Shown: in pieces, positions 1 to 64,000 of the stretch
Layout of the letters: the number at the start of each line of letters is the position of its first letter
How positions within the stretch are numbered: position 1 is the first letter of the stretch
Assembly (NCBI GenBank): GCA_001795455.1
Contig: MGPB01000037.1
Coordinates: 37,310-101,309 of the forward strand
DNA length: 64,000 nt
Direction: 5' to 3'
From: Curvibacter sp. GWA2_63_95
Lineage (GTDB): Bacteria > Pseudomonadota > Gammaproteobacteria > Burkholderiales > Burkholderiaceae_C
The notes under the pieces: model-generated
What the model saw: the letters and a program-made list of their open reading frames with translations, nothing else
What the model was told of the DNA's origin: nothing
The model's database searches: none
Position numbers and translations under genes: made by a program

Positions 1-832
1 TGGCACGGCCAAGCCCAGCGCCGCCGAGCTGGCCACCGTGCCGCACCACCTCATCAACATCCGCGACCCGCTGAACGCCTATAGCGCCGCCGAGTTTGTA
101 CGCGACGCGCAGACGCTCATCTGCGACATCGCCGGGCGTGGCAAGCTGCCGCTGCTGGTGGGTGGCACCATGCTGTACTTCAAGGCCTTGTTTGACGGGC
201 TGGACGACATGCCCGCCGCCAACCCCGAGGTGCGCGCCGCGCTGGATGCCGAAGCGGCCGAGAAGGGCTGGCCCGCCATGCATGCCCAGCTGGCCGAGGT
301 GGACCCGATCACCGCCGCGCGCCTGGCCCCGGCCGACAGCCAGCGCATCCAGCGTGCGCTGGAGGTGTACCGCATCTCTGGCCTGCCGCTCTCGCACTTC
401 CATGCGGCCAACGCTGCTATCAAAACAGAAGCTGCTCACGCAGATTCCACGAGGGCTAGAGCCCTTATTTCCTTGGAACCGGCAGACCGCGCCTGGTTGC
501 ACGCCCGCATTGCCCAGCGCTTTGACGCCATGCTGGCGCAGGGTTTTCTGGACGAGGTGCAGACCTTGCGCGCACGTGGCGACCTGCACCTGGACCTGCC
601 CAGCGTGCGCTGTGTGGGCTACCGCCAGGCCTGGGAGGCCTTGGACGGCCTGTGGCCCCTGGCCGAACTGCGCGACAAGGGCATCTTCGCCACACGCCAG
701 CTCGCCAAGCGACAGATCACCTGGCTGCGCTCCATGCCGCAGCGCCGGGTGGTGCCCGCCGATGCACCCGATGCGCTGGCGCAAGTGCTCGCACTGGTAG
801 ACAACACCCTCGCCCAACGCGCCGCCCCATGA
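1..832 (+). CDS. miaA: tRNA dimethylallyltransferase MiaA (5' truncated by window edge)
   Basis: ORF 38..832 open to the window start; [46 protein letters not shown] and [16 protein letters not shown] are MiaA motifs. Confidence 0.95.
416..470 (+). repeat. dispersed ~50-bp repeat, in-frame copy inside miaA
   Basis: GCTATCAAAACAGAAGCTGCTCACGCAGATTCCACGAGGGCTAGAGCCCTTATTT. Confidence 0.75.
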
Positions 833-1482
833 CCCTGCGCGTCCAGCACCTCAGCAAGCACTACGGCAGCACGCCGGTGTTTGCCAACGTCTCGCTCAAC
901 GTCGCGCCCGGCGAGTTTGTCGCCATCGTGGGCGAATCCGGCGTGGGCAAGTCCACCCTGCTCAACTGCATGGCCGGGCTGGACCACTGGGACAGCGGCA
1001 GCGTGCAGCTGGCCGGGCATGATCTGGGCAGCCTGAACGACGACGGCCGCGCGCTGCTGCGCCGCGAGGCCGTGGGTTTTGTGTTCCAGGCCTTCCATGT
1101 GCTGCCGCACCTGGACGTGGCGCAAAACGTGGCGCTGCCGCTGTTGCTGTTGAATCGCCCAGACCCGGCGCGGGTCGAGGCGCTGCTGGAGGCGGTGGGC
1201 CTGGGTGGCCTGGGGGCACGCCTGCCGCAGCAGCTCAGCGGTGGGCAGCTGCAGCGCGTGGCCATTGCGCGGGCGCTAGTGCACCAGCCCGCCCTGCTGC
1301 TGGCCGATGAGCCCACCGGCAACCTCGACCCCACCACCGCCGCCAAGGTGATGGACGCCCTGGTGGCGCAAACCCGCCAGCATGGCACGGCGCTGGTGCT
1401 GGTCACCCATTCGCTGGCCGCCACCGCCCAGGCCGACCGCGTGTTGCACCTGCGGGCCGATGGCATGGCGCCACCGACCTGA
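829..1482 (+). CDS. ABC transporter ATP-binding protein, LolD/MacB type
   Basis: ATG at 829 overlaps miaA stop (ATGA); Walker [10 protein letters not shown], signature [15 protein letters not shown], Walker [13 protein letters not shown]. Confidence 0.88.
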
Positions 1483-1547
1483 GCGGCAAGCCCCTTGGCG
1501 AGACCCCTGGCAACACAAGCAAGCGTGCTTGCGCTAGACTGGTTTTC

Positions 1548-2387
1548 ATGGATACACAACGCCGTGCCCACACCCGCCTTCGCACCCTGCTGACCACCAC
1601 GTTTTGCGCCCTGTGCAGCTTGGCCGCACAGGCCGATTGCAGCCGCCCTATGCAAGTGCCCGTATCAGCCACCGGGCAGAGCGTGATCATCAGCGAGGGC
1701 ACGATCAGCGGCATTTACCCCGAACTGCTGCGCTCGCTGGGCGGAAAAGACGGCTGTGAATTTGTGCTGAGCCCGATGCCACGGGCGCGCCAAGAGCTGC
1801 TGTTTGAAACCGGCAAGGCAGACCTGCTGGTTCCTGCCGTCAAGACCTCGCGGCGCGATGAACACGGCATCTTTGTGCCCCTCACCCGCAGCCGGGCCAC
1901 CATCATTTCGCTTGACGCGCGGCGCGCGCCCTTCAAAAGCATGTATGACCTGCTCGAGCGCAAAGACGTGCGCGTGGTGCTGGTACGCGGCTTTGACTAC
2001 GGCCAACCCTACCAGGAGCTGGTAGAGGCCCTGCAGCGGCACAACCGGCTGGTGCTGGAGTCGGACCCTCTGGCGGTGGCCCGTGTGCTCAAGGCCAACC
2101 CAGGCGATGTCACCATCATGGCGCCGGTGATTTTTGCCGGTGCCATCCAGGACGATGCACGGGTCAGTGACCTGGCGGACAAACTGCGCTTCGACCCGGT
2201 TGCCGAGCTGCCGTGGGGCGACAACGGCCTCTACATCTCCAAAAACTCCCTCAGCAAAGAAGACAGCGCCACATTGCTGGCCCTGCTGAATCGCCCGACC
2301 GTCGCCAACACGCTGTGGAAGAGTTTTCAAACCTACTACCCCGCCAACCTGCTCAAAGAGAGCATCCGGCCGCGCGACAGCAAGTAG
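1548..2387 (+). CDS. periplasmic substrate-binding (SBP_bac_3-like) protein
   Basis: N-terminal signal peptide-like segment ending AAQA; SBP-like GIYPELLRSLGG...SPMPRARQELLFETGKADLLVP. Confidence 0.6.
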   Translation: MDTQRRAHTRLRTLLTTTFCALCSLAAQADCSRPMQVPVSATGQSVIISEGTISGIYPELLRSLGGKDGCEFVLSPMPRARQELLFETGKADLLVPAVKTSRRDEHGIFVPLTRSRATIISLDARRAPFKSMYDLLERKDVRVVLVRGFDYGQPYQELVEALQRHNRLVLESDPLAVARVLKANPGDVTIMAPVIFAGAIQDDARVSDLADKLRFDPVAELPWGDNGLYISKNSLSKEDSATLLALLNRPTVANTLWKSFQTYYPANLLKESIRPRDSK

Positions 2388-2401
2388 CGCTGCGCGCGCC
2401 C

Positions 2402-3073
2402 TCACCACTGCGGCGCCAGCGCCCCATCCACCAATCGGTAACCACGTGTGCCCATGGCGCGCGCCTCGGTCTCGTCGTGGGTTACCAAGATGGTGGCCAT
2501 CTGGAACTCGGCAATACGTTGCACAAACTCCTGGCGCAGCTGCAGGCGCAGCTCGGCGTCCAGCGCGGAGAACGGCTCGTCCAGCAGCAGCACGCGCGGC
2601 TGGGTGATCAGCGCACGCGCCAGCGCCACGCGCTGCTGCTCGCCGCCTGACAGCTGCCACACCTTGGATTTGGCATAGGCCTGCAGGCCAAAGCGCTGCA
2701 GCATGGCGCATGCTTGCTCGCGTGCCGCGGCTTTGCGCTGGCCCTGCTCCACCAGGCCAAAGGCCACGTTGTCCTGCACGTTCAGGTGGGGAAACAGCGC
2801 AAAGTCCTGGAACATGAGCGCAAAGCCGCGCCGCTCGGGCGGGGTGTCGGTAATGTCCTGCCCCGCAAACAGCACGTGCCCGCTCTCGGGCGGCTCCAGC
2901 CCGGCCACGATCTTGAGCAACGTGCTTTTGCCGCTGCCCGAGGGCCCCAAAAGCGCCGCCGTCTCGCCCGGGCGCACCTGCAGTTGCAGGTCTTGCAGCA
3001 GCACGCGTGGTGCCGCACCACGCGGTGCATGGGCGGGTTGCCAGTGTTTGCAGATGGCCTGCAGCTCAAGCAT
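2402..3073 (-). CDS. thiQ: thiamine ABC transporter ATP-binding protein
   Basis: Walker A GPSGSGKST, LSGGEQQRVALARAL, LLLDEPFSALDAELR; overlaps thiP and lies behind a TPP riboswitch. Confidence 0.82.
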   Translation of the reverse strand: MLELQAICKHWQPAHAPRGAAPRVLLQDLQLQVRPGETAALLGPSGSGKSTLLKIVAGLEPPESGHVLFAGQDITDTPPERRGFALMFQDFALFPHLNVQDNVAFGLVEQGQRKAAAREQACAMLQRFGLQAYAKSKVWQLSGGEQQRVALARALITQPRVLLLDEPFSALDAELRLQLRQEFVQRIAEFQMATILVTHDETEARAMGTRGYRLVDGALAPQW

Positions 3074-4646
3074 GGTCGCGGTCCTCAGAGGGCTTGGTTT
3101 CAATCAGCACAAAGGCCAGCAGCGCCAGCCCCATGAGCACACAGGCCAACACCAACGCTGCGCTGCGGTTGGCTGCACCGGGGCGGCCCAGGTGTTGGTA
3201 GATCAGGGTGGTGAGTGTGGCCCATTCGGGGCGCGACAAAAACAGCGTGACCGCAAATTCGCCCACGGCGGTAGCCGCGGCAAACGCCATACCGCGGCGC
3301 AGTGCGGGCGCCAGCAGCGGCAGCGTCACGCGCACCAACGCGCGCCAGGGGCTGGCGCCCAGGCTGCGCGCGGCGTCCAGGTAGTGCTCGGGCAGGCTGT
3401 CCAGCGCGGAGGCGATGGACTTGGCCACAAACGGGTAGGCCAACAAGGCATAGGCCGCCACCAGCAGGCTGAAGCTGCCGGTCCAGGCCGGGTACAGCAG
3501 CAGCAAGCCAAACGCAACCATCACCGGTGACACCATAAAGGGCAGAAACACCAGCGCCCGCAGCCACAGCACACGCCGCGCCGCCAGCGCATGCGCCAGG
3601 CCCAGCACGGTTGCCAACAGCAAGGAGAGTGCGGTGAAGCGCGCGGTGTTCCACAGCGCCGCCAAGGTGTCTTCTTCCAGCAGCACGGCCCAGGCCTCCG
3701 CTCCTGAATTGATAGCTGCCTGAGCAATAGCCATGAGCGGTAGAGCACAAATTAGCATGTAAATGGCCACCACCACCAGCACCGCAGCCCACTGTGCCCC
3801 CCCCTGCGGCGGCACACGCGGTACACGGTCCGCACGGCCGGGTGTGGCCAGGCGCCGTTCGATGGCGGCGTAGGCCAGCGCCACCAGCGCGGTCAGCAGC
3901 AGCATCCACACCGCCAGCACGCCGGCCTGCTGCAGTTGCAGCTCGTGCGCCACCAGGGTGTAAATCTCCACCTCGGCGGTGGCGTAGTCTTGCCCGCCCA
4001 GCACCAGCGCCAGACCAAAACCAGCAAAGCAATAGAGGAAGACCAGGCACAGCGCCGAGGCCAACCAGGGCGCAATGGCCGGCCACTCCACGCGCCAGAA
4101 GGCGCGCCAGGGCGTGGCGCCCAGCGTACGCGCCGCGGCCACGCGCGAGGCACTCACCTGCCCCAGCGCGTCCGCCCCCGCACGCACCACCACACAGAGG
4201 TTAAAAAACAGATTGCCGTAGAGCAACAACCAGGGCGTGCCCTGCAAATCCGGCCCGCCCAGGCGCTCCAGCAGGCCCTGCGGCCCCAAGAGCGCCAGCA
4301 CACCCATGGCCGCCACCAGCGTGGGCACCACAAAAGGCAGCATCAGCCCACGCAGGATCAGCGTGCGGCCCGCAAACTCAAAGCGTGCCAGCACCCAGGC
4401 CATGGGCAGGCCGAGGAGGAGCGAGGCGACACAGGTGATGGCGGCCTGCCAGAACGACCAGGCCATGCGTCCGCGCAAATACGGGTCCAGCCACGGCGCG
4501 AACAAGGCAGCAACGCCCGCATCACCACGCCCGCCTTCCACCAGCAAGCGCAGCGCAGGCGCAACCAGCACCACCAGCAAAAACACCAGTGGCAACAAGG
4601 CCAAGGCCCAGCCCGCCCGGGGCTGCGCCGGGTCGCGGTGGCGCAT
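3066..4646 (-). CDS. thiP: thiamine ABC transporter permease (two fused BPD-type halves)
   Basis: 526 aa hydrophobic protein with two permease modules (AARTLGATPWRAFWRVEWP and AARSLGASPWRALVRVTLP EAA-like loops). Confidence 0.82.
   Translation of the reverse strand: MRHRDPAQPRAGWALALLPLVFLLVVLVAPALRLLVEGGRGDAGVAALFAPWLDPYLRGRMAWSFWQAAITCVASLLLGLPMAWVLARFEFAGRTLILRGLMLPFVVPTLVAAMGVLALLGPQGLLERLGGPDLQGTPWLLLYGNLFFNLCVVVRAGADALGQVSASRVAAARTLGATPWRAFWRVEWPAIAPWLASALCLVFLYCFAGFGLALVLGGQDYATAEVEIYTLVAHELQLQQAGVLAVWMLLLTALVALAYAAIERRLATPGRADRVPRVPPQGGAQWAAVLVVVAIYMLICALPLMAIAQAAINSGAEAWAVLLEEDTLAALWNTARFTALSLLLATVLGLAHALAARRVLWLRALVFLPFMVSPVMVAFGLLLLYPAWTGSFSLLVAAYALLAYPFVAKSIASALDSLPEHYLDAARSLGASPWRALVRVTLPLLAPALRRGMAFAAATAVGEFAVTLFLSRPEWATLTTLIYQHLGRPGAANRSAALVLACVLMGLALLAFVLIETKPSEDRDHA
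3700..3760 (+). repeat. degenerate repeat copy inside thiP
   Basis: CTGAATTGATAGCTGCCTGAGCAATAGCCATGAGCGGTAGAG. Confidence 0.5.
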
Positions 4647-4662
4647 GGTCAGGGGCGGTGAA

Positions 4663-5694
4663 TTACTTCAGCACCACCTTGGTCCAGCGTGCCACCCAGT
4701 CCGCGCCCTTGGCGGCAATGTCGGCATCGCTGGGCGCATGGAAGGCGGTGGGCTCCGGCGCAAACTTGAAGGCGTCCGACTTGGCCACGCCCGCTTCGGC
4801 GGGGTACATCCACATTTCGGTTTGCATGCCCTGCTGCACGGGCCCAGAACGCATGAACTCGACAAATTTTTCGGCCGCGGCGCGCTCCTTGCCGCCCTTC
4901 ACCAACGCCACGCCCTCCACCTGGCGGAACACGGCGCCGGGCAAACTCAGGGATGCCGTAGGCGGCTCGGCCAGTTTGGTCTTGCTATAGAACAGCTCTG
5001 CCGCCGGGCTGGTGGCGTAGCTCACCACGATGGGGTGCTTGCCACCGTTCTGGCTGAACTCGGTGTAGTAGGCCTCGCTCCAGCCCTTGGCCACCTTCAG
5101 GCCGTTGGCGCGCAGCTTGGCCCAGAAATCAAAGGCCTTGTCTTCGCCCATGGCGCCAATGGTGGCCAAAAGGAATGCGTAACCGGGGCTGCTGGTGGCG
5201 GGGTTTTGCACCACCAGCAACTTGGCATAGGCGGGCTGGGCCAGGTCTTCCAGCGCCTTGGGCACGGCCACGCCATTCTTGGCGAACCAGGCCTTGTCGT
5301 AGTTCAGCGTCACATAGCCGTAATCCACCGGCACCAGTGGTGCGGGCAATTCGGCCGCAGGCTTGCGGCTGGCCGCCGCACCCGTGTAGCTGTCCAGCAC
5401 GTCGGCGGCCAGGGCCTTGGGCGCCAGCGCGTTGTCAATGCCGTAGACCACATCAGCAATCGGGTTGGCCTTGGTGAGGATGAGCTTGTTGAGCATCTCG
5501 CCCGCGTCACCGCCCTTGGTGATGCGCAGCTTCACGCCGTTGTCTTTTTCAAACTGCGCCAGCAGCGGCTTGGGCACGGTAAAAGAGCTGTGGGTCAGCA
5601 CGCGCAGATCGGCCGCGTGTGCCGCTGCCAGGCCGGCGGTCAGCAGGGCTGTGCCCAGCGTGGTCTTCAGAGACGAAAAAATCCCGTGTTGCAT
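4663..5694 (-). CDS. thiB: thiamine ABC transporter substrate-binding protein
   Basis: LRVLTHSSFTVPKPLLAQFEKDNGVKLRITKGGDAGEMLNKLILTK...ADVVYGIDNALA is ThiB-like; first gene after the riboswitch. Confidence 0.88.
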   Translation of the reverse strand: MQHGIFSSLKTTLGTALLTAGLAAAHAADLRVLTHSSFTVPKPLLAQFEKDNGVKLRITKGGDAGEMLNKLILTKANPIADVVYGIDNALAPKALAADVLDSYTGAAASRKPAAELPAPLVPVDYGYVTLNYDKAWFAKNGVAVPKALEDLAQPAYAKLLVVQNPATSSPGYAFLLATIGAMGEDKAFDFWAKLRANGLKVAKGWSEAYYTEFSQNGGKHPIVVSYATSPAAELFYSKTKLAEPPTASLSLPGAVFRQVEGVALVKGGKERAAAEKFVEFMRSGPVQQGMQTEMWMYPAEAGVAKSDAFKFAPEPTAFHAPSDADIAAKGADWVARWTKVVLK

Positions 5695-5767
5695 GGTGTG
5701 CTCGCTTTCAATGCGCCAGCCACAGGTCGCATCAAAAACCGGCACCCGCAAGACGGGACAGGCTTCT

Positions 5768-5850
5768 CACACTTCCTACGCTGGCATAACCCAGATCAGG
5801 TACATGGGGTATTTCTCAGTCCTGTGACGGACACCCCCGGTGGAAGTGTG
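5768..5850 (-). ncRNA. TPP riboswitch (THI element)
   Basis: minus strand CACACTTCC..CTGAGAAATACCCCATGTACCTGATCTGGGTTATGCCAGCGTAGGAAGTGTG; conserved CTGAGA, ACCTGATCTGG and GCCAGCGTAGG boxes; 9-bp P1 stem CACACTTCC/GGAAGTGTG. Confidence 0.96.
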
Positions 5851-6004
5851 GATTGTAGGGTGCAAGCGATAGACGCTGTAGGTGCCGTGAGTCTGATGGT
5901 CCGCAGCATTGCAACTTTACATAAATACAAATAATTTGCATTCGTGTTTACATAAAATGCAAATCGTCAAACGAATTTATTTACCTCCCTTATTGCTGTT
6001 AACC

Positions 6005-8119
6005 ATGCCCCGTCCCCATCGACTCCGCCCACTTCCTCTTCTCCTGTCCGCCTTGTTCAGCACCCATAGCGCTTGGGCCCAAGATGCAGAACCCGCGCCA
6101 GTGAAATCGCTCAGCGCGGTCACGGTGCAGGCAGCGACCGCCGAAGGCTTTGCCCCAATAACAGTGGAGGCAGGCAGTTTTCGTGGCGCAGACATCATGG
6201 ATGTGCCCTCCACGGTCAACGTCGTCACCCGCGAGGTTCTGGAACTCCAAGGAGCCGCCGGCCTGTACGACGCATTGCGCAACACCGCAGGCGTAACACG
6301 CCAGCAAAACGGTGGCGAAACCTGGGATCAACTGGTGGTACGCGGTATCGGCGTCGAAAACCGCAGCAACTACCGCCTCAACGGCTCCATGCCACTGCTG
6401 AACTTCGGCCAGGTCTCCATGGAAAACAAAGAGCGCGTGGAAGTACTCAAAGGCGCTTCGGCTCTGTACTACGGCTTTACATCGCCAGCGGGCGTCGTCA
6501 ACCTAGTGACCAAACGCGCCAGTGTGGATCCAGTCACGTCCCTTGGCCTCGTGTTGGACCAACACGGTACCGCCCTATCGACCGTAGACATCGGCCGCCA
6601 ACTCGGCGACGAGCAGCAGTTCGGCCTGCGCGTCAATGCAGCGGGTGGTGCACTGGGCTCCTACATGGACGGTGTAAGCGACGGCAAACGCAGCTTTACC
6701 TCTGCCGCACTCGACTGGCGTGTCAACAGCCGCTTGAAGCTTGGCGTGGATCTGGAAAGCGACAAGCGCAAAACAACCGAGCAAGTCGGTGTGGCACTGC
6801 GAACAGCTGTGAACGGCGTGATCCCTTTGCCCGACCCGATCGACGCAAAAAAACTGGTGGGCCCGGACATATCCACATTTGAGACCAACACCCGCAACGC
6901 GCAGGTACGGGCCGACTACTCCCTGAACGACAACTGGGCACTGACCATGGAGGCGGGGCAATCTCAAGTAACGCGCGATCGCAATTTGGCCATTTTCAGC
7001 TTCACCAACAATGCAGCCGTCGCCACCGGTGCAGGCAGTATCCGCGGCAACATCCAGACCTTGCAGGCGAAAGCAGACATGCTTCGTGCCGAGGTTTTTG
7101 GAACCTTCTCCACGCTGGGTATGCAGCACAACCTGACGCTAGGGGCCAGCCAGACCGACTACCGCCAGGACCCGATCTACCAGCAGATCTACACCATCGC
7201 CTCACAAAATCTTTACAACCCAGTACCGATCACCAGCGTGGTTTATGGTGCGATCCCCACTTCACCCACTACCGCTGCGCTGGACACGAGAGACACCGGC
7301 GTGTACGCACTCGACCAGATCCAACTCAACCATCAATGGCAATTGATGTTAGGCCTGCGCCACAGCCGCTACCAAAGCAACCAGGGCACCGCACATTACG
7401 ACGACAACAAAAGCACCCCCATGGCCGCACTGGTCCACAAATTCACACCTGACCTGTCCGTTTACGCCTCGTACGCTAACGGCTTGGAGCAAGGCGACAC
7501 CGCGCCCACCGGCACAGCCAACGTGGGTGAACGCCTGCCCCCCGGCGTGAGCCAGCAAAAAGAGCTGGGCATGCGTTGGCGCACCACAGAGAACACATTG
7601 GTGTCGGCCGCGCTCTTCGACATCAGCCGCCCAGGCTACTACACCAATGCAAGCAACATCTACACGGCAGATGGCGAGCAGCACTACTCCGGCTTAGAGT
7701 TGGCCACACAAGGCCAACTCACCAAGCAACTGGCATGGCAGACTTCCGCCCAGTGGCTGGATGCAGAGTTCCGCAACATCAATGCCACCTACAACGGCAA
7801 AGCCCCGGAAAACACAGCAAGGCACACCGCCAGCGCTTTCTTGTCATATGACCTAGCCAGCGTACCCGGTCTGTCTGTGAACGGTGGCGCCTACTACACA
7901 GGTCCACGTCCAGTCAACGACCTGAACCAAGCCTGGCTGGACAGCGTAACCATCTACAGCATGGGCGCCCGCTATGCGACCCGCGTGGCCGGCTACAAAG
8001 CCAGCCTCCAGCTCAATATGGACAACGTAGCCGACAAGCAATACTGGGCCGCTGGCGGCACGCGCTTGGCAGCAGGTGCGCCACGTACCGCCAAACTCAC
8101 ACTGAAGGTAGATTTATAA
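6005..8119 (+). CDS. TonB-dependent siderophore receptor
   Basis: ORF 5909..8119; signal peptide from M at 6005; plug (VEVLKGASALYYGFTSPAGVVNLVTK) and C-terminal barrel strand ending KLTLKVDL. Confidence 0.9.
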   Translation: MPRPHRLRPLPLLLSALFSTHSAWAQDAEPAPVKSLSAVTVQAATAEGFAPITVEAGSFRGADIMDVPSTVNVVTREVLELQGAAGLYDALRNTAGVTRQQNGGETWDQLVVRGIGVENRSNYRLNGSMPLLNFGQVSMENKERVEVLKGASALYYGFTSPAGVVNLVTKRASVDPVTSLGLVLDQHGTALSTVDIGRQLGDEQQFGLRVNAAGGALGSYMDGVSDGKRSFTSAALDWRVNSRLKLGVDLESDKRKTTEQVGVALRTAVNGVIPLPDPIDAKKLVGPDISTFETNTRNAQVRADYSLNDNWALTMEAGQSQVTRDRNLAIFSFTNNAAVATGAGSIRGNIQTLQAKADMLRAEVFGTFSTLGMQHNLTLGASQTDYRQDPIYQQIYTIASQNLYNPVPITSVVYGAIPTSPTTAALDTRDTGVYALDQIQLNHQWQLMLGLRHSRYQSNQGTAHYDDNKSTPMAALVHKFTPDLSVYASYANGLEQGDTAPTGTANVGERLPPGVSQQKELGMRWRTTENTLVSAALFDISRPGYYTNASNIYTADGEQHYSGLELATQGQLTKQLAWQTSAQWLDAEFRNINATYNGKAPENTARHTASAFLSYDLASVPGLSVNGGAYYTGPRPVNDLNQAWLDSVTIYSMGARYATRVAGYKASLQLNMDNVADKQYWAAGGTRLAAGAPRTAKLTLKVDL

Positions 8120-8175
8120 AAAACTAGCCTATCGCCCATACAGAATGGACGATAGAAGCTATCTTTTATATAGCA
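8119..8175 (-). repeat. divergent copy of the dispersed ~50-bp repeat, between converging genes
   Basis: reverse complement GCTATATAAAAGATAGCTTCTATCGTCCATTCTGTATGGGCGATAGGCTAG resembles the family. Confidence 0.4.
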
Positions 8176-8981
8176 CTGGGAACGCGTATTCGCCCCTCAG
8201 GAATCACCAGCGGCGTCCCGGACACCGGGTCTTCGATGATCCGGCACGGCAAGTCAAACACCTGCTCCACCAGCGCCGCCGTGATGATCTCCTTCGGCGC
8301 GCCCTGGGCCACCAACTGGCCCTGGCGCAGCACGACCAAATGATCCGCATACCGGCAGGCGTGGTTCAGGTCGTGCAGCACGGCGACCAGGGTTCGGCCC
8401 TGGTGGCGGTTCAGGTCACGGAAGAGTTCCAGCAGGTCGATCTGGTGCGCCAGGTCCAGGTAGGTGGTGGGCTCGTCGAGCAGCAGCAACTGCGTGTCTT
8501 GCGCCAGCACCATGGCGACCCAGACGCGCTGGCGCTGGCCGCCGGACAGTTCGTCCACCAGCCGGTCGGCTAAGTCTTCGATAGCGGTGGCGCGCAAGGC
8601 CTGGGCGACGATGCGGTCGTCCTCGGCCGTCCAGCCGCCGAACAGGCTTTGGTGTGGATGCCGGCCGCGCGCCACCAGCTCCGCCACGCGTATGCCTTCG
8701 GGGGCGATGGCGGTTTGCGGCAGCAGACCCAAGCGGCGGGCGACTTCGCGCGTGGGGTAGCTGCCGATCAGCGCGCCGTCCAGAAAGACCTGGCCGGCTT
8801 GCGGTGTGCGTAGCCGCGCCAGGGCTTTGAGCAGGGTGGATTTGCCGCAGGCGTTCGGGCCGACGATGACGGTGAAGGCGCCGTCGGGAATCGCCACACT
8901 CAGGTGCTCGGCCACGCGGGTGTCGCCGTAGGCCAGGGTCAGGTTTTCGCCACGGAGGCGGGAGACGGTGGGTATGTACAT
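8166..8981 (-). CDS. iron-siderophore ABC transporter ATP-binding protein (FecE/FhuC family)
   Basis: [53 protein letters not shown]. Confidence 0.92.
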   Translation of the reverse strand: MYIPTVSRLRGENLTLAYGDTRVAEHLSVAIPDGAFTVIVGPNACGKSTLLKALARLRTPQAGQVFLDGALIGSYPTREVARRLGLLPQTAIAPEGIRVAELVARGRHPHQSLFGGWTAEDDRIVAQALRATAIEDLADRLVDELSGGQRQRVWVAMVLAQDTQLLLLDEPTTYLDLAHQIDLLELFRDLNRHQGRTLVAVLHDLNHACRYADHLVVLRQGQLVAQGAPKEIITAALVEQVFDLPCRIIEDPVSGTPLVIPEGRIRVPSAI

Positions 8982-8985
8982 GGGT

Positions 8986-10014
8986 TCAGAGGTCGTGGCT
9001 TCGCCATTCGCGGGCTAGTAAGTAAGTCAGGTACGCCCCACCCAGCGCGCTGGTGACCAGGCCTACGGGAATTTGGAAAGGCGCCAGCACCAGCCTTGCC
9101 AGCAGGTCGGCGCTAGCGCACAGCACCGCGCCCATCAGCGCGGCGGCCCACAGGCCGATGCCCGGCGCGCGGCACAGGCGGCGCGCGAGTTGTGGCGCGG
9201 CCAGAGCGATGAAGCCGATAGGGCCGGCGCAGGCGATGGCCAGCGCGGTCAGGCCTACGGCCACCAGGGTCAGATAGCTGTGGCTGCGACCCACATTCAG
9301 GCCCAGGCTGGTGGCGAGTTCGTCGCCCATCTCCAGCAGGCGCAGCCGCGGGCTGAGCAGCCAGGCCAGCGGCAGCAACAGGGCGCAGCCCAGACCCAGG
9401 CGCTGGGCCTGCAGCCAGCCACTGCCTTGCAGGCTGCCGTGCAGCCACATCTTGGCCTGCAGGGCCTGGTCCAGCTCGGCGCGGGTTAGCAGGAAGTCGT
9501 TGACCGAGGCCAGCATGGCCGCAACCGCCAGGCCGATCAGTACTAGGCGCTGCCCCTGCATGCCGCGCTGCAGGCTGAACAGATAGACCAGCGCCACCGT
9601 GGCCAGGCCGCCGACCAGCGCGCCCAGCGGCACGTTGAGTGCCTGGTCGCCGAGCCAGAGAATCATCACCAGTGCGCCGGTGGCCGAGCCTGTTGTCAGG
9701 CCGATGATGTCCGGGCTGGCCAGCGGGTTGCGCGACAGGCTTTGGAAGATGGCGCCGGCCGTGGCCAGTGCCGCGCCCGCGCCCAGGGCCACCAGGGCGC
9801 GCGGTAGGCGCAGGTCGATCAACACCATTCGGCCCATGTCCTCGCCACCGTCCCACAAGGTGGCGAAGAAGCGGCCCCAAGGGAGGTCGTAGCTGCCCAG
9901 GCGCAGGCCGAGCAGCGTCACGACCACGCCGACGGCCAACAGCACGCCAAGTACGATGCGGGTGCGGTGGTGCGCGAGTTCGGCCCAGATGCCGCTGTTC
10001 AGATTCAGGTTCAT
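8986..10014 (-). CDS. iron-siderophore ABC transporter permease (FecCD family)
   Basis: LGLRLGSYDLPWGRFF, RLPRALVALGAGAALATAGAIFQSLSRNPLASPDIIGLTTGS; ATG overlaps upstream stop. Confidence 0.92.
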   Translation of the reverse strand: MNLNLNSGIWAELAHHRTRIVLGVLLAVGVVVTLLGLRLGSYDLPWGRFFATLWDGGEDMGRMVLIDLRLPRALVALGAGAALATAGAIFQSLSRNPLASPDIIGLTTGSATGALVMILWLGDQALNVPLGALVGGLATVALVYLFSLQRGMQGQRLVLIGLAVAAMLASVNDFLLTRAELDQALQAKMWLHGSLQGSGWLQAQRLGLGCALLLPLAWLLSPRLRLLEMGDELATSLGLNVGRSHSYLTLVAVGLTALAIACAGPIGFIALAAPQLARRLCRAPGIGLWAAALMGAVLCASADLLARLVLAPFQIPVGLVTSALGGAYLTYLLAREWRSHDL

Positions 10015-11039
10015 ACCGCGCTCCCGCGCCGGCTGCGCTGCACCAGGGCCAGCAGCACCGGCGCGCCTATGAAGGCGGTGACGATGCCCGCCTCGATCTC
10101 GCTGGGCACGGCTATCAGCCGGCCCACGATGTCGCTGCCCAGCACCAGCACAGGGCCGGCGAGCAGACCGTAGGGCAGTATCCAGCGCCAGTGCGGCCCG
10201 ACCAGCAGGCGCACCGCATGCGGAATCACCAGGCCCACAAACGCAATCGGCCCGGCGGCGGCCGTGGCCGCGCCGCACAGCAGGGCGATGGCGACGAAGC
10301 TCCAGATGCGCACGGGCTTGAGCCGCAGGCCCAGCGCCTGGCCGAACTCGTCGCCCAGGGCGATGGCGTCGAGCGCACGCGCCTGCCACAGCGCAATCGC
10401 GCAGCCCACCAGCACCAGGGGCAGCATGGGCCACAGCACGTCGGCATTGCGGCCATCGAGCGCGCCGACCACCCAGAAGCGGTAGGCGTCGAAGGTGTTG
10501 CTGTCGAACAAGGTGATGATGCCGGTGCACGAGCCCAGGCTGGCGCTGATGGCCATGCCCGCCAGCAGCAGGCGCACGCGTTGCGCACTGGGCGCGGCGC
10601 CGCTGCTAAGCACATACACGCCAACGGCGGCCAGCATCGCGCCCAGCAATGCAAAGCCCACATAGCCGATGTAGCTGCCTATGCCCAGCACCGACATGGC
10701 CAGCACCACCGCCAGCGCCGCACCGGCATTGATGCCGAGCAGGCCGGGGTCGGCCAGCGGGTTGCGCGTCAGCGCCTGCATCAGACCGCCGGCGACTCCA
10801 AGTGCTGCACCCACGGCCAGGCCGAGCGCGGTGCGCGGCATGCGCATCTGCCAGACGATGGCGGACTCGACGCTGCCGTCCGGCTGCCACATCAGCTGCC
10901 AGAGCCTGGCCAACGGAATCGGGCGCGAGCCGAATGAAATGCTCGCCAGCACAAGCCCCAACAGGGCGGCCAGCAACAGCATCAGGCCCAGGCCCCGGGC
11001 GGCGCGGCGGGCCGGGGTGGTGGAGGGAAAGACGGTCAT
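10011..11039 (-). CDS. iron-siderophore ABC transporter permease (FecCD family)
   Basis: RMPRTALGLAVGAALGVAGGLMQALTRNPLADPGLLGINAGAALAVVLA; 4-bp overlaps with both neighbours. Confidence 0.92.
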   Translation of the reverse strand: MTVFPSTTPARRAARGLGLMLLLAALLGLVLASISFGSRPIPLARLWQLMWQPDGSVESAIVWQMRMPRTALGLAVGAALGVAGGLMQALTRNPLADPGLLGINAGAALAVVLAMSVLGIGSYIGYVGFALLGAMLAAVGVYVLSSGAAPSAQRVRLLLAGMAISASLGSCTGIITLFDSNTFDAYRFWVVGALDGRNADVLWPMLPLVLVGCAIALWQARALDAIALGDEFGQALGLRLKPVRIWSFVAIALLCGAATAAAGPIAFVGLVIPHAVRLLVGPHWRWILPYGLLAGPVLVLGSDIVGRLIAVPSEIEAGIVTAFIGAPVLLALVQRSRRGSAV

Positions 11040-12061
11040 GGATTGGGCAATGCAGTGGCTGCGGTACGCGCCAGCGTGCTCAGCACGGTGCGCGCGGCCA
11101 GCGGGCCGGCGTTCAGATAAAACGGGTCCAGCCCCACGCGCACCGCATGGCCTTGGGCTGCACCGCGCAGGCGCGGCCACAGGGGCGAGCCGGTCAGGCC
11201 GGGCAGGGACTTATCGCGCGCGGCGTAGAAGATCCAGTCGGCATCGGCCTGGTCGAGCAGCTCGCCGCTGATGTCTTGCGAATTGCCCGCGAAGCGCTGG
11301 CTGGGCGGGCGCTGCAGGCCGGCGTCTTCGGCGATGCTGCCGGCAAACGAGCGCACGCCCATGATGCGGTTGCGCACCGCATTGGCCTGCACGAAGGACA
11401 CGCTGGGGGCTGCATCGGCTTGCCAATGCTGGGCGAGGGCATTGGCATCGGCGTGGTACTGCTTCAGCCAGGCGCGGGCCTGCTCGCTGCGGCCCAGGGC
11501 GTCGGCCAGCAGCAGGAAGTCGATCTTCCAGTTCACGCCGTTGCCGCGCGTGACCACGGTGGGCGCAATGCGCTGGTACAGGGCGTGCATCTGTGGCGTC
11601 AACATGGCCTTGTTGACCAGGATCAGGTCGGGGCGCAGGGCGGCCAGCACCTCCAGGTCGGGCGCGCTGCGTACGCCAAGGTCGGCGGTACGGCGCATCT
11701 CGGCCTGGCGCGGGGCAAAGCCCTGGGCCAGGTAGTCGGCATACAGCCGGCCCTGGTCGTCGCGGGTGGTGCCCACAGGCACCAAGCCCAAGGTCAACAG
11801 GCCGTCGTTCTGCCCGGTGGACAGCACCGCCACGCGCAGCGGTGGCTGGGCCAACCGCGTGCTGCCCAGGTAGTGCGCCACGCTGCGCGGAAACACGCCA
11901 TCGGCCGCGCTGCTGCCCAGATCAGCGGCCAGCTTACGCGGGGCGGCGTGGGCTGGGAGGAAATCGGCTTTACCGACGTTGGTGGCTTTGTCTGCGGGGA
12001 GCGCCTGGAGTGCCAGCCCGCAGAGCAACAGGCCCAAGATGCGGCGGCGCGAGAAAGCCAT
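11036..12061 (-). CDS. iron-siderophore ABC transporter substrate-binding protein (FecB/FhuD-like)
   Basis: M at 12061 with signal peptide MAFSRRRILGLLLCGLALQALPA; PDLEVLAALRPDLILVNKAM. Confidence 0.88.
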   Translation of the reverse strand: MAFSRRRILGLLLCGLALQALPADKATNVGKADFLPAHAAPRKLAADLGSSAADGVFPRSVAHYLGSTRLAQPPLRVAVLSTGQNDGLLTLGLVPVGTTRDDQGRLYADYLAQGFAPRQAEMRRTADLGVRSAPDLEVLAALRPDLILVNKAMLTPQMHALYQRIAPTVVTRGNGVNWKIDFLLLADALGRSEQARAWLKQYHADANALAQHWQADAAPSVSFVQANAVRNRIMGVRSFAGSIAEDAGLQRPPSQRFAGNSQDISGELLDQADADWIFYAARDKSLPGLTGSPLWPRLRGAAQGHAVRVGLDPFYLNAGPLAARTVLSTLARTAATALPNP

Positions 12062-12370
12062 AGTCAAGTTTTTAAATGCAAACAGTAATAAGAATTGATT
12101 GTAATTGGGTTGCATTAACAGACTGTGTCTAAAGCATCCCCCTCCAGACAACCAAGTGAACCGCGCCATTGGCTGCTTGTAAGCTGGTGTAGAGCTTTCG
12201 TTCACAGCGCTTCCACAACCACTTGCTCTTATCCAGCGTCTCGGTGGGTCAAGCCGGTACACCCATCGCTGGGCGCATTCTTGTCTCAAAACCCAATGCA
12301 ACGATACGGATACAGGGGAATCAAAAGAGTCTTGAAATTTCCCAGAATGCCGCGTGAGCGAGCTCGGTGC

Positions 12371-12847
12371 CTACGCCCATAAAGCCGGCTTGGCCACCAT
12401 CAGGTAGAACACCGCGAGCATGGCGATGAAAGCGGGATAGCCCAATGCCTCCCAGCGGCGCGCGTACTGCCAATAGAGCGCGGGCAAGGGTTCTCCGGTC
12501 TCGTGCGCCACCTTCGCCATCCGGGCCATGCGCAACTGCAAGGCAACCACGGGTGTCCAGCAGGCGCCGGTGAACAGGTAGAGCGCTACCGCTGCGATCA
12601 GCCACGGCGTAGTCCAGGGGTAGCCCACCAAATAGGCCATCCACAGCCCCGTGATGGGCTGGATCACCACGGCGGGCGAAGTGAACCAGGTGTCGGCCCG
12701 CACCACCAGACGCGACACGACGGCCTGCGCGGCCACCACGCCGCTGCGGTTGGCATAGAAGAAGAAAAACGCGGTGCCAAACCCGGTACCCACCAGCACA
12801 ACACTGGACAGGATGTGCACCCACTTCAGGAATACATACAGGCTCAC
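12371..12847 (-). CDS. DUF2269-family integral membrane protein (GTG start)
   Basis: VSLYVFLKWVHILSSVVLVGTGFGTAFFFFYANRS...FTSPAVVIQPITGLWMAY; overlaps upstream stop by 4 bp. Confidence 0.75.
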   Translation of the reverse strand: MSLYVFLKWVHILSSVVLVGTGFGTAFFFFYANRSGVVAAQAVVSRLVVRADTWFTSPAVVIQPITGLWMAYLVGYPWTTPWLIAAVALYLFTGACWTPVVALQLRMARMAKVAHETGEPLPALYWQYARRWEALGYPAFIAMLAVFYLMVAKPALWA

Positions 12848-13209
12848 TGCGACCTCCGCATCAATATCCACAACACCACGGCAATGGGCACGTTCTTGGT
12901 CAAGGGCCCCAGCGGATGCAACCACAGCGCAGGCTGCATGAAAGTGGCCACCACGGTCATGCCCAGCATCACCAGCAGGGTCAGGCCGTAGACACGCCGT
13001 ACCGGCCACACCAGCAAGAGCAGTCCCAACACGGCATCCACGGCAGCCCCCGCCCACACCAGGAGATTGGCCAGGCGCACATCCGTCACACCGCTGGCCG
13101 CCAGCAGCATGCGGCTTTGGCCCTGCAACTCCTGCACGCTGACCACTGCGGTAGTCAACCACACAAAAATCAGGCTGTAACGCAGCCAACGCGACTCAGC
13201 GTGTCCCAT
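12844..13209 (-). CDS. DoxX-like family membrane protein
   Basis: 121 aa, four predicted TM segments, RYSLIFVWLTTAVVSVQELQGQSRMLLAASGV. Confidence 0.65.
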   Translation of the reverse strand: MGHAESRWLRYSLIFVWLTTAVVSVQELQGQSRMLLAASGVTDVRLANLLVWAGAAVDAVLGLLLLVWPVRRVYGLTLLVMLGMTVVATFMQPALWLHPLGPLTKNVPIAVVLWILMRRSQ

Positions 13210-13212
13210 GGC

Positions 13213-14331
13213 TCAGCCCTCGTCCACCACATCGCTCACCATGCCCCACTTGGCGAACTCGGGGGTGAATTCGCGCAGCGCATGCAGGCCCACGCAGGCG
13301 CGGGCACCAGCTTGCATGGACTCCCCTGCGGCAAGCCGGCGGGCCAGCAGAATGGCGGCCATGCAAGGGATCTCGGGGCCATGGTCCCGGTCGGCGGCGA
13401 TGTGCCAGGCACGCCGGACCGATACACCATCCGCGTTCACACCCGCCACGCGCACCACCATCCCCCCCAGCGCAGAGCCCAGCGGGTCAAACAGTTTGGC
13501 GCCTGCATTGAGCAACCCGGCCAACGAGGACGGATTCTTCAACAGCCCATGTTCCCGCAGCCACGCCAGAAACGCGAAGGCCCACTGCGACAGCCCCACC
13601 TCCAGCGCGGCGCGAAACACCATGCGGTCTTGCACCCGGTAGTGCGCGGGGAACAGCTCCAGATCCGGGATGTCGCACACGGCACCCAGCCGGGGTTTCA
13701 AGCGCTGAAACGCCACGCGCTGCGGACGGCTCCAACCCATCTGCGCCTGCCACTGGCCACCGTTCCACACCTGGATGGGAGCACCACAGTAACTCAGTAC
13801 CGCCGCCAACGTAGCCACTCCCCGTGGTGCGGTTTGGGCCGGGGCGATGCAGATATCGATGCTGTCGATGCGCTGCCAGCCACCGCACAGGGAATCCACC
13901 ACGGCAGACGACAAGGCCGGCACCGTGCTGGCACCCGTGATCGCAACCCGATTGGCCGCGACAAACGGGACCTGCATGGCGGAGGCGAAGTCACCCACAA
14001 AACGGCGGCCATCGGCCAGGTCGATGTAGTGCGCACCGGCCTCTGCACACGCCCGGGCCACCGCATAGTCTTGGCCTTGAAACGGGCCTGCGGTGTGGAT
14101 CAGCAGCTCCACCTGGTGCTTGCGCAAGGTCTGCGAGAAATTTGGACTCTGGCAATCCACCACCGCAGCGCTGGCACCCGTGCCATGGGCTTGGTCGAGT
14201 TCGGCAGCCAGCGCAGACGCCCGACCGGCATCACGCCCGGCCACCAGCAAGGCCACCGAACGGTCAGCCGCCAGCGCGCGGCAAATGCGTGCACCAAAAT
14301 TTCCATACCCACCCAACACCATCACTCTCAT
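13213..14331 (-). CDS. saccharopine dehydrogenase-like NAD(P)-binding oxidoreductase
   Basis: Rossmann MRVMVLGGYGNFGARICRALA; LLIHTAGPFQGQDYAVARACAEAGAHYIDLADGRRFV. Confidence 0.8.
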   Translation of the reverse strand: MRVMVLGGYGNFGARICRALAADRSVALLVAGRDAGRASALAAELDQAHGTGASAAVVDCQSPNFSQTLRKHQVELLIHTAGPFQGQDYAVARACAEAGAHYIDLADGRRFVGDFASAMQVPFVAANRVAITGASTVPALSSAVVDSLCGGWQRIDSIDICIAPAQTAPRGVATLAAVLSYCGAPIQVWNGGQWQAQMGWSRPQRVAFQRLKPRLGAVCDIPDLELFPAHYRVQDRMVFRAALEVGLSQWAFAFLAWLREHGLLKNPSSLAGLLNAGAKLFDPLGSALGGMVVRVAGVNADGVSVRRAWHIAADRDHGPEIPCMAAILLARRLAAGESMQAGARACVGLHALREFTPEFAKWGMVSDVVDEG

Positions 14332-15812
14332 GCAGGCATTCCCATAAATCCCAAATCCACAGGATAGTCGGCCCGCCCGGCGGCGGCGCCAAACTGCCGC
14401 AGGTTCGGCAAGATGCCGTTCAGCTCCAGAGGACCCACACCAAACCAGCGCGCCAGCGTGGCGGCGTACTGGTCCACCGAGGTGCTGGGCAGCAGGCGCC
14501 CCTGGCCGACGTGCCACTGGTCTTGTGGTGCGCCGGTGTTGCCCACGCTGACGGGCGGCGGTGCGCCATAGAAGGCGCGGCCTTTGACGGCGCCGCCCAC
14601 CACCAGATGGTGGCCACCCCAGCCGTGGTCGGAACCGTCGCCATTGGAGGTGAGCGTGCGGCCGAAGTCGGAGGCCGTAAACGCTGTCACGTTCTGCGCC
14701 ACACCCAGCTCCACGGTGGCGCGGTAAAACGCCGCCATGGCCTCGCTCACGCGCCCCATCAGCACGGGCTGCTGTGCAATCAGGTTGTCGTGCAGGTCAA
14801 AGCCACCCAGTGACACCATGAACACCTGGCGCTTGGCGCCCAACACATCGCGGCCCTGGATCAGGCGCGCCACCATCTTCAACTGGTCGGCCAGCGGGTT
14901 GTTGGTGGGGAACTCGGTCGTCAGCGGCGTAGCGCCCCCACTCTGGCTGCCGGCCAGCGCGGCGGCCACATGCACCTCGGCCTCACGCGAGCGTTGCATG
15001 ACACGTACGTATTCGTTTTCCAGTGGATGGGCGCTGGGCTCGGAGATCATTTCGGAGAGCAGGTTCTTCACGGCTCTGGAGCCGTAGACCGCGTTGTCGG
15101 TGGCCGCGCGTACACGCACCGCACCACCGGTGCTGACCTGGTACTGCAACGCCGAGTCACCCGACAGGAACACGGCATTGCCAGTGACCGACATGCAGGT
15201 AAACAAGGACTTGGCATTGCTGCGCAGCGCCAGATCCCCCAGATGCCCACCCCAACCCACGGTGGAGCCCTCGGGCGAGGACGACTGCCAGACGGACTGC
15301 TGGTCGTTGTGCGAAAACAGCTTGGGGGGCAGCGGGTAGGTCTTGCGGTCCGCGCTGTTGAATTGCGCACGTGTGAGCGGCACCACCAGCGGCCCGACAT
15401 TGAGCTGCACCGCGGCCTGACCCGTGTTGAACAGATCGGCCAATCCCGTCATGGCGGGGTGCAGCGCGTACTGCCGTCCTTCTGCCAGCGGCGTACCGGG
15501 CTGCAGCAGCGTGCGCTGCAGGTCAGCACGCGCCAGCGCAATGCCGCCACCGGCCTCGCCCACTCCGCCACGCACGGTGGCGTACTGGGCGTAGCTGGCG
15601 GGGTCGAAGGTGACCACGGTGTTGGCGTAATCGTTACCACCGTAGAGGAAGACACAGACCAGGGCTTTGTAGTCGGTGGCCGTGGCAGCTGCCGCGTCGC
15701 CCAGAGCAGCGAGGTTGAGCGCCGTAGGCAAGGCGGTGCCTGCCAAAGTGAGCTGGCCTGCACGTTGCAGGAAAGCGCGGCGGGTGTGGAGGTGCGGTTG
15801 GAGCAAGTGCAT
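14328..15812 (-). CDS. DUF1501 domain-containing protein, Tat-type signal
   Basis: HTRRAFLQRAGQLTLAG Tat-like motif; VFLYGGNDYANTVV; VSLGGFDLHDN; ASDFGRTLTSNGDGSDHGWGGHHLVVGGAVKG. Confidence 0.9.
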   Translation of the reverse strand: MHLLQPHLHTRRAFLQRAGQLTLAGTALPTALNLAALGDAAAATATDYKALVCVFLYGGNDYANTVVTFDPASYAQYATVRGGVGEAGGGIALARADLQRTLLQPGTPLAEGRQYALHPAMTGLADLFNTGQAAVQLNVGPLVVPLTRAQFNSADRKTYPLPPKLFSHNDQQSVWQSSSPEGSTVGWGGHLGDLALRSNAKSLFTCMSVTGNAVFLSGDSALQYQVSTGGAVRVRAATDNAVYGSRAVKNLLSEMISEPSAHPLENEYVRVMQRSREAEVHVAAALAGSQSGGATPLTTEFPTNNPLADQLKMVARLIQGRDVLGAKRQVFMVSLGGFDLHDNLIAQQPVLMGRVSEAMAAFYRATVELGVAQNVTAFTASDFGRTLTSNGDGSDHGWGGHHLVVGGAVKGRAFYGAPPPVSVGNTGAPQDQWHVGQGRLLPSTSVDQYAATLARWFGVGPLELNGILPNLRQFGAAAGRADYPVDLGFMGMPA

Positions 15813-15821
15813 GGTGGGCTC

Positions 15822-17621
15822 CTATTTCTGCACCAGGTACTGGGGCGCGGCCATGGTCAGCAGCACGGCGGCGGCCACACGGTCCAGACGTTTGTCGAGC
15901 GGACTGGTCGCGTTAAGCGGTGTGGCGTTCAAGGCGGTCACCATGCGGGCCTGCAGGGCCGCGGGCAGCTGGCCCGCGCACAACAACAGGTTCAGCCGCG
16001 CCACCAGCGCCTTCGCATCGGGTGCCAGTGCCAGTTCAGGCGTGTAGCGGGCCTGGATGTCGAAACCACGCTTGGGATTCCTGGAGTTGTTCACGTTGTG
16101 GGGCAAGTCGGGATCATTCACAAAAATGCCATTGCGCACCACACCTTGCAGGTAGTTGATGTAACCCGCCACGCTGCTCTCGGTGACGATCTGGAACTCG
16201 GGTGCCGATGCGCCGGCCGCAGCCATCTGGGTAGCGGGCGGCACATAACCGGGGCGGAAGAAGTTGAACACCGAAGGCGAGCGCAGCGGACTCTGGCCCA
16301 GTTGGGTCGCCGGATTGCTGAGGTCGCCGATCTTCCAGCTGCCCTGGGCCGAGGTGATGCCAAAGGTGCGGCCCCACTGCACCAGGCGCAGCATGGGCTC
16401 GCGCAGGCGGCCAAACTGCGGGTCGCGCAGCCCGGCAGGACTGCGCGCTTCGTCGTCGAGCAGGATGGCGGCGAACACCGCGCGCAAGTCGCCCCGCACG
16501 CCCCTGCCGTTGTCGGCAAAGGCAGCACTTACACGCGCCACGTAGGCCGGGCTAGGGTTGCTGGTGACCAGGCGCTGGATCATCTGTTTGCCAAAGAAAG
16601 GGCCTACATTGGGATGCAGAAACAAGGTGTCGAGCGCCTTCTTGAGTGCATCCGCACCCGGTGTGTTGGCCGCAATGCTGGTGCCCAGAAAGTGCACGGC
16701 CTGCTCCGAATGGCGATTGGCGGCAAACGCCATGCGTTGTTTGGCAAAGTTGGTATTGCCCACCTTGCGCTTGCCCTCAGGGTCCAGCACTACGGTCACG
16801 TTCTGCCGCTGGTCGAAGTCGTAACCGGTGAACACACGTGCCAGTTGCGTTACATCGTTTTGGCTATAGGTCTCCAGCCGCTGTCCATTGGTTCCGGTCT
16901 TCTCACTGCCATCGGCGTTGAGCTGCACCAGGCCGATGGTGAAGAGCTGCATGACTTCACGCGCATAGTTTTCATCGGGCACGCGGCCGGTGGCGGCGTT
17001 CTCTTTCTGGTTGCCCTTGGTGTTGAGGTAGTGGCCCATGGCGGGGTTCAGCGTCACCTCTTCCAGCAGCGTGCGGAAGTTGCCCAGCGCGTGGCGCGCC
17101 AGCGTGTCCCAGTAGTGCGCCAGGGCGTGGCTGCGCCAGGCAAAGTCCAGCCCCGTGAGCGAGACCACAAAAAACTCGGACAGTGCGAGCGTCAGCCGCT
17201 TGCGCACCGCGTCGGGTGCGGTCATGAGCTGGTTCCAGACCATGTAGTCGCCGGGGTAGAAATGGTCGAAGTAGCGTGTGGTGTTGTCAATCGCGCCATA
17301 GCCGCGCTCATTGAGCCAGTCCCAGCCAGTCTGGCCCTGGGGCGCGTCCAACTGCTGGGCCAGCCAGTCGGCATAGCTGTGTTGCTGCACGGCGGCGATC
17401 TCGGCGTCCGACGCCGAAAACTGCGCCTGCAACAAAAAGCGCGCGGCGTCTTCGGGCGTGTGGGCACGGCTGTACTGCTGGCCCGGGCGCTGCAACAACC
17501 GCCCCCCGGGTGTAGAACAGGCGGCCAGCAGGCCAGCCGCCCCGGCCAGCGCAGCACGCTGGACCCAGCGTTCCGCCACCGGGTCCGCAGCGGCGAGGGT
17601 GTCAGTGTCTTCATGCGTCAT
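15822..17621 (-). CDS. DUF1800 domain-containing protein, putative lipoprotein
   Basis: lipobox LLAAC near N-terminus; AARFLLQAQFSASDAEIAAV, LTLALSEFFVVS, NFRTLLEEVTLNPAMGHYLN, DENYAREVMQLFTIGL are DUF1800 motifs. Confidence 0.88.
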   Translation of the reverse strand: MTHEDTDTLAAADPVAERWVQRAALAGAAGLLAACSTPGGRLLQRPGQQYSRAHTPEDAARFLLQAQFSASDAEIAAVQQHSYADWLAQQLDAPQGQTGWDWLNERGYGAIDNTTRYFDHFYPGDYMVWNQLMTAPDAVRKRLTLALSEFFVVSLTGLDFAWRSHALAHYWDTLARHALGNFRTLLEEVTLNPAMGHYLNTKGNQKENAATGRVPDENYAREVMQLFTIGLVQLNADGSEKTGTNGQRLETYSQNDVTQLARVFTGYDFDQRQNVTVVLDPEGKRKVGNTNFAKQRMAFAANRHSEQAVHFLGTSIAANTPGADALKKALDTLFLHPNVGPFFGKQMIQRLVTSNPSPAYVARVSAAFADNGRGVRGDLRAVFAAILLDDEARSPAGLRDPQFGRLREPMLRLVQWGRTFGITSAQGSWKIGDLSNPATQLGQSPLRSPSVFNFFRPGYVPPATQMAAAGASAPEFQIVTESSVAGYINYLQGVVRNGIFVNDPDLPHNVNNSRNPKRGFDIQARYTPELALAPDAKALVARLNLLLCAGQLPAALQARMVTALNATPLNATSPLDKRLDRVAAAVLLTMAAPQYLVQK

Positions 17622-17703
17622 ACAGCAGTCCCCTGTGCAGCCGATGGCGGCCACTGCGCGCATGGTAACCACCGGCCAAGACACTTTGCGCTAGGCTAGG
17701 CCC

Positions 17704-20289
17704 ATGCTGCTACCTTTGCTCACCACTTTCTCCTGGCAGGAGCTGCGCCAGCACCCCTGGCGCAATGCGGCGGCCGTGGTGTCGGTGATGCTGGGGGTGG
17801 CCCTGGCGTTTGCAGTGCACCTGATCAACGCATCGGCGCTGGACGAGTTTTCGCAGGCCGTGCGTTCGGTGGGTGGCCAGCCCGACCTGGAACTGCGCAC
17901 CGCAGCTGGCAGCGCCAGCAGTGTGGACCTGGCTCTGTGGGGCCAGCTGCTGCAGCACCCCGACGTGGCGGTGGCGGCACCGGTACTGGAGCTCAGCACC
18001 TATGCCATCCACGCGGGCCAAAAAACCCTGCTGCGTGTGGTGGGCGTGGACGCGCTGCAAGTGGCCGCGGTGGCGCCTGACCTGTTGCCCCTGCCCGCTG
18101 CCAATGCCGACCGACTGGCCTTCTTCGCCCCCGACACGGTGTTTCTGAACCCGCTGGCGCGCCAGGCCTTGCCCGGTGCCACGGTGCAGTTGCAGCACGG
18201 CCTGGGCCTGCACACCCTGCAGGTAGCGGGCAGCGTGGCCGCGGGGGGTGCCCCGCTAGCGGTGATGGACATTGCCGCCGTGCAAAGCCTGTTTGGCCGC
18301 AGCGACCTGAGCCGTGTGGATGTGCGGCTGCGTGCGGGCGTGGACCGTGCCCAATTTGTGCGCGACGTCACAGAGGCCGCCGACTGGCCCGCCGGTGCCA
18401 CGCTGCGCGCGCCCGGCGACGCGGTGGAACGCATCAGCAACCTGTCACGCGCCTACCGCGTGAACCTGACCGTGCTGGCGCTGGTGGCACTGTTCACCGG
18501 GGGCTTTCTGGTGTTCTCGGTGCTGGCCCTCAGCGTGGCGCGGCGGGCGCAGCAGTTTGCGCTGTTGGGCGTGCTGGGCCTGACCGGCCGGCAACGGTTG
18601 CAGCTGGTGCTGCTGGAAGCCGCGGCGCTGGGCAGCGTGGGCAGCTTGCTGGGCCTGGCGCTGGGCAGCGCGTTGGCCGCACTTGCGCTGCGCCTGCTGG
18701 GCGGTGACCTGGGGGGTGGTTTTTTTGCGGGCAGCACCCCTGCTTTGCAATGGAGCGGTGCGGCCGCGCTGGTGTTTGGCCTGCTGGGCGTGGCCGCCGC
18801 GCTGGTAGGCGCCTGGGCACCGGCCCGGCTGGCGCAGCAGCTGCCCCCGGCGCAAACGCTCAAGGGCCTGGGCGCGCCGGATGCGAGCCACCACCGGGCC
18901 TGGCTGGGCGCGGCGCTGCTGGTGGCGGGTGGCCTGCTGGCGCTGCTGCCCCCGGTGTGGGAGATCCCGCTGGCGGCCTACCTGAGCGTGGCGTGTTTGC
19001 TGCTGGGTGGCATCACCGCGCTGCCCGCCGCCGTGGGCTGGGTGCTGGACGGGGTGGCCCCCTTCGTGGCGCGCCGTGCCCTGCCGCTGCTGGCGGTGGA
19101 GCGTGCGCGCCGAGTGCGCGAAAGTGCGGCGGTGGCGGTGAGTGGTGTGGTGGCATCGCTGAGCCTAGCGGTGGCACTGACCGTGATGGTGGCAAGCTTT
19201 CGCACCTCGGTGACCGACTGGCTGGATGTGGTGCTGCCCGCCGCCTTGTATGTGCGCACCGGCACCAGCGGCAGTACCACCGAGGCAGCCTACTTTGACC
19301 CCGCTTTCGTGCAGGGTGCGGCGCAGGTGCCGGGCGTGGAGCGTTTGAGCACGCAGCGCACGCTGTCCCTCACGCTGGACCCGGCCCAACCCGCCATTGC
19401 GTTGCTGGTGCGCCCGCTGCGCGACGCCCAAACGGGCGCACTGAACCTGCCCTCGGTGGGCAACCCGGTGCCAGTGCCTGCCGGGCGCGTGGGTGTGTAC
19501 GTGAGCGAGGCCATGCTGGACCTGTATGCGGCGCGACTGGGACGGGATTTGCCTGCACTTTCAGCATCATTTAGGCCTCCAGCCCCCGTGGAATCTGCGC
19601 AAACAGCTATCTTTTTTGTAGCAGGCGTGTGGCGCGACTATGCCCGCCAGTTTGGCACCGTGGCCATGGACCCGGCCGACTTTGCACGCTACAGCCGCGA
19701 CACGCGGGTCAACGACATCGCCTTCTGGTTGCACCCGGAGGCGGATGTGCCGCAGGTACAAGAACAATTGCGCGCGCTGGCCAACCAACTGGCCCACACA
19801 CCCGATGGTGCGGCGGGCAACTTGCTGGAGTTTGGCTCCGCCCGCGAGATTCGCGCCACCAGCCTGAAGATTTTTGACCGCAGCTTTGCCGTGACCTACT
19901 GGCTGCAGGCGGTGGCCATTGGCATTGGCCTGTTTGGCGTAGCGGCCAGCTTCAGTGCGCAGGTGCTGGCGCGGCGCAAGGAGTTTGGCCTGTTGGTGCA
20001 CCTGGGGCTCACGCGGCGGCAAATCCTGCGCGTGGTGGCGCTGGAGGGCGCGGCCTGGACTGCGCTGGGTGCGTTGGCCGGCGTGGCGCTGGGCCTGGCG
20101 GTGGCCGTGGTGCTGGTGCATGTGGTGAACCCGCAGAGCTTCCACTGGACCATGGAACTGGCCCTACCCTGGGGCCGGCTGGCGGCGCTGGCGGCCGCTG
20201 TGGTGGTGGCCGGAACAACAACGGCCTGGCTGTCAGGCCAGGCCGCTGCGGGGCGCGATGCAGTGATGGCGGTGAAAGAGGACTGGTAA
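17704..20289 (+). CDS. FtsX-like ABC transporter permease (861 aa)
   Basis: WRNAAAVVSVMLGVALAFAVHLINASALDEF; two FtsX-type TM modules; C-terminal QVLARRKEFGLLVHLGLTRRQILRVVALEG. Confidence 0.9.
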   Translation: MLLPLLTTFSWQELRQHPWRNAAAVVSVMLGVALAFAVHLINASALDEFSQAVRSVGGQPDLELRTAAGSASSVDLALWGQLLQHPDVAVAAPVLELSTYAIHAGQKTLLRVVGVDALQVAAVAPDLLPLPAANADRLAFFAPDTVFLNPLARQALPGATVQLQHGLGLHTLQVAGSVAAGGAPLAVMDIAAVQSLFGRSDLSRVDVRLRAGVDRAQFVRDVTEAADWPAGATLRAPGDAVERISNLSRAYRVNLTVLALVALFTGGFLVFSVLALSVARRAQQFALLGVLGLTGRQRLQLVLLEAAALGSVGSLLGLALGSALAALALRLLGGDLGGGFFAGSTPALQWSGAAALVFGLLGVAAALVGAWAPARLAQQLPPAQTLKGLGAPDASHHRAWLGAALLVAGGLLALLPPVWEIPLAAYLSVACLLLGGITALPAAVGWVLDGVAPFVARRALPLLAVERARRVRESAAVAVSGVVASLSLAVALTVMVASFRTSVTDWLDVVLPAALYVRTGTSGSTTEAAYFDPAFVQGAAQVPGVERLSTQRTLSLTLDPAQPAIALLVRPLRDAQTGALNLPSVGNPVPVPAGRVGVYVSEAMLDLYAARLGRDLPALSASFRPPAPVESAQTAIFFVAGVWRDYARQFGTVAMDPADFARYSRDTRVNDIAFWLHPEADVPQVQEQLRALANQLAHTPDGAAGNLLEFGSAREIRATSLKIFDRSFAVTYWLQAVAIGIGLFGVAASFSAQVLARRKEFGLLVHLGLTRRQILRVVALEGAAWTALGALAGVALGLAVAVVLVHVVNPQSFHWTMELALPWGRLAALAAAVVVAGTTTAWLSGQAAAGRDAVMAVKEDW
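19565..19622 (-). repeat. dispersed repeat, in-frame copy inside the FtsX-like gene
   Basis: reverse complement GCTACAAAAAAGATAGCTGTTTGCGCAGATTCCACGGGGGCTGGAGGCC. Confidence 0.75.
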
Positions 20290-20317
20290 GCCCTGCCCCA
20301 CCACCACGTGGCTGCGC

Positions 20318-21349
20318 TTATTTCTTGGCGCGGATCTTGACCAGCTCGGCCTGCGCTTCGTTCCACAGGTCCATGCCAATGTCGGCACCGATCTGGGCGT
20401 ACACGCGGGTCAGCTTGTCACGCATGCGGGCGGACTCGGCGGGCGACAGCTCATTCACCTGCATGCCCTTGGCCTTCAAGTCGGCAACGGCCCGGGAGGC
20501 TTCGTCGCGGGTGTCCTTGCGTTCAAAGTCGCGGCTCAGCTTGGCGGCGTCGCTGAGGATCTTTTGTTCGTCCTTGGACAGCTGGTCCCACCATTTCTTG
20601 CTGACCATCACGATCCAGGGGCTGTACACGTGGTTGGTCACCGTCATGTACTTTTGCACTTCGTAGAACTTGCTCGACAGGATGGTGTTGAAGGGGTTTT
20701 CCTGGCCGTCCACGGTGTTGGTTTCCAGCGCGCTGAACAACTCAGAAAACGCCATGGGCACGGCGTTGGCACCCAGGGTCTTGAAGCTGTTGAGGAACAC
20801 ATTGTTTTGCATCACCCGCAGCTTGATGCCGTCCAGGTCTTCCACCTTGTTGATGGCGCGCTTGCTGTTGGTCAGGTTGCGAAAACCGTTCTCCCAGTAG
20901 GCCAGGCCCACCAGGCCTTTTTCCTGCAGCTTGGCGCGGATTTTGTCGCCAATGGGGCCGTCCAGCAGCGCATCGGCTTCCTTGGCGTTGCTGATCAAAA
21001 AGGGCGTATCCCACAGCGCCATTTCCTTGGTGATGCCGACCAGCGTGGCCGTCGACCCGACCATCATTTCCTGCGCGCCGCCAATCAGCGAGTTCTGCAT
21101 CTGCACATCGGGACCCAGTGCGGAGGCACCAATCGTGCGCACCTTCATCTTGCCGCCCGAAGCCTTTTCCACCGCCTCGGCAAACACCTTGGACGCACGG
21201 CCCTGGTTGCTTTGCTCGTTGAGGCCATAGCCAAAACGGATCAGGCGCGGTTTGATGTCTTGCGCCAGCGCGGGCAAGGCAGCGCTGAACACGGCGGCAC
21301 CGGCCACGGCCAGCACGGCGCGGCGGATCAGGGTGGTGGAAGCTTTCAT
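20318..21349 (-). CDS. TRAP transporter substrate-binding protein (DctP)
   Basis: IRFGYGLNEQSNQGRASKVFAEAVEKASGGKMKVRTIG; DLDGIKLRVMQNNVFLNSFKTLGANAVPMAFSELFSALE. Confidence 0.93.
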   Translation of the reverse strand: MKASTTLIRRAVLAVAGAAVFSAALPALAQDIKPRLIRFGYGLNEQSNQGRASKVFAEAVEKASGGKMKVRTIGASALGPDVQMQNSLIGGAQEMMVGSTATLVGITKEMALWDTPFLISNAKEADALLDGPIGDKIRAKLQEKGLVGLAYWENGFRNLTNSKRAINKVEDLDGIKLRVMQNNVFLNSFKTLGANAVPMAFSELFSALETNTVDGQENPFNTILSSKFYEVQKYMTVTNHVYSPWIVMVSKKWWDQLSKDEQKILSDAAKLSRDFERKDTRDEASRAVADLKAKGMQVNELSPAESARMRDKLTRVYAQIGADIGMDLWNEAQAELVKIRAKK

Positions 21350-21413
21350 GGAATGTCTCCTGGGTGTTGTTGTGGAAGAAAACGGGAACAGAGCGGGAAC
21401 AAAAGAACGGAAG

Positions 21414-22706
21414 TCAACGCATCCACGCCACCGGTGCGGTCACGATTTGCGGGAACAGGACGAACAGGAACAGGATCAGCGTGTAGGTGATGAGGAAAGG
21501 GTTCACGCCCTTGATGACCTGGTGCAGCGGCAGCCGCCCCACCCCGGCCACCACATTGAGCACCGTACCCACCGGTGGTGTGATGAGACCAATGGCGCCG
21601 TTGAGCACAAACATCAGACCGAAGTACACCGGGTCAATGCCAGCCTTCACGGCAATCGGCAACATCACGGGCGCAAAGATCAGGATGGTGGGCGTGAGGT
21701 CCAGCGCGGTGCCCACCAGAATGAGTACCAGCATCATCACCACCATCAGGAGGCGTGGGCTCTCCACCAGCGGGCCCAGCCAGCCGGTCAGCACATTGGG
21801 CAAATCAGCCAGCGTGATCATGTAGCTGGCCACTTGCGCACCGGCACACAGGAACATCACGATGGCCGTGGTCTTGGCCGCGCGCACCAGCACGCCGTAG
21901 ACCGCCGAAATTTTCATCTCGCGGTGGATGAACAGGGCGACCACCAGCGCATAGAACGCGGCCACCACCGCGGCTTCGGTGGGTGTGAACACACCGCTCT
22001 TCATGCCACCAATGATGATCAGCGGCATCAGCAGTGCCCAGAACGCCTTGCGCGTGGCTTGCAGGCGTTCACGCATGGGCAGCGGCTGGCCTTCGGGCAA
22101 ATCGATTTTGCGCAGCACCAGCTTCCAGGCCACGATCAGGCCGACCCCCATGATGAGGCCGGGCACGATGCCCGAGAGGAACAGCGACGAGATCGAGGTG
22201 TTGGTGGTCACGCCGTAGATCACAAACGGCATGCTGGGCGGAATGATGGGCGCGATGATGCCGCCCGAGGCAATCAGCCCCGCCGAGGTGTGCATGGGGT
22301 AACCCTGCTGGCGCATCATGGGCATGAGGATGGTCGCCAGTGCGGCCGTGTCGGCCAGGGCAGAACCACTCATGCTGGCCATCAGCACCGCCGCGCCAAT
22401 GGCCACAAAGCCCAGGCCACCCCGGATGTGCCCCACCCAGGCCTGCGCCATGGTGATGATGCGCCGGCTGATACCGCCGGTGTTCATCAGCTCGCCGGCC
22501 AGGATGAAGAAGGGCACGGCCAGCAGCGCAAAACTGTCCACCCCCGCCACCAGGTTTTGTGCCAGCAGCTGCGTGTCCCAGAAGTCCAGCACCCAGGCCA
22601 TCGCGGCCCCGGTCAGCACCAGCGACAGGGCCATGTTCATGCCAATGCCCATGAGCGCCAGCATGCCGACGCAAAACACAATGAATGCGAGACCTTCGTT
22701 AGACAT
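21414..22706 (-). CDS. TRAP transporter large permease (DctM)
   Basis: FALLAVPFFILAGELMNTGGISRRII; GLIASGGIIAPIIPPSMPFVIYGV. Confidence 0.94.
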   Translation of the reverse strand: MSNEGLAFIVFCVGMLALMGIGMNMALSLVLTGAAMAWVLDFWDTQLLAQNLVAGVDSFALLAVPFFILAGELMNTGGISRRIITMAQAWVGHIRGGLGFVAIGAAVLMASMSGSALADTAALATILMPMMRQQGYPMHTSAGLIASGGIIAPIIPPSMPFVIYGVTTNTSISSLFLSGIVPGLIMGVGLIVAWKLVLRKIDLPEGQPLPMRERLQATRKAFWALLMPLIIIGGMKSGVFTPTEAAVVAAFYALVVALFIHREMKISAVYGVLVRAAKTTAIVMFLCAGAQVASYMITLADLPNVLTGWLGPLVESPRLLMVVMMLVLILVGTALDLTPTILIFAPVMLPIAVKAGIDPVYFGLMFVLNGAIGLITPPVGTVLNVVAGVGRLPLHQVIKGVNPFLITYTLILFLFVLFPQIVTAPVAWMR

Positions 22707-22793
22707 GCAACCTCCGGCGCGCCGCCTGAAGAAAGACTGCGGCGCCCTGCAGGGGCAGTGAACGAATGTGAACGGGGGGGTGCATATCCATAT

Positions 22794-23309
22794 CTATTCC
22801 ACTTCCGCGCCGTGACCGAGGTCCAGGGGCGTGCGTTGTAGCAATTCCCACAGGGCCATGGCGCCAATGGCGATGGCGCACAGCAGGGCCGGCAGAGGCA
22901 ACAGCGCAGTGGGGTAACCCATCACCACGGAGTAGCTGTCTATCCCCACCACGACCTGTTGCCAGGCCCCGCGGCCCAGCAGCACACAGGCCAGCAACAC
23001 CAGCACACGGATCACCGCCGTCATCAGCGCCAGTGCCAGCGGTCTCTTCTGCAACATCGCCACCAGGCTGGTGAACGCCATGTGCTCCCCAGCCGGGTAG
23101 GCGGCTGTGGCACCGATGAACACCATCCAGACAAACAGCAGGCGCGACAGCTCTTCACTGCCAGCCACGCCGCTACCAAAGCCGTAGCGCAACACCACGT
23201 TCACGAATACGGACACCGCCATCACGCCCAGGCAAAGCGCCAACAGCACGTGGGTCAGCTGAACAAACTTGCCGGGCGCTGCGGCCGGGTCTTGGACGGG
23301 TTCGGTCAT
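22794..23309 (-). CDS. TRAP transporter small permease (DctQ)
   Basis: FVNVVLRYGFGSGVAGSEELSRLLFVWMVFIGATAAYPAGEHMAF. Confidence 0.9.
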   Translation of the reverse strand: MTEPVQDPAAAPGKFVQLTHVLLALCLGVMAVSVFVNVVLRYGFGSGVAGSEELSRLLFVWMVFIGATAAYPAGEHMAFTSLVAMLQKRPLALALMTAVIRVLVLLACVLLGRGAWQQVVVGIDSYSVVMGYPTALLPLPALLCAIAIGAMALWELLQRTPLDLGHGAEVE

Positions 23310-23809
23310 GCAGGCTCCTGCGTTGCGGACAACCATTCGGTGACCATGGTCTGCAGTTGGGCCAGGGGAAGGGTGGCATCCAGGCGCAACACACCGGCCT
23401 CGCCCACGGGCGATTCGAGTGTGGCGAACTGGTTGTCCACCAGGCTGGTGGAAAAGAAATGCGCAGCACGTGCCCCGACGCGGGCCAGCGCCTCGGCCTT
23501 GCCAATCTCCAGAAACACAAAGCGCAGATTCGGCGCGGCTTGGCGCAGACGGTTGCGGTAGGCACGTTTGAGGGCCGAACAAGTCACCACCGCGCCGGCA
23601 GGTCGGGCCTGCAACTGAGCCCCCAGGGTGGCCAGCCAGTCCGCGCGGTCAACGTCGGTCAGCGCAATGCCGCGGGCCATCTTGTCGCGATTGGCCGTGC
23701 TGTGGTAGTGGTCGCCCTCCACCAGCGGCAGGCCGGTGGCCAGGGCCACGGCCTCACCCAGACTGGATTTTCCGCAGCCGGAGACGCCCATGATGACGAT
23801 GGAATGCAT
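23306..23809 (-). CDS. gntK: gluconokinase
   Basis: MGVSGCGKSSLGEAVALATGLPLVEGDHYHSTANRDKMARGIALTDVDRADWLATL; VTCSALKRAYRNRLR; 4-bp overlap with dctQ. Confidence 0.93.
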   Translation of the reverse strand: MHSIVIMGVSGCGKSSLGEAVALATGLPLVEGDHYHSTANRDKMARGIALTDVDRADWLATLGAQLQARPAGAVVTCSALKRAYRNRLRQAAPNLRFVFLEIGKAEALARVGARAAHFFSTSLVDNQFATLESPVGEAGVLRLDATLPLAQLQTMVTEWLSATQEPA

Positions 23810-23823
23810 AAACCTCGCAAATC

Positions 23824-23837
23824 GGATAGCGCTATCC
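23824..23837. promoter_or_regulatory. palindromic operator GGATAGCGCTATCC (proximal to gntK)
   Basis: perfect 14-bp palindrome between gntK and divergent lacI-family gene. Confidence 0.75.
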
Positions 23838-23930
23838 AAAAATAACCAAATAAATGCTGCATGGCGGATTTCGGTCCACTTTTCAGAGTGAACGCCCAGC
23901 TTAGGGGTTTGTCCGCGACCCATCCCATGC

Positions 23931-23946
23931 AGGATAGCGCTATCCT
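23931..23946. promoter_or_regulatory. second palindromic operator AGGATAGCGCTATCCT (proximal to the regulator gene)
   Basis: perfect 16-bp palindrome sharing the same 14-bp core. Confidence 0.75.
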
Positions 23947-23988
23947 ATGCGAAGATATTTGCATGCCATTCAGTAGTTTCCCTAGGCC

Positions 23989-25011
23989 ATGACAGTCCCC
24001 ATCCGCCCCCGCGCCACTGGCCGCGTCACGCTCTCCGACGTGGCGCATCTGGCCGGTGTCAGCCCCATTACCGTGTCACGCGCACTGCGCGGCGAACGGG
24101 CCGTAGCGCCCGAGCTGGTGGCCAAGGTGCAGGCAGCGGCCCACAAGCTGGGTTATGTGCCCAACCCCGCCGCACGGGCCTTGGCCTCGGGCCAAAGCAG
24201 CCACGTGGCGGTTCTGATTCCGATGCTGTCGAACGCGCTGTTTGTGGATGTGCTGGAGACTTTGCAGCAAACCCTGCGCCAAGCGGGGTACCAGGCACTG
24301 ATTGGCATCACCCACTACGACGCGAGTGAAGAAGAAAGCCTGCTGCGCGAACAACTGTTGCACCGACCGGCCGGGCTCATCGTCACCGGGCTGGAACGCA
24401 GCGACGCCACACGCGGGCTGATCGCCCAAAGCGGGGTGCCTTGTGTACACCTGATGACCGCCGAAGCCCCCGAAGGGGCCTACTGCGTGGGCTTCTCACA
24501 GCGCGACGCGGGCCACGACCTGACGCAGCACCTGCTGGACCAAGGCCATCGGCGCATTGCCTTTGCTGCCGCCCAACTGGACCCACGCGCCCTGCAGCGC
24601 CTGGAGGGCTGGCGCCAGGCCTTGCAGGCGGCAGGCCGCTACGACGCAACGCTGGAATGGTTGAACCCGGCGCCCTCCTCGCTGTCACTGGGAGCCCGCA
24701 TGTTTGAGCAAATCATGGGGCAGCAACCGCCGGTGGACGCCATCTTTTTCTGCAACGACGACCTGGCCCAGGGTGCCTTGCTGGCGGCACTGCGCCTGGG
24801 CATTTCGGTGCCACAGCGGGTGGCGATTGCGGGCTTCAACGACCTGACCGGCAGCGACCAGATGCTGCCGCCGCTGACCACCGTGCGCACCCCGCGCGCC
24901 GAGATCGGCCAGGCCGCGGGGCAGATGCTGGTGGCGCTGATGCAAGGTGAGACGGTTGCCTCACCTTGCGTCAACCTGGGCTACACGCTGCAACTTCGCG
25001 ACAGCGCCTGA
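23989..25011 (+). CDS. LacI-family transcriptional regulator (GntR-like)
   Basis: VTLSDVAHLAGVSPITVSRALRGERAVAPELVAKVQAAAHKLGYVPNPAARALASG. Confidence 0.93.
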   Translation: MTVPIRPRATGRVTLSDVAHLAGVSPITVSRALRGERAVAPELVAKVQAAAHKLGYVPNPAARALASGQSSHVAVLIPMLSNALFVDVLETLQQTLRQAGYQALIGITHYDASEEESLLREQLLHRPAGLIVTGLERSDATRGLIAQSGVPCVHLMTAEAPEGAYCVGFSQRDAGHDLTQHLLDQGHRRIAFAAAQLDPRALQRLEGWRQALQAAGRYDATLEWLNPAPSSLSLGARMFEQIMGQQPPVDAIFFCNDDLAQGALLAALRLGISVPQRVAIAGFNDLTGSDQMLPPLTTVRTPRAEIGQAAGQMLVALMQGETVASPCVNLGYTLQLRDSA

Positions 25012-25015
25012 AAAG

Positions 25016-25582
25016 TTACGGCGCGTTGGACTCCAGCCCTTGCAGCACACGACCACGGCCGGCGGTCAGGAGGTTGGCATAGTTCGCCAGCCCCGCCACC
25101 AGACGGCCCAAGGCGCGGACCACCAGGCCCAGGCCTTGCCCCACATCACGCAGGGGTTGCACCACATTGGTCTGGAATCGCGTCACCAGGCAAGTCTGCG
25201 GCTGTGCCACCCATTGCAGCTGAATGCCCTCTTGTCCCTTGTACGGCCACGCCTCCACCACCACACGCTGCCCGGCGCGCAATTGCAAGTCATGGCCCAA
25301 CGCCACGAAATGGTCACCGGTTTCCAATAGCGGGGTGTGGCGCGACACATCCAGCGTGGCCCAGGCACGGCCTGACACCACACGCAGCACACCAGCGGTG
25401 CGCGGCCGCACGGTCACGGCACGGCCCTTGGGCAGGACCCAGGGCGCCTCCTCGGTGATCGCCATCGCGTCGAGCGTCAGCTCGGCCATGGGGTCTTGGG
25501 GCGCTGACAGGCGGGGGCCGGACAAGGCATCGGACACAAATGAGGACAGGGATGGTTGCGGGGACGGGCTTTGGACGGACAT
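25016..25582 (-). CDS. DUF2917 domain-containing protein
   Basis: WVLPKGRAVTVRPRTAGVLRVVSGRAWATLD...GDHFVALGHDLQLRAGQRVVVEAW. Confidence 0.75.
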   Translation of the reverse strand: MSVQSPSPQPSLSSFVSDALSGPRLSAPQDPMAELTLDAMAITEEAPWVLPKGRAVTVRPRTAGVLRVVSGRAWATLDVSRHTPLLETGDHFVALGHDLQLRAGQRVVVEAWPYKGQEGIQLQWVAQPQTCLVTRFQTNVVQPLRDVGQGLGLVVRALGRLVAGLANYANLLTAGRGRVLQGLESNAP

Positions 25583-25695
25583 GGTGGGCTCCTTAAAAAG
25601 GTGGTTGGGCAATGAATGATCTGCCCGCGCGCCTGCAGCGTCCAATGAAATCGGGCTATGCTATTCATTCCATTCCCGCATCAATCCATTTCGCC

Positions 25696-26697
25696 ATGTC
25701 CAACGCCGCACCCTCCAGCACCGAGATCCGTCTGCGCACCCGGCCGATTGCCGTGGGCCATTTGCGCGCCCTGGAGGCGGTGGCCCGCCACCTCAATTTC
25801 CGGGCGGCGGCGGAGGAGCTGTCGCTGACGCAGAGCGCGGTGAGCCGCCAGGTGCAAGCGTTGGAAGAGGAAGTTGGTGTACCCCTGTTTTTGCGCCACA
25901 CCCGCGCCGTGGAGCTGACCAGTGCGGGCAGCCAATTGTTGCGCGCCGTGGTGCCTTCGCTGGAGCGGGTGGACAGCGCGGTGCGCCTGATCCGCCGCAC
26001 GGCGGGGCGCAAAAGTGTGGCCATTTCCACCTGGGCTTCGTTTGCGTCGATGTGGTTGATCCCGCGGCTTGAAGCCTTCCAGGCCGAGTACCCCGACATC
26101 GACATCCGCCTGGACGCCACCGACAACCCGGTGGACCTGGACACCAGCGATGTGGACCTGGCCATCCGTTACACCCGCCCGGGTAACGTCGGCTCCGATG
26201 CCGTACGGCTGTTTGGCGAACAGCTCACCCCTGTGGCCAGCCCCTGGCTGCTGAAAAGCGGGCCACCGCTGCGCAAGGCCGCCGACCTGAACCGCTTTGC
26301 CCTGCTGGAAGCCAGCGACAGCCACCGCCACCAAAACCTGGAATGGCTGACCTGGCGGCGCTGGCTGGACGGCAACGACTTGCCCAAGCTGGAGCCCAAG
26401 CGCTGGATGTACTTCAACTACGCGCACCAGATCGTGCAGGCCGCACTCACCGGCCAGGGCGTGGCGCTGGCGCGCATGCCGCTGGTGGCCGACAGCCTGG
26501 CCAGTGGCGACCTGGTGGAGGTGCTGCCCAACGGCCGCATCGACACGCCGCTGGTGTATTTTTTAATTGTGGGCCCACGCAGTGGCGCACGCCCCGAAAT
26601 CCAGGCGTTTTGCCAGTGGCTGATGGCGCAAGCCGCCATCACCCGCACCGCCATTGGCGAGGTGCCCGACCCGGAAACCAACGCCCATCCGGACTGA
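25696..26697 (+). CDS. LysR-family transcriptional regulator
   Basis: LRALEAVARHLNFRAAAEELSLTQSAVSRQVQALEEEVGVPLFLRHTRAVELTSAG. Confidence 0.93.
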   Translation: MSNAAPSSTEIRLRTRPIAVGHLRALEAVARHLNFRAAAEELSLTQSAVSRQVQALEEEVGVPLFLRHTRAVELTSAGSQLLRAVVPSLERVDSAVRLIRRTAGRKSVAISTWASFASMWLIPRLEAFQAEYPDIDIRLDATDNPVDLDTSDVDLAIRYTRPGNVGSDAVRLFGEQLTPVASPWLLKSGPPLRKAADLNRFALLEASDSHRHQNLEWLTWRRWLDGNDLPKLEPKRWMYFNYAHQIVQAALTGQGVALARMPLVADSLASGDLVEVLPNGRIDTPLVYFLIVGPRSGARPEIQAFCQWLMAQAAITRTAIGEVPDPETNAHPD

Positions 26698-26737
26698 GCC
26701 ATTGCCGCGCTGCAGACCTTCCCCGACAATGGCACGC

Positions 26738-27313
26738 ATGCGTAACCCTCTTACCCCAGCCCTGCTGGTGCTGGCCCTGCTAGGCAGCCTGTCGGCCCAG
26801 GCGCAGGACGCACTGTTCACCAAGCGCCAGACCACGCTGCGCGAGGGCCCGGCCGAGAGCGCGACCGCCCTGGCCACCCTGCCCGCCCAAACCGCCCTGA
26901 CCCGCCAGCCCACGCGCCAGGGTGCTTGGGTGCAGGTCAAAACGGCGGCAGGTGCCAGTGGCTGGATCCACCTGTTTGACGTGGGCCCTGCCACCGAGCA
27001 GAGCAGCGTAGCCAGTGCAGCCACCGGCGCCCTGCGCGGTCTCTCGAACCTGTTCAACCGCGGCAGCGCGCAAAACCAGAACACCAGTGGCACCACCGCC
27101 ACGGTGGGCATTCGCGGCCTTGGGGCCGAAGACATTGCCAACGCCCAACCCAATCTCGCCGCCCTGGCGCAGGCGGAGGGTCTGCGCCAGGACGCCACCC
27201 AAGCCAAACGTTTTGCCACCGAGGCAGGCCTGAGCGCCCACACGGTGGACGCGCTGCCGGTGCCTGCGCCTCCCGCCCCGGCCAACAACACCAACGCGGG
27301 ATTCTCGCCATGA
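26738..27313 (+). CDS. secreted SH3-domain-like protein
   Basis: signal peptide MRNPLTPALLVLALLGSLSAQAQ; SH3_3-like TLREGPAESATALATLPAQTALTRQPTRQGAWVQVKTAAGASGWIH; start 26729 also possible. Confidence 0.65.
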   Translation: MRNPLTPALLVLALLGSLSAQAQDALFTKRQTTLREGPAESATALATLPAQTALTRQPTRQGAWVQVKTAAGASGWIHLFDVGPATEQSSVASAATGALRGLSNLFNRGSAQNQNTSGTTATVGIRGLGAEDIANAQPNLAALAQAEGLRQDATQAKRFATEAGLSAHTVDALPVPAPPAPANNTNAGFSP

Positions 27314-28227
27314 AACACACCCTCGCCGCTCTGGGGTGGGCGCTGTGCTTCGCCACCCTGCCCCACGCTGCACTGGCGCAAGACCCCGGCAAGATGCTGG
27401 GCGGCCTGCTGCAAAACATCCTCAAGCCCAATGCAGCCGGCAACAACAGCGCCCCTGCGGCTGCGGCCAACAACACGGACCTGGTCGGCCTGCTCTCGCA
27501 ATCGATGGAACAGATCGACGAGCCCAAGGAAATCGAGATGGGCCGCCAGCTCGCCGCGGTGCTGCTGGGCGCCAAGCCCCTGCACAGGGATGTGGCCCTG
27601 CAGCGCTATGTGAACCGCCTGGGCCGCTGGATCAGCCTGCAGTCCGACCGGCCCAACCTGCCCTGGACTTTTGCCGTGTTGGACGACACGGGCTACAACG
27701 CCTTTGCCGCGCCAGGCGGTTATGTGTTTGTGACCAAGGGTTTGGTGGATTCGGTGGCCGATGAGTCCGAGCTGGCTGGCATCGTGGCGCACGAGATCCA
27801 CCACGTGGTGGCCAAACACCATTTGGCCGCCATGCGCAAGTCGGCGCAAACCGGCCTGCTGACCCGTGCCATTGCGTCGCAACTGGGCAACAACGCGCAA
27901 GGCGCGCTGTCGGCCCAACTGCTGGCGCTGGGGCGCGAGGTGTATTCCAAGGGCCTGGACCAGAGCGACGAGTTTGATGCTGACCGCAGCGGCGTGGCCT
28001 TGGCCGCACGTGCGGGTTTTGATCCCTATGGCCTGGTGGCGGTGTTGCAGCAATTGCGCACTGCGAAACCGGACAACCCGGTGTTCACCCTGGCGCTGAG
28101 CACCCACCCTGCCACCCAAGTGCGGCTGGACCAGTTGGAGGCTGCCATGGGCCAGCGCCTGGATGCACTGTCGGGCAAGCCTTCGCCCAGCGTTGCACAG
28201 CGCATGGCCCCTGCGGGCAACCGCTGA
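27310..28227 (+). CDS. M48-family metallopeptidase
   Basis: ELAGIVAHEIHHVVAKHH (HExxH); NAFAAPGGYVFVTKGLVD; EFDADRSGVALAARAGFDPYGLV. Confidence 0.92.
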   Translation: MKHTLAALGWALCFATLPHAALAQDPGKMLGGLLQNILKPNAAGNNSAPAAAANNTDLVGLLSQSMEQIDEPKEIEMGRQLAAVLLGAKPLHRDVALQRYVNRLGRWISLQSDRPNLPWTFAVLDDTGYNAFAAPGGYVFVTKGLVDSVADESELAGIVAHEIHHVVAKHHLAAMRKSAQTGLLTRAIASQLGNNAQGALSAQLLALGREVYSKGLDQSDEFDADRSGVALAARAGFDPYGLVAVLQQLRTAKPDNPVFTLALSTHPATQVRLDQLEAAMGQRLDALSGKPSPSVAQRMAPAGNR

Positions 28228-28244
28228 GTGCGGTTGTTGCAGCC

Positions 28245-29333
28245 ATGATCACGCGGCGTGCCGCCTTGGCTGCGCCCCTGTTGGGCAGCCTGCTGCCCCG
28301 TGCATGGGCACTGCCTGCCAAGCGCCTCACTTTTCCACGCGATGCGGGGAGCCACAACAACTTTGCCACCGAGTGGTGGTACCTCACGGGTTATGCCAAC
28401 GTGGCGGGCCAAGCTGCGGCGATGGGGTTTCAGGTCACGTTTTTCCGCAGCCGCGTGGCGGCCACGCAGGACATGCCATCGCGCCTGGCCGCCAGGCAAT
28501 TGCTGTTTGCCCACGCCGCCGTGACCGATGTGGCGGGCAAGAAACTGTGGCACGACCAGCGCATTGCCCGCTGGTCTGGCGAGGCCGCAGGTAGCAACCC
28601 GGCGGATACGGCATCGGCCAGCGCACAGGACACGGGCGTGCAGCTGCGCGATTGGTCTTTGCAGCGACAGGGCACTGACCTGCAGGCACAGATTCCTGCA
28701 GGCGACTTCACACTGGCTCTGAACATCAACACCACCCAGCCCGTGCTGCTGCAAGGGAAAGACGGCCTTTCGCGCAAAGGGCCGGAAGAAAAACAGGCCA
28801 GCTACTACTACAGCGAGCCGCAGCTGCAGGTGCGCGGCAGCATCACGCTGCAGGGGAAAACACGTGTGTTGGAAGCCGGCAGCACCGCCTGGCTGGACCA
28901 TGAATGGAGCCAGGAAGTGCTGCACCCGCAGGCGGTGGGCTGGGACTGGATCGGCATCAACCTGTTCGACGGCAGCGCGCTCACCGCGTTTCAGCTGCGC
29001 GACCGGCAAGGCGGCGTGTTGTGGGACGGTGGTTCGTTCCGCAGCGCGGCAGGAGCACGCTATGCGTTTACACGCGGCGAGGTGCTGTTCAAACCCGTGC
29101 GCAGCTGGCGCAGCCCTCTGAGCAAGGCCAGCTACCCTGTGGAGTGGGTGGTGCGCACCCCCGCCGACTACTACACGGTGAAGGCCGTCATCGACAACCA
29201 GGAACTCGACAGCCGCGGCTCCACGGGCGCCATCTACTGGGAAGGCCTGAGCGAGGTGTGGGACAGCAACGGCAAGCTGGTAGGGCGCGGTCACCTGGAG
29301 ATGACGGGGTACGCGGCGGCGCTAAAACTCTAG
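28245..29333 (+). CDS. lipocalin-like / CrtC-AttH family protein
   Basis: FPRDAGSHNNFATEWWYLTGYANV; GSTAWLDHEWSQEVLHPQAVGWDWIGINLFDGSALTAFQLRD. Confidence 0.82.
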   Translation: MITRRAALAAPLLGSLLPRAWALPAKRLTFPRDAGSHNNFATEWWYLTGYANVAGQAAAMGFQVTFFRSRVAATQDMPSRLAARQLLFAHAAVTDVAGKKLWHDQRIARWSGEAAGSNPADTASASAQDTGVQLRDWSLQRQGTDLQAQIPAGDFTLALNINTTQPVLLQGKDGLSRKGPEEKQASYYYSEPQLQVRGSITLQGKTRVLEAGSTAWLDHEWSQEVLHPQAVGWDWIGINLFDGSALTAFQLRDRQGGVLWDGGSFRSAAGARYAFTRGEVLFKPVRSWRSPLSKASYPVEWVVRTPADYYTVKAVIDNQELDSRGSTGAIYWEGLSEVWDSNGKLVGRGHLEMTGYAAALKL

Positions 29334-29370
29334 CCGGGCTGCAACATACCGCAACAAAGTGAAAAACAAC

Positions 29371-29425
29371 CGCTACAAATTTAGTAGCTGCCCGCGCAAT
29401 AATCACGGGCGCCAGAGGCATATTT
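29371..29425 (+). repeat. dispersed repeat, intergenic copy
   Basis: GCTACAAATTTAGTAGCTGCCCGCGCAATAATCACGGGCGCCAGAGGC. Confidence 0.7.
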
Positions 29426-29481
29426 CCTTATATTTCTCGGCCCACCTTGCCTCCACCGCCCTCGCCCCCACCTAGGCTGCC

Positions 29482-31260
29482 ATGACCTCCTCCGACCGCC
29501 CCAAAGCCAGCAATCCCAAATCCCTCTCCGGCCTGCTGCCGTTTCTGCGGCCCTACCGGGGTCGTATCGGCATGGCGCTGGTGTTTCTGGTGCTGGCGGC
29601 GGGCGCCACGCTGGCCTTCCCGCTGGCGCTGCGCAGCTTGATTGATGGTGGGCTGGTGCAGGCCGACAAGGGCGCGCAGGTGATGGCGCTGCGCGAGCAT
29701 TTTGCGGCGCTGTTCGCCGTGGCCGTGGCGCTGGGCCTGTTTTCGGCAGCGCGTTTTTACATGGTGAGCTGGCTGGGCGAGCGCGTCACCGCTGACCTGC
29801 GCAATGCGGTCTACAGCCATGTACTCAAGCAGAGCCCCGAGTTTTTTGAGACTACGCAAACCGGCGAGGTGCTCTCGCGCCTATCGGCCGACACCACGCT
29901 GGTGCAAACCGTGGTGGGCTCGTCGCTCTCCATGGGGCTGCGCAATGCGGTGATGGGCATTGGCGCGCTGGGCGTGTTGGTCTGGACCAACCCGGTGGTG
30001 ATGCTGCAGGTGCTGGTGGTGCTGGTTTTGGTGGTAGTGCCCAGCCTGTGGTTTGGCCGACGCGTGCGCAAGCTCTCCCGTGCGTCGCAAGACCGCATTG
30101 CCGACTCCAGCGCCATCGCAGCCGAAGTACTGAACGCGATTCCCGTGGTGCAAAGCTACACCGCCGAAGGACGTGAGACCGCGCGTTTTGTCACCTCCAC
30201 CGACAACGCTTTCGAGACTGCCACCAAGCGCAGCCTGATGCGGTCCATGCTGGTGGCCTTCATCATCATCGCCACCAGCGCGGCACTGCTGTGGGGGCTG
30301 TACCAGGGCACACAGGCCGTGGCCGAGGGCCGCATCACGGCCGGCCACCTGGGCCAGACCGTGGTCTACGTGATCATCCTGGCCAGCGCGTTTGCCGTGC
30401 TGGGTGAGGTCTATGGCGACCTGCTGCGCGCGGCGGGCGCCACCGAACGCCTGATGGAGCTGCTGGGCACCCAGTCGCCTATCACTTCACCATCAAAACC
30501 GGCTCTGGCGCCCATGCCCACTGCGGGAAGCGGTATCAAATTTGAAGCAATTGATTTCCACTACCCCTCGCGCCCCTTGCAGCCCGCGCTGCAAAACTTC
30601 AGCCTGAACGTGTTGCCCGGCCAGACCGTGGCCATTGTCGGGCCCAGCGGGGCGGGCAAGAGCACGGTGTTCCAGCTGCTGCTGCGCTACTACGACCCGC
30701 AAAGCGGCGGCATTGTGCTGGATGGTGTAGGCACGCGTGACATGGCGCTGGACGCGCTGCGCCAGCGCGTAGGCATCGTCCCGCAGGACGCCGTGATCTT
30801 CTCCAGCAGCGCGCTGGAAAACATCCGCTACGGCAAGCCCGATGCCACCGACGCCGAAGTGAAGGCCGCCGCACAAGCGGCATTTGCCCACGAGTTCATC
30901 ACCGCCCTGCCCCAGGGCTACGACACCTTCTTGGGCGAACGTGGAGTGCGCCTATCGGGCGGGCAGCGCCAGCGCATTGCGATTGCGCGCGCCATGCTGA
31001 AGAACCCGCCCCTGCTGCTGCTGGACGAAGCCACCAGCGCACTGGACGCCGAGAGCGAACGCATGGTGCAGGCGGCGTTGGAGTCGGCCATGCGCGACCG
31101 CACCACGCTGGTCATTGCGCACCGCCTGGCCACGGTGCAAAAGGCCGACCTGATTGTGGTGCTGGACCACGGGAAGCTGGTGGAACAGGGCACGCACGCC
31201 GAGCTGGTGGCACGCGGCGGTGTCTACGCCGGGCTGGCGGCACTGCAATTCAACGCCTGA
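29482..31260 (+). CDS. MsbA-type ABC exporter (fused permease/ATPase)
   Basis: six-TM half plus [54 protein letters not shown]. Confidence 0.92.
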
Positions 31261-31345
31261 GCTAGCAGAAACGCGGCCGTGTAAAGCATTGAAATGCGGG
31301 GGTGAAGTGCCTAAAATCAAGGCATTCAACCCTTGGGAGATTCGT

Positions 31346-31543
31346 ATGGACGTCAGCAAAGCCAAGCCACAACAGGTGCAGCAGGCCCAAGCGGCCAAAC
31401 GCACCCAGGAGGTGCGGGAGACACAGCAGCGCGAAGCGCAAGCCAAAGCGACCGCCCCCCAAAAAACCGAAGAGCCCAAACCCAAACCGGTGGTCAACAG
31501 CCAGGGCCAAACCACCGGCCGGTTGCTCAACGTCACCGCCTGA
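31346..31543 (+). CDS. small hypothetical protein (65 aa) with NSQGQTTGRLLNVTA tail
   Basis: SD-like ggga upstream; tail shared with the next ORF. Confidence 0.65.
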   Translation: MDVSKAKPQQVQQAQAAKRTQEVRETQQREAQAKATAPQKTEEPKPKPVVNSQGQTTGRLLNVTA

Positions 31544-31564
31544 GCTGCCACGGGACCTGCGACC

Positions 31565-31969
31565 ATGGTCGCCATCACTGCCACCAATTCGGCATCGCCT
31601 TCTTTGCAGGCGACGCTGAGCAAGGCGCGCATCGAGCAAGCGCGGCGTGAAGCCGACTCGGCCGAAGCGCGGGCCAGCGACCTGCGAGCGCAGGCCGATG
31701 AAGCAGAACGTGAGGCCCAAGACCGCAACCAGACCGCCCGTAGCCTCAGTGCCCGCAGCCAAGGCGCGGACAGCACCTACACCAGCGCCCTGCGTCGCCC
31801 CAGCAGCGAAGTGCCGCCCGCCACACAAGATTTTCTGGAACGCATGTACTCCGCAGCCAACCCCAAGTTTGCTGCGAGTGGCAACCCTCTCAAGCAAGAC
31901 GGCGATGCAGCCCCCGTGCTGAACAGCCAGGGACAATCTACCGGGCGCATCCTGAACGTCAGCGCCTGA
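31565..31969 (+). CDS. hypothetical coiled-coil-like protein (134 aa) with NSQGQSTGRILNVSA tail
   Basis: charged heptad-like middle; tail shared with the previous ORF. Confidence 0.65.
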   Translation: MVAITATNSASPSLQATLSKARIEQARREADSAEARASDLRAQADEAEREAQDRNQTARSLSARSQGADSTYTSALRRPSSEVPPATQDFLERMYSAANPKFAASGNPLKQDGDAAPVLNSQGQSTGRILNVSA

Positions 31970-32019
31970 CGTCGTTATTAATTTTTTGCATAGTTTGCAA
32001 ATGAAGTGGCCTTGGACAG

Positions 32020-32056
32020 GTCGTCATGGCGCGCCTACATTGCGGGCCATGACGAC
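32020..32056. promoter_or_regulatory. perfect 11-bp inverted repeat upstream of glutamate dehydrogenase
   Basis: GTCGTCATGGC-N15-GCCATGACGAC, 17 bp before ATG 32074. Confidence 0.6.
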
Positions 32057-32073
32057 AACCACAAGGAGCATTC

Positions 32074-33399
32074 ATGTCGCAACACCACGCTAAACCGGCG
32101 TCTTCCGCACACCCAGCAGCCACGACCCATGCGCTGCCCTCCTACCTGCAGGCCGACCACCTCGGCCCCTGGGGCATTTACCTGCAACAGGTGGACCGTG
32201 TCACGCCCTACCTGGGCCACCTGGCGCGCTGGGCCGAGACCCTGAAGCGTCCCAAGCGCGCGCTGATCGTGGACGTACCGATCCAACTGGACAACGGCAC
32301 CGTGGCCCACTTTGAGGGCTACCGCGTGCAGCACAACACCTCGCGCGGCCCCGGCAAGGGCGGCGTGCGTTTTCACCAGGATGTGACCCTGTCCGAAGTG
32401 ATGGCCCTGTCAGCCTGGATGTCGATCAAGAATGCCGCGGTGAATGTGCCTTACGGCGGCGCCAAGGGCGGTATCCGAGTCGACCCCAAGACCCTGTCGC
32501 GTGGCGAACTGGAGCGCCTGACGCGCCGCTACACCAGCGAGATCGGCATCATCATCGGCCCCACCAAGGACATTCCGGCACCCGACGTCAACACCAACGA
32601 ACAGATCATGGCCTGGATGATGGACACCTACTCCATGAACGAAGGTGCCACCGCCACCGGTGTGGTCACCGGCAAGCCGATTGACCTGGGCGGCTCCTTG
32701 GGCCGCCGCGAGGCCACTGGGCGTGGCGTCTACACCGTGGGAGTGGAGGCAGCGCAGCACATTGGTCTGGATGTGACCCAGGCACGTGTGGCGGTACAGG
32801 GTTTTGGCAATGTAGGCGGTATCGCCGGCAAGCTGTTTGCCCAAGCCGGTGCCCGCGTGGTGGCGGTTCAGGACCATGGCGGCACGATTTACAAGGAATC
32901 CGGCCTGGACGTTCCGGCCTTGCTGGCCCACGTGGCAGCGCATGGTTCGGTAGCCGGATTCACGCCCGCAGAGTCGATTGCCAATGATGCCTTCTGGGAT
33001 GTGGATTGCGACATCCTGATTCCGGCAGCGCTGGAGCAGCAGATCACCAAGGCGAATGCGGGGCGCATCAAGGCCAGACTGGTGATCGAGGGCGCCAACG
33101 GCCCAACCACGCCCGAGGCCGATGACATTCTGCAAGAGCGCAATGTGCTGGTGTTGCCCGATGTGATTGCCAACGCGGGCGGTGTGACCGTGAGCTACTT
33201 CGAGTGGGTGCAGGATTTCTCCAGCTTCTTCTGGAGCGAGGACGAGATCAATGCCCGCCTGGTGCGCATCATGAAGGAAGCCTTCGCCGGCGTCTGGAAT
33301 GTGGCGCAGGACCACAAGGTGAGCCTGCGCACCGCGACGTTCATCGTGGCCTGCAAACGCATCCTGCATGCGCGCGAGCTGCGCGGTTTGTACCCCTGA
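32074..33399 (+). CDS. gdhA: Glu/Leu/Phe/Val dehydrogenase (glutamate dehydrogenase)
   Basis: [66 protein letters not shown]. Confidence 0.95.
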
Positions 33400-33438
33400 C
33401 CAGCCAGCCACACAGCGGTGGGGCTTGGGGCGCCACCG

Positions 33439-33915
33439 CTACTGCAGAGGCCCTTTCAGGGCTTCGGGCAGGAGGAGTGGCATGACTTCAATGCCCTCCT
33501 CCACCAGCTCCCGGGCCTGCTCCGATGTGGTGTGCCCGCGGATGTTGCGTACCTCGGCTTCACCGTAGTGCATCTTGCGGGCTTCTTCGGCAAATTCGCT
33601 CCCCACATCGGTGGTGTTGGCCACCACATGGCGGGCCACGGCCATCCAAGCAGCAGCCAAGGCGGCTTCCACCTCGCCCATGCGTACCGGTGCAGACGGA
33701 CTGGCGGGCAATGCTGCCTCCTGCCCGGCTGCTTGCGGTTCACGCGCACCGGATAGGTTCAGGCGCGGCGCGCTGAGCTTCTTGACCACAGCAGGGTCCG
33801 CGCAAACCGGACATTGCACCAGCCCGCGACGACACTGCGAAACAAAGTCATCCTCCGACGCAAACCAACCTTCAAACAGGTGCTGATGGCTGCACGCGAG
33901 GTTCAGGACTTTCAT
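33439..33915 (-). CDS. DUF1178 family protein
   Basis: MKVLNLACSHQHLFEGWFASEDDFVSQCRRGLVQCPVCADPAVVKKLSAPRLN. Confidence 0.85.
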   Translation of the reverse strand: MKVLNLACSHQHLFEGWFASEDDFVSQCRRGLVQCPVCADPAVVKKLSAPRLNLSGAREPQAAGQEAALPASPSAPVRMGEVEAALAAAWMAVARHVVANTTDVGSEFAEEARKMHYGEAEVRNIRGHTTSEQARELVEEGIEVMPLLLPEALKGPLQ

Positions 33916-33928
33916 GGCGGCAAAGCGT

Positions 33929-34531
33929 TCAGGCCGGCAGCGGTGCAGCCCACTCCAGCGGCCAGGTTCCTTGCAGGACGTTTTGCACCCAGAGGGCACC
34001 GGCCAAAGTTTTGGCGTCAGTCACCAAGCCTTGCTGACACCATTGCAAAAACTCGGCAGGGGTGGCCGTGAACACATCGAGAAATTCACCCTCGTCGAGC
34101 TTGCGCTCCCCCAGCTGCAAATCGCGGGCGAACCAGATGTCGATGAATTCGGTGGAGTAGGAAATGACAGGGTGCATGACCCCAGCTCGGGCCCAGGCGC
34201 CGGCAGAGTAGCCAGTCTCCTCCAGAAGCTCACGCTCAGCGCAGCGTTGCACGCTTTCACCCGCATCCAATTTGCCGGCCGGGAATTCGATCATCACGCG
34301 CCCAACGGGATAACGGTACTGGCGCTCCAGCACCAACTTGAGCTCACCGCTACCATCGTCCAACAACGGAATCACCATGACCGCGCCGGGGTGCACCACG
34401 TACTCGCGCGTCGCCTGCTGCCCATTGGGTAACAGCACCTGGTCGCGAAAGGCGTGGAGAAAATGTCCTTTGAGGATTTCCTCGCCAGACGTTTTGCGCT
34501 CAACGAGGTGTGTGTCGTCTTCCATGCCCAT
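33929..34531 (-). CDS. NUDIX hydrolase (ADP-ribose pyrophosphatase-like)
   Basis: FPAGKLDAGESVQRCAERELLEETGYSA is a Nudix box; start may be 34525. Confidence 0.88.
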   Translation of the reverse strand: MGMEDDTHLVERKTSGEEILKGHFLHAFRDQVLLPNGQQATREYVVHPGAVMVIPLLDDGSGELKLVLERQYRYPVGRVMIEFPAGKLDAGESVQRCAERELLEETGYSAGAWARAGVMHPVISYSTEFIDIWFARDLQLGERKLDEGEFLDVFTATPAEFLQWCQQGLVTDAKTLAGALWVQNVLQGTWPLEWAAPLPA

Positions 34532-34538
34532 GCTTGGC

Positions 34539-34841
34539 TTACCCTGCCCGCTTGAGCAGGTAACGGTAGACAAAGCCCGGGAAGGCAAAGGTCACGAACA
34601 AGGCGAAGGTGATGGCGTAAAACTCCCAACCCTGCGGGCTGATCTGCCCTGCGCGATGCTCAAGCCCCATCCCAACGGCACCCGTCAAAGCGTAAAGGCA
34701 GAGCAATTCCAGTACGCGCCACCCCAGCGACTTCTCCGCTGCCAAGCGGTAAAAGCCCAACAGCCGCTCCGTGAAAAAAGGGAGATTGGCACAGACCAAG
34801 GCCAACACGACGACCAGTCCGGCCGCAAAAGAATTCATCAT
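34539..34841 (-). CDS. DUF2818 family membrane protein
   Basis: VCANLPFFTERLLGFYRLAAEKSLGWRVLELLCLYALTG. Confidence 0.8.
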   Translation of the reverse strand: MMNSFAAGLVVVLALVCANLPFFTERLLGFYRLAAEKSLGWRVLELLCLYALTGAVGMGLEHRAGQISPQGWEFYAITFALFVTFAFPGFVYRYLLKRAG

Positions 34842-34884
34842 CGTTAAGGCGTCAAGGCCATGCCGGAAGCAAGCGCAGCCGCGC

Positions 34885-36372
34885 TCAGCTGCCCAGCATT
34901 TGGCGCACAGAGTTGGCGCAAACAGCCATCAAACCACTGGGGAAGATACCCAGCAGCAACACCAGCCCGCCGTTGATGCACAGCACCACACGCACGTCGG
35001 CGGAGGCGGTGACGGTGGTGGCCGTAATGGGTTCGTCAAAGTACATGACCTTGATGAGTCGCAGGTAGTAGAAGGCGCCGATGAGCGACATCAACACTGC
35101 AAACACGGCAAGCGCCAAGTAGAAACTATCGCCCGACGCAATCAGGGCCTGCAGTACCGAGAGCTTGGCGTAGAAGCCCACCATGGGGGGAATACCGGCC
35201 AAAGAGAACAGGCAGATGGCCATGATGGCGGCATACAGCGGGCTGCGCTGGTTCAAACCGGCGAAGTCTGCGATTTCTTCGCTCTCGAAGCCATCGCGTG
35301 ACAGCAGCAAGATCACACCGAAGCTGGCCAAGGTGGTGAGAACATAACTCACCACATAGAACATGGCAGAGCTGTAGGCATTGGCACCGGAGGCGGTGTT
35401 GCCGTTGACCACGCCAGACATCAAGCCAAGCAACACAAAACCCATTTGCGAGATGGTGGAAAACGCAAGCATGCGCTTGATATTGGTCTGCGCAATGGCG
35501 GCCAGGTTGCCGATCAGCAGGGAGCCAATCGACAAGACCATCAGCATCTGCTGCCAGTCACCAGCCAGGGGCAACATGCCCTCGACCAACAGGCGCATGA
35601 CGATGGCAAAGGCCGCCAATTTGGGCGCACCACCAATCATCAGGGTCACGGCCGTAGGTGCACCTTGGTAAACGTCGGGAATCCACATGTGGAAAGGCAC
35701 CACACCCAGCTTGAACGCCAAGCCAGCCACCAAAAACACCAGACCAAACACCAGAACCATGTGGCGAATCTGACCCGAGGCGATGGCCTTGAACACTTCG
35801 TTCACATCCAGAGAACCGGTCGCGCCATACAGCATAGACATGCCGTACAGCAAGAAGCCCGAAGCCATGGCTCCCAGCACAAAGTACTTCATGGCGGCTT
35901 CGGTGGCGGCCACATGGTCGCGGCGCAGGGCCACCAGTGCGTAGCTGGACAGGGTCAGCAACTCCAGGCCCATGTAAATGACCAGGAAGTTGTTGCCAGA
36001 GATCATGACAAACATGCCCAGCAACGCAAAAATGCTCAGGGTGAACAGTTCACCACCGCGCAACATGTCGCGCTGGCTGGCGTAGGCGCGACCGTACACC
36101 AGCGTCACCATCACCGCCAAGGTCGCAAAACACTTGAGCCAATTGCCCATGGAGTCGCTGACCACCATGTTGCTGAAGGCATATTGCGTCGTGCCCGTGG
36201 AGGCATAGGAGGCCTGCAACAAGGCTACGGCTCCCAAGGTGAGCAAGGTCAGCACATGGGTCACACCCCGCAAAGGGGACTTCACGCGCAAATCAATCAG
36301 TGCAATGGCACACGCCATGACCAGCAGAATGAGCTCTGGCAGTACCGTGATCAAACTGAGTTTGTCTATCAT
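34885..36372 (-). CDS. nuoN: NADH-quinone oxidoreductase subunit N
   Basis: Mrp-antiporter-like subunit ([20 protein letters not shown]), last gene of the nuo operon. Confidence 0.96.
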
Positions 36373-36396
36373 CGTTCGTCTCGCAATTCAGTTAGA

Positions 36397-37872
36397 TCAG
36401 TTCAACTTGGACACGGCCACGTGCTTGAGCAACTCGGCCACAGAAACGTCCATCACATCGGTGAAAGGTTTGGGGTACAGACCCATCCAGAGCACCGCCA
36501 CTGCCAAAAGCGCCAGCATGAAAAACTCACGGGCATTGATATCGGACAGGCCTTTGACATCGTCATTGGTCACCGGACCCAAGTAAACGCGTTTAAACAT
36601 CCACAAGGTGTAGGCTGCCCCGAAGATCAAAGCACTGGAGGCGGCAAAACCGATCCAGAAATTAAACTTCACAGCGCCGAGGATCACCATCCATTCACCG
36701 ACAAAACCGGCAGTACCCGGCAAGCCGCAATTGGCCATGGCAAACAACAAGGCAAAGGCTGCAAACTTGGGCATGGTGTTGACCACCCCACCATAGCTGG
36801 CGATCTCACGCGAATGGACACGGTCATACAACACGCCAATCGACAGGAACATCGCACCCGACACAAAGCCGTGCGCAATCATCTGTACCAGACCACCGGA
36901 GACACCCAAGTCATTGAAGATAAAGAAGCCCAGTGTCACAAAACCCATGTGGGCAACCGAGGAGTAGGCCACGAGTTTCTTCATGTCCTGCTGCACCATC
37001 GCCACCAAACCCACGTAGACCACAGCGATCAAGGACAGGGCCACCATGAAGCCCCCCCATTCGTGTGCGGCATCAGGGGCAATCGGCATAGAGAAGCGCA
37101 GAAAACCGTAGGCACCGAGTTTCAGCATGATGGCGGCCAGCACCGCAGAGCCACCCGTAGGCGCTTCCACGTGCACATCGGGTAACCAGGTGTGCACAGG
37201 CCACATGGGCACCTTCACGGCAAATGCAGCAAAGAAGGCGAAGAACAGCAGCGTCTGCGCCGTGCTGCCCAAAGGCAGCGCGTGCCAAGTGGCCAGGTCA
37301 AAACTGCCGCCCGACTTGGTGTACAGGTAGATCAGGGCCACCAGCATCAGCAAAGAACCGAGCAAGGTGTAGAGGAAGAACTTGAACGCCGCGTAGATCT
37401 TGTTCGGGCCGCCCCAGATACCGATGATCAGGTACATCGGGATCAAGGTAGCTTCGAAGAACACATAGAACAACAGACCATCCAGTGCGGTGAACACACC
37501 GATCATGAGCCCGCTCAAGATCAGGAAAGCGCCCATGTACTGGTTAACGCGCTGGGTGATGGCCTCCCAGCCTGCAATGACCACCACCACAGTGATGAAC
37601 GCTGTGAGCGGGACAAACCAGAACGAGATGCCATCCACACCGAGGTGGTAGTTGACATTGAAACGGCTGATCCAGCCAGCCTTTTCCACAAACTGCATGG
37701 CAGCGGTAGTGGTGTCGAACTGGTCATACAAGGGCAAGGTCAGCAGGAAGCTGATCACCGCACCGACCAAAGCGATCCAGCGAACCACCTTGGCATGCTC
37801 GTCACGACCGACCGCCAGCAGCACCACGCCGAAAGCGATAGGGACCCAAATAGCGAGGCTCAACAAACCCAT
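36397..37872 (-). CDS. nuoM: NADH-quinone oxidoreductase subunit M
   Basis: FFEATLIPMYLIIGIWGG; AVKVPMWPVHTWLPDVHVEAPTGGSAVLA. Confidence 0.97.
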   Translation of the reverse strand: MGLLSLAIWVPIAFGVVLLAVGRDEHAKVVRWIALVGAVISFLLTLPLYDQFDTTTAAMQFVEKAGWISRFNVNYHLGVDGISFWFVPLTAFITVVVVIAGWEAITQRVNQYMGAFLILSGLMIGVFTALDGLLFYVFFEATLIPMYLIIGIWGGPNKIYAAFKFFLYTLLGSLLMLVALIYLYTKSGGSFDLATWHALPLGSTAQTLLFFAFFAAFAVKVPMWPVHTWLPDVHVEAPTGGSAVLAAIMLKLGAYGFLRFSMPIAPDAAHEWGGFMVALSLIAVVYVGLVAMVQQDMKKLVAYSSVAHMGFVTLGFFIFNDLGVSGGLVQMIAHGFVSGAMFLSIGVLYDRVHSREIASYGGVVNTMPKFAAFALLFAMANCGLPGTAGFVGEWMVILGAVKFNFWIGFAASSALIFGAAYTLWMFKRVYLGPVTNDDVKGLSDINAREFFMLALLAVAVLWMGLYPKPFTDVMDVSVAELLKHVAVSKLN

Positions 37873-37884
37873 ATTATTTTTCTC

Positions 37885-39900
37885 CTACTTGAGCCAAACG
37901 AAATACGTCATCAACACAAACACGCCGAGGATCATCACCAAGGCATAGTGGTAGAGATAACCGGACTGACCCTTGCGCACCACGGATGACACCCAAGCCA
38001 CCAGCTTCCAGGAGCCGTTGACAACCGTGCCATCAATCACAGCCTGGTCACCCACTTTCCAGAGTCCGGTACCCAGAGCGCGTGCACCGCGGGCCAAAAT
38101 ATTCTCGTTGATCCAGTCCAGGTAGTACTTGTTTTCCAGCAGATTGAACACGGGCATCACATTGCGCTTGATAGTCGCAGGCACAGCGGGGAACACCATG
38201 TACATCAGGTAAGACGTCACCACACCGGCGAGCGCCAACCAGAACGGTGCAGTGGAAAACGCGTGCATAGCCATCTGCTGAGGGCCATGGAAGATGCCGG
38301 CGAGCTCCGCCATCGCGCCATGCTTTTCAGCATTGACGAAAATCACGTCCTTGAAGAAATCCCCGAACAGCATGGGCTGGATCGTCAAGTAGCCGATCAA
38401 CACCGAAGGAATGGCCAACAGGACCAAAGGTACGGTCACCACCCAAGGCGACTCATGCGGATGGTGGTCATGCCCATGGTGACCGTGGTCATCGTGATGG
38501 TGTGCGTCAGGATTCTGGTCGAAACGCTCCTTGCCATGGAACACCAGGAAGTACATGCGGAAAGAATAGAACGCAGTCACAAACACACCCGCCAGCACAG
38601 CAAAGTTGGCAAAGCCAGCCGCGGGCAAGTGGCTGAAATGAACGGCTTCAATGATGCTGTCTTTGGAGTAAAAACCCGCAAACAAAGGGGTCCCGATTAG
38701 CGCCAACGAGCCCAGCAAGGAAGTAATCCAGGTAATGGGCATGTACTTGCGCAAGCCACCCATCCAGCGGATGTCCTGGTTGTGGTGCACGCCCATGATC
38801 ACCGATCCGGCGCCAAGGAACAGCAAGGCTTTGAAGAACGCGTGCGTCATGAGGTGAAACACCGCTACCGAGTAGGCGGATGCGCCCAGAGCGACGGTCA
38901 TGTAGCCCAACTGCGACAGGGTGGAATAGGCGACCACACGTTTGATGTCGTTCTGGATGATCCCCAGAAAACCCATGAACAAGGCCGTGATGGAACCGAT
39001 CACCAGGATGAAGTTCAGGGCCGTGTCGCTCAACTCAAACAACGGGGACATGCGAGCCACCATGAAGATGCCTGCAGTCACCATCGTTGCCGCGTGAATC
39101 AGGGCGGAGATTGGCGTAGGACCTTCCATGGAGTCTGGCAACCAGACATGCAAGGGAAACTGCGCCGACTTGCCCATGGCACCGACAAACAGGCAGATAC
39201 AAATCACAGTGACCAGCATCCACTCGGTGCCTGGAAAGCCCAGCTGGGCCAGCTCACCGGATTTGGCGAACACTTCGCCGTAGTTCAGGGTTCCTGCATA
39301 GGCCACGATCAGGCCGATACCCAAAATGAAGCCAAAGTCACCGACCCGGTTGACCAAGAACGCTTTCATGTTGGCAAAAATCGCCGTAGGTTTGTTGAAC
39401 CAAAAACCAATCAACAAGTAGGACACCAGGCCCACCGCCTCCCAACCGAAGAACAGCTGCAGCAGGTTGTTGCTCATGACCAGCATAAGCATGGAGAACG
39501 TAAACAAGGAGATGTAGGAGAAGAAGCGGTTGTAGCCTTCGTCCTCTTCCATATAACCGACCGTGTAAAGGTGCACCATCAACGAAACGAAGGTCACCAC
39601 ACACATCATCATGGCGGTCAGGCCGTCGACCAGAAAACCGACTTCCATCTTGAGCCCGCCCACCACCATCCAGGTGTAGAGGGTCTCGTTAAAGCGGGCA
39701 CCATCCAAGGCAACCGATTTGAGTGTCGCGGCGGACAGAACGAAAGCCACCAGCACACCCAGGATGGTTAGCGTGTGGCTCAGCTTGCGGCCGATCCAGT
39801 TGCCACCAAAGCGGGTGCCAAAAATACCGGCCAGCGCAGACCCCACCAAGGGGGCCAAGGGCACGGCCAACAACGTCGATGCAGAAAGGGTTTGACTCAT
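37885..39900 (-). CDS. nuoL: NADH-quinone oxidoreductase subunit L
   Basis: KSAQFPLHVWLPDSMEGPTPISALIHAATMVTAGIFMVARM. Confidence 0.97.
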   Translation of the reverse strand: MSQTLSASTLLAVPLAPLVGSALAGIFGTRFGGNWIGRKLSHTLTILGVLVAFVLSAATLKSVALDGARFNETLYTWMVVGGLKMEVGFLVDGLTAMMMCVVTFVSLMVHLYTVGYMEEDEGYNRFFSYISLFTFSMLMLVMSNNLLQLFFGWEAVGLVSYLLIGFWFNKPTAIFANMKAFLVNRVGDFGFILGIGLIVAYAGTLNYGEVFAKSGELAQLGFPGTEWMLVTVICICLFVGAMGKSAQFPLHVWLPDSMEGPTPISALIHAATMVTAGIFMVARMSPLFELSDTALNFILVIGSITALFMGFLGIIQNDIKRVVAYSTLSQLGYMTVALGASAYSVAVFHLMTHAFFKALLFLGAGSVIMGVHHNQDIRWMGGLRKYMPITWITSLLGSLALIGTPLFAGFYSKDSIIEAVHFSHLPAAGFANFAVLAGVFVTAFYSFRMYFLVFHGKERFDQNPDAHHHDDHGHHGHDHHPHESPWVVTVPLVLLAIPSVLIGYLTIQPMLFGDFFKDVIFVNAEKHGAMAELAGIFHGPQQMAMHAFSTAPFWLALAGVVTSYLMYMVFPAVPATIKRNVMPVFNLLENKYYLDWINENILARGARALGTGLWKVGDQAVIDGTVVNGSWKLVAWVSSVVRKGQSGYLYHYALVMILGVFVLMTYFVWLK

Positions 39901-39905
39901 TGTGA

Positions 39906-40214
39906 TTAACCCTTGAGCGAATTGAGTTCGTCGACGCTGATGCTGTTCTTATTGCGGAACAAGAGCACCAAAATCGCCAGCCCGATAGCGGCCTCGGCGG
40001 CGGCCACCGTCATGATGAACAACACAAAGATTTGGCCATGCAAATCATTCAGGTAGTGCGAGAACGCCACGAAATTGGTGTTGACAGCGAGCAACATCAA
40101 CTCGATGGCCATGAGCAGCACAATCAGGTTGCGGCGGTTGAGAAAAATGCCCACCACCGACAGGGCAAACAGCATGGCGCCCAGAGACAAAAAGTGTCCT
40201 AAAGTCAAAGTCAT
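39906..40214 (-). CDS. nuoK: NADH-quinone oxidoreductase subunit K
   Basis: [26 protein letters not shown]. Confidence 0.97.
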
Positions 40215-40855
40215 TGTTTTTTCTCCGCATCTGCTGGCTCAACGGCTACGGCCGGGGCCGCCTGGGTTGCGGCCATCTTCACCACGGTCATCCGGTCACG
40301 CGACTTCACGCGCACTTGGTCACCGGGGCTCACATATTTGCTGTCCTTGCGGGCACGCAGAGTCAGTGCAATGGCTGCAATCATGGCGACCAACAAAATC
40401 GCGGCAGCAACCTCCAAGGGAAGCAGGTACTGGGTGAAGAGCAACACACCAATCTCTTTGGTGTTAGACGAACCTGCAGCTGCCACCGCCGAAGAAGGGT
40501 CTTCCACAATACGGAAGCCCCCCATCAACACGGCGGCCATTTCCAACGCAATCACCACACCCACCAGCGCAGCAAGCGGGAAGTGTTTCCAAAAACCAAG
40601 GCGCAAATTTTCCACGTTCACGTCCATCATCATCACGACGAACAAGAACAACACCATCACCGCACCAACATAGACCAACACCAAGGCGATGGACAGGAAT
40701 TCCGCTTTCAACAACATCCAGATCAATGCCGCCTGGAAAAAGGTCAGCACCAGGTACAGGGCTGCATGCACCGGGTTGCGTGCGGTGATCACCCGGAATG
40801 CTGCGAACAACAGCACCGCCGAGAAGGCATAAAAAAGACCAGTCGTAACACTCAT
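40211..40855 (-). CDS. nuoJ: NADH-quinone oxidoreductase subunit J
   Basis: position in operon; [27 protein letters not shown]. Confidence 0.95.
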
Positions 40856-40880
40856 GATTCAAACACTTTCTTGCGACAGA

Positions 40881-41402
40881 TCAGCGGTATTTGGCGTCTG
40901 CTTGCTTGTTGGCAGCGATCTCAGGCTCGTACCGATCGCCCACAGCCAGCAGCATCTCTTTGGTGAAATACAGATCCCCTCGTTTCTCCCCGTGGTATTC
41001 CAGAATATGGGTCTCCACAATCGAGTCAACAGGACAGCTTTCTTCGCAAAAGCCGCAGAAGATGCATTTGGTCAGATCAATGTCGTAGCGGGTGGTGCGA
41101 CGCGAGCCATCGTCACGCACGTCGGATTCAATGGTGATTGCCATCGCGGGGCACACTGCCTCACAAAGTTTGCAGGCAATGCAACGCTCTTCTCCGTTTT
41201 CATAACGGCGCAAGGCATGCAGACCGCGGAAACGTGGCGACAAGGGCGTTTTTTCCTCGGGAAACTGCACAGTCACTTTGCGGCGAAACAAATAGCGACC
41301 GGTCAGGGCCAGGCCCTTGAACAACTCCACCAGCAAAAAGCTGTAGAGAAAATCCTTGAGAGAAAAAGCGGAGGGCATACGGGCGACAGAAGGAGAAGAC
41401 AT
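40881..41402 (-). CDS. nuoI: NADH-quinone oxidoreductase subunit I
   Basis: two 4Fe-4S motifs [16 protein letters not shown] and [16 protein letters not shown]. Confidence 0.97.
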
Positions 41403-41413
41403 GGACAGTTCCT

Positions 41414-42490
41414 TCACTTCCAGATGTTGAAGGAGGTTTGCATCCAGCCACCAATGACCAAGAGCCAGACCAGCGTCACGGGAATGAATACTTTCCACCC
41501 CAAACGCATGATCTGGTCATAACGGAAACGGGGGAATGTGGCACGCACCCAGATAAACAGACTCACTACGGCACAGGTCTTGATACCCAGCCAGATCCAG
41601 CCGGGAATGAAGTCCAACGCTGCCACGGGGGACAACCACCCACCCAAGAACATCAGCGATGCCAAGATGGAGATCAGCCACATATTGGCGTATTCCGCGA
41701 GGTAAAACATGGCGTAGGACATGCCGGAGTATTCGACCATGTGACCTGCCACGATTTCCGCTTCGCCTTCGACCACGTCAAAAGGATGACGGTTGGTCTC
41801 CGCCAATCCGGAAATGATGTAAACCACAAAAATAGGCAACAAAGGAAGCCAGTTCCAAGACAAGAAGCCCAATCCCATGGCAGCAAAGTCACCTTTGCCC
41901 TGCCCCATCACAATTTCCGACAGATTCATGCTGCCAGAAATCATGAGAACAATCACCAGGCAAAAACCCATCGCAATCTCGTAGCTCACCATCTGTGCAG
42001 AGGCACGCAGAGCACCGAGGAAGGCGTATTTGGAGTTGGACGCCCAACCGGCAATCACCACGCCATAAACTTCCATGGAGGTGATAGCCATCACGAACAG
42101 CAGGCCCGCGTTGATGTTGGCCAGCGCGACATCCGGACCAAAGGGAATAACAGCCCAAGCAGCCATGGCCGGCATGATGGTCAAGATAGGGCCAATAAAG
42201 AACAGACCTTTGCTGGCCTGCGTGGGGACCAGAATCTCTTTAGTGAGCAATTTCAAGGCATCTGCAATAGGCTGCAACAGCCCCCACGGTCCGACACGGT
42301 TAGGGCCGACCCGAACCTGCATCCAACCCAAGAACTTGCGCTCCCACAGCGTTAGGTAGGCCACGGCCCCCATCAGGGGCAACACCACCACCACAATTTT
42401 CAGCAAAGTCCAGATCACAGGCCACAGAAAGCTCGCCCACCACGATGCTGCGAGCAATCCCAATCCGGTGTTGTAAATCATGTCAATCAT
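41414..42490 (-). CDS. nuoH: NADH-quinone oxidoreductase subunit H
   Basis: [37 protein letters not shown]. Confidence 0.97.
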
Positions 42491-44625
42491 GACAAAGCCT
42501 CTTCTCGCGCTTGGGCGTCTCGCTTCGCATCTGCAGTCAATTGGAGCGATGACGAACGGCGCACCAAACCGTCCAGTTGGTAGATGGATGCTGCAACGGG
42601 TTCCACCTCAGCAGCTTGCAAGTCGATCGCAAGTGCGCAGGCATTGCTCAGGCGAGCAGTTGGCACAAACCAAGCATCTCCCTGTTGCTCCAGGGTCAGG
42701 GCTTTGAGAACCTCTTGCGAAGACTCGCAGTCCACACCCGGCACATTCAGCAGATTGGCCATCACACGCAGTACTTTCCAAGCGGGACGGGCATCACCTG
42801 CAGGTTTGACGACCGCATGAAAGCTCTGCACGCGGCCTTCTGCATTCGCAAAACTACCGGAAGTCTCGGTGAACGGCGCAACAGGCAGAATCACATCGCT
42901 AATGTCGAGATTCGCCTTGAAAGGGCTCAATGTCACGACCATCTCTGCTTTGGACAGGCCTACCAGAGCATCACGCCCCAAGGCACTGTCAAATTCCGGT
43001 TCCGTGTTGAGCAACAGGGCAGCCTTCAACCCGCCAGACAGCATCTGCGCAGCGTTCAGGCCGGTGGTCTGAGGTGTGGCACCAACAAACTGGGCGCCCA
43101 CGGTGTTGGCCGCCTCGGTTAGATAGCCAGCCGTAGCACCCGTTTGCGCTGCAATCCAGTTGGCCAATGCCAGCAGACTGGAAGCTTTGGCGTGGTGCGC
43201 GGCAGCATTGCCCAACAGCACCGCCTTGCGCTCGCCGGAAAGCAGCGAGCGGGCAATGGCCTGGGCCACTGGCGTCGCAGTACCCGCGGCAGGTGCCGGC
43301 ACCGACTTCTCTGCAGCAATGGCGGCTGCAATATCTGCCAATGCTTGCACCCAAGTGGCCGCAGGGGCCAGGGCCCAGTGGGCCACTGGCAATGCCCAGT
43401 CAGAAGACTCCGACGCGACTGCACTCACCACACAACCCAGCTTGCTGGCCTGGCGAATACGCTGGGCAAACAGGGGATGGTCCTTGCGCAGATTGGAACC
43501 GACCACCAACACCCGCTGCAATTGCGACAGGGATGCGATGGATGTGCCCAAAGAGCGCACACCCTCTGCAGGCACGAACTCGCTGTTACGCAAGCGGTAG
43601 TCGATGTTGTCACTGCCCAGTCCACGAATCAGGGCACCCGCCAACTGCAACTCTTCGAGCGTGCTGTGGGGGCTGACCAATGCACCGATACTGGCTGCAC
43701 CATGGTTGGCCTTGATTTGTTTGAAGCCATTGGCCACATATTCCAGTGCCGTCTGCCAGTCCACGCTCTTCCACTCGCCGCCCTGTTTGAGCATGGGGGA
43801 AGTCAGGCGTTCTTCGCTGTTCAGCGCCTCATAGGAGAAACGGTCACGATCGGCAATCCAGCACTCGTTCACCGCGTCGTTTTCAAGCGGCACAACCCGC
43901 AGCACCTTGTGGTTTTTCACCTGAACAATCAGGTTGGCCCCCGTAGAGTCATGCGGACTGACGGACTTGCGACGTGACAGCTCCCACGTGCGGGCACTGT
44001 AGCGGAAAGGCTTGCTGGTCAAGGCACCGACGGGACAAATGTCGATCATGTTGCCCGACAACTCGGAATCCACCGTGTCACCAATAAAGGTTTCAATTTC
44101 GGCATGCTCACCGCGGTGCGACATGCCCAATTCCATGACGCCCGCGACTTCCTGACCAAAGCGGACACAACGGGTGCAATGGATGCAGCGGCTCATTTCC
44201 TGCATGGAAATCAACGGCCCCACATCCTTGACGGGTACCACACGCTTTTCTTCTTCGTAGCGCGAGGAAGATCCACCGTACCCCACGGCCAAGTCCTGGA
44301 GCTGGCATTCGCCGCCCTGATCGCAAATGGGGCAATCCAGCGGGTGGTTGATCAACAGGAATTCCATGACCGACTTCTGGGCCTTGATGGCCTTGTCGCT
44401 CTTGGTGCGCACAATCATGCCCTGGGTCACCGGTGTGGCACAGGCAGGCATGGGCTTGGGCATTTTCTCCACGTCCACCAGACACATGCGGCAATTGGCT
44501 GCAATGCTCAACTTCTTGTGGTAACAGAAGTGGGGAATGTAGGTGCCCGCCTTGTCGGCTGCATGCATCACCATGCTGCCTTCGGCGATCTCTACTTTCT
44601 TGCCGTCGAGTTCGATTTCAATCAT
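42487..44625 (-). CDS. nuoG: NADH-quinone oxidoreductase subunit G
   Basis: N-terminal 2Fe-2S and [14 protein letters not shown] motifs. Confidence 0.97.
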
Positions 44626-44637
44626 CTTGTGACTCGC

Positions 44638-45990
44638 TCAAACGTGGGCCGCGACCATGCTGGTCTTGTGCTCTACGAGGTACTCAAATTCGTGCCGGAA
44701 GTGCTTGATCATGGCGCGCACAGGCATCGCAGCCGCATCGCCCAAGGCGCAAATGGTGCGCCCCTGGATGTTCTCAGCCACGTTATCCAACAAGTCCATA
44801 TCGCTCGGGCGGCCTTGCCCGCCGACGATACGATCCACCATCCGCGATAACCAGCCCGTGCCTTCACGGCAGGGGGTGCATTGGCCGCAAGATTCGTGCA
44901 TGTAGAAATAGCTGAGACGCTGCAAGGCCGTAACCATGCAACGAGTTTCGTCCATCACGATGACAGCGCCCGAGCCCAGCATGGAGCCTGCCTTGGCAAT
45001 CGAGTCATAGTCCATGGTGCATTCCATCATGATGGATGCGGGTAGCACTGGCGAAGATGATCCACCGGGAATCACTGCCTTCAGCGCCTTTCCACCGCGC
45101 ACACCACCGGCAAGCTCCAGCAGTTTGGTGAATGGCGTCCCCATGGGAATTTCGTAGTTGCCCGGGCGTTCCACATCCCCACTGATGGAATAGATCTTGG
45201 TACCACCGTTGTTGGGTTTGCCGCATTCCAGATAAGCCTGACCACCGTTGCGAATGATCCAAGGCACCGCTGCGAAAGTTTCGGTGTTGTTGATCGTGGT
45301 GGGCTTGCCGTACAGGCCAAAGCTGGCAGGGAACGGTGGTTTGAAACGGGGTTGGCCTTTTTTGCCTTCCAGCGACTCGAGCAAAGCCGTTTCTTCACCG
45401 CAGATGTAGGCACCAAAACCATGGGCTGCATGCAGCTGGAAATTGAAATTGCTGCCCTGGATATTGTTGCCCAACAGGCCCGCGGCACGGGCCTCCTCAA
45501 GGGCTTCTTCAAAACGCTCGTAAGCCGAGAAGATTTCGCCGTGGATGTAGTTGTACCCCACCGAAATGCCCATGGCGTAGGCTGCAATCGCCATACCTTC
45601 AATCACGATGTGAGGATTGAACTGGAGAATATCGCGGTCTTTGCACGTACCGGGCTCGCCCTCGTCAGAGTTGCATACCAAGTACTTTTGCCCCGGGAAC
45701 TGACGGGGCATGAAACTCCATTTCAGGCCCGTAGGGAAACCAGCACCACCGCGTCCGCGCAAGGCAGACTCTTTGACTGTAGCGATCACCTGGTCTTGCG
45801 TAAGACCTTCGCCGCCATCTTTGCCCAAAATCTTGCGCAGAGCCTGGTAACCGCCCCGTGCTTCGTAATCCTTGAGGCGCCAGTTGCTGCCGTTCAACCC
45901 AGCATAAATCTGGGGGTTGATGTGGCGATCGTGGAAGCAGGTTTGCACGCCGGTGGCGCAAAACTGGGAGAGAACATTCTCAGCGGTCAT
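44638..45990 (-). CDS. nuoF: NADH-quinone oxidoreductase subunit F
   Basis: [30 protein letters not shown]. Confidence 0.97.
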
Positions 45991-46478
45991 CACTTGCCCT
46001 CCGAGGCACGCAAGCCATCGACCAACTGGTCCAGCTTTTCGTTGGTCATGAAGCTGCACATGGCGCGATCATTGACCAGCATCACAGGAGAATCGGCGCA
46101 TGCGCCCAGACACTCGCTCTGCTGCAAGGTGAACAGGCCATCCGCCGTCGTTTCGCCCATGTGGATGCCCAGTTTGTGTTCGAGATGGTGCAACGCCTTC
46201 TGGCCATCGCGCAATTGGCACGGCAGATTGGTACAGACGTTCAGTTTGAACTTGCCCACTGGGCGCTGGTTGTACATGTTGTAGAAGGTGGTCACTTCGT
46301 GCACAGCCATGGGCGCCATGCCCAAATGTTCGGCAATCACCTTCTCACTCTCGGCACTGACAAAGCCCAGCTCCTGCTGAACGATGGAGAGGCAGGCCAT
46401 CACCGCAGACTGCTTCTGCTCTGCGGGGTACTTGGCCACTTCGCGGTCAAAACGCGCCTTGGTAGCGTCAGAGATCAT
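45990..46478 (-). CDS. nuoE: NADH-quinone oxidoreductase subunit E
   Basis: [14 protein letters not shown]; thioredoxin-like 2Fe-2S pattern. Confidence 0.96.
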
Positions 46479-47728
46479 CGGTCAATCTCTCCAAAAACAA
46501 TGTCCATGGTGCCAATGATGGACACCGCATCGGCAATCATGTGCCCGGTAGCCATCTCGTTGAGCCCCGCCAAATGGGCAAACCCCGGCGGACGGATCTT
46601 CAGACGGTAAGGCTTATTGGCACCATCGCTCACGATGTAAATGCCGAACTCCCCCTTGGGGTGCTCAACCGCCGCATAGGCTTCGCCTTCGGGTACGTGG
46701 AAGCCCTCGGTGAACAGCTTGAAATGGTGAATCAACTCTTCCATGCTGGTTTTCATGGACTCGCGAGAAGGCGGTGCCACCTTGTGGTTGTCCGTGATCA
46801 CCGGACCGGGGTTGGCCTTGAGCCAGTCCACACATTGTTTGATGATGTGATTGGACTGCTTCATCTCTTCCATACGGACCAAGTAGCGGTCGTACACGTC
46901 ACCCGTCTTGCCCACCGGAATGTCAAAGTCCACTTTGTCGTACGCATCGTAGGGCTGTTTCTTGCGCAGGTCCCAAGCGATACCTGAGCCACGCAGCATA
47001 GGGCCGGTAAAGCCCAAGTTCAGCGCACGCTCGGGCGTCACGACACCGATGTTCACGGTGCGCTGCTTCCAGATGCGGTTCTCGGTCAACAGGGTGTGGT
47101 ATTCCTCTAGGCACGCGGGGAAACGCTGTGTGAAGTCTTCGATGAAATCTAGCAGGGAACCTTGGCGGTTCTTGTTCAGCTCAGCAACACCCTTGGCATT
47201 GCGCACGCGGCTGGCCTTGAACTGGGGCATGGTGTCGGGCAGATCGCGGTACACACCACCCGGACGGAAGTAAGCTGCGTGCATGCGCGCACCACTGGCC
47301 GCTTCGTACATGTCAAACAGGTCTTCGCGCTCACGGAAGGTGTAGATCAAAATGGTGGAACTACCGCAATCGTTGCCATGCGACCCCAGCCACATCAGGT
47401 GGTTCAGCAGGCGGGTAATTTCGGAGAACATCACGCGGATGTACTGCGCGCGCTCAGGCACTTCAATGCCCAGCAACTTTTCGATGGCCAGACAGTAGGC
47501 GTGCTCATTGCACATCATGGACACATAGTCCAGGCGGTCCATATAAGGTAGCGCCTGGATGTACGTCTTGCTCTCGGCCAGTTTTTCGGTCGCGCGGTGC
47601 AACAGACCGATGTGTGGATCAGCCCGCTGGATGACCTCGCCATCGAGCTCCAGCACCAGGCGCAACACGCCGTGTGCGGCCGGGTGCTGCGGACCAAAGT
47701 TCAGGGTGTAGTTCTTGATTTCAGCCAT
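46475..47728 (-). CDS. nuoD: NADH-quinone oxidoreductase subunit D
   Basis: [22 protein letters not shown]. Confidence 0.97.
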
Positions 47729-47740
47729 GCATTCAACTGC

Positions 47741-48349
47741 TTACTGCAGGCCTCCGTAATTGTCTTCGCGGATGATGCGGGGCGTGATCTCGCGGGTTTC
47801 GATGGTGACAGGCTGGTACACCACGCGGCCCTGCTCTGCGTCAAAGCGCATTTCCACATGCCCCGTGGTGGGGAAATCCTTGCGGAAGGGGTGACCGATA
47901 AAACCATAGTCGGTCAGGATGCGGCGCAGATCATTGTGGCCTTCGAACACAATACCAAACAGGTCAAAGGCCTCGCGCTCAAACCAGTTGGCAGAGTTCC
48001 AAATCTCGGTCACGGATGCCACCGATGGCATGTCATCGTCAGGCGTAAATACCTTGAGGCGCAACCGCTGATTCAGACTGACCGACAGCAAATGCATGAC
48101 CACCGCAAAACGTGGACCTTCGTAGGCACCCGCCTTGTAGTCAGAATAGTCCACACCACACAAGTCCAGCAACTGCTCGAATTGGCAACCAGGCGCATCA
48201 CGCAATGTCTTGGCCACCACCAGCAGGTCGTCAGCAGACACCACCAACTCGACTTCGCCCAAGGCCACGGTCAAACGCTTGACCTTGTCGCCCAGCACAC
48301 GCTGGACGGCGTCCAGTGTCGCTTCAGGCCGAATGGAATAAACAGTCAT
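47741..48349 (-). CDS. nuoC: NADH-quinone oxidoreductase subunit C
   Basis: [39 protein letters not shown]. Confidence 0.97.
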
Positions 48350-48357
48350 AGAAATCC

Positions 48358-48837
48358 TCAGGCCCGGGCAATGGTTTCGGTGCGGCGAATTTTTTGCTGC
48401 AACTGCAGGATGCCGTACACCAACGCCTCAGCGGTAGGAGGGCAGCCAGGCACATACACATCCACCGGCACGATACGGTCACAGCCGCGCACCACAGAAT
48501 AGCTGTAGTGGTAATAACCGCCGCCATTGGCACAGGATCCCATGCTGATCACCCAGCGTGGTTCAGACATCTGGTCATAGACCTTGCGCAGCGCCGGAGC
48601 CATCTTGTTGCACAAGGTGCCAGCCACAATCATCAGATCGGATTGACGCGGGCTGGCACGAAACACCTCCGAGCCAAAGCGGGAGAGGTCATAACGGGCC
48701 GCCGCCGCATGCATCATCTCCACCGCACAGCAAGCCAGACCAAAGGTCATCGGCCAGATGGAGCCAGTCTTGGCCCAGTTCATCACCGAGTCGTAACTCG
48801 TGGTGACAAACCCTTCTTTGAGTACACCTTCAATCAT
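48358..48837 (-). CDS. nuoB: NADH-quinone oxidoreductase subunit B
   Basis: [39 protein letters not shown]. Confidence 0.97.
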
Positions 48838-48841
48838 TGGA

Positions 48842-49201
48842 TCACTCCCAGTCCAGCGCGCCTTTTTTCCACATGTAGACGAAGCCAATGGTGAGCACCA
48901 CCACAAACTCAGCCCCGATGAGGAAACCCAGCATTCCGGTTTCTTTCAAGGACACGGCCCACGGAAACAGAAAGGCTGTTTCAAGGTCGAACAAAATGAA
49001 GAGGATGGCCACCAAGTAGTAACGCACATCAAACTTCATGCGTGCGTCTTCGAAAGCTTCGAAGCCGCATTCGTAGGGGGAGTTTTTTGCAGGATCGGGG
49101 CGATTGGGCCCCAGGATGTAGCCGAGCACCTGCGGGACAACGCCCACACCGATACCGACCAAGATGAACAAGAGTACGGGGAGATATTGATCGAGGTTCA
49201 T
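48842..49201 (-). CDS. nuoA: NADH-quinone oxidoreductase subunit A
   Basis: [41 protein letters not shown]. Confidence 0.96.
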
Positions 49202-49264
49202 CTTGAGATTCTGATCACCGTTACAGCCCAGCCAAGCAGGCTCTTGGCTGAACGGAGTTTTTTC

Positions 49265-49349
49265 TGGTGCCGTCGGCGAGACTCGAACTCGCACAGCTTT
49301 CGCCACTACCCCCTCAAGATAGCGTGTCTACCAATTTCACCACGACGGC
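49265..49349 (-). tRNA. tRNA-Leu (anticodon GAG), CCA encoded
   Basis: GCCGTCGTGGTGAAATTGGTAGACACGCTATCTTGAGGGGGTAGTGGCGAAAGCTGTGCGAGTTCGAGTCTCGCCGACGGCACCA folds as a class II tRNA; acceptor GCCGTCG/CGACGGC. Confidence 0.96.
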
Positions 49350-49465
49350 GGCTCTCAGCTGGCGAATTTGCGTGAGGAGCCTTGCGGCATTTGCTTATTC
49401 ACCAGCCCTAGAGTTTACCCTGAATTTACCCTGCCATCGGCAGGGACAAGGCATTTAAAACCCGA

Positions 49466-49828
49466 TCACTTGGCCGGGATCTGGGCGGCACCTGTTGCGG
49501 GCGCTGCTGGAGCAGATTCAGCGGCCACCGGAGCCGCAGCAGGCGCAACCACGGCAGCACCTTCCAGCACCGAGCCCGAGCTGGCAGGGCGCAAATTACC
49601 GAAGTACGCCAGGGCCAGCGTGCACACAAAAAACACCGTGGCCAAAATGGCCGTGGTGCGCGACAGGAAATTGGCACTGCCGCTGGCGCCAAACAGGCTA
49701 CCGGAGCCACCGCTGCCAAAGGCAGCCCCCATGTCGGCACCTTTGCCGTGTTGAACCAGGATCAGACCAATCATGGCCAGCGCGGACAACATTTGCACAG
49801 TCAGAATGATGGTGACGATAAAACTCAT
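49466..49828 (-). CDS. secG: preprotein translocase subunit SecG
   Basis: two-TM protein; GLILVQHGKGADMGAAFGSGGSGSLFGASGSANFLSRTTAILA. Confidence 0.96.
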   Translation of the reverse strand: MSFIVTIILTVQMLSALAMIGLILVQHGKGADMGAAFGSGGSGSLFGASGSANFLSRTTAILATVFFVCTLALAYFGNLRPASSGSVLEGAAVVAPAAAPVAAESAPAAPATGAAQIPAK

Positions 49829-49864
49829 GAACTACTACTCCTCAATTTGAAAAACTGCGCAACC

Positions 49865-50608
49865 TCAAGCGGCTGCGGCGATGATGGCCAAAAAGTCCGG
49901 CGCTTTGAGAGACGCGCCCCCCACCAAGCCACCGTCAATATCTGCCTGGCCCAGCAATTGGGCGGCATTGGCAGCATTCATGCTGCCACCGTAAAGAATC
50001 TGCACGCGATCCGAGTGCTCCGTGGCGGCACGCAACTGCGCGCGCAACACCGCATGCACCTGCTGCGCTTGTTCGGGACTGGCAGTCTTGCCGGTACCAA
50101 TGGCCCACACCGGCTCATACGCCACCACAATTTCGCTGATGCAATGGCCGTTGGTGTGAATGACAGCGGCCAGCTGGCGCTTCACCACTTCTTCCGTCAA
50201 ACCAGCTTCGCGTTCCTGCAGCGTCTCGCCCACACAGACGATGGGCGTGATGCCCGCAGCCAAGGCCTTTTGGGCTTTGCTGGCCACAACACCATCCGTC
50301 TCACCGTGGTACTGGCGGCGCTCGGAGTGGCCCACGATGGCGTAGCGAACCGCCAGATCGCGCAGCATGCTGGCAGACACTTCACCGGTGTAGGCACCCG
50401 CATCGTGCGCGGACACATCTTGCGCGCCCACGGCAATCGCCGAGCCTTTCACCAAGGCACCCACCTCTGCCAGATACGGCGCAGGCACGCACACGGCAAT
50501 GTCACAGGCCGGCTGACCCACGCCAGCCAACAGCTGCTGCAACAGTGCCGCATTGGTCGCAGTGGCGCCGTTCATCTTCCAGTTGCCCGCAATCAATTTC
50601 TTTTTCAT
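49865..50608 (-). CDS. tpiA: triosephosphate isomerase
   Basis: [51 protein letters not shown]. Confidence 0.97.
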
Positions 50609-51606
50609 GCTGCATCCCACTTCAAAATAATTTTGCCAACGTGCTGGTTGCTCTCCATCAGCGCATGGGCTTTCGCCGCATCGGCCGGCGCAAAGACGCT
50701 GTGAATCACCGCCTTGATCTGACCGGCAGACAGCAAGGGCCAGACCACCCGCAAACACGCGGCCGCAATCGCCGCCTTGAACACCAACGGCCGCGCACGC
50801 AAGGTAGAACCGGTGATAGTCAAGCGCTTGCGCAGCACCAGCCCTGCGTTGACCTCACTCTGCACACCCCCCTGCACCGCGATGATGACCAATCGGCCAT
50901 CGTCCGCCAGGCATTGCACTTCCTTGGCCACATAGGCGCCTGCCACCATATCCAGCACCACGTCCACGCCGCGCCCCTGCGTAAGGCGCAAGGCCTCGGC
51001 CTGGAAATCCTGGGTTTTGTAGTTGATGGCATGGTCGGCGCCGAGCGCCAGGCAAGCCGCGCATTTCTCGTCGCTACCCGCTGTCGCAATCACGGTAGCA
51101 CCCATGGCCTTGGCCAGTTGGATGGCGGTCACGCCAATGCCGCTGCTACCGCCCTGCACCAGCAAGGTTTCCCCGGCTTGCAGACGGCCCCGGTCGAACA
51201 CATTGCTCCACACGGTGAACAGCGTCTCGGGCAGGCTCGCGGCCTCCACGTCGCTCCACCCTGCGGGCACCGGCAGGCACTGGCCCACAGGTGCTACGCA
51301 AAATTCGGCATAACCACCACCGGCCACCAGCGCACAGACACGGTCGCCCAGCGTGAAGCCTGCCACCCGCATGGCTTCGGCATCGCCCGACACAATGGTG
51401 CCCGCCACTTCCAGCCCCGGAAGGTCGGAAGCGCCGGCAGGCGCCGGGTAGTGCCCGGCGCGCTGCAGCACGTCAGGCCGGTTGATGCCGCTGGCCGCCA
51501 CACGAATGCACACCTCTCCCACACCTGCAACAGGCGCAGGACGGTCCACCAGACGTAACACGTCGGGTGGACCGAAGGACGAGATTTCGACAGCTTTCAT
51601 AGCCAA
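50605..51606 (-). CDS. NAD(P)H-quinone oxidoreductase (zinc-type MDR family)
   Basis: [78 protein letters not shown]. Confidence 0.9.
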
Positions 51607-51609
51607 ATC

Positions 51610-51660
51610 AAGCGGTAGCGCCCGTGCTTATTGCGCGAGCAGCTACCAATTTGATAGCAA
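51610..51660 (-). repeat. dispersed repeat, intergenic copy between pnp and the quinone oxidoreductase gene
   Basis: reverse complement TTGCTATCAAATTGGTAGCTGCTCGCGCAATAAGCACGGGCGCTACCGC. Confidence 0.7.
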
Positions 51661-51666
51661 GGTTAA

Positions 51667-53784
51667 TTAACCTTGCTCGCCGTTGTGGGCGGGACGGTCC
51701 AGCAGCGCCTTCATGGACAGCTTGATGCGGCCCTTTTCGTCGGTCTCCATGACCTTGACCTTGACGATCTGGCCTTCGGACAGGTAGTCCGTGACCTTCT
51801 CGACGCGCTCGTGGGCGATCTGGCTGATGTGCAACAGGCCGTCCTTGCCGGGCAACAGGTTCACCAAGGCACCGAAGTCCAGAATCTTGGTGATCGGGCC
51901 TTCGTAGACCTTGCCGATTTCGACTTCAGCAGTGATCTGTTCGATGCGGCGCTTGGCTTCGTCGGCCTTGGCGGCGTCGGTTGCGGCGATGGTGATGGTG
52001 CCGTCTTCCTCGATGTTGATCTGGCAACCGGTTTCTTCGGTCAGCGCGCGAATGACGGCGCCGCCCTTGCCGATCACGTCACGGATCTTCTCGGGGTTGA
52101 TCTTCATGGAGTACAGCTTGGGCGCGAAGCTGGACACTTCGGTCTTGGCTTCGCCCATGGCGTTTTGCATTTCACCCAGGATGTGCATGCGCGCTTCCTT
52201 GGCCTGGGCCAATGCGACTTGCATGATTTCCTTGGTGATGCCCTGAATCTTGATGTCCATCTGCAGCGCGGTAATACCGTTGGTGGTACCGGCAACCTTG
52301 AAGTCCATGTCACCCAGGTGGTCTTCGTCACCCAGGATGTCGGTCAACACGGCGAAGCGGTTGTCTTCCTTGATCAGGCCCATGGCGATACCGGCCACGT
52401 GTGCCTTCAAAGGCACGCCAGCGTCCATCAGCGACAGGCAGCCGCCGCAGACGGAAGCCATCGACGAAGAGCCGTTGGATTCGGTGATTTCCGACACCAC
52501 ACGCATGGTGTAGGGGAACTCTTCTTTCGTCGGCAGCACGGCAACGAGTGCGCGCTTGGCCAGACGGCCGTGGCCGATTTCACGACGCTTGGGCGTACCC
52601 ACGCGGCCGGTTTCGCCAGTGGCAAAGGGAGGCATGTTGTAGTGCAACATGAAGCGGTCTTCAAAGTCGCCGCTCAGGGCGTCAATGCGCTGCGCGTCAC
52701 GCTCGGTGCCCAGGGTGGCAATCACCAGGGCCTGGGTTTCGCCACGTGTAAACAGGGCAGAACCGTGGGTGCGGGGCAGCACGCCGTTGCGGATTTCGAT
52801 GGCGCGCACAGTGCGGGTGTCGCGGCCGTCGATACGGGGCTCACCGGCCAAAATCTGGCTGCGCACGATCTTGGCCTCGATCTCGAACAGCAGGCCTTCC
52901 ACGGCCACGCTGTCAAACGCGGCGCCATCGGCCTTCAGAGCCGCCATGACTTCAGCGTAGGCGGCACGGCAGGCTTGGGTACGGGCTTGCTTGTTGCGGA
53001 TTTGGTAAGCGGCAACCAGCTTGTCCTTGGCCAGTGCATCCACCTTGGCAACCAGCGCTTCGTCCTTGGCGGCGGGCTTCCAGTCCCACACGGGTTTGCC
53101 AGCGTCACGCACCAGTTCATGGATCGCGTTGATGGCAATCGCGCCCTGCTCGTGGCCAAACACCACGGCACCCAACATGATTTCTTCGGACAGTTGCTGG
53201 GCTTCGGACTCGACCATCAGCACAGCAGACTCAGTACCGGCAACGACCAGATCCATGATGGAGTCTTTGCGGGCAGTCTGGCCGGGGTTCAACACGTATT
53301 CGCCATTGACGTAGCCCACGCGGGCTGCACCGATGGGGCCGTTGAACGGAACACCAGACACGGACAGTGCAGCGCTGACGGCGATCATGGCGGCGATGTC
53401 GGCGTCGACTTCAGGGTTCAAGGACACGGTGTGGATCACCACGTGCACTTCGTTGAAGAAACCTTCGGGGAACAGGGGGCGGATCGGGCGGTCGATCAGG
53501 CGGCTGGTCAGCGTTTCAAATTCGCTGGGGCGGCCTTCGCGCTTGAAGAAGCTGCCGGGGATCTTGCCAGCGGCATAGGACTTTTCCAGGTAGTCCACGG
53601 TCAGGGGGAAGAAGTCCTGGCCGGGCTTGCCTTCAGTCTTGGCAACCACAGTGGCCAGCACCACGGTACCGTCCATGTCCAGCAGCACGGCGCCGGTGGA
53701 CTGGCGAGCGATTTCGCCGGTTTCCATGGTGACCGTGTGTTGGCCCCATTGGAAGGTCTTGGTAACTTTGTTGAAAATACTCAT
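51667..53784 (-). CDS. pnp: polyribonucleotide nucleotidyltransferase
   Basis: [53 protein letters not shown]-terminal KH and S1 domains. Confidence 0.97.
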
Positions 53785-53936
53785 GTTTATCTCCGTTGAG
53801 TTGTAGAAGGTGCAGGCCACCTCGCACTAGCCCGGAGTCAACATCACAGTCCACGATGCCATTCCAGAAAAACTCCGACGCGACCGGAATTGCTTTGGAA
53901 TGACACAGCTTCGCTCTGTTTTTGCCGTCTCCGAAG

Positions 53937-53973
53937 TAAAAAACGCCTGAGCTAGTGACCTAACTCAGGCGCT
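53937..53973 (-). terminator. rho-independent terminator after rpsO
   Basis: minus strand GCGCCTGAGTTAGGTCACTAGCTCAGGCGTTTTTT, stem CGCCTGAG/CTCAGGCG plus U tract. Confidence 0.85.
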
Positions 53974-53991
53974 TCTCATTCGTTGAATCGC

Positions 53992-54258
53992 TTACTTGCG
54001 CAGACCCAGCTTGGCGATCAATGCGACGTAACGGTCAGCATCTTTGCTCTTCAGGTAGTCCAGCAGCTTGCGGCGACGGCTCACCATGCGCAGCAGACCG
54101 CGGCGACCATGGTGGTCTTTGGCGTGGGTCTTGAAGTGGGGGGTCAGTTCGTTGATGCGGGCGGTCAACAAAGCCACTTGGACTTCGGGGCTGCCGGTAT
54201 CGCCAGCTTGACGGGCGTTGTCTTTGACAACAGCGGCTTTGATGCTAGATGCAATCAT
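53992..54258 (-). CDS. rpsO: 30S ribosomal protein S15
   Basis: [51 protein letters not shown]. Confidence 0.97.
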
Positions 54259-54388
54259 GTGTTTTCCTGGTAATTTGGGACTGCGCGCTGGGCGCCGCCC
54301 CGGTTTGTACAACTTGCGCCAAGGGCTGGAACTGCCGTTGGCGTGCGCCTTGCCGAATGCAAAGCCGCTCGATTATAACCCGGTCGGG

Positions 54389-55702
54389 TCAGGGGCGCAC
54401 CATCTTGCAGCTGGTGGCCTGCTCTGCTGCCGCGGCGGGCACACTTTTCACCACGCGAAAGCCATAACCCGAGCCTTCCACGTCAAATTTGACGCCCGGC
54501 GTGCCCTGGCGCTCCATCATGCCCACTACCAGCGGCTGCTGGAACTGGTGGTCGGCCGCACGCATGGTGCCTGTTTGACCACTAAAAGTGACGCTAGCCC
54601 GCTCCAGCTGTGCGGCGACAGCTACCATATCCATAGCGCCATTGGCGGCCACAGCGCCCTGCTTGCCTGCCGCCTCCACGCTCTGGGCCAACGCTTCAAT
54701 CAACAGCTGCATGCGCATGTGCACATAGTCGTCCTCGGCCTTGGGGTAACGCACGCGGAAGGATTTATAAAACGCCTCGCTGGCGGCAGTCTGCACATTG
54801 GGCAGCCAATCGGCCACCGCCACCACCTTGCCAAGGCCGGCGTCACCAATCGCTGCTGGGGCACCCAGGGCGTTGCCGTAGAAGGTGTAGAACTTGCCGT
54901 CAAAGCCCACATCCTTGGCGGCCTTGATGAGCAGGCTCAAATCGTTGCCGAAGTTGCCGGTAATGACGGCGCCCGCACCGCTGGCCTTGATTTTGGTGGC
55001 GTAGGGCAAAAAGTCTTTCACGCGGCCCAAAGGGTGCAGCTCGTCGCCCACCACCTGCACATCAGGGCGCAACACGCCCAACTGGCGCTTGGCCTCGCGG
55101 CCCACGGCTTGGCCGAAGCTGTAGTCCTGGCCAATGATGTAGACGCTCTTCAAGGCCTTGTCGTCCTTGAGCACATCCATCAGCGCGGCCATGCGCATGT
55201 CCGAATGGGCGTCGAAGCGGAAATGCCAGAAGCTGCACTTCTCGTTGGTCAACTCGGGCAACACGGCGGCGTAGTTCAGGAACAGCACGCGGCGCGCCGG
55301 GTCACGTTCGTTGTGTTTGTTGATGGCGTCGATCAGCGAGGCCGCCACACCCGAGGAATTGCCCTGCAGGATCACGCGCGCACCGCCGTCGATGGCGGAA
55401 CGCAGCGCCGACAGCGCCTCTTCGGTCTGACCCTTGCTGTCAAAACGCTCCAGTAGCAAGGCCTGGTTGCCACCCGCGCTGGCGGGCAGCTTGACACCAC
55501 CGCGCGCATTCACACGCTCCACAGCCCAGACGAAGTTGCGGAAGGCCGCTTCGCCGCCACTGGCGTTGGCGCCACTAAAACCTTCGATGACGGCCACCTT
55601 GAGTGGCGCGGGTGTTTGGGCGAAGGCACTGGCCACCGTCAGGGCGCTGGCAAATAGCGTCTTGGTCGCCAATTTCAAGGCCTTGGGAAGAAGAATAAAC
55701 AT
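54389..55702 (-). CDS. branched-chain amino acid-type ABC transporter substrate-binding protein
   Basis: signal peptide; LKVAVIEGFSGANASGGEAAFRNFVWAVERVNARGGV; periplasmic-binding fold type I motifs. Confidence 0.8.
   Translation of the reverse strand: MFILLPKALKLATKTLFASALTVASAFAQTPAPLKVAVIEGFSGANASGGEAAFRNFVWAVERVNARGGVKLPASAGGNQALLLERFDSKGQTEEALSALRSAIDGGARVILQGNSSGVAASLIDAINKHNERDPARRVLFLNYAAVLPELTNEKCSFWHFRFDAHSDMRMAALMDVLKDDKALKSVYIIGQDYSFGQAVGREAKRQLGVLRPDVQVVGDELHPLGRVKDFLPYATKIKASGAGAVITGNFGNDLSLLIKAAKDVGFDGKFYTFYGNALGAPAAIGDAGLGKVVAVADWLPNVQTAASEAFYKSFRVRYPKAEDDYVHMRMQLLIEALAQSVEAAGKQGAVAANGAMDMVAVAAQLERASVTFSGQTGTMRAADHQFQQPLVVGMMERQGTPGVKFDVEGSGYGFRVVKSVPAAAAEQATSCKMVRP
54592..54638 (-). 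repeat. possible degenerate repeat copy inside the ABC substrate-binding protein gene
   Basis: reverse complement GCTATGGATATGGTAGCTGTCGCCGCACAGCTGGAGCGGGCTAGCG. Confidence 0.35.
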
Positions 55703-55796
55703 GGGGAATTTCTCTTGAAATGTGAGGGAAAGCGCGCAGCTTGGGAACATGCGGCGCTCACGGTGAGAGCCGCGCAGTGTACTAGGAGTCCACACC

Positions 55797-56186
55797 ATGT
55801 TTTTTGCCTCTGCACCTTCCGTGTTCCAGCCCTCTGTGCGCCGTTCGGTGTACGCACCCACGGGCCGCTCGGTCGACCGTTTCTTGCAAGACGCCTTGTT
55901 TTCGGCACGCCAAAGCGGTAGCGCCTACACCCAGGACGAGACCAGCTTCACCCTGACACTGGACATGCCCGGCATCACCAAAGAGCAGCTCAGCATTTCC
56001 ATTGACGGTACCGTGGTCCGCATCCAGAGCAAGGAAGACGCCCCCCGCCGCTACCGCGCTGCCTACGAGCTGCCCCAAGAGGTGGACAGTGCCCAGAGCG
56101 AAGCCAAGCTGGAACACGGGGTGTTGACCCTGAAATTGGTGAAAAAAGTGCCCGTGGACACCGCCACCGAACTGACCATCCAGTAA
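55797..56186 (+). CDS. Hsp20/alpha-crystallin family small heat shock protein
   Basis: SFTLTLDMPGITKEQLSISIDGTVVRIQSKED...ELPQEVDSAQSEAKLEHGVLTLKLVKK. Confidence 0.88.
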   Translation: MFFASAPSVFQPSVRRSVYAPTGRSVDRFLQDALFSARQSGSAYTQDETSFTLTLDMPGITKEQLSISIDGTVVRIQSKEDAPRRYRAAYELPQEVDSAQSEAKLEHGVLTLKLVKKVPVDTATELTIQ

Positions 56187-56202
56187 AGCTCCAGCGCCAG
56201 CA

Positions 56203-56262
56203 CGCTATGTTTTTAATAGCTGCTTGCGCATATTCCACGGGGGCTAGTGGCAGTTTTTATAG
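56203..56262 (+). repeat. dispersed repeat, intergenic copy between hsp20 and tsaD
   Basis: GCTATGTTTTTAATAGCTGCTTGCGCATATTCCACGGGGGCTAGTGGCAGTTTTTATAG. Confidence 0.8.
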
Positions 56263-57312
56263 TGAATGCAGGGGCCAGCGCGGTTTCACATCGAAGGCGT
56301 AATTCGCACTGGCCTGCTGCAAGCCACTTTGCAGCCGCATGGCCGCCGCCATGGCAATCATGGCGCCGTTGTCGGTACACAGGTGCAGTTCGGGGTAGTG
56401 CACACGCACACCACGCTTGGCGCACTCGGCATTCAGCAGCTCGCGCAGCTTGCGGTTGGCGCCTACACCACCGGCCACCACCAGGCGCTTCAGGCCGGTC
56501 TGCTTGATGGCCGCCATCGATTTCTTCAACAACACTTCCACAATCGCCGCCTGCGTAGACGCCGCCAAGTCGGCCTGCTGCTGGCGCGGCAGTGCGTCGA
56601 AGGTGGCCACCGCACCAGCCGCCACCATGCGCTGGCTCTGCACCAGCACCGCGGTCTTCAGGCCCGCAAATGAAAAGTCCAGGTTGCCACTGTGCAGCAG
56701 CGGCCGTGGCAACGGGTAGGCCGTGGGACTGCCCTCCTCCGCCAGTTTGGACAACAGCGGCCCGCCCGGATAGGCCAGGCCCATGAGCTTGGCCGATTTG
56801 TCGAAGGCCTCGCCCGCGGCGTCGTCAATGGTTTCGCCCAACAACGCGTAGCGACCCACGCCGTCCACCCGCATCAGCTGCGTGTGGCCGCCCGACACCA
56901 GCAGCGCCACAAACGGGAATTCGGGCGGGTCGGCACTCAAAAACGGGGAGAGCAAATGCCCTTCGAGGTGGTGCACGCCCAGCACCGGCTTGCCCAGCGC
57001 CGCACCCAACGCACAGGCCACGCCCGCCCCCACCAACAAGGCACCGGCCAGACCGGGCCCGCGCGTGTAGGCCACCACATCCACCTCTTGCAGACTGCGG
57101 CCACTCTCATTCAGCACCTGCTGGGTGAGCGGCAGCACGCGGCGTATATGGTCGCGGCTGGCCAGCTCGGGCACGACCCCGCCATAGGCTTGGTGCATCT
57201 CGATCTGGCTATGCAGCGCATGGGCCAGCAGCGTGGGTACGGCCACGCCTTGCGACTGCACCATGGCCACGCCTGTTTCGTCACACGAGGACTCGATTCC
57301 CAACACCAGCAT
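56257..57312 (-). CDS. tsaD: tRNA N6-adenosine threonylcarbamoyltransferase
   Basis: [51 protein letters not shown]. Confidence 0.97.
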
Positions 57313-57380
57313 GCTTGTTTCCTTCAGAGCCACCGAGTTTAGAGGATGGGGCCCCGCACGGCCCCGGGCACAATGACCGC

Positions 57381-58139
57381 ATGCACCTGCCTTTGACCGA
57401 TGACGCCATTGCCCGGCTGGAAACCTCCACCTGCGACGCCGTGGCCCCGCCAGCCCATGAGACCCTGGACGGCTGGCTGCTGTCATTCGACTCCTCCACC
57501 GTGGGCCGCGCCAAGAGCGCCGTGCCGCTGCGCCACCACAGCCTGAACCCCGCCGCCCTGCCCGACATCTGTGCGCGCTACGCACAGCGTGGCCTGCAAC
57601 CGATTTTTCGGCTGGCCGATGTGGCGGGCTTGGCCGACGTGCAGGCCGAACTGCGCCGCCTGGGCTTTGCGCCCACCCAAGCGACGCTGGTGCAGGTAGC
57701 GCCCACCACGGCAGTCGCGGCCCTGGCCGACCCCGCCGCGGCCACCTGGTCCGCCACACCGACCGCACCGTGGGTGGCCGTATATACCGCACCAGGTTTT
57801 GACCCGGTGGATGGCCAGCACCGCGTGCAGGCCCTGAGCCGCGGCCAACACGGCGTATACGCCACCGTGGTGCAGCAGGGCCAGCCCCTGTGCGCGGGCA
57901 CCGCGGTCTACAGCCAGGGCTGGGCCAGCTTGCACGGGCTACGCACCACCATGAGCGCACGCGGCCAGGGCCTGGCCCGGCATGTGATGGCCTGCCTGGC
58001 CCAAGAGGCACTGCACCGTGGACTCACAGAAACGTTTTTGCAGGTAGAAGCCGAAAACACCGCCGCCCTCGCCCTGTACCGGCGCGCAGGCTTTGTAACC
58101 GCCTGGTGCTACCACTACTGGCACCCCAACGCAGATTGA
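57381..58139 (+). CDS. GNAT-family N-acetyltransferase
   Basis: [57 protein letters not shown]. Confidence 0.88.
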
Positions 58140-58192
58140 GTGCCGGCGACATGCCAAAGATTGGCGCGACTTTTGCATGCAATGATCGGCGT

Positions 58193-58840
58193 ATGACCGA
58201 GCCGCTACGCATCGTCGTGATCAACGCTGACTTGCTGGTCAATGACCCGCAGGACACCCACGCCCTGCACCAGGCGGAACGCTCGCGCAGCCTGCGCATT
58301 GGCCTGCTGGAAAACGGTTTCAATCTGGTCGCTTCGCTGCCGGCCGATGTCTACCTGACGGAGCGCCTGGCCCAGCTGCAGCCGGACATGATCATCGTGG
58401 ACGCTGAAAGCGACGCCCGCGACGCACTGGAACACGTGGTGATGGCGACCCGCGACGAGCGCCGCCCCATCGTCATGTTCACCAACGACAACGACAGTGG
58501 CAATGCACGTGCCGCGGTGGCCGCCGGGGTGTCGGCCTACATCGTGGCGGGCCTGCAGACGGAGCGCATCCGCCCGATTCTGGACGTGGCCCTGGCCCGC
58601 TTCCAGCATGAACAAGCCCTGCGCAAAGAACTGGATGCCACGCGCACCGAACTCCATGAGCTGTCCGCCGCGCTGCAAGACCGCAAAGTGATCGATCGCG
58701 CCAAGGCGCTGCTGATGCAACGCCAGCAACTCAGCGAGGAGGCGGCCTACGCCAAACTGCGCAAAACGGCCATGGACAAGAACCTCAAGATTGTGGACGT
58801 GGCCCAGCGCATGCTGGATGTGGCCGACTTGCTGTCTTGA
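58193..58840 (+). CDS. nasT: ANTAR-domain response regulator NasT
   Basis: receiver-like N-terminus; C-terminal ANTAR DRKVIDRAKALLMQRQQLSEEAAYAKLRKTAMDKNLKIVDVAQRML. Confidence 0.9.
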   Translation: MTEPLRIVVINADLLVNDPQDTHALHQAERSRSLRIGLLENGFNLVASLPADVYLTERLAQLQPDMIIVDAESDARDALEHVVMATRDERRPIVMFTNDNDSGNARAAVAAGVSAYIVAGLQTERIRPILDVALARFQHEQALRKELDATRTELHELSAALQDRKVIDRAKALLMQRQQLSEEAAYAKLRKTAMDKNLKIVDVAQRMLDVADLLS

Positions 58841-58906
58841 AACAAGGACACAACTGCTTACCTGCCGTTCACACCCTGGGAACTTTTGCGGGCTATGCTG
58901 AGAACC

Positions 58907-59356
58907 ATGTCACACGAAATACCCATGGAACAACTGGCCGCCGAGGTGTATGACGCCGCGCCCGTGGCCGTGCAGGAGCGCATGGTGTCGCAACTGGTGG
59001 GGAAAATCTACGAAACAGCGCCGGTGACGGTGCGCAGCAAGCTCATCCTGCACCTGATGAAACCCCTGGGCGTGTTGTCCCTGGTGGCCGTGGCCGACGG
59101 CATCTTCGCCAACATCCGCTTTCGCAACGGCTGGCCTGATGTGCAGGTGCTGCCCGACGATGTGAAGAACGTGGAGCCCCAGGACGTGGTGGCACTGACG
59201 CACTATGCGCAGCAGGTCAGCCTGCATGTGCTGGACGGGTTGGCCAATGTCGTCATGGCGTCCCCGGTGGTGGCCACCTCCGCCGCCACGGCCCTGCTGG
59301 TCCACATCCTGATACAGCGCAAGCGTGCAGACCGCCGCGCAGAGCAACGCAGCTAG
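58907..59356 (+). CDS. hypothetical protein (~150 aa)
   Basis: ORF in track (58886 TTG); M at 58907, MSHEIPMEQLAAEVYDAAPVAVQERMVSQLVGKIYETAPVTVRSKLILHLMKPLGVLS. Confidence 0.7.
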   Translation: MSHEIPMEQLAAEVYDAAPVAVQERMVSQLVGKIYETAPVTVRSKLILHLMKPLGVLSLVAVADGIFANIRFRNGWPDVQVLPDDVKNVEPQDVVALTHYAQQVSLHVLDGLANVVMASPVVATSAATALLVHILIQRKRADRRAEQRS

Positions 59357-59533
59357 TCACCGCGGGCCGACTCTGCCGAGGCCACAGGCCGCCACGGAAA
59401 CACCCCAACAGCAACTCAAAAACCAGCACGGCCGCACCAGCCCCCTGCGCAAACGCATGGGCCGGCCAGATGGCGCACCAAGCCGCGGCATACCCACGGA
59501 GCGCAGACCCCAAAAGTACCATCCCCTGGCGTT

Positions 59534-59569
59534 TGCGCCCGCTTTGGTGCAGTGCACAAAATCAGTGCG
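59534..59569. promoter_or_regulatory. tandem NtrC-like binding sites
   Basis: TGCGCC-N6-GGTGCA (59534-59551) and GCAC-N7-GTGC (59554-59568); compare NtrC consensus TGCACC-N5-GGTGCA. Confidence 0.55.
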
Positions 59570-59596
59570 TCACGCGAATTTTTAAACAAAATAGGC

Positions 59597-59642
59597 CAGA
59601 AACCAACGTAGATACTGCGCGAGCAGCTCCTGAATTCATAGC
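59597..59642 (-). repeat. dispersed repeat copy upstream of the nitrate sigma-54 promoter
   Basis: reverse complement GCTATGAATTCAGGAGCTGCTCGCGCAGTATCTACGTTGGTTTCTGGCC. Confidence 0.65.
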
Positions 59643-59662
59643 ATATTGCAGCTTGAACAAGC

Positions 59663-59679
59663 TGGCACAGACATTGCAT
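59663..59679 (+). promoter_or_regulatory. sigma-54 (-24/-12) promoter
   Basis: TGGCAC-AGACA-TTGCAT, full match to TGGCAC-N5-TTGCW. Confidence 0.85.
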
Positions 59680-59686
59680 TAATCCC

Positions 59687-59817
59687 TGCGAGACCGACAA
59701 CGGTCATGCACTGCACCCCACCTAACGGCGGGTAGGGCTCAGGGCAAACAGGACAAAGGCGTCCCCACGGGTTCACTTGCGCACCGCGCAGCGAACCCAG
59801 TGCGGACGCCTTTTTTG
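59687..59817 (+). ncRNA. nitrate leader RNA: two hairpins (one ANTAR-type hexaloop) followed by terminator
   Basis: hairpin GACCGACAACGGTC; hairpin ACCT[AACGGC]GGGT with loop A1 and G4; terminator GGCGTCC...GGGTTC...GAACCC...GGACGCC + T6 (59758-59816). Confidence 0.78.
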
Positions 59818-59853
59818 TTTTTCGTTTTGTGTTTTTACTTTTGGAGCTTGCGT

Positions 59854-61098
59854 ATGACTGACCTTCTGAAAGCCAAACTCAGCCGCCGTGCTGTTCTGCA
59901 AACCGCCGCTGTGGGCGCCATTGGCATCGACCCCGCACTGCGCGCGGCGGTGTACGCCGCAGGCTCGGACGCTCCCGAGAAAACCGAGGTCAAGATCGGC
60001 TTCATCCCCCTGACCGACTGCGCCAGCGTGGTCATGGCTTCGGTGCTGGGCATCGACAAGAAGTACGGCGTCACCATCATCCCCAGCAAGGAAGCCAGCT
60101 GGGCCGGCGTGCGCGACAAGCTGGTGAACGGCGAACTGGACTTCGCCCACGTGCTCTACGGCCTGGTCTACGGCGTGCACCTGGGCGTGGGCGGCCCCAA
60201 GAAAGACATGGCCGTGCTGGCCACGCTCAACAACAACGGCCAGGCCATCACCCTGTCCAAGAAACTGGCCGACAAGGGCGCCGTGGACGGCGCAGGCTTG
60301 GCCAAGCTGATGGCCGCCGAGAAGCGCGAATACACCTTTGCCCAGACCTTCCCCACCGGCACCCACGCCATGTGGCTGTACTACTGGCTGGCGGCCCACG
60401 GCATCAACCCCATGAGCGGCGCCAAGGTCATCACCGTGCCACCGCCACAGATGGTGGCCAACATGCGCGTGGGCAATATGGATGGCTACTGCGTGGGCGA
60501 GCCCTGGAACCACCGCGCCATCATTGATGGCATTGGTGTGACCGCCATGACCACCCAGGACATCTGGAAAGACCACCCCGAAAAGGTGCTGGGCACCACG
60601 GGCGACTTCGTCAAGAAGTACCCCAACACCGCCCGCGCCGTGACCGCCGCCATTCTCGAAGCGGGCCGCTGGATCGATGCCAGCCTGTCCAACAAAAACA
60701 AGATGGCTGAAACGATTGCCGACAAGAGTTATGTGAACACCAGCGTGGACGCGATCAACCAGCGCATCCTGGGCCGCTACCAGAACGGCATGGGCAAGAC
60801 CTGGGACGACCCCAACTACATGAAGTTCTACAACGAAGGTGCGGTCAACTTCCCCTACCTCTCCGACGGCATGTGGTTCCTGACCCAGCACAAGCGCTGG
60901 GGCTTGCTCAAGGACCACCCCGACTACCTGGGCGTGGCCAAGCAGATCAACCAGATCGACATCTACAAGCAGGCCGCCACCGCCAGCAAGACGCCGCTGC
61001 CCAAGAGCGACATGCGCAGCAGCAAGCTGATGGACGGCGTGGTCTGGGATGGCAAGGATCCCAAAAAGTACGCCGACAGCTTCAAGGTCAAGGCCTGA
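59854..61098 (+). CDS. CmpA/NrtA family nitrate ABC transporter substrate-binding protein (Tat-like signal)
   Basis: M at 59854 MTDLLKAKLSRRAVLQTAAVGA; KIGFIPLTDCASVVMASVLGIDKKYGVTI; VITVPPPQMVANMRVGNMDGYCVGEPW. Confidence 0.92.
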   Translation: MTDLLKAKLSRRAVLQTAAVGAIGIDPALRAAVYAAGSDAPEKTEVKIGFIPLTDCASVVMASVLGIDKKYGVTIIPSKEASWAGVRDKLVNGELDFAHVLYGLVYGVHLGVGGPKKDMAVLATLNNNGQAITLSKKLADKGAVDGAGLAKLMAAEKREYTFAQTFPTGTHAMWLYYWLAAHGINPMSGAKVITVPPPQMVANMRVGNMDGYCVGEPWNHRAIIDGIGVTAMTTQDIWKDHPEKVLGTTGDFVKKYPNTARAVTAAILEAGRWIDASLSNKNKMAETIADKSYVNTSVDAINQRILGRYQNGMGKTWDDPNYMKFYNEGAVNFPYLSDGMWFLTQHKRWGLLKDHPDYLGVAKQINQIDIYKQAATASKTPLPKSDMRSSKLMDGVVWDGKDPKKYADSFKVKA

Positions 61099-61126
61099 GT
61101 TCCACCCCACCCACAAGGAGGTCACC

Positions 61127-62065
61127 ATGGTGAGCGCCGTTTTTCACTCGCCCCTGGCTGCTGCAGCCGAGGGGTCTGCTATAAAAAAAGAAGCTGCTAG
61201 CGCAGTATCCACGGGGGCTAGCATGCCAAAAAGCACTGAAACGGTGGCATCCACCGCCCCCGCACAAGCCAAACCCGGCTTCGACTGGCGCGGCCTGCTG
61301 CTGCAGGTGCTGCCGCCGTTGCTGGGCCTGGCCTTGCTGGTCGGTATCTGGGCGCTGGTGAGCGTGGGCACGTCGGCCAGCATCCCCAGCCCGCTGGAGA
61401 CCTGGAAGCAGGCCGTCGTGTTGTTCAGCGACCCGTTCTACCGCAAGGGCCCCAACGACCAGGGTGTGGGCTGGAACGTGCTGTTCTCGCTGGAGCGCGT
61501 GGCGCTGGGATTTGGCCTGGCGGCTGCGGTGGGCATTCCGGCAGGTTTCATGATCGGCCGCTTTGAATTTTTGAGCCGCATGTTCAACCCGCTGATCAGC
61601 CTGCTGCGCCCCGTGTCGCCGCTGGCCTGGTTGCCGATTGGTTTGCTGGTATTCAAGGGTGCCAACCCGGCCGCCATCTGGACCATCTTCATCTGCTCGA
61701 TCTGGCCCATGATCATCAACACCGCAGTGGGCGTGCAGCGCGTGCCGCAGGACTACATGAACGTGGCCCGCGTGCTCAATCTCAGCGAGTGGAAGATCGT
61801 CACCAAGATCCTGTTCCCCTCGGTGCTGCCCTACATGCTGACCGGCGTGCGCCTGGCGGTCGGCACGGCCTGGCTGGTGATCGTGGCGGCCGAGATGCTG
61901 ACCGGTGGCGTGGGCATTGGTTTCTGGGTGTGGGACGAGTGGAACAACCTCAACGTCAAGAACATCATCATCGCGATCTTCGTGATCGGCATCGTGGGCC
62001 TGCTGCTGGAGTACGCCCTGATCAAACTGGCGACAGCGTTCACATTCGAAGAGGTGAAGTCATGA
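61127..62065 (+). CDS. nitrate ABC transporter permease (NrtB-like)
   Basis: NVARVLNLSEWKIVTKILFPSVLPYMLTGVRLAVGTAWLVIVAAEMLTGGVGIGFWVWDEWNNL. Confidence 0.92.
   Translation: MVSAVFHSPLAAAAEGSAIKKEAASAVSTGASMPKSTETVASTAPAQAKPGFDWRGLLLQVLPPLLGLALLVGIWALVSVGTSASIPSPLETWKQAVVLFSDPFYRKGPNDQGVGWNVLFSLERVALGFGLAAAVGIPAGFMIGRFEFLSRMFNPLISLLRPVSPLAWLPIGLLVFKGANPAAIWTIFICSIWPMIINTAVGVQRVPQDYMNVARVLNLSEWKIVTKILFPSVLPYMLTGVRLAVGTAWLVIVAAEMLTGGVGIGFWVWDEWNNLNVKNIIIAIFVIGIVGLLLEYALIKLATAFTFEEVKS
61177..61223 (+). repeat. dispersed repeat, in-frame copy in the N-terminus of the NrtB-like gene
   Basis: TGCTATAAAAAAAGAAGCTGCTAGCGCAGTATCCACGGGGGCTAGCA. Confidence 0.78.
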
Positions 62066-62889
62066 GCAACAGCAAGTACATCGAAATCCAGGGCGTAGAA
62101 CAAACCTTCAAGACCAAGAAGGGCCTGTTCCCCGCGCTGCGCGACATCAACCTCACCGTGGCCAAGGGCGAATTTGTAGCGCTCATCGGGCACAGCGGCT
62201 GTGGCAAGTCCACGCTGCTCAACCTGATTGCCGGCCTGACCACGCCCACCGCAGGCAACCTGCTGTGTGCCAACCGCGAAATCGCAGGCCCCGGCCCGGA
62301 GCGTGCCGTGGTGTTCCAGAACCATTCGCTCCTGCCCTGGCTCACCTGCTTTGAGAACGTCTACCTGGGCGTGGAGCGCGTATTTGGTGCGGGCTCCAAG
62401 AGCACCGGTGCGGCGTCCGAGAACAAGGCCCAGTTGATGGCCCGCACCGATGCGGCACTCGCGTTGGTGGGCCTCACCGCCGCGGCACAAAAACGCCCTG
62501 GCGAAATCAGCGGTGGCATGAAGCAGCGCGTGGGCATCGCCCGGGCCCTGGCCATGGAGCCCAAGGTCTTGCTGATGGACGAGCCTTTTGGCGCGCTGGA
62601 CGCACTGACCCGCGCCAAGCTGCAGGACGAGTTGCTGGAGATCGTGGCGCGCACCCAAAGCACCGTGGTCATGGTCACGCACGATGTGGACGAGGCCGTG
62701 CTCTTGTCCGACAAGATCGTGATGATGACCAACGGCCCCGCCGCCACCATTGGTGAAGTGCTCAGCGTGGACCTGCCCCGCCCGCGCAACCGCGTGGCCC
62801 TGGCCGACAGCCCGCAGTACCTGCAGTACCGCAAGGCCGTGATCGACTTTTTGTACACACGCCAGGCCCACGTCGAAAAGGCAGCCTGA
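62062..62889 (+). CDS. nitrate ABC transporter ATP-binding protein (NrtC/D-like)
   Basis: GHSGCGKSTLLNLIAGL, ISGGMKQRVGIARALAMEPKVLLMDEPFGALDALTR; 4-bp overlap with permease. Confidence 0.93.
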   Translation: MSNSKYIEIQGVEQTFKTKKGLFPALRDINLTVAKGEFVALIGHSGCGKSTLLNLIAGLTTPTAGNLLCANREIAGPGPERAVVFQNHSLLPWLTCFENVYLGVERVFGAGSKSTGAASENKAQLMARTDAALALVGLTAAAQKRPGEISGGMKQRVGIARALAMEPKVLLMDEPFGALDALTRAKLQDELLEIVARTQSTVVMVTHDVDEAVLLSDKIVMMTNGPAATIGEVLSVDLPRPRNRVALADSPQYLQYRKAVIDFLYTRQAHVEKAA

Positions 62890-62912
62890 GCACGCACACC
62901 CCCTGTGCCACC

Positions 62913-62941
62913 AAGGGCGCCCTGCGGGGCGCCCTTTTTTT
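62913..62941 (+). terminator. rho-independent terminator after the nitrate ABC operon
   Basis: AAGGGCGCCCTGCGGGGCGCCCTTTTTTT. Confidence 0.92.
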
Positions 62942-63134
62942 GTGCGCACGCCGCACCCAAATCAGGCACAAATCATGCTTGCACTTGGTCCAGCACGACC
63001 AACGAAGGTCTAGCAATCTTGCGGTTGAGCGCCTGCCCTTCTGGTAGCGCACATTCGGTATCTGGTGCCTGAAAACGGCGCCCGTCGCTTCCGCGCCCCC
63101 CTCTCTCCCCACAGAACCTCTACGGAGCCCACCC

Positions 63135-64000
63135 ATGGCCGGATTTCGTCAATTCCTGAAAAGCGGACACACACCCACCCTGTTTGCCGCGTTTTTTTAC
63201 CTCATGTTCTCGTTCGTCATCTGGGTGATGAATGGCGCCATGGCCCCCTTCATCAGTGAGCAGTACCAACTGACGGCATCGCAAAAAGGTTTGCTGCTGT
63301 CCATCCCCATCGTGGCCGGGGCCATCATGCGTTTCCCGTTGGGGCTGCTGGCGCAGTATGTGGGGCGCAAGACGGCCACGATGGTGGAGCTTGTGCTGAT
63401 CACCTTCACCATGTCCTTTGGCTACTTCTTTGTGCACACCTATGACGACCTGCTCAAGATGGCTCTGCTGCTGGGCGTGGCCGGTGCTAGCTTTGGGGTG
63501 GCCATGTCATTGGGCTCGGGTTGGTACCCGCCCAAGTACAAGGGTCTGGCCATGGGCTTGGTGGGCGCGGGCAATGCAGGCACCGCACTGGCGGCACTGC
63601 TGGCACCGCCCCTGGCCCAGGCCTATGGCTGGCAAACCGTGTACGGCTTTGCCGCGCTGGCCTCGCTGGTACCCATGGCCGTGGTGCTCTTCATGGCCAA
63701 GGAGCCACCGGACCGTGACGAACACGCCAGCATGCGCCAGCACCTGGCCTGCCTGATGGAAAGCGACGGCTGGGTCTTCAGCCTGATTTACGTGGTCACG
63801 TTTGGTGGCTTTATCGGCATCGTGACCTTCCTGCCCACCTACTACTACGACCAGTTTGGTGTGAGCAAGGTGCAGGCCGGGCAGCTCACCATGCTGGCCG
63901 CGCTGATGGGGGCGGTGGTGCGCGTCGCCGGTGGCTGGATCTCCGACCACTGGGGCGGCGTGAACACGCTGACGGTGGTCTTGGTCATCGTCTCGCTGGC
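63135..64000 (+). CDS. NarK/NasA-type nitrate MFS transporter (3' truncated by window edge)
   Basis: ATG 63135, open to window end: MAGFRQFLKSGHTPTLFAAFFYLMFSFVIWVMNGAMAPFI...RFPLGLLAQYVGRK...GNAGTALAALLAPPLAQAYGW. Confidence 0.9.
   Translation, partial: MAGFRQFLKSGHTPTLFAAFFYLMFSFVIWVMNGAMAPFISEQYQLTASQKGLLLSIPIVAGAIMRFPLGLLAQYVGRKTATMVELVLITFTMSFGYFFVHTYDDLLKMALLLGVAGASFGVAMSLGSGWYPPKYKGLAMGLVGAGNAGTALAALLAPPLAQAYGWQTVYGFAALASLVPMAVVLFMAKEPPDRDEHASMRQHLACLMESDGWVFSLIYVVTFGGFIGIVTFLPTYYYDQFGVSKVQAGQLTMLAALMGAVVRVAGGWISDHWGGVNTLTVVLVIVSL

Follow-up and report, generated by a model that had tools for sequence, protein, structure and literature searches.

Two gene modules, a DUF1800-DUF1501 pair and a Rossmann/DoxX_3/DUF2269 cassette, probably fused in one sub-lineage of Rhodoferax

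In the window, i.e. the whole analyzed stretch of 64,000 nucleotides, five consecutive genes lie on the minus strand between a divergent FtsX-type permease gene and an iron-siderophore-type ABC cluster, whose gene order is unchanged in relatives (Table 1). Gene calls and Pfam matches confirmed both this arrangement and the families to which a sequence-only reading had assigned the five products. The minimal or negative spacing described there was also found: DUF1501 follows DUF1800 after 9 nt and overlaps the oxidoreductase gene by 4 nt (ATGA), a gap of 3 nt precedes DoxX_3, and DoxX_3 overlaps DUF2269 by 4 nt (GTGA). Since their protein families occur across many genera, the five open reading frames are real genes. 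No RNA element was found inside the five-gene locus. Within 11800-18000 no sigma-70-like promoter was found and terminator-like sites were not in excess, a result which neither supports nor excludes a single transcript. An anti-phage defence system was rejected, as none of the five proteins (0/5) matched any PADLOC model.

Table 1. Coordinates of the five genes and of the adjoining features in the window.
Feature	Position	Strand	Remarks
DUF1800 protein	15822..17621	-	PF08811, E 2e-89; 599 aa from ATG 17621; module A
DUF1501 protein	14328..15812	-	PF07394, E 5e-32; 494 aa; Tat signal; module A
Sacchrp_dh_NADP Rossmann oxidoreductase (saccharopine-dehydrogenase-like NADP domain)	13213..14331	-	PF03435, E 2e-11; 372 aa; module B
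DoxX_3 membrane protein	12844..13209	-	PF13781, E 2e-19; 121 aa; module B
DUF2269 four-helix membrane protein	12371..12847	-	PF10027, E 2e-58; 158 aa; module B
Intergenic region, divergent FtsX-type permease / DUF1800	17622..17703	n/a	Presumably holds the promoter of the five-gene unit; without sigma-70 consensus match
FtsX/MacB-type ABC permease	17704..20289	+	PF02687, PF12704; in relatives, constant left border of the insertion site
Periplasmic binding protein, iron-siderophore-type ABC cluster	11036..12067	-	PF01497; right flank conserved in Rhodoferax
FecCD permeases, iron-siderophore-type ABC cluster	10011-11180 and 8986-10008		PF01032
ATPase, iron-siderophore-type ABC cluster	8166-8981		PF00005

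The adjacent, equally oriented genes of module A encode proteins that scored above the curated cut-offs of their families (300.9 bits for PF08811, 111.9 bits for PF07394). Export signals had been proposed for both products and were supported, though the exact start of DUF1800 is unsure. Its translation contains the lipobox LLAAC, which predicts a lipoprotein; the n-region beginning at ATG 17621 is long and acidic, however, and a start at an in-frame GTG near 17579 would yield a signal closer to the usual lipoprotein form. The AlphaFold model of DUF1800 (mean pLDDT 80) was without a meaningful fold match in a structure search against the PDB, and profile searches of PDB sequences gave nothing for DUF1800 or DUF1501. 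In DUF1501, the arginine pair (R11, R12) of the Tat motif TRRAFLQ was invariant in 20 homologues, as were N60-D61, D339-x-H341, D382, D395-H396 and H402. This set of aspartates and histidines fits the metal ligands of the alkaline phosphatase superfamily, to which neither a solved-structure profile nor a Pfam match led. DUF1501 adjoined DUF1800 in all of the 23 DUF1800 loci examined, confirming the two as a recurring pair. Earlier work has described the pair as a unit that is transferred jointly, with no known function, and whose transfer took place together with chitin synthase genes (PMC5122149). The copy in the window resembles the pairs beside bacterial chitin synthases in the two adjacent families, in the Tat signal on DUF1501 and in being both inherited and transferred as a unit (PMC5122149), but no chitin synthase was seen beside it and it has become joined to the front end of a redox cassette. 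Possibly, DUF1501 is a Tat-exported metal-dependent hydrolase of the alkaline phosphatase type and works in the periplasm alongside the lipoprotein DUF1800; we regard this mechanism as tentative.

Whether the two modules are linked elsewhere was examined by neighbourhood counts. At 86 loci with an oxidoreductase orthologue, DUF2269 was located nearby in 53 cases and DoxX_3 in 42, while 31 of the 86 had neither within reach, showing that module B is not obligate. Only two of the 86 loci, both in Rhodoferax, contained DUF1800-DUF1501 upstream of the oxidoreductase. In a further survey of 60 DUF2269 loci, sampled at class and family level, neither DUF1800 nor DUF1501 was found near DUF2269 (0/60). 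These loci harbored a Rossmann oxidoreductase in 50 cases (44 epimerase/SDR-like and 7 SacDH-like, with one locus containing both), DoxX_3 in 38, a MarR-type regulator in 17 and a DCC1-like protein in 10. Rossmann oxidoreductase, DoxX_3 and DUF2269 form an older, widely recurring cassette. Within Rhodoferax, a freshwater bacterium, 10 of 61 genomes possess the oxidoreductase orthologue and 46 of 61 DUF1800; the two are adjacent only in the window genome and in one other (G170). Most genomes contain one module without the other.

The history of the junction could be read from sites that are empty in relatives (L042, L043, L046, L048, L049 and L202) and from the filled sites in L040 and L041. 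At empty sites, the oxidoreductase gene comes directly after the divergent FtsX-type permease gene and has an upstream region to itself. Module A was probably inserted exactly between these two genes, which placed the DUF1501 stop codon over the start of the oxidoreductase gene and deprived module B of a separate upstream region, as the empty sites show. Read by eye, the motif CTATAGT precedes the oxidoreductase gene in five of the six relatives with an empty site and is absent at the window junction. Close relatives with an empty site carry DUF1800-DUF1501 elsewhere, typically after pyrF, in the usual Rhodoferax order tsaB-rimI-ung-pyrF-DUF1800-DUF1501 (genes named by inspection of their sequences). 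The window genome also retains a pair at the pyrF site (L039), which is about 62% (DUF1800) and 67% (DUF1501) identical to the inserted one. In the tree, the inserted pair was set apart from the pyrF-site copy as a clade of its own (100/100) with a long branch. Identities and tree together ruled out a recent duplication of the resident pair. A foreign origin by composition was rejected as well: GC and GC3 of the pair did not differ from those of its neighbours, so that composition shows no recent transfer.

Thus, we conclude with good confidence that two modules of independent origin were joined at this locus in a single sub-lineage of Rhodoferax. This confidence refers to the two-module claim and not to the proposed functions. 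The functional steps suggested for both modules were drawn solely from family resemblance. Module A would be a co-inherited exported pair, and in the fused lineage it is probably co-transcribed with module B, which would not require a shared pathway.

A stronger form of this explanation, and compatible with it, is that DUF1800-DUF1501 is a self-contained mobile cassette which settles before unrelated operons and uses their context, the neighbours then being uninformative on function. We consider the chances of this to be about even. The pair occupies at least two contexts in Rhodoferax (the pyrF site and the site in the window) and other unrelated ones in the family, several paralogous pairs exist per genome, and the reported transfer with chitin synthase genes (PMC5122149) points in the same direction, whereas neither an integrase nor an anomaly of composition was noticed next to the pair and its residence at the pyrF site is long-term and extends over many genomes.

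Far less probable is the view of the sequence-only reading that the oxidoreductase, the two membrane redox proteins and the two exported proteins form one pathway, a trans-envelope redox or envelope-modifying system. It is suggested by the gene overlaps along a single strand in the window, and the tight overlap is kept in both L040 and L041; because this tight arrangement persisted, a selected link inside the L040/L041 clade is possible. A second, independent juxtaposition exists in the unrelated genome G004 (locus L199), where another DUF1800-DUF1501 pair, of a different DUF1800 subfamily, lies just upstream of MarR-DCC1-epimerase-DoxX_3-DUF2269. However, the L199-type cassette occurs without the pair in L201, sites within the same genus are empty, one module is without the other in most genomes, and the surveyed loci gave the low counts mentioned above. 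The comparison of neighbourhoods, proposed by that reading as a check, found that the pair as a rule lies apart from the other three genes, the very outcome it had named as refuting a common pathway. What stood of its operon claim were the tight spacing, the pair and the recurring, probably redox, association of oxidoreductase, DoxX and DUF2269.

Within module B, the NADP-binding domain of the oxidoreductase (44.6 bits against a cut-off of 25.1) was its sole Pfam domain at E 0.001, and no C-terminal saccharopine dehydrogenase domain was found. The nearest solved relative was carboxyspermidine dehydrogenase (8deb), matched at E 2e-15 across the first 237 positions, and the neighbours are DoxX_3 and DUF2269 rather than the lysine-pathway context of saccharopine dehydrogenase. 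Despite the match to PF03435 and to 8deb, it is very improbable that the enzyme is a true saccharopine or carboxyspermidine dehydrogenase and the cassette part of lysine or polyamine metabolism, since no lysine or polyamine genes were noted adjoining it, nothing in Pfam matched past the NADP domain, and an epimerase/3-beta-HSD-like SDR replaces it in most DUF2269 loci, which argues that the cassette needs a Rossmann enzyme and not that substrate.

We read module B as a putative redox cassette of the membrane whose substrate is lipophilic. The cytosolic NAD(P)-dependent Rossmann enzyme may exchange substrate or reducing equivalents with DoxX_3 and DUF2269, whose target would be either the lipophilic substrate or the quinone pool. 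This mechanism is possible, though we would not favor it outright, and fits the DCC1-like thiol-disulfide and SRPBCC proteins that, like a MarR-type regulator, often accompany the cassette in other genomes. DUF4166 is a further accessory. In relatives, an SRPBCC gene lies between oxidoreductase and DoxX_3; a search without positive control did not find it in the window genome. Known DoxX systems are the DoxX/DoxDA thiosulfate:quinone oxidoreductase and the DoxX-SodA-SseA membrane complex. They share with module B a small multi-helix DoxX-type membrane protein beside redox partners, but module B contains DoxX_3 (PF13781) with a Rossmann oxidoreductase and DUF2269 as partners, and no DoxA, SodA or SseA was seen in its neighbourhoods.

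Profile searches of PDB sequences revealed nothing for DoxX_3 or DUF2269, and a relation between the two was rejected after comparison. The AlphaFold model of DUF2269 (pLDDT 96) shows four long helices; a structure search retrieved generic four-helix bundles, none at E <= 0.001. Like the protoporphyrinogen oxidase HemJ (UPF0093, PF03653), DUF2269 is a four-helix membrane protein of about 150 residues, and the two gave a weak, full-length collinear profile alignment with an hhalign probability of only 8%. Both share an invariant His in the first helix, a Trp in each of helices 3 and 4, and a Lys that precedes the C-terminal Pro; H11 (53/53 DUF2269 proteins) and K153 (48/53) align with the invariant H11 and K143 of HemJ, whereas HemJ invariants such as Arg27, His87 and Glu127 are not invariant in DUF2269. 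One of the 53 members matched PF03653 (E 0.015), below the cut-off, and the window genome encodes a separate HemJ of its own. The resemblance to this haem-synthesis enzyme is a lead only. A distant link to the membrane domain of the urate oxidase PuuD (PF06181, E 0.15) has also been described (PMC4562309). In our comparison Trp and His of helix 1 align, but the alignment spans only 28 columns; the membrane domain of PuuD is larger, and a cytochrome c domain is present as well. A rather unlikely but conceivable proposal is that the cassette, together with its MarR, DCC1-like, SRPBCC and DUF4166 accessories, represents a proteobacterial membrane redox system not described before. In this system, DUF2269 would be a HemJ-like haem-b protein that carries electrons between the quinone pool and a lipophilic substrate.

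The five genes are not one new five-part system, but two separately conserved, older gene sets joined in one small Rhodoferax branch. The insertion of one operon before another can leave genes very tightly spaced, even with start and stop overlapping by 4 nt, and the two-module result removes a tempting but wrong functional inference for the five genes. It also isolates the conserved part, the Rossmann/DoxX_3/DUF2269 cassette, as a cleaner target, and haem b binding by DUF2269 is now a testable hypothesis.

The five minus-strand genes of the locus were checked directly for coordinates, families and spacings, which confirmed the tight arrangement described in the sequence-only reading, including two 4-nt overlaps. 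A promoter and terminator scan of the locus yielded no consensus promoter, and terminators were not in excess. Because the closest oxidoreductase loci are those of Rhodoferax sp. TS-BS-61-7 (84% identity) and TH121 (79%), the window genome is assigned to Rhodoferax or a very near relative. The position of the iron-siderophore-type ABC cluster downstream of the five genes is conserved in Rhodoferax relatives.

Coordinates of the five-gene locus, its surroundings and related loci
Feature	Position	Strand	Remark
DUF1800	window 15822-17621	minus	coordinates and family checked directly
DUF1501	window 14328-15812	minus	coordinates and family checked directly
Sacchrp_dh_NADP oxidoreductase	window 13213-14331	minus	coordinates and family checked directly
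DoxX_3	window 12844-13209	minus	coordinates and family checked directly
DUF2269	window 12371-12847	minus	coordinates and family checked directly
FtsX-type permease gene	window 17704-20289		divergent from and directly adjoining the oxidoreductase gene in empty-site relatives
Iron-siderophore-type ABC cluster	window 8166-12067	minus	binding protein, two FecCD permeases, ATPase
TPP riboswitch	window 5755-5848	minus	64.4 bits
DctP-type extracellular solute-binding protein	window 20318-21349	minus	beyond the FtsX-type permease gene
SRPBCC gene	L049 10118-10624	plus	empty-site relative
SRPBCC gene	L202 10396-10884	plus	empty-site relative
Second juxtaposition	L199 (genome G004) 5701-11685		distant pair and cassette

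The proposal that all five genes form one pathway is not supported. Among 86 oxidoreductase loci (80 from genome contigs and 6 more from the family), the DUF1800-DUF1501 pair adjoined the oxidoreductase in just two, L040 and L041, while DUF2269 was near it in 53, DoxX_3 in 42, both in 40 and neither in 31. Beside DUF2269 (60 loci, of which 40 were sampled across the class and 20 within the family) we found a Rossmann oxidoreductase in at least 50 loci, DoxX_3 in at least 38, a MarR-type regulator in at least 17 and a DCC1-like protein in at least 10, these counts being lower bounds since some contigs stop near DUF2269. With the same contig ends, neither DUF1800 nor DUF1501 was found beside DUF2269 in any of the 60 loci. 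Thus, the pair and the other three genes are mostly separate. Out of 121 genomes of the family, 84 contained DUF1800, 93 DUF1501 and 28 DUF2269, and the pair and the DUF2269 set were close by coordinates only in the window genome and G004. Within the genus (61 genomes), 10 harbored an oxidoreductase orthologue and 46 DUF1800; the two lie side by side in no genome other than that of the window and G170.

Six relatives (L042, L043, L046, L048, L049 and L202) retain an empty site, in which the FtsX-type permease gene lies directly beside the divergent oxidoreductase gene. In four of them the oxidoreductase is followed by DoxX_3, DUF2269 and the iron-type binding protein of the window; L043 and L046 lack both DoxX_3 and DUF2269, with the binding protein straight after the oxidoreductase, so the remainder of the cassette has also been lost in places. 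The spacer of roughly 40-120 nt contains a CTATAGT motif, read by eye, in five of the six relatives. In the window, L040 and L041 the pair fills exactly this gap; in the window the spacer has been replaced, and the stop codon of DUF1501 overlaps the start of the oxidoreductase gene. The empty and filled sites are direct evidence that the junction was made once, within this Rhodoferax sub-lineage. In several relatives an SRPBCC gene resides between the oxidoreductase and DoxX_3; it is absent from the window locus, and a search of the rest of the genome, run with no positive control, found none.

Across Rhodoferax and its near relatives, the pair is usually located after the housekeeping run tsaB, rimI, ung and pyrF (names as read), and the window genome possesses such a copy as well (L039). 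A recent duplication of this resident pair is ruled out, since the two are only about 62% (DUF1800) and 67% (DUF1501) identical and since a tree of 62 rows places the window copy in a fully supported, long-branched clade with L040/L170 and L041, while L039 groups with the resident Rhodoferax copies. The extra pair is thus either an old paralogue or was acquired from a source beyond the genomes sampled; base composition does not discriminate between the two.

Both proteins of the pair carry export signals and, as first proposed, are probably exported. DUF1501 homologues share invariant Asp and His residues, which would be compatible with a metal centre like that of alkaline-phosphatase-type enzymes; profile searches gave no confirmation of this assignment, and the predicted DUF1800 model had no fold match in the PDB. 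The initial view of a recurring pair of unsettled function agrees with its earlier description as an operon without known function whose genes are transferred jointly, among other places next to those for chitin synthase (PMC5122149).

In G004, a different, distant pair lies directly upstream of genes for MarR, a DCC1-like protein, an epimerase, DoxX_3 and DUF2269, a cassette found without the pair in L201. One additional juxtaposition in well over 100 loci, versus fewer than 0.1 expected by chance (rough estimate), is slightly above chance and too little to argue for one five-gene system.

The constant element of the cassette comprises membrane DUF2269, DoxX_3 and an NAD(P) Rossmann enzyme whose type is interchangeable, being an epimerase/3-beta-HSD-like SDR in most loci and, in some, saccharopine-dehydrogenase-like as in the window. 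Accessory genes found with it in other genomes encode a MarR-family regulator, a DCC1-like thiol-disulfide oxidoreductase, a protein of the SRPBCC (polyketide cyclase/lipid transport) type and DUF4166. Such a set of proteins suggests that the cassette may carry out redox chemistry on a lipophilic compound. The DUF2269 model consists of four long helices (pLDDT 96). Profile comparison of DUF2269 (window gene and homologues, alignment A1) with HemJ revealed a weak, full-length likeness (139 columns aligned end to end; score 24.2 versus a maximum of 23.2 among 40 local shuffles), with an invariant helix-1 His, helix-3 and helix-4 Trp and a final Lys in the same columns. Because of an hhalign probability of 8% and a weak Pfam match, the resemblance may serve as a lead, short of a family assignment. 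A similarly weak link of DUF2269 to the PuuD membrane domain was noted earlier (PMC4562309). Overall, two modules that are known or recurring make up this lineage-specific composite locus, of which the Rossmann/DoxX_3/DUF2269 cassette merits further attention.
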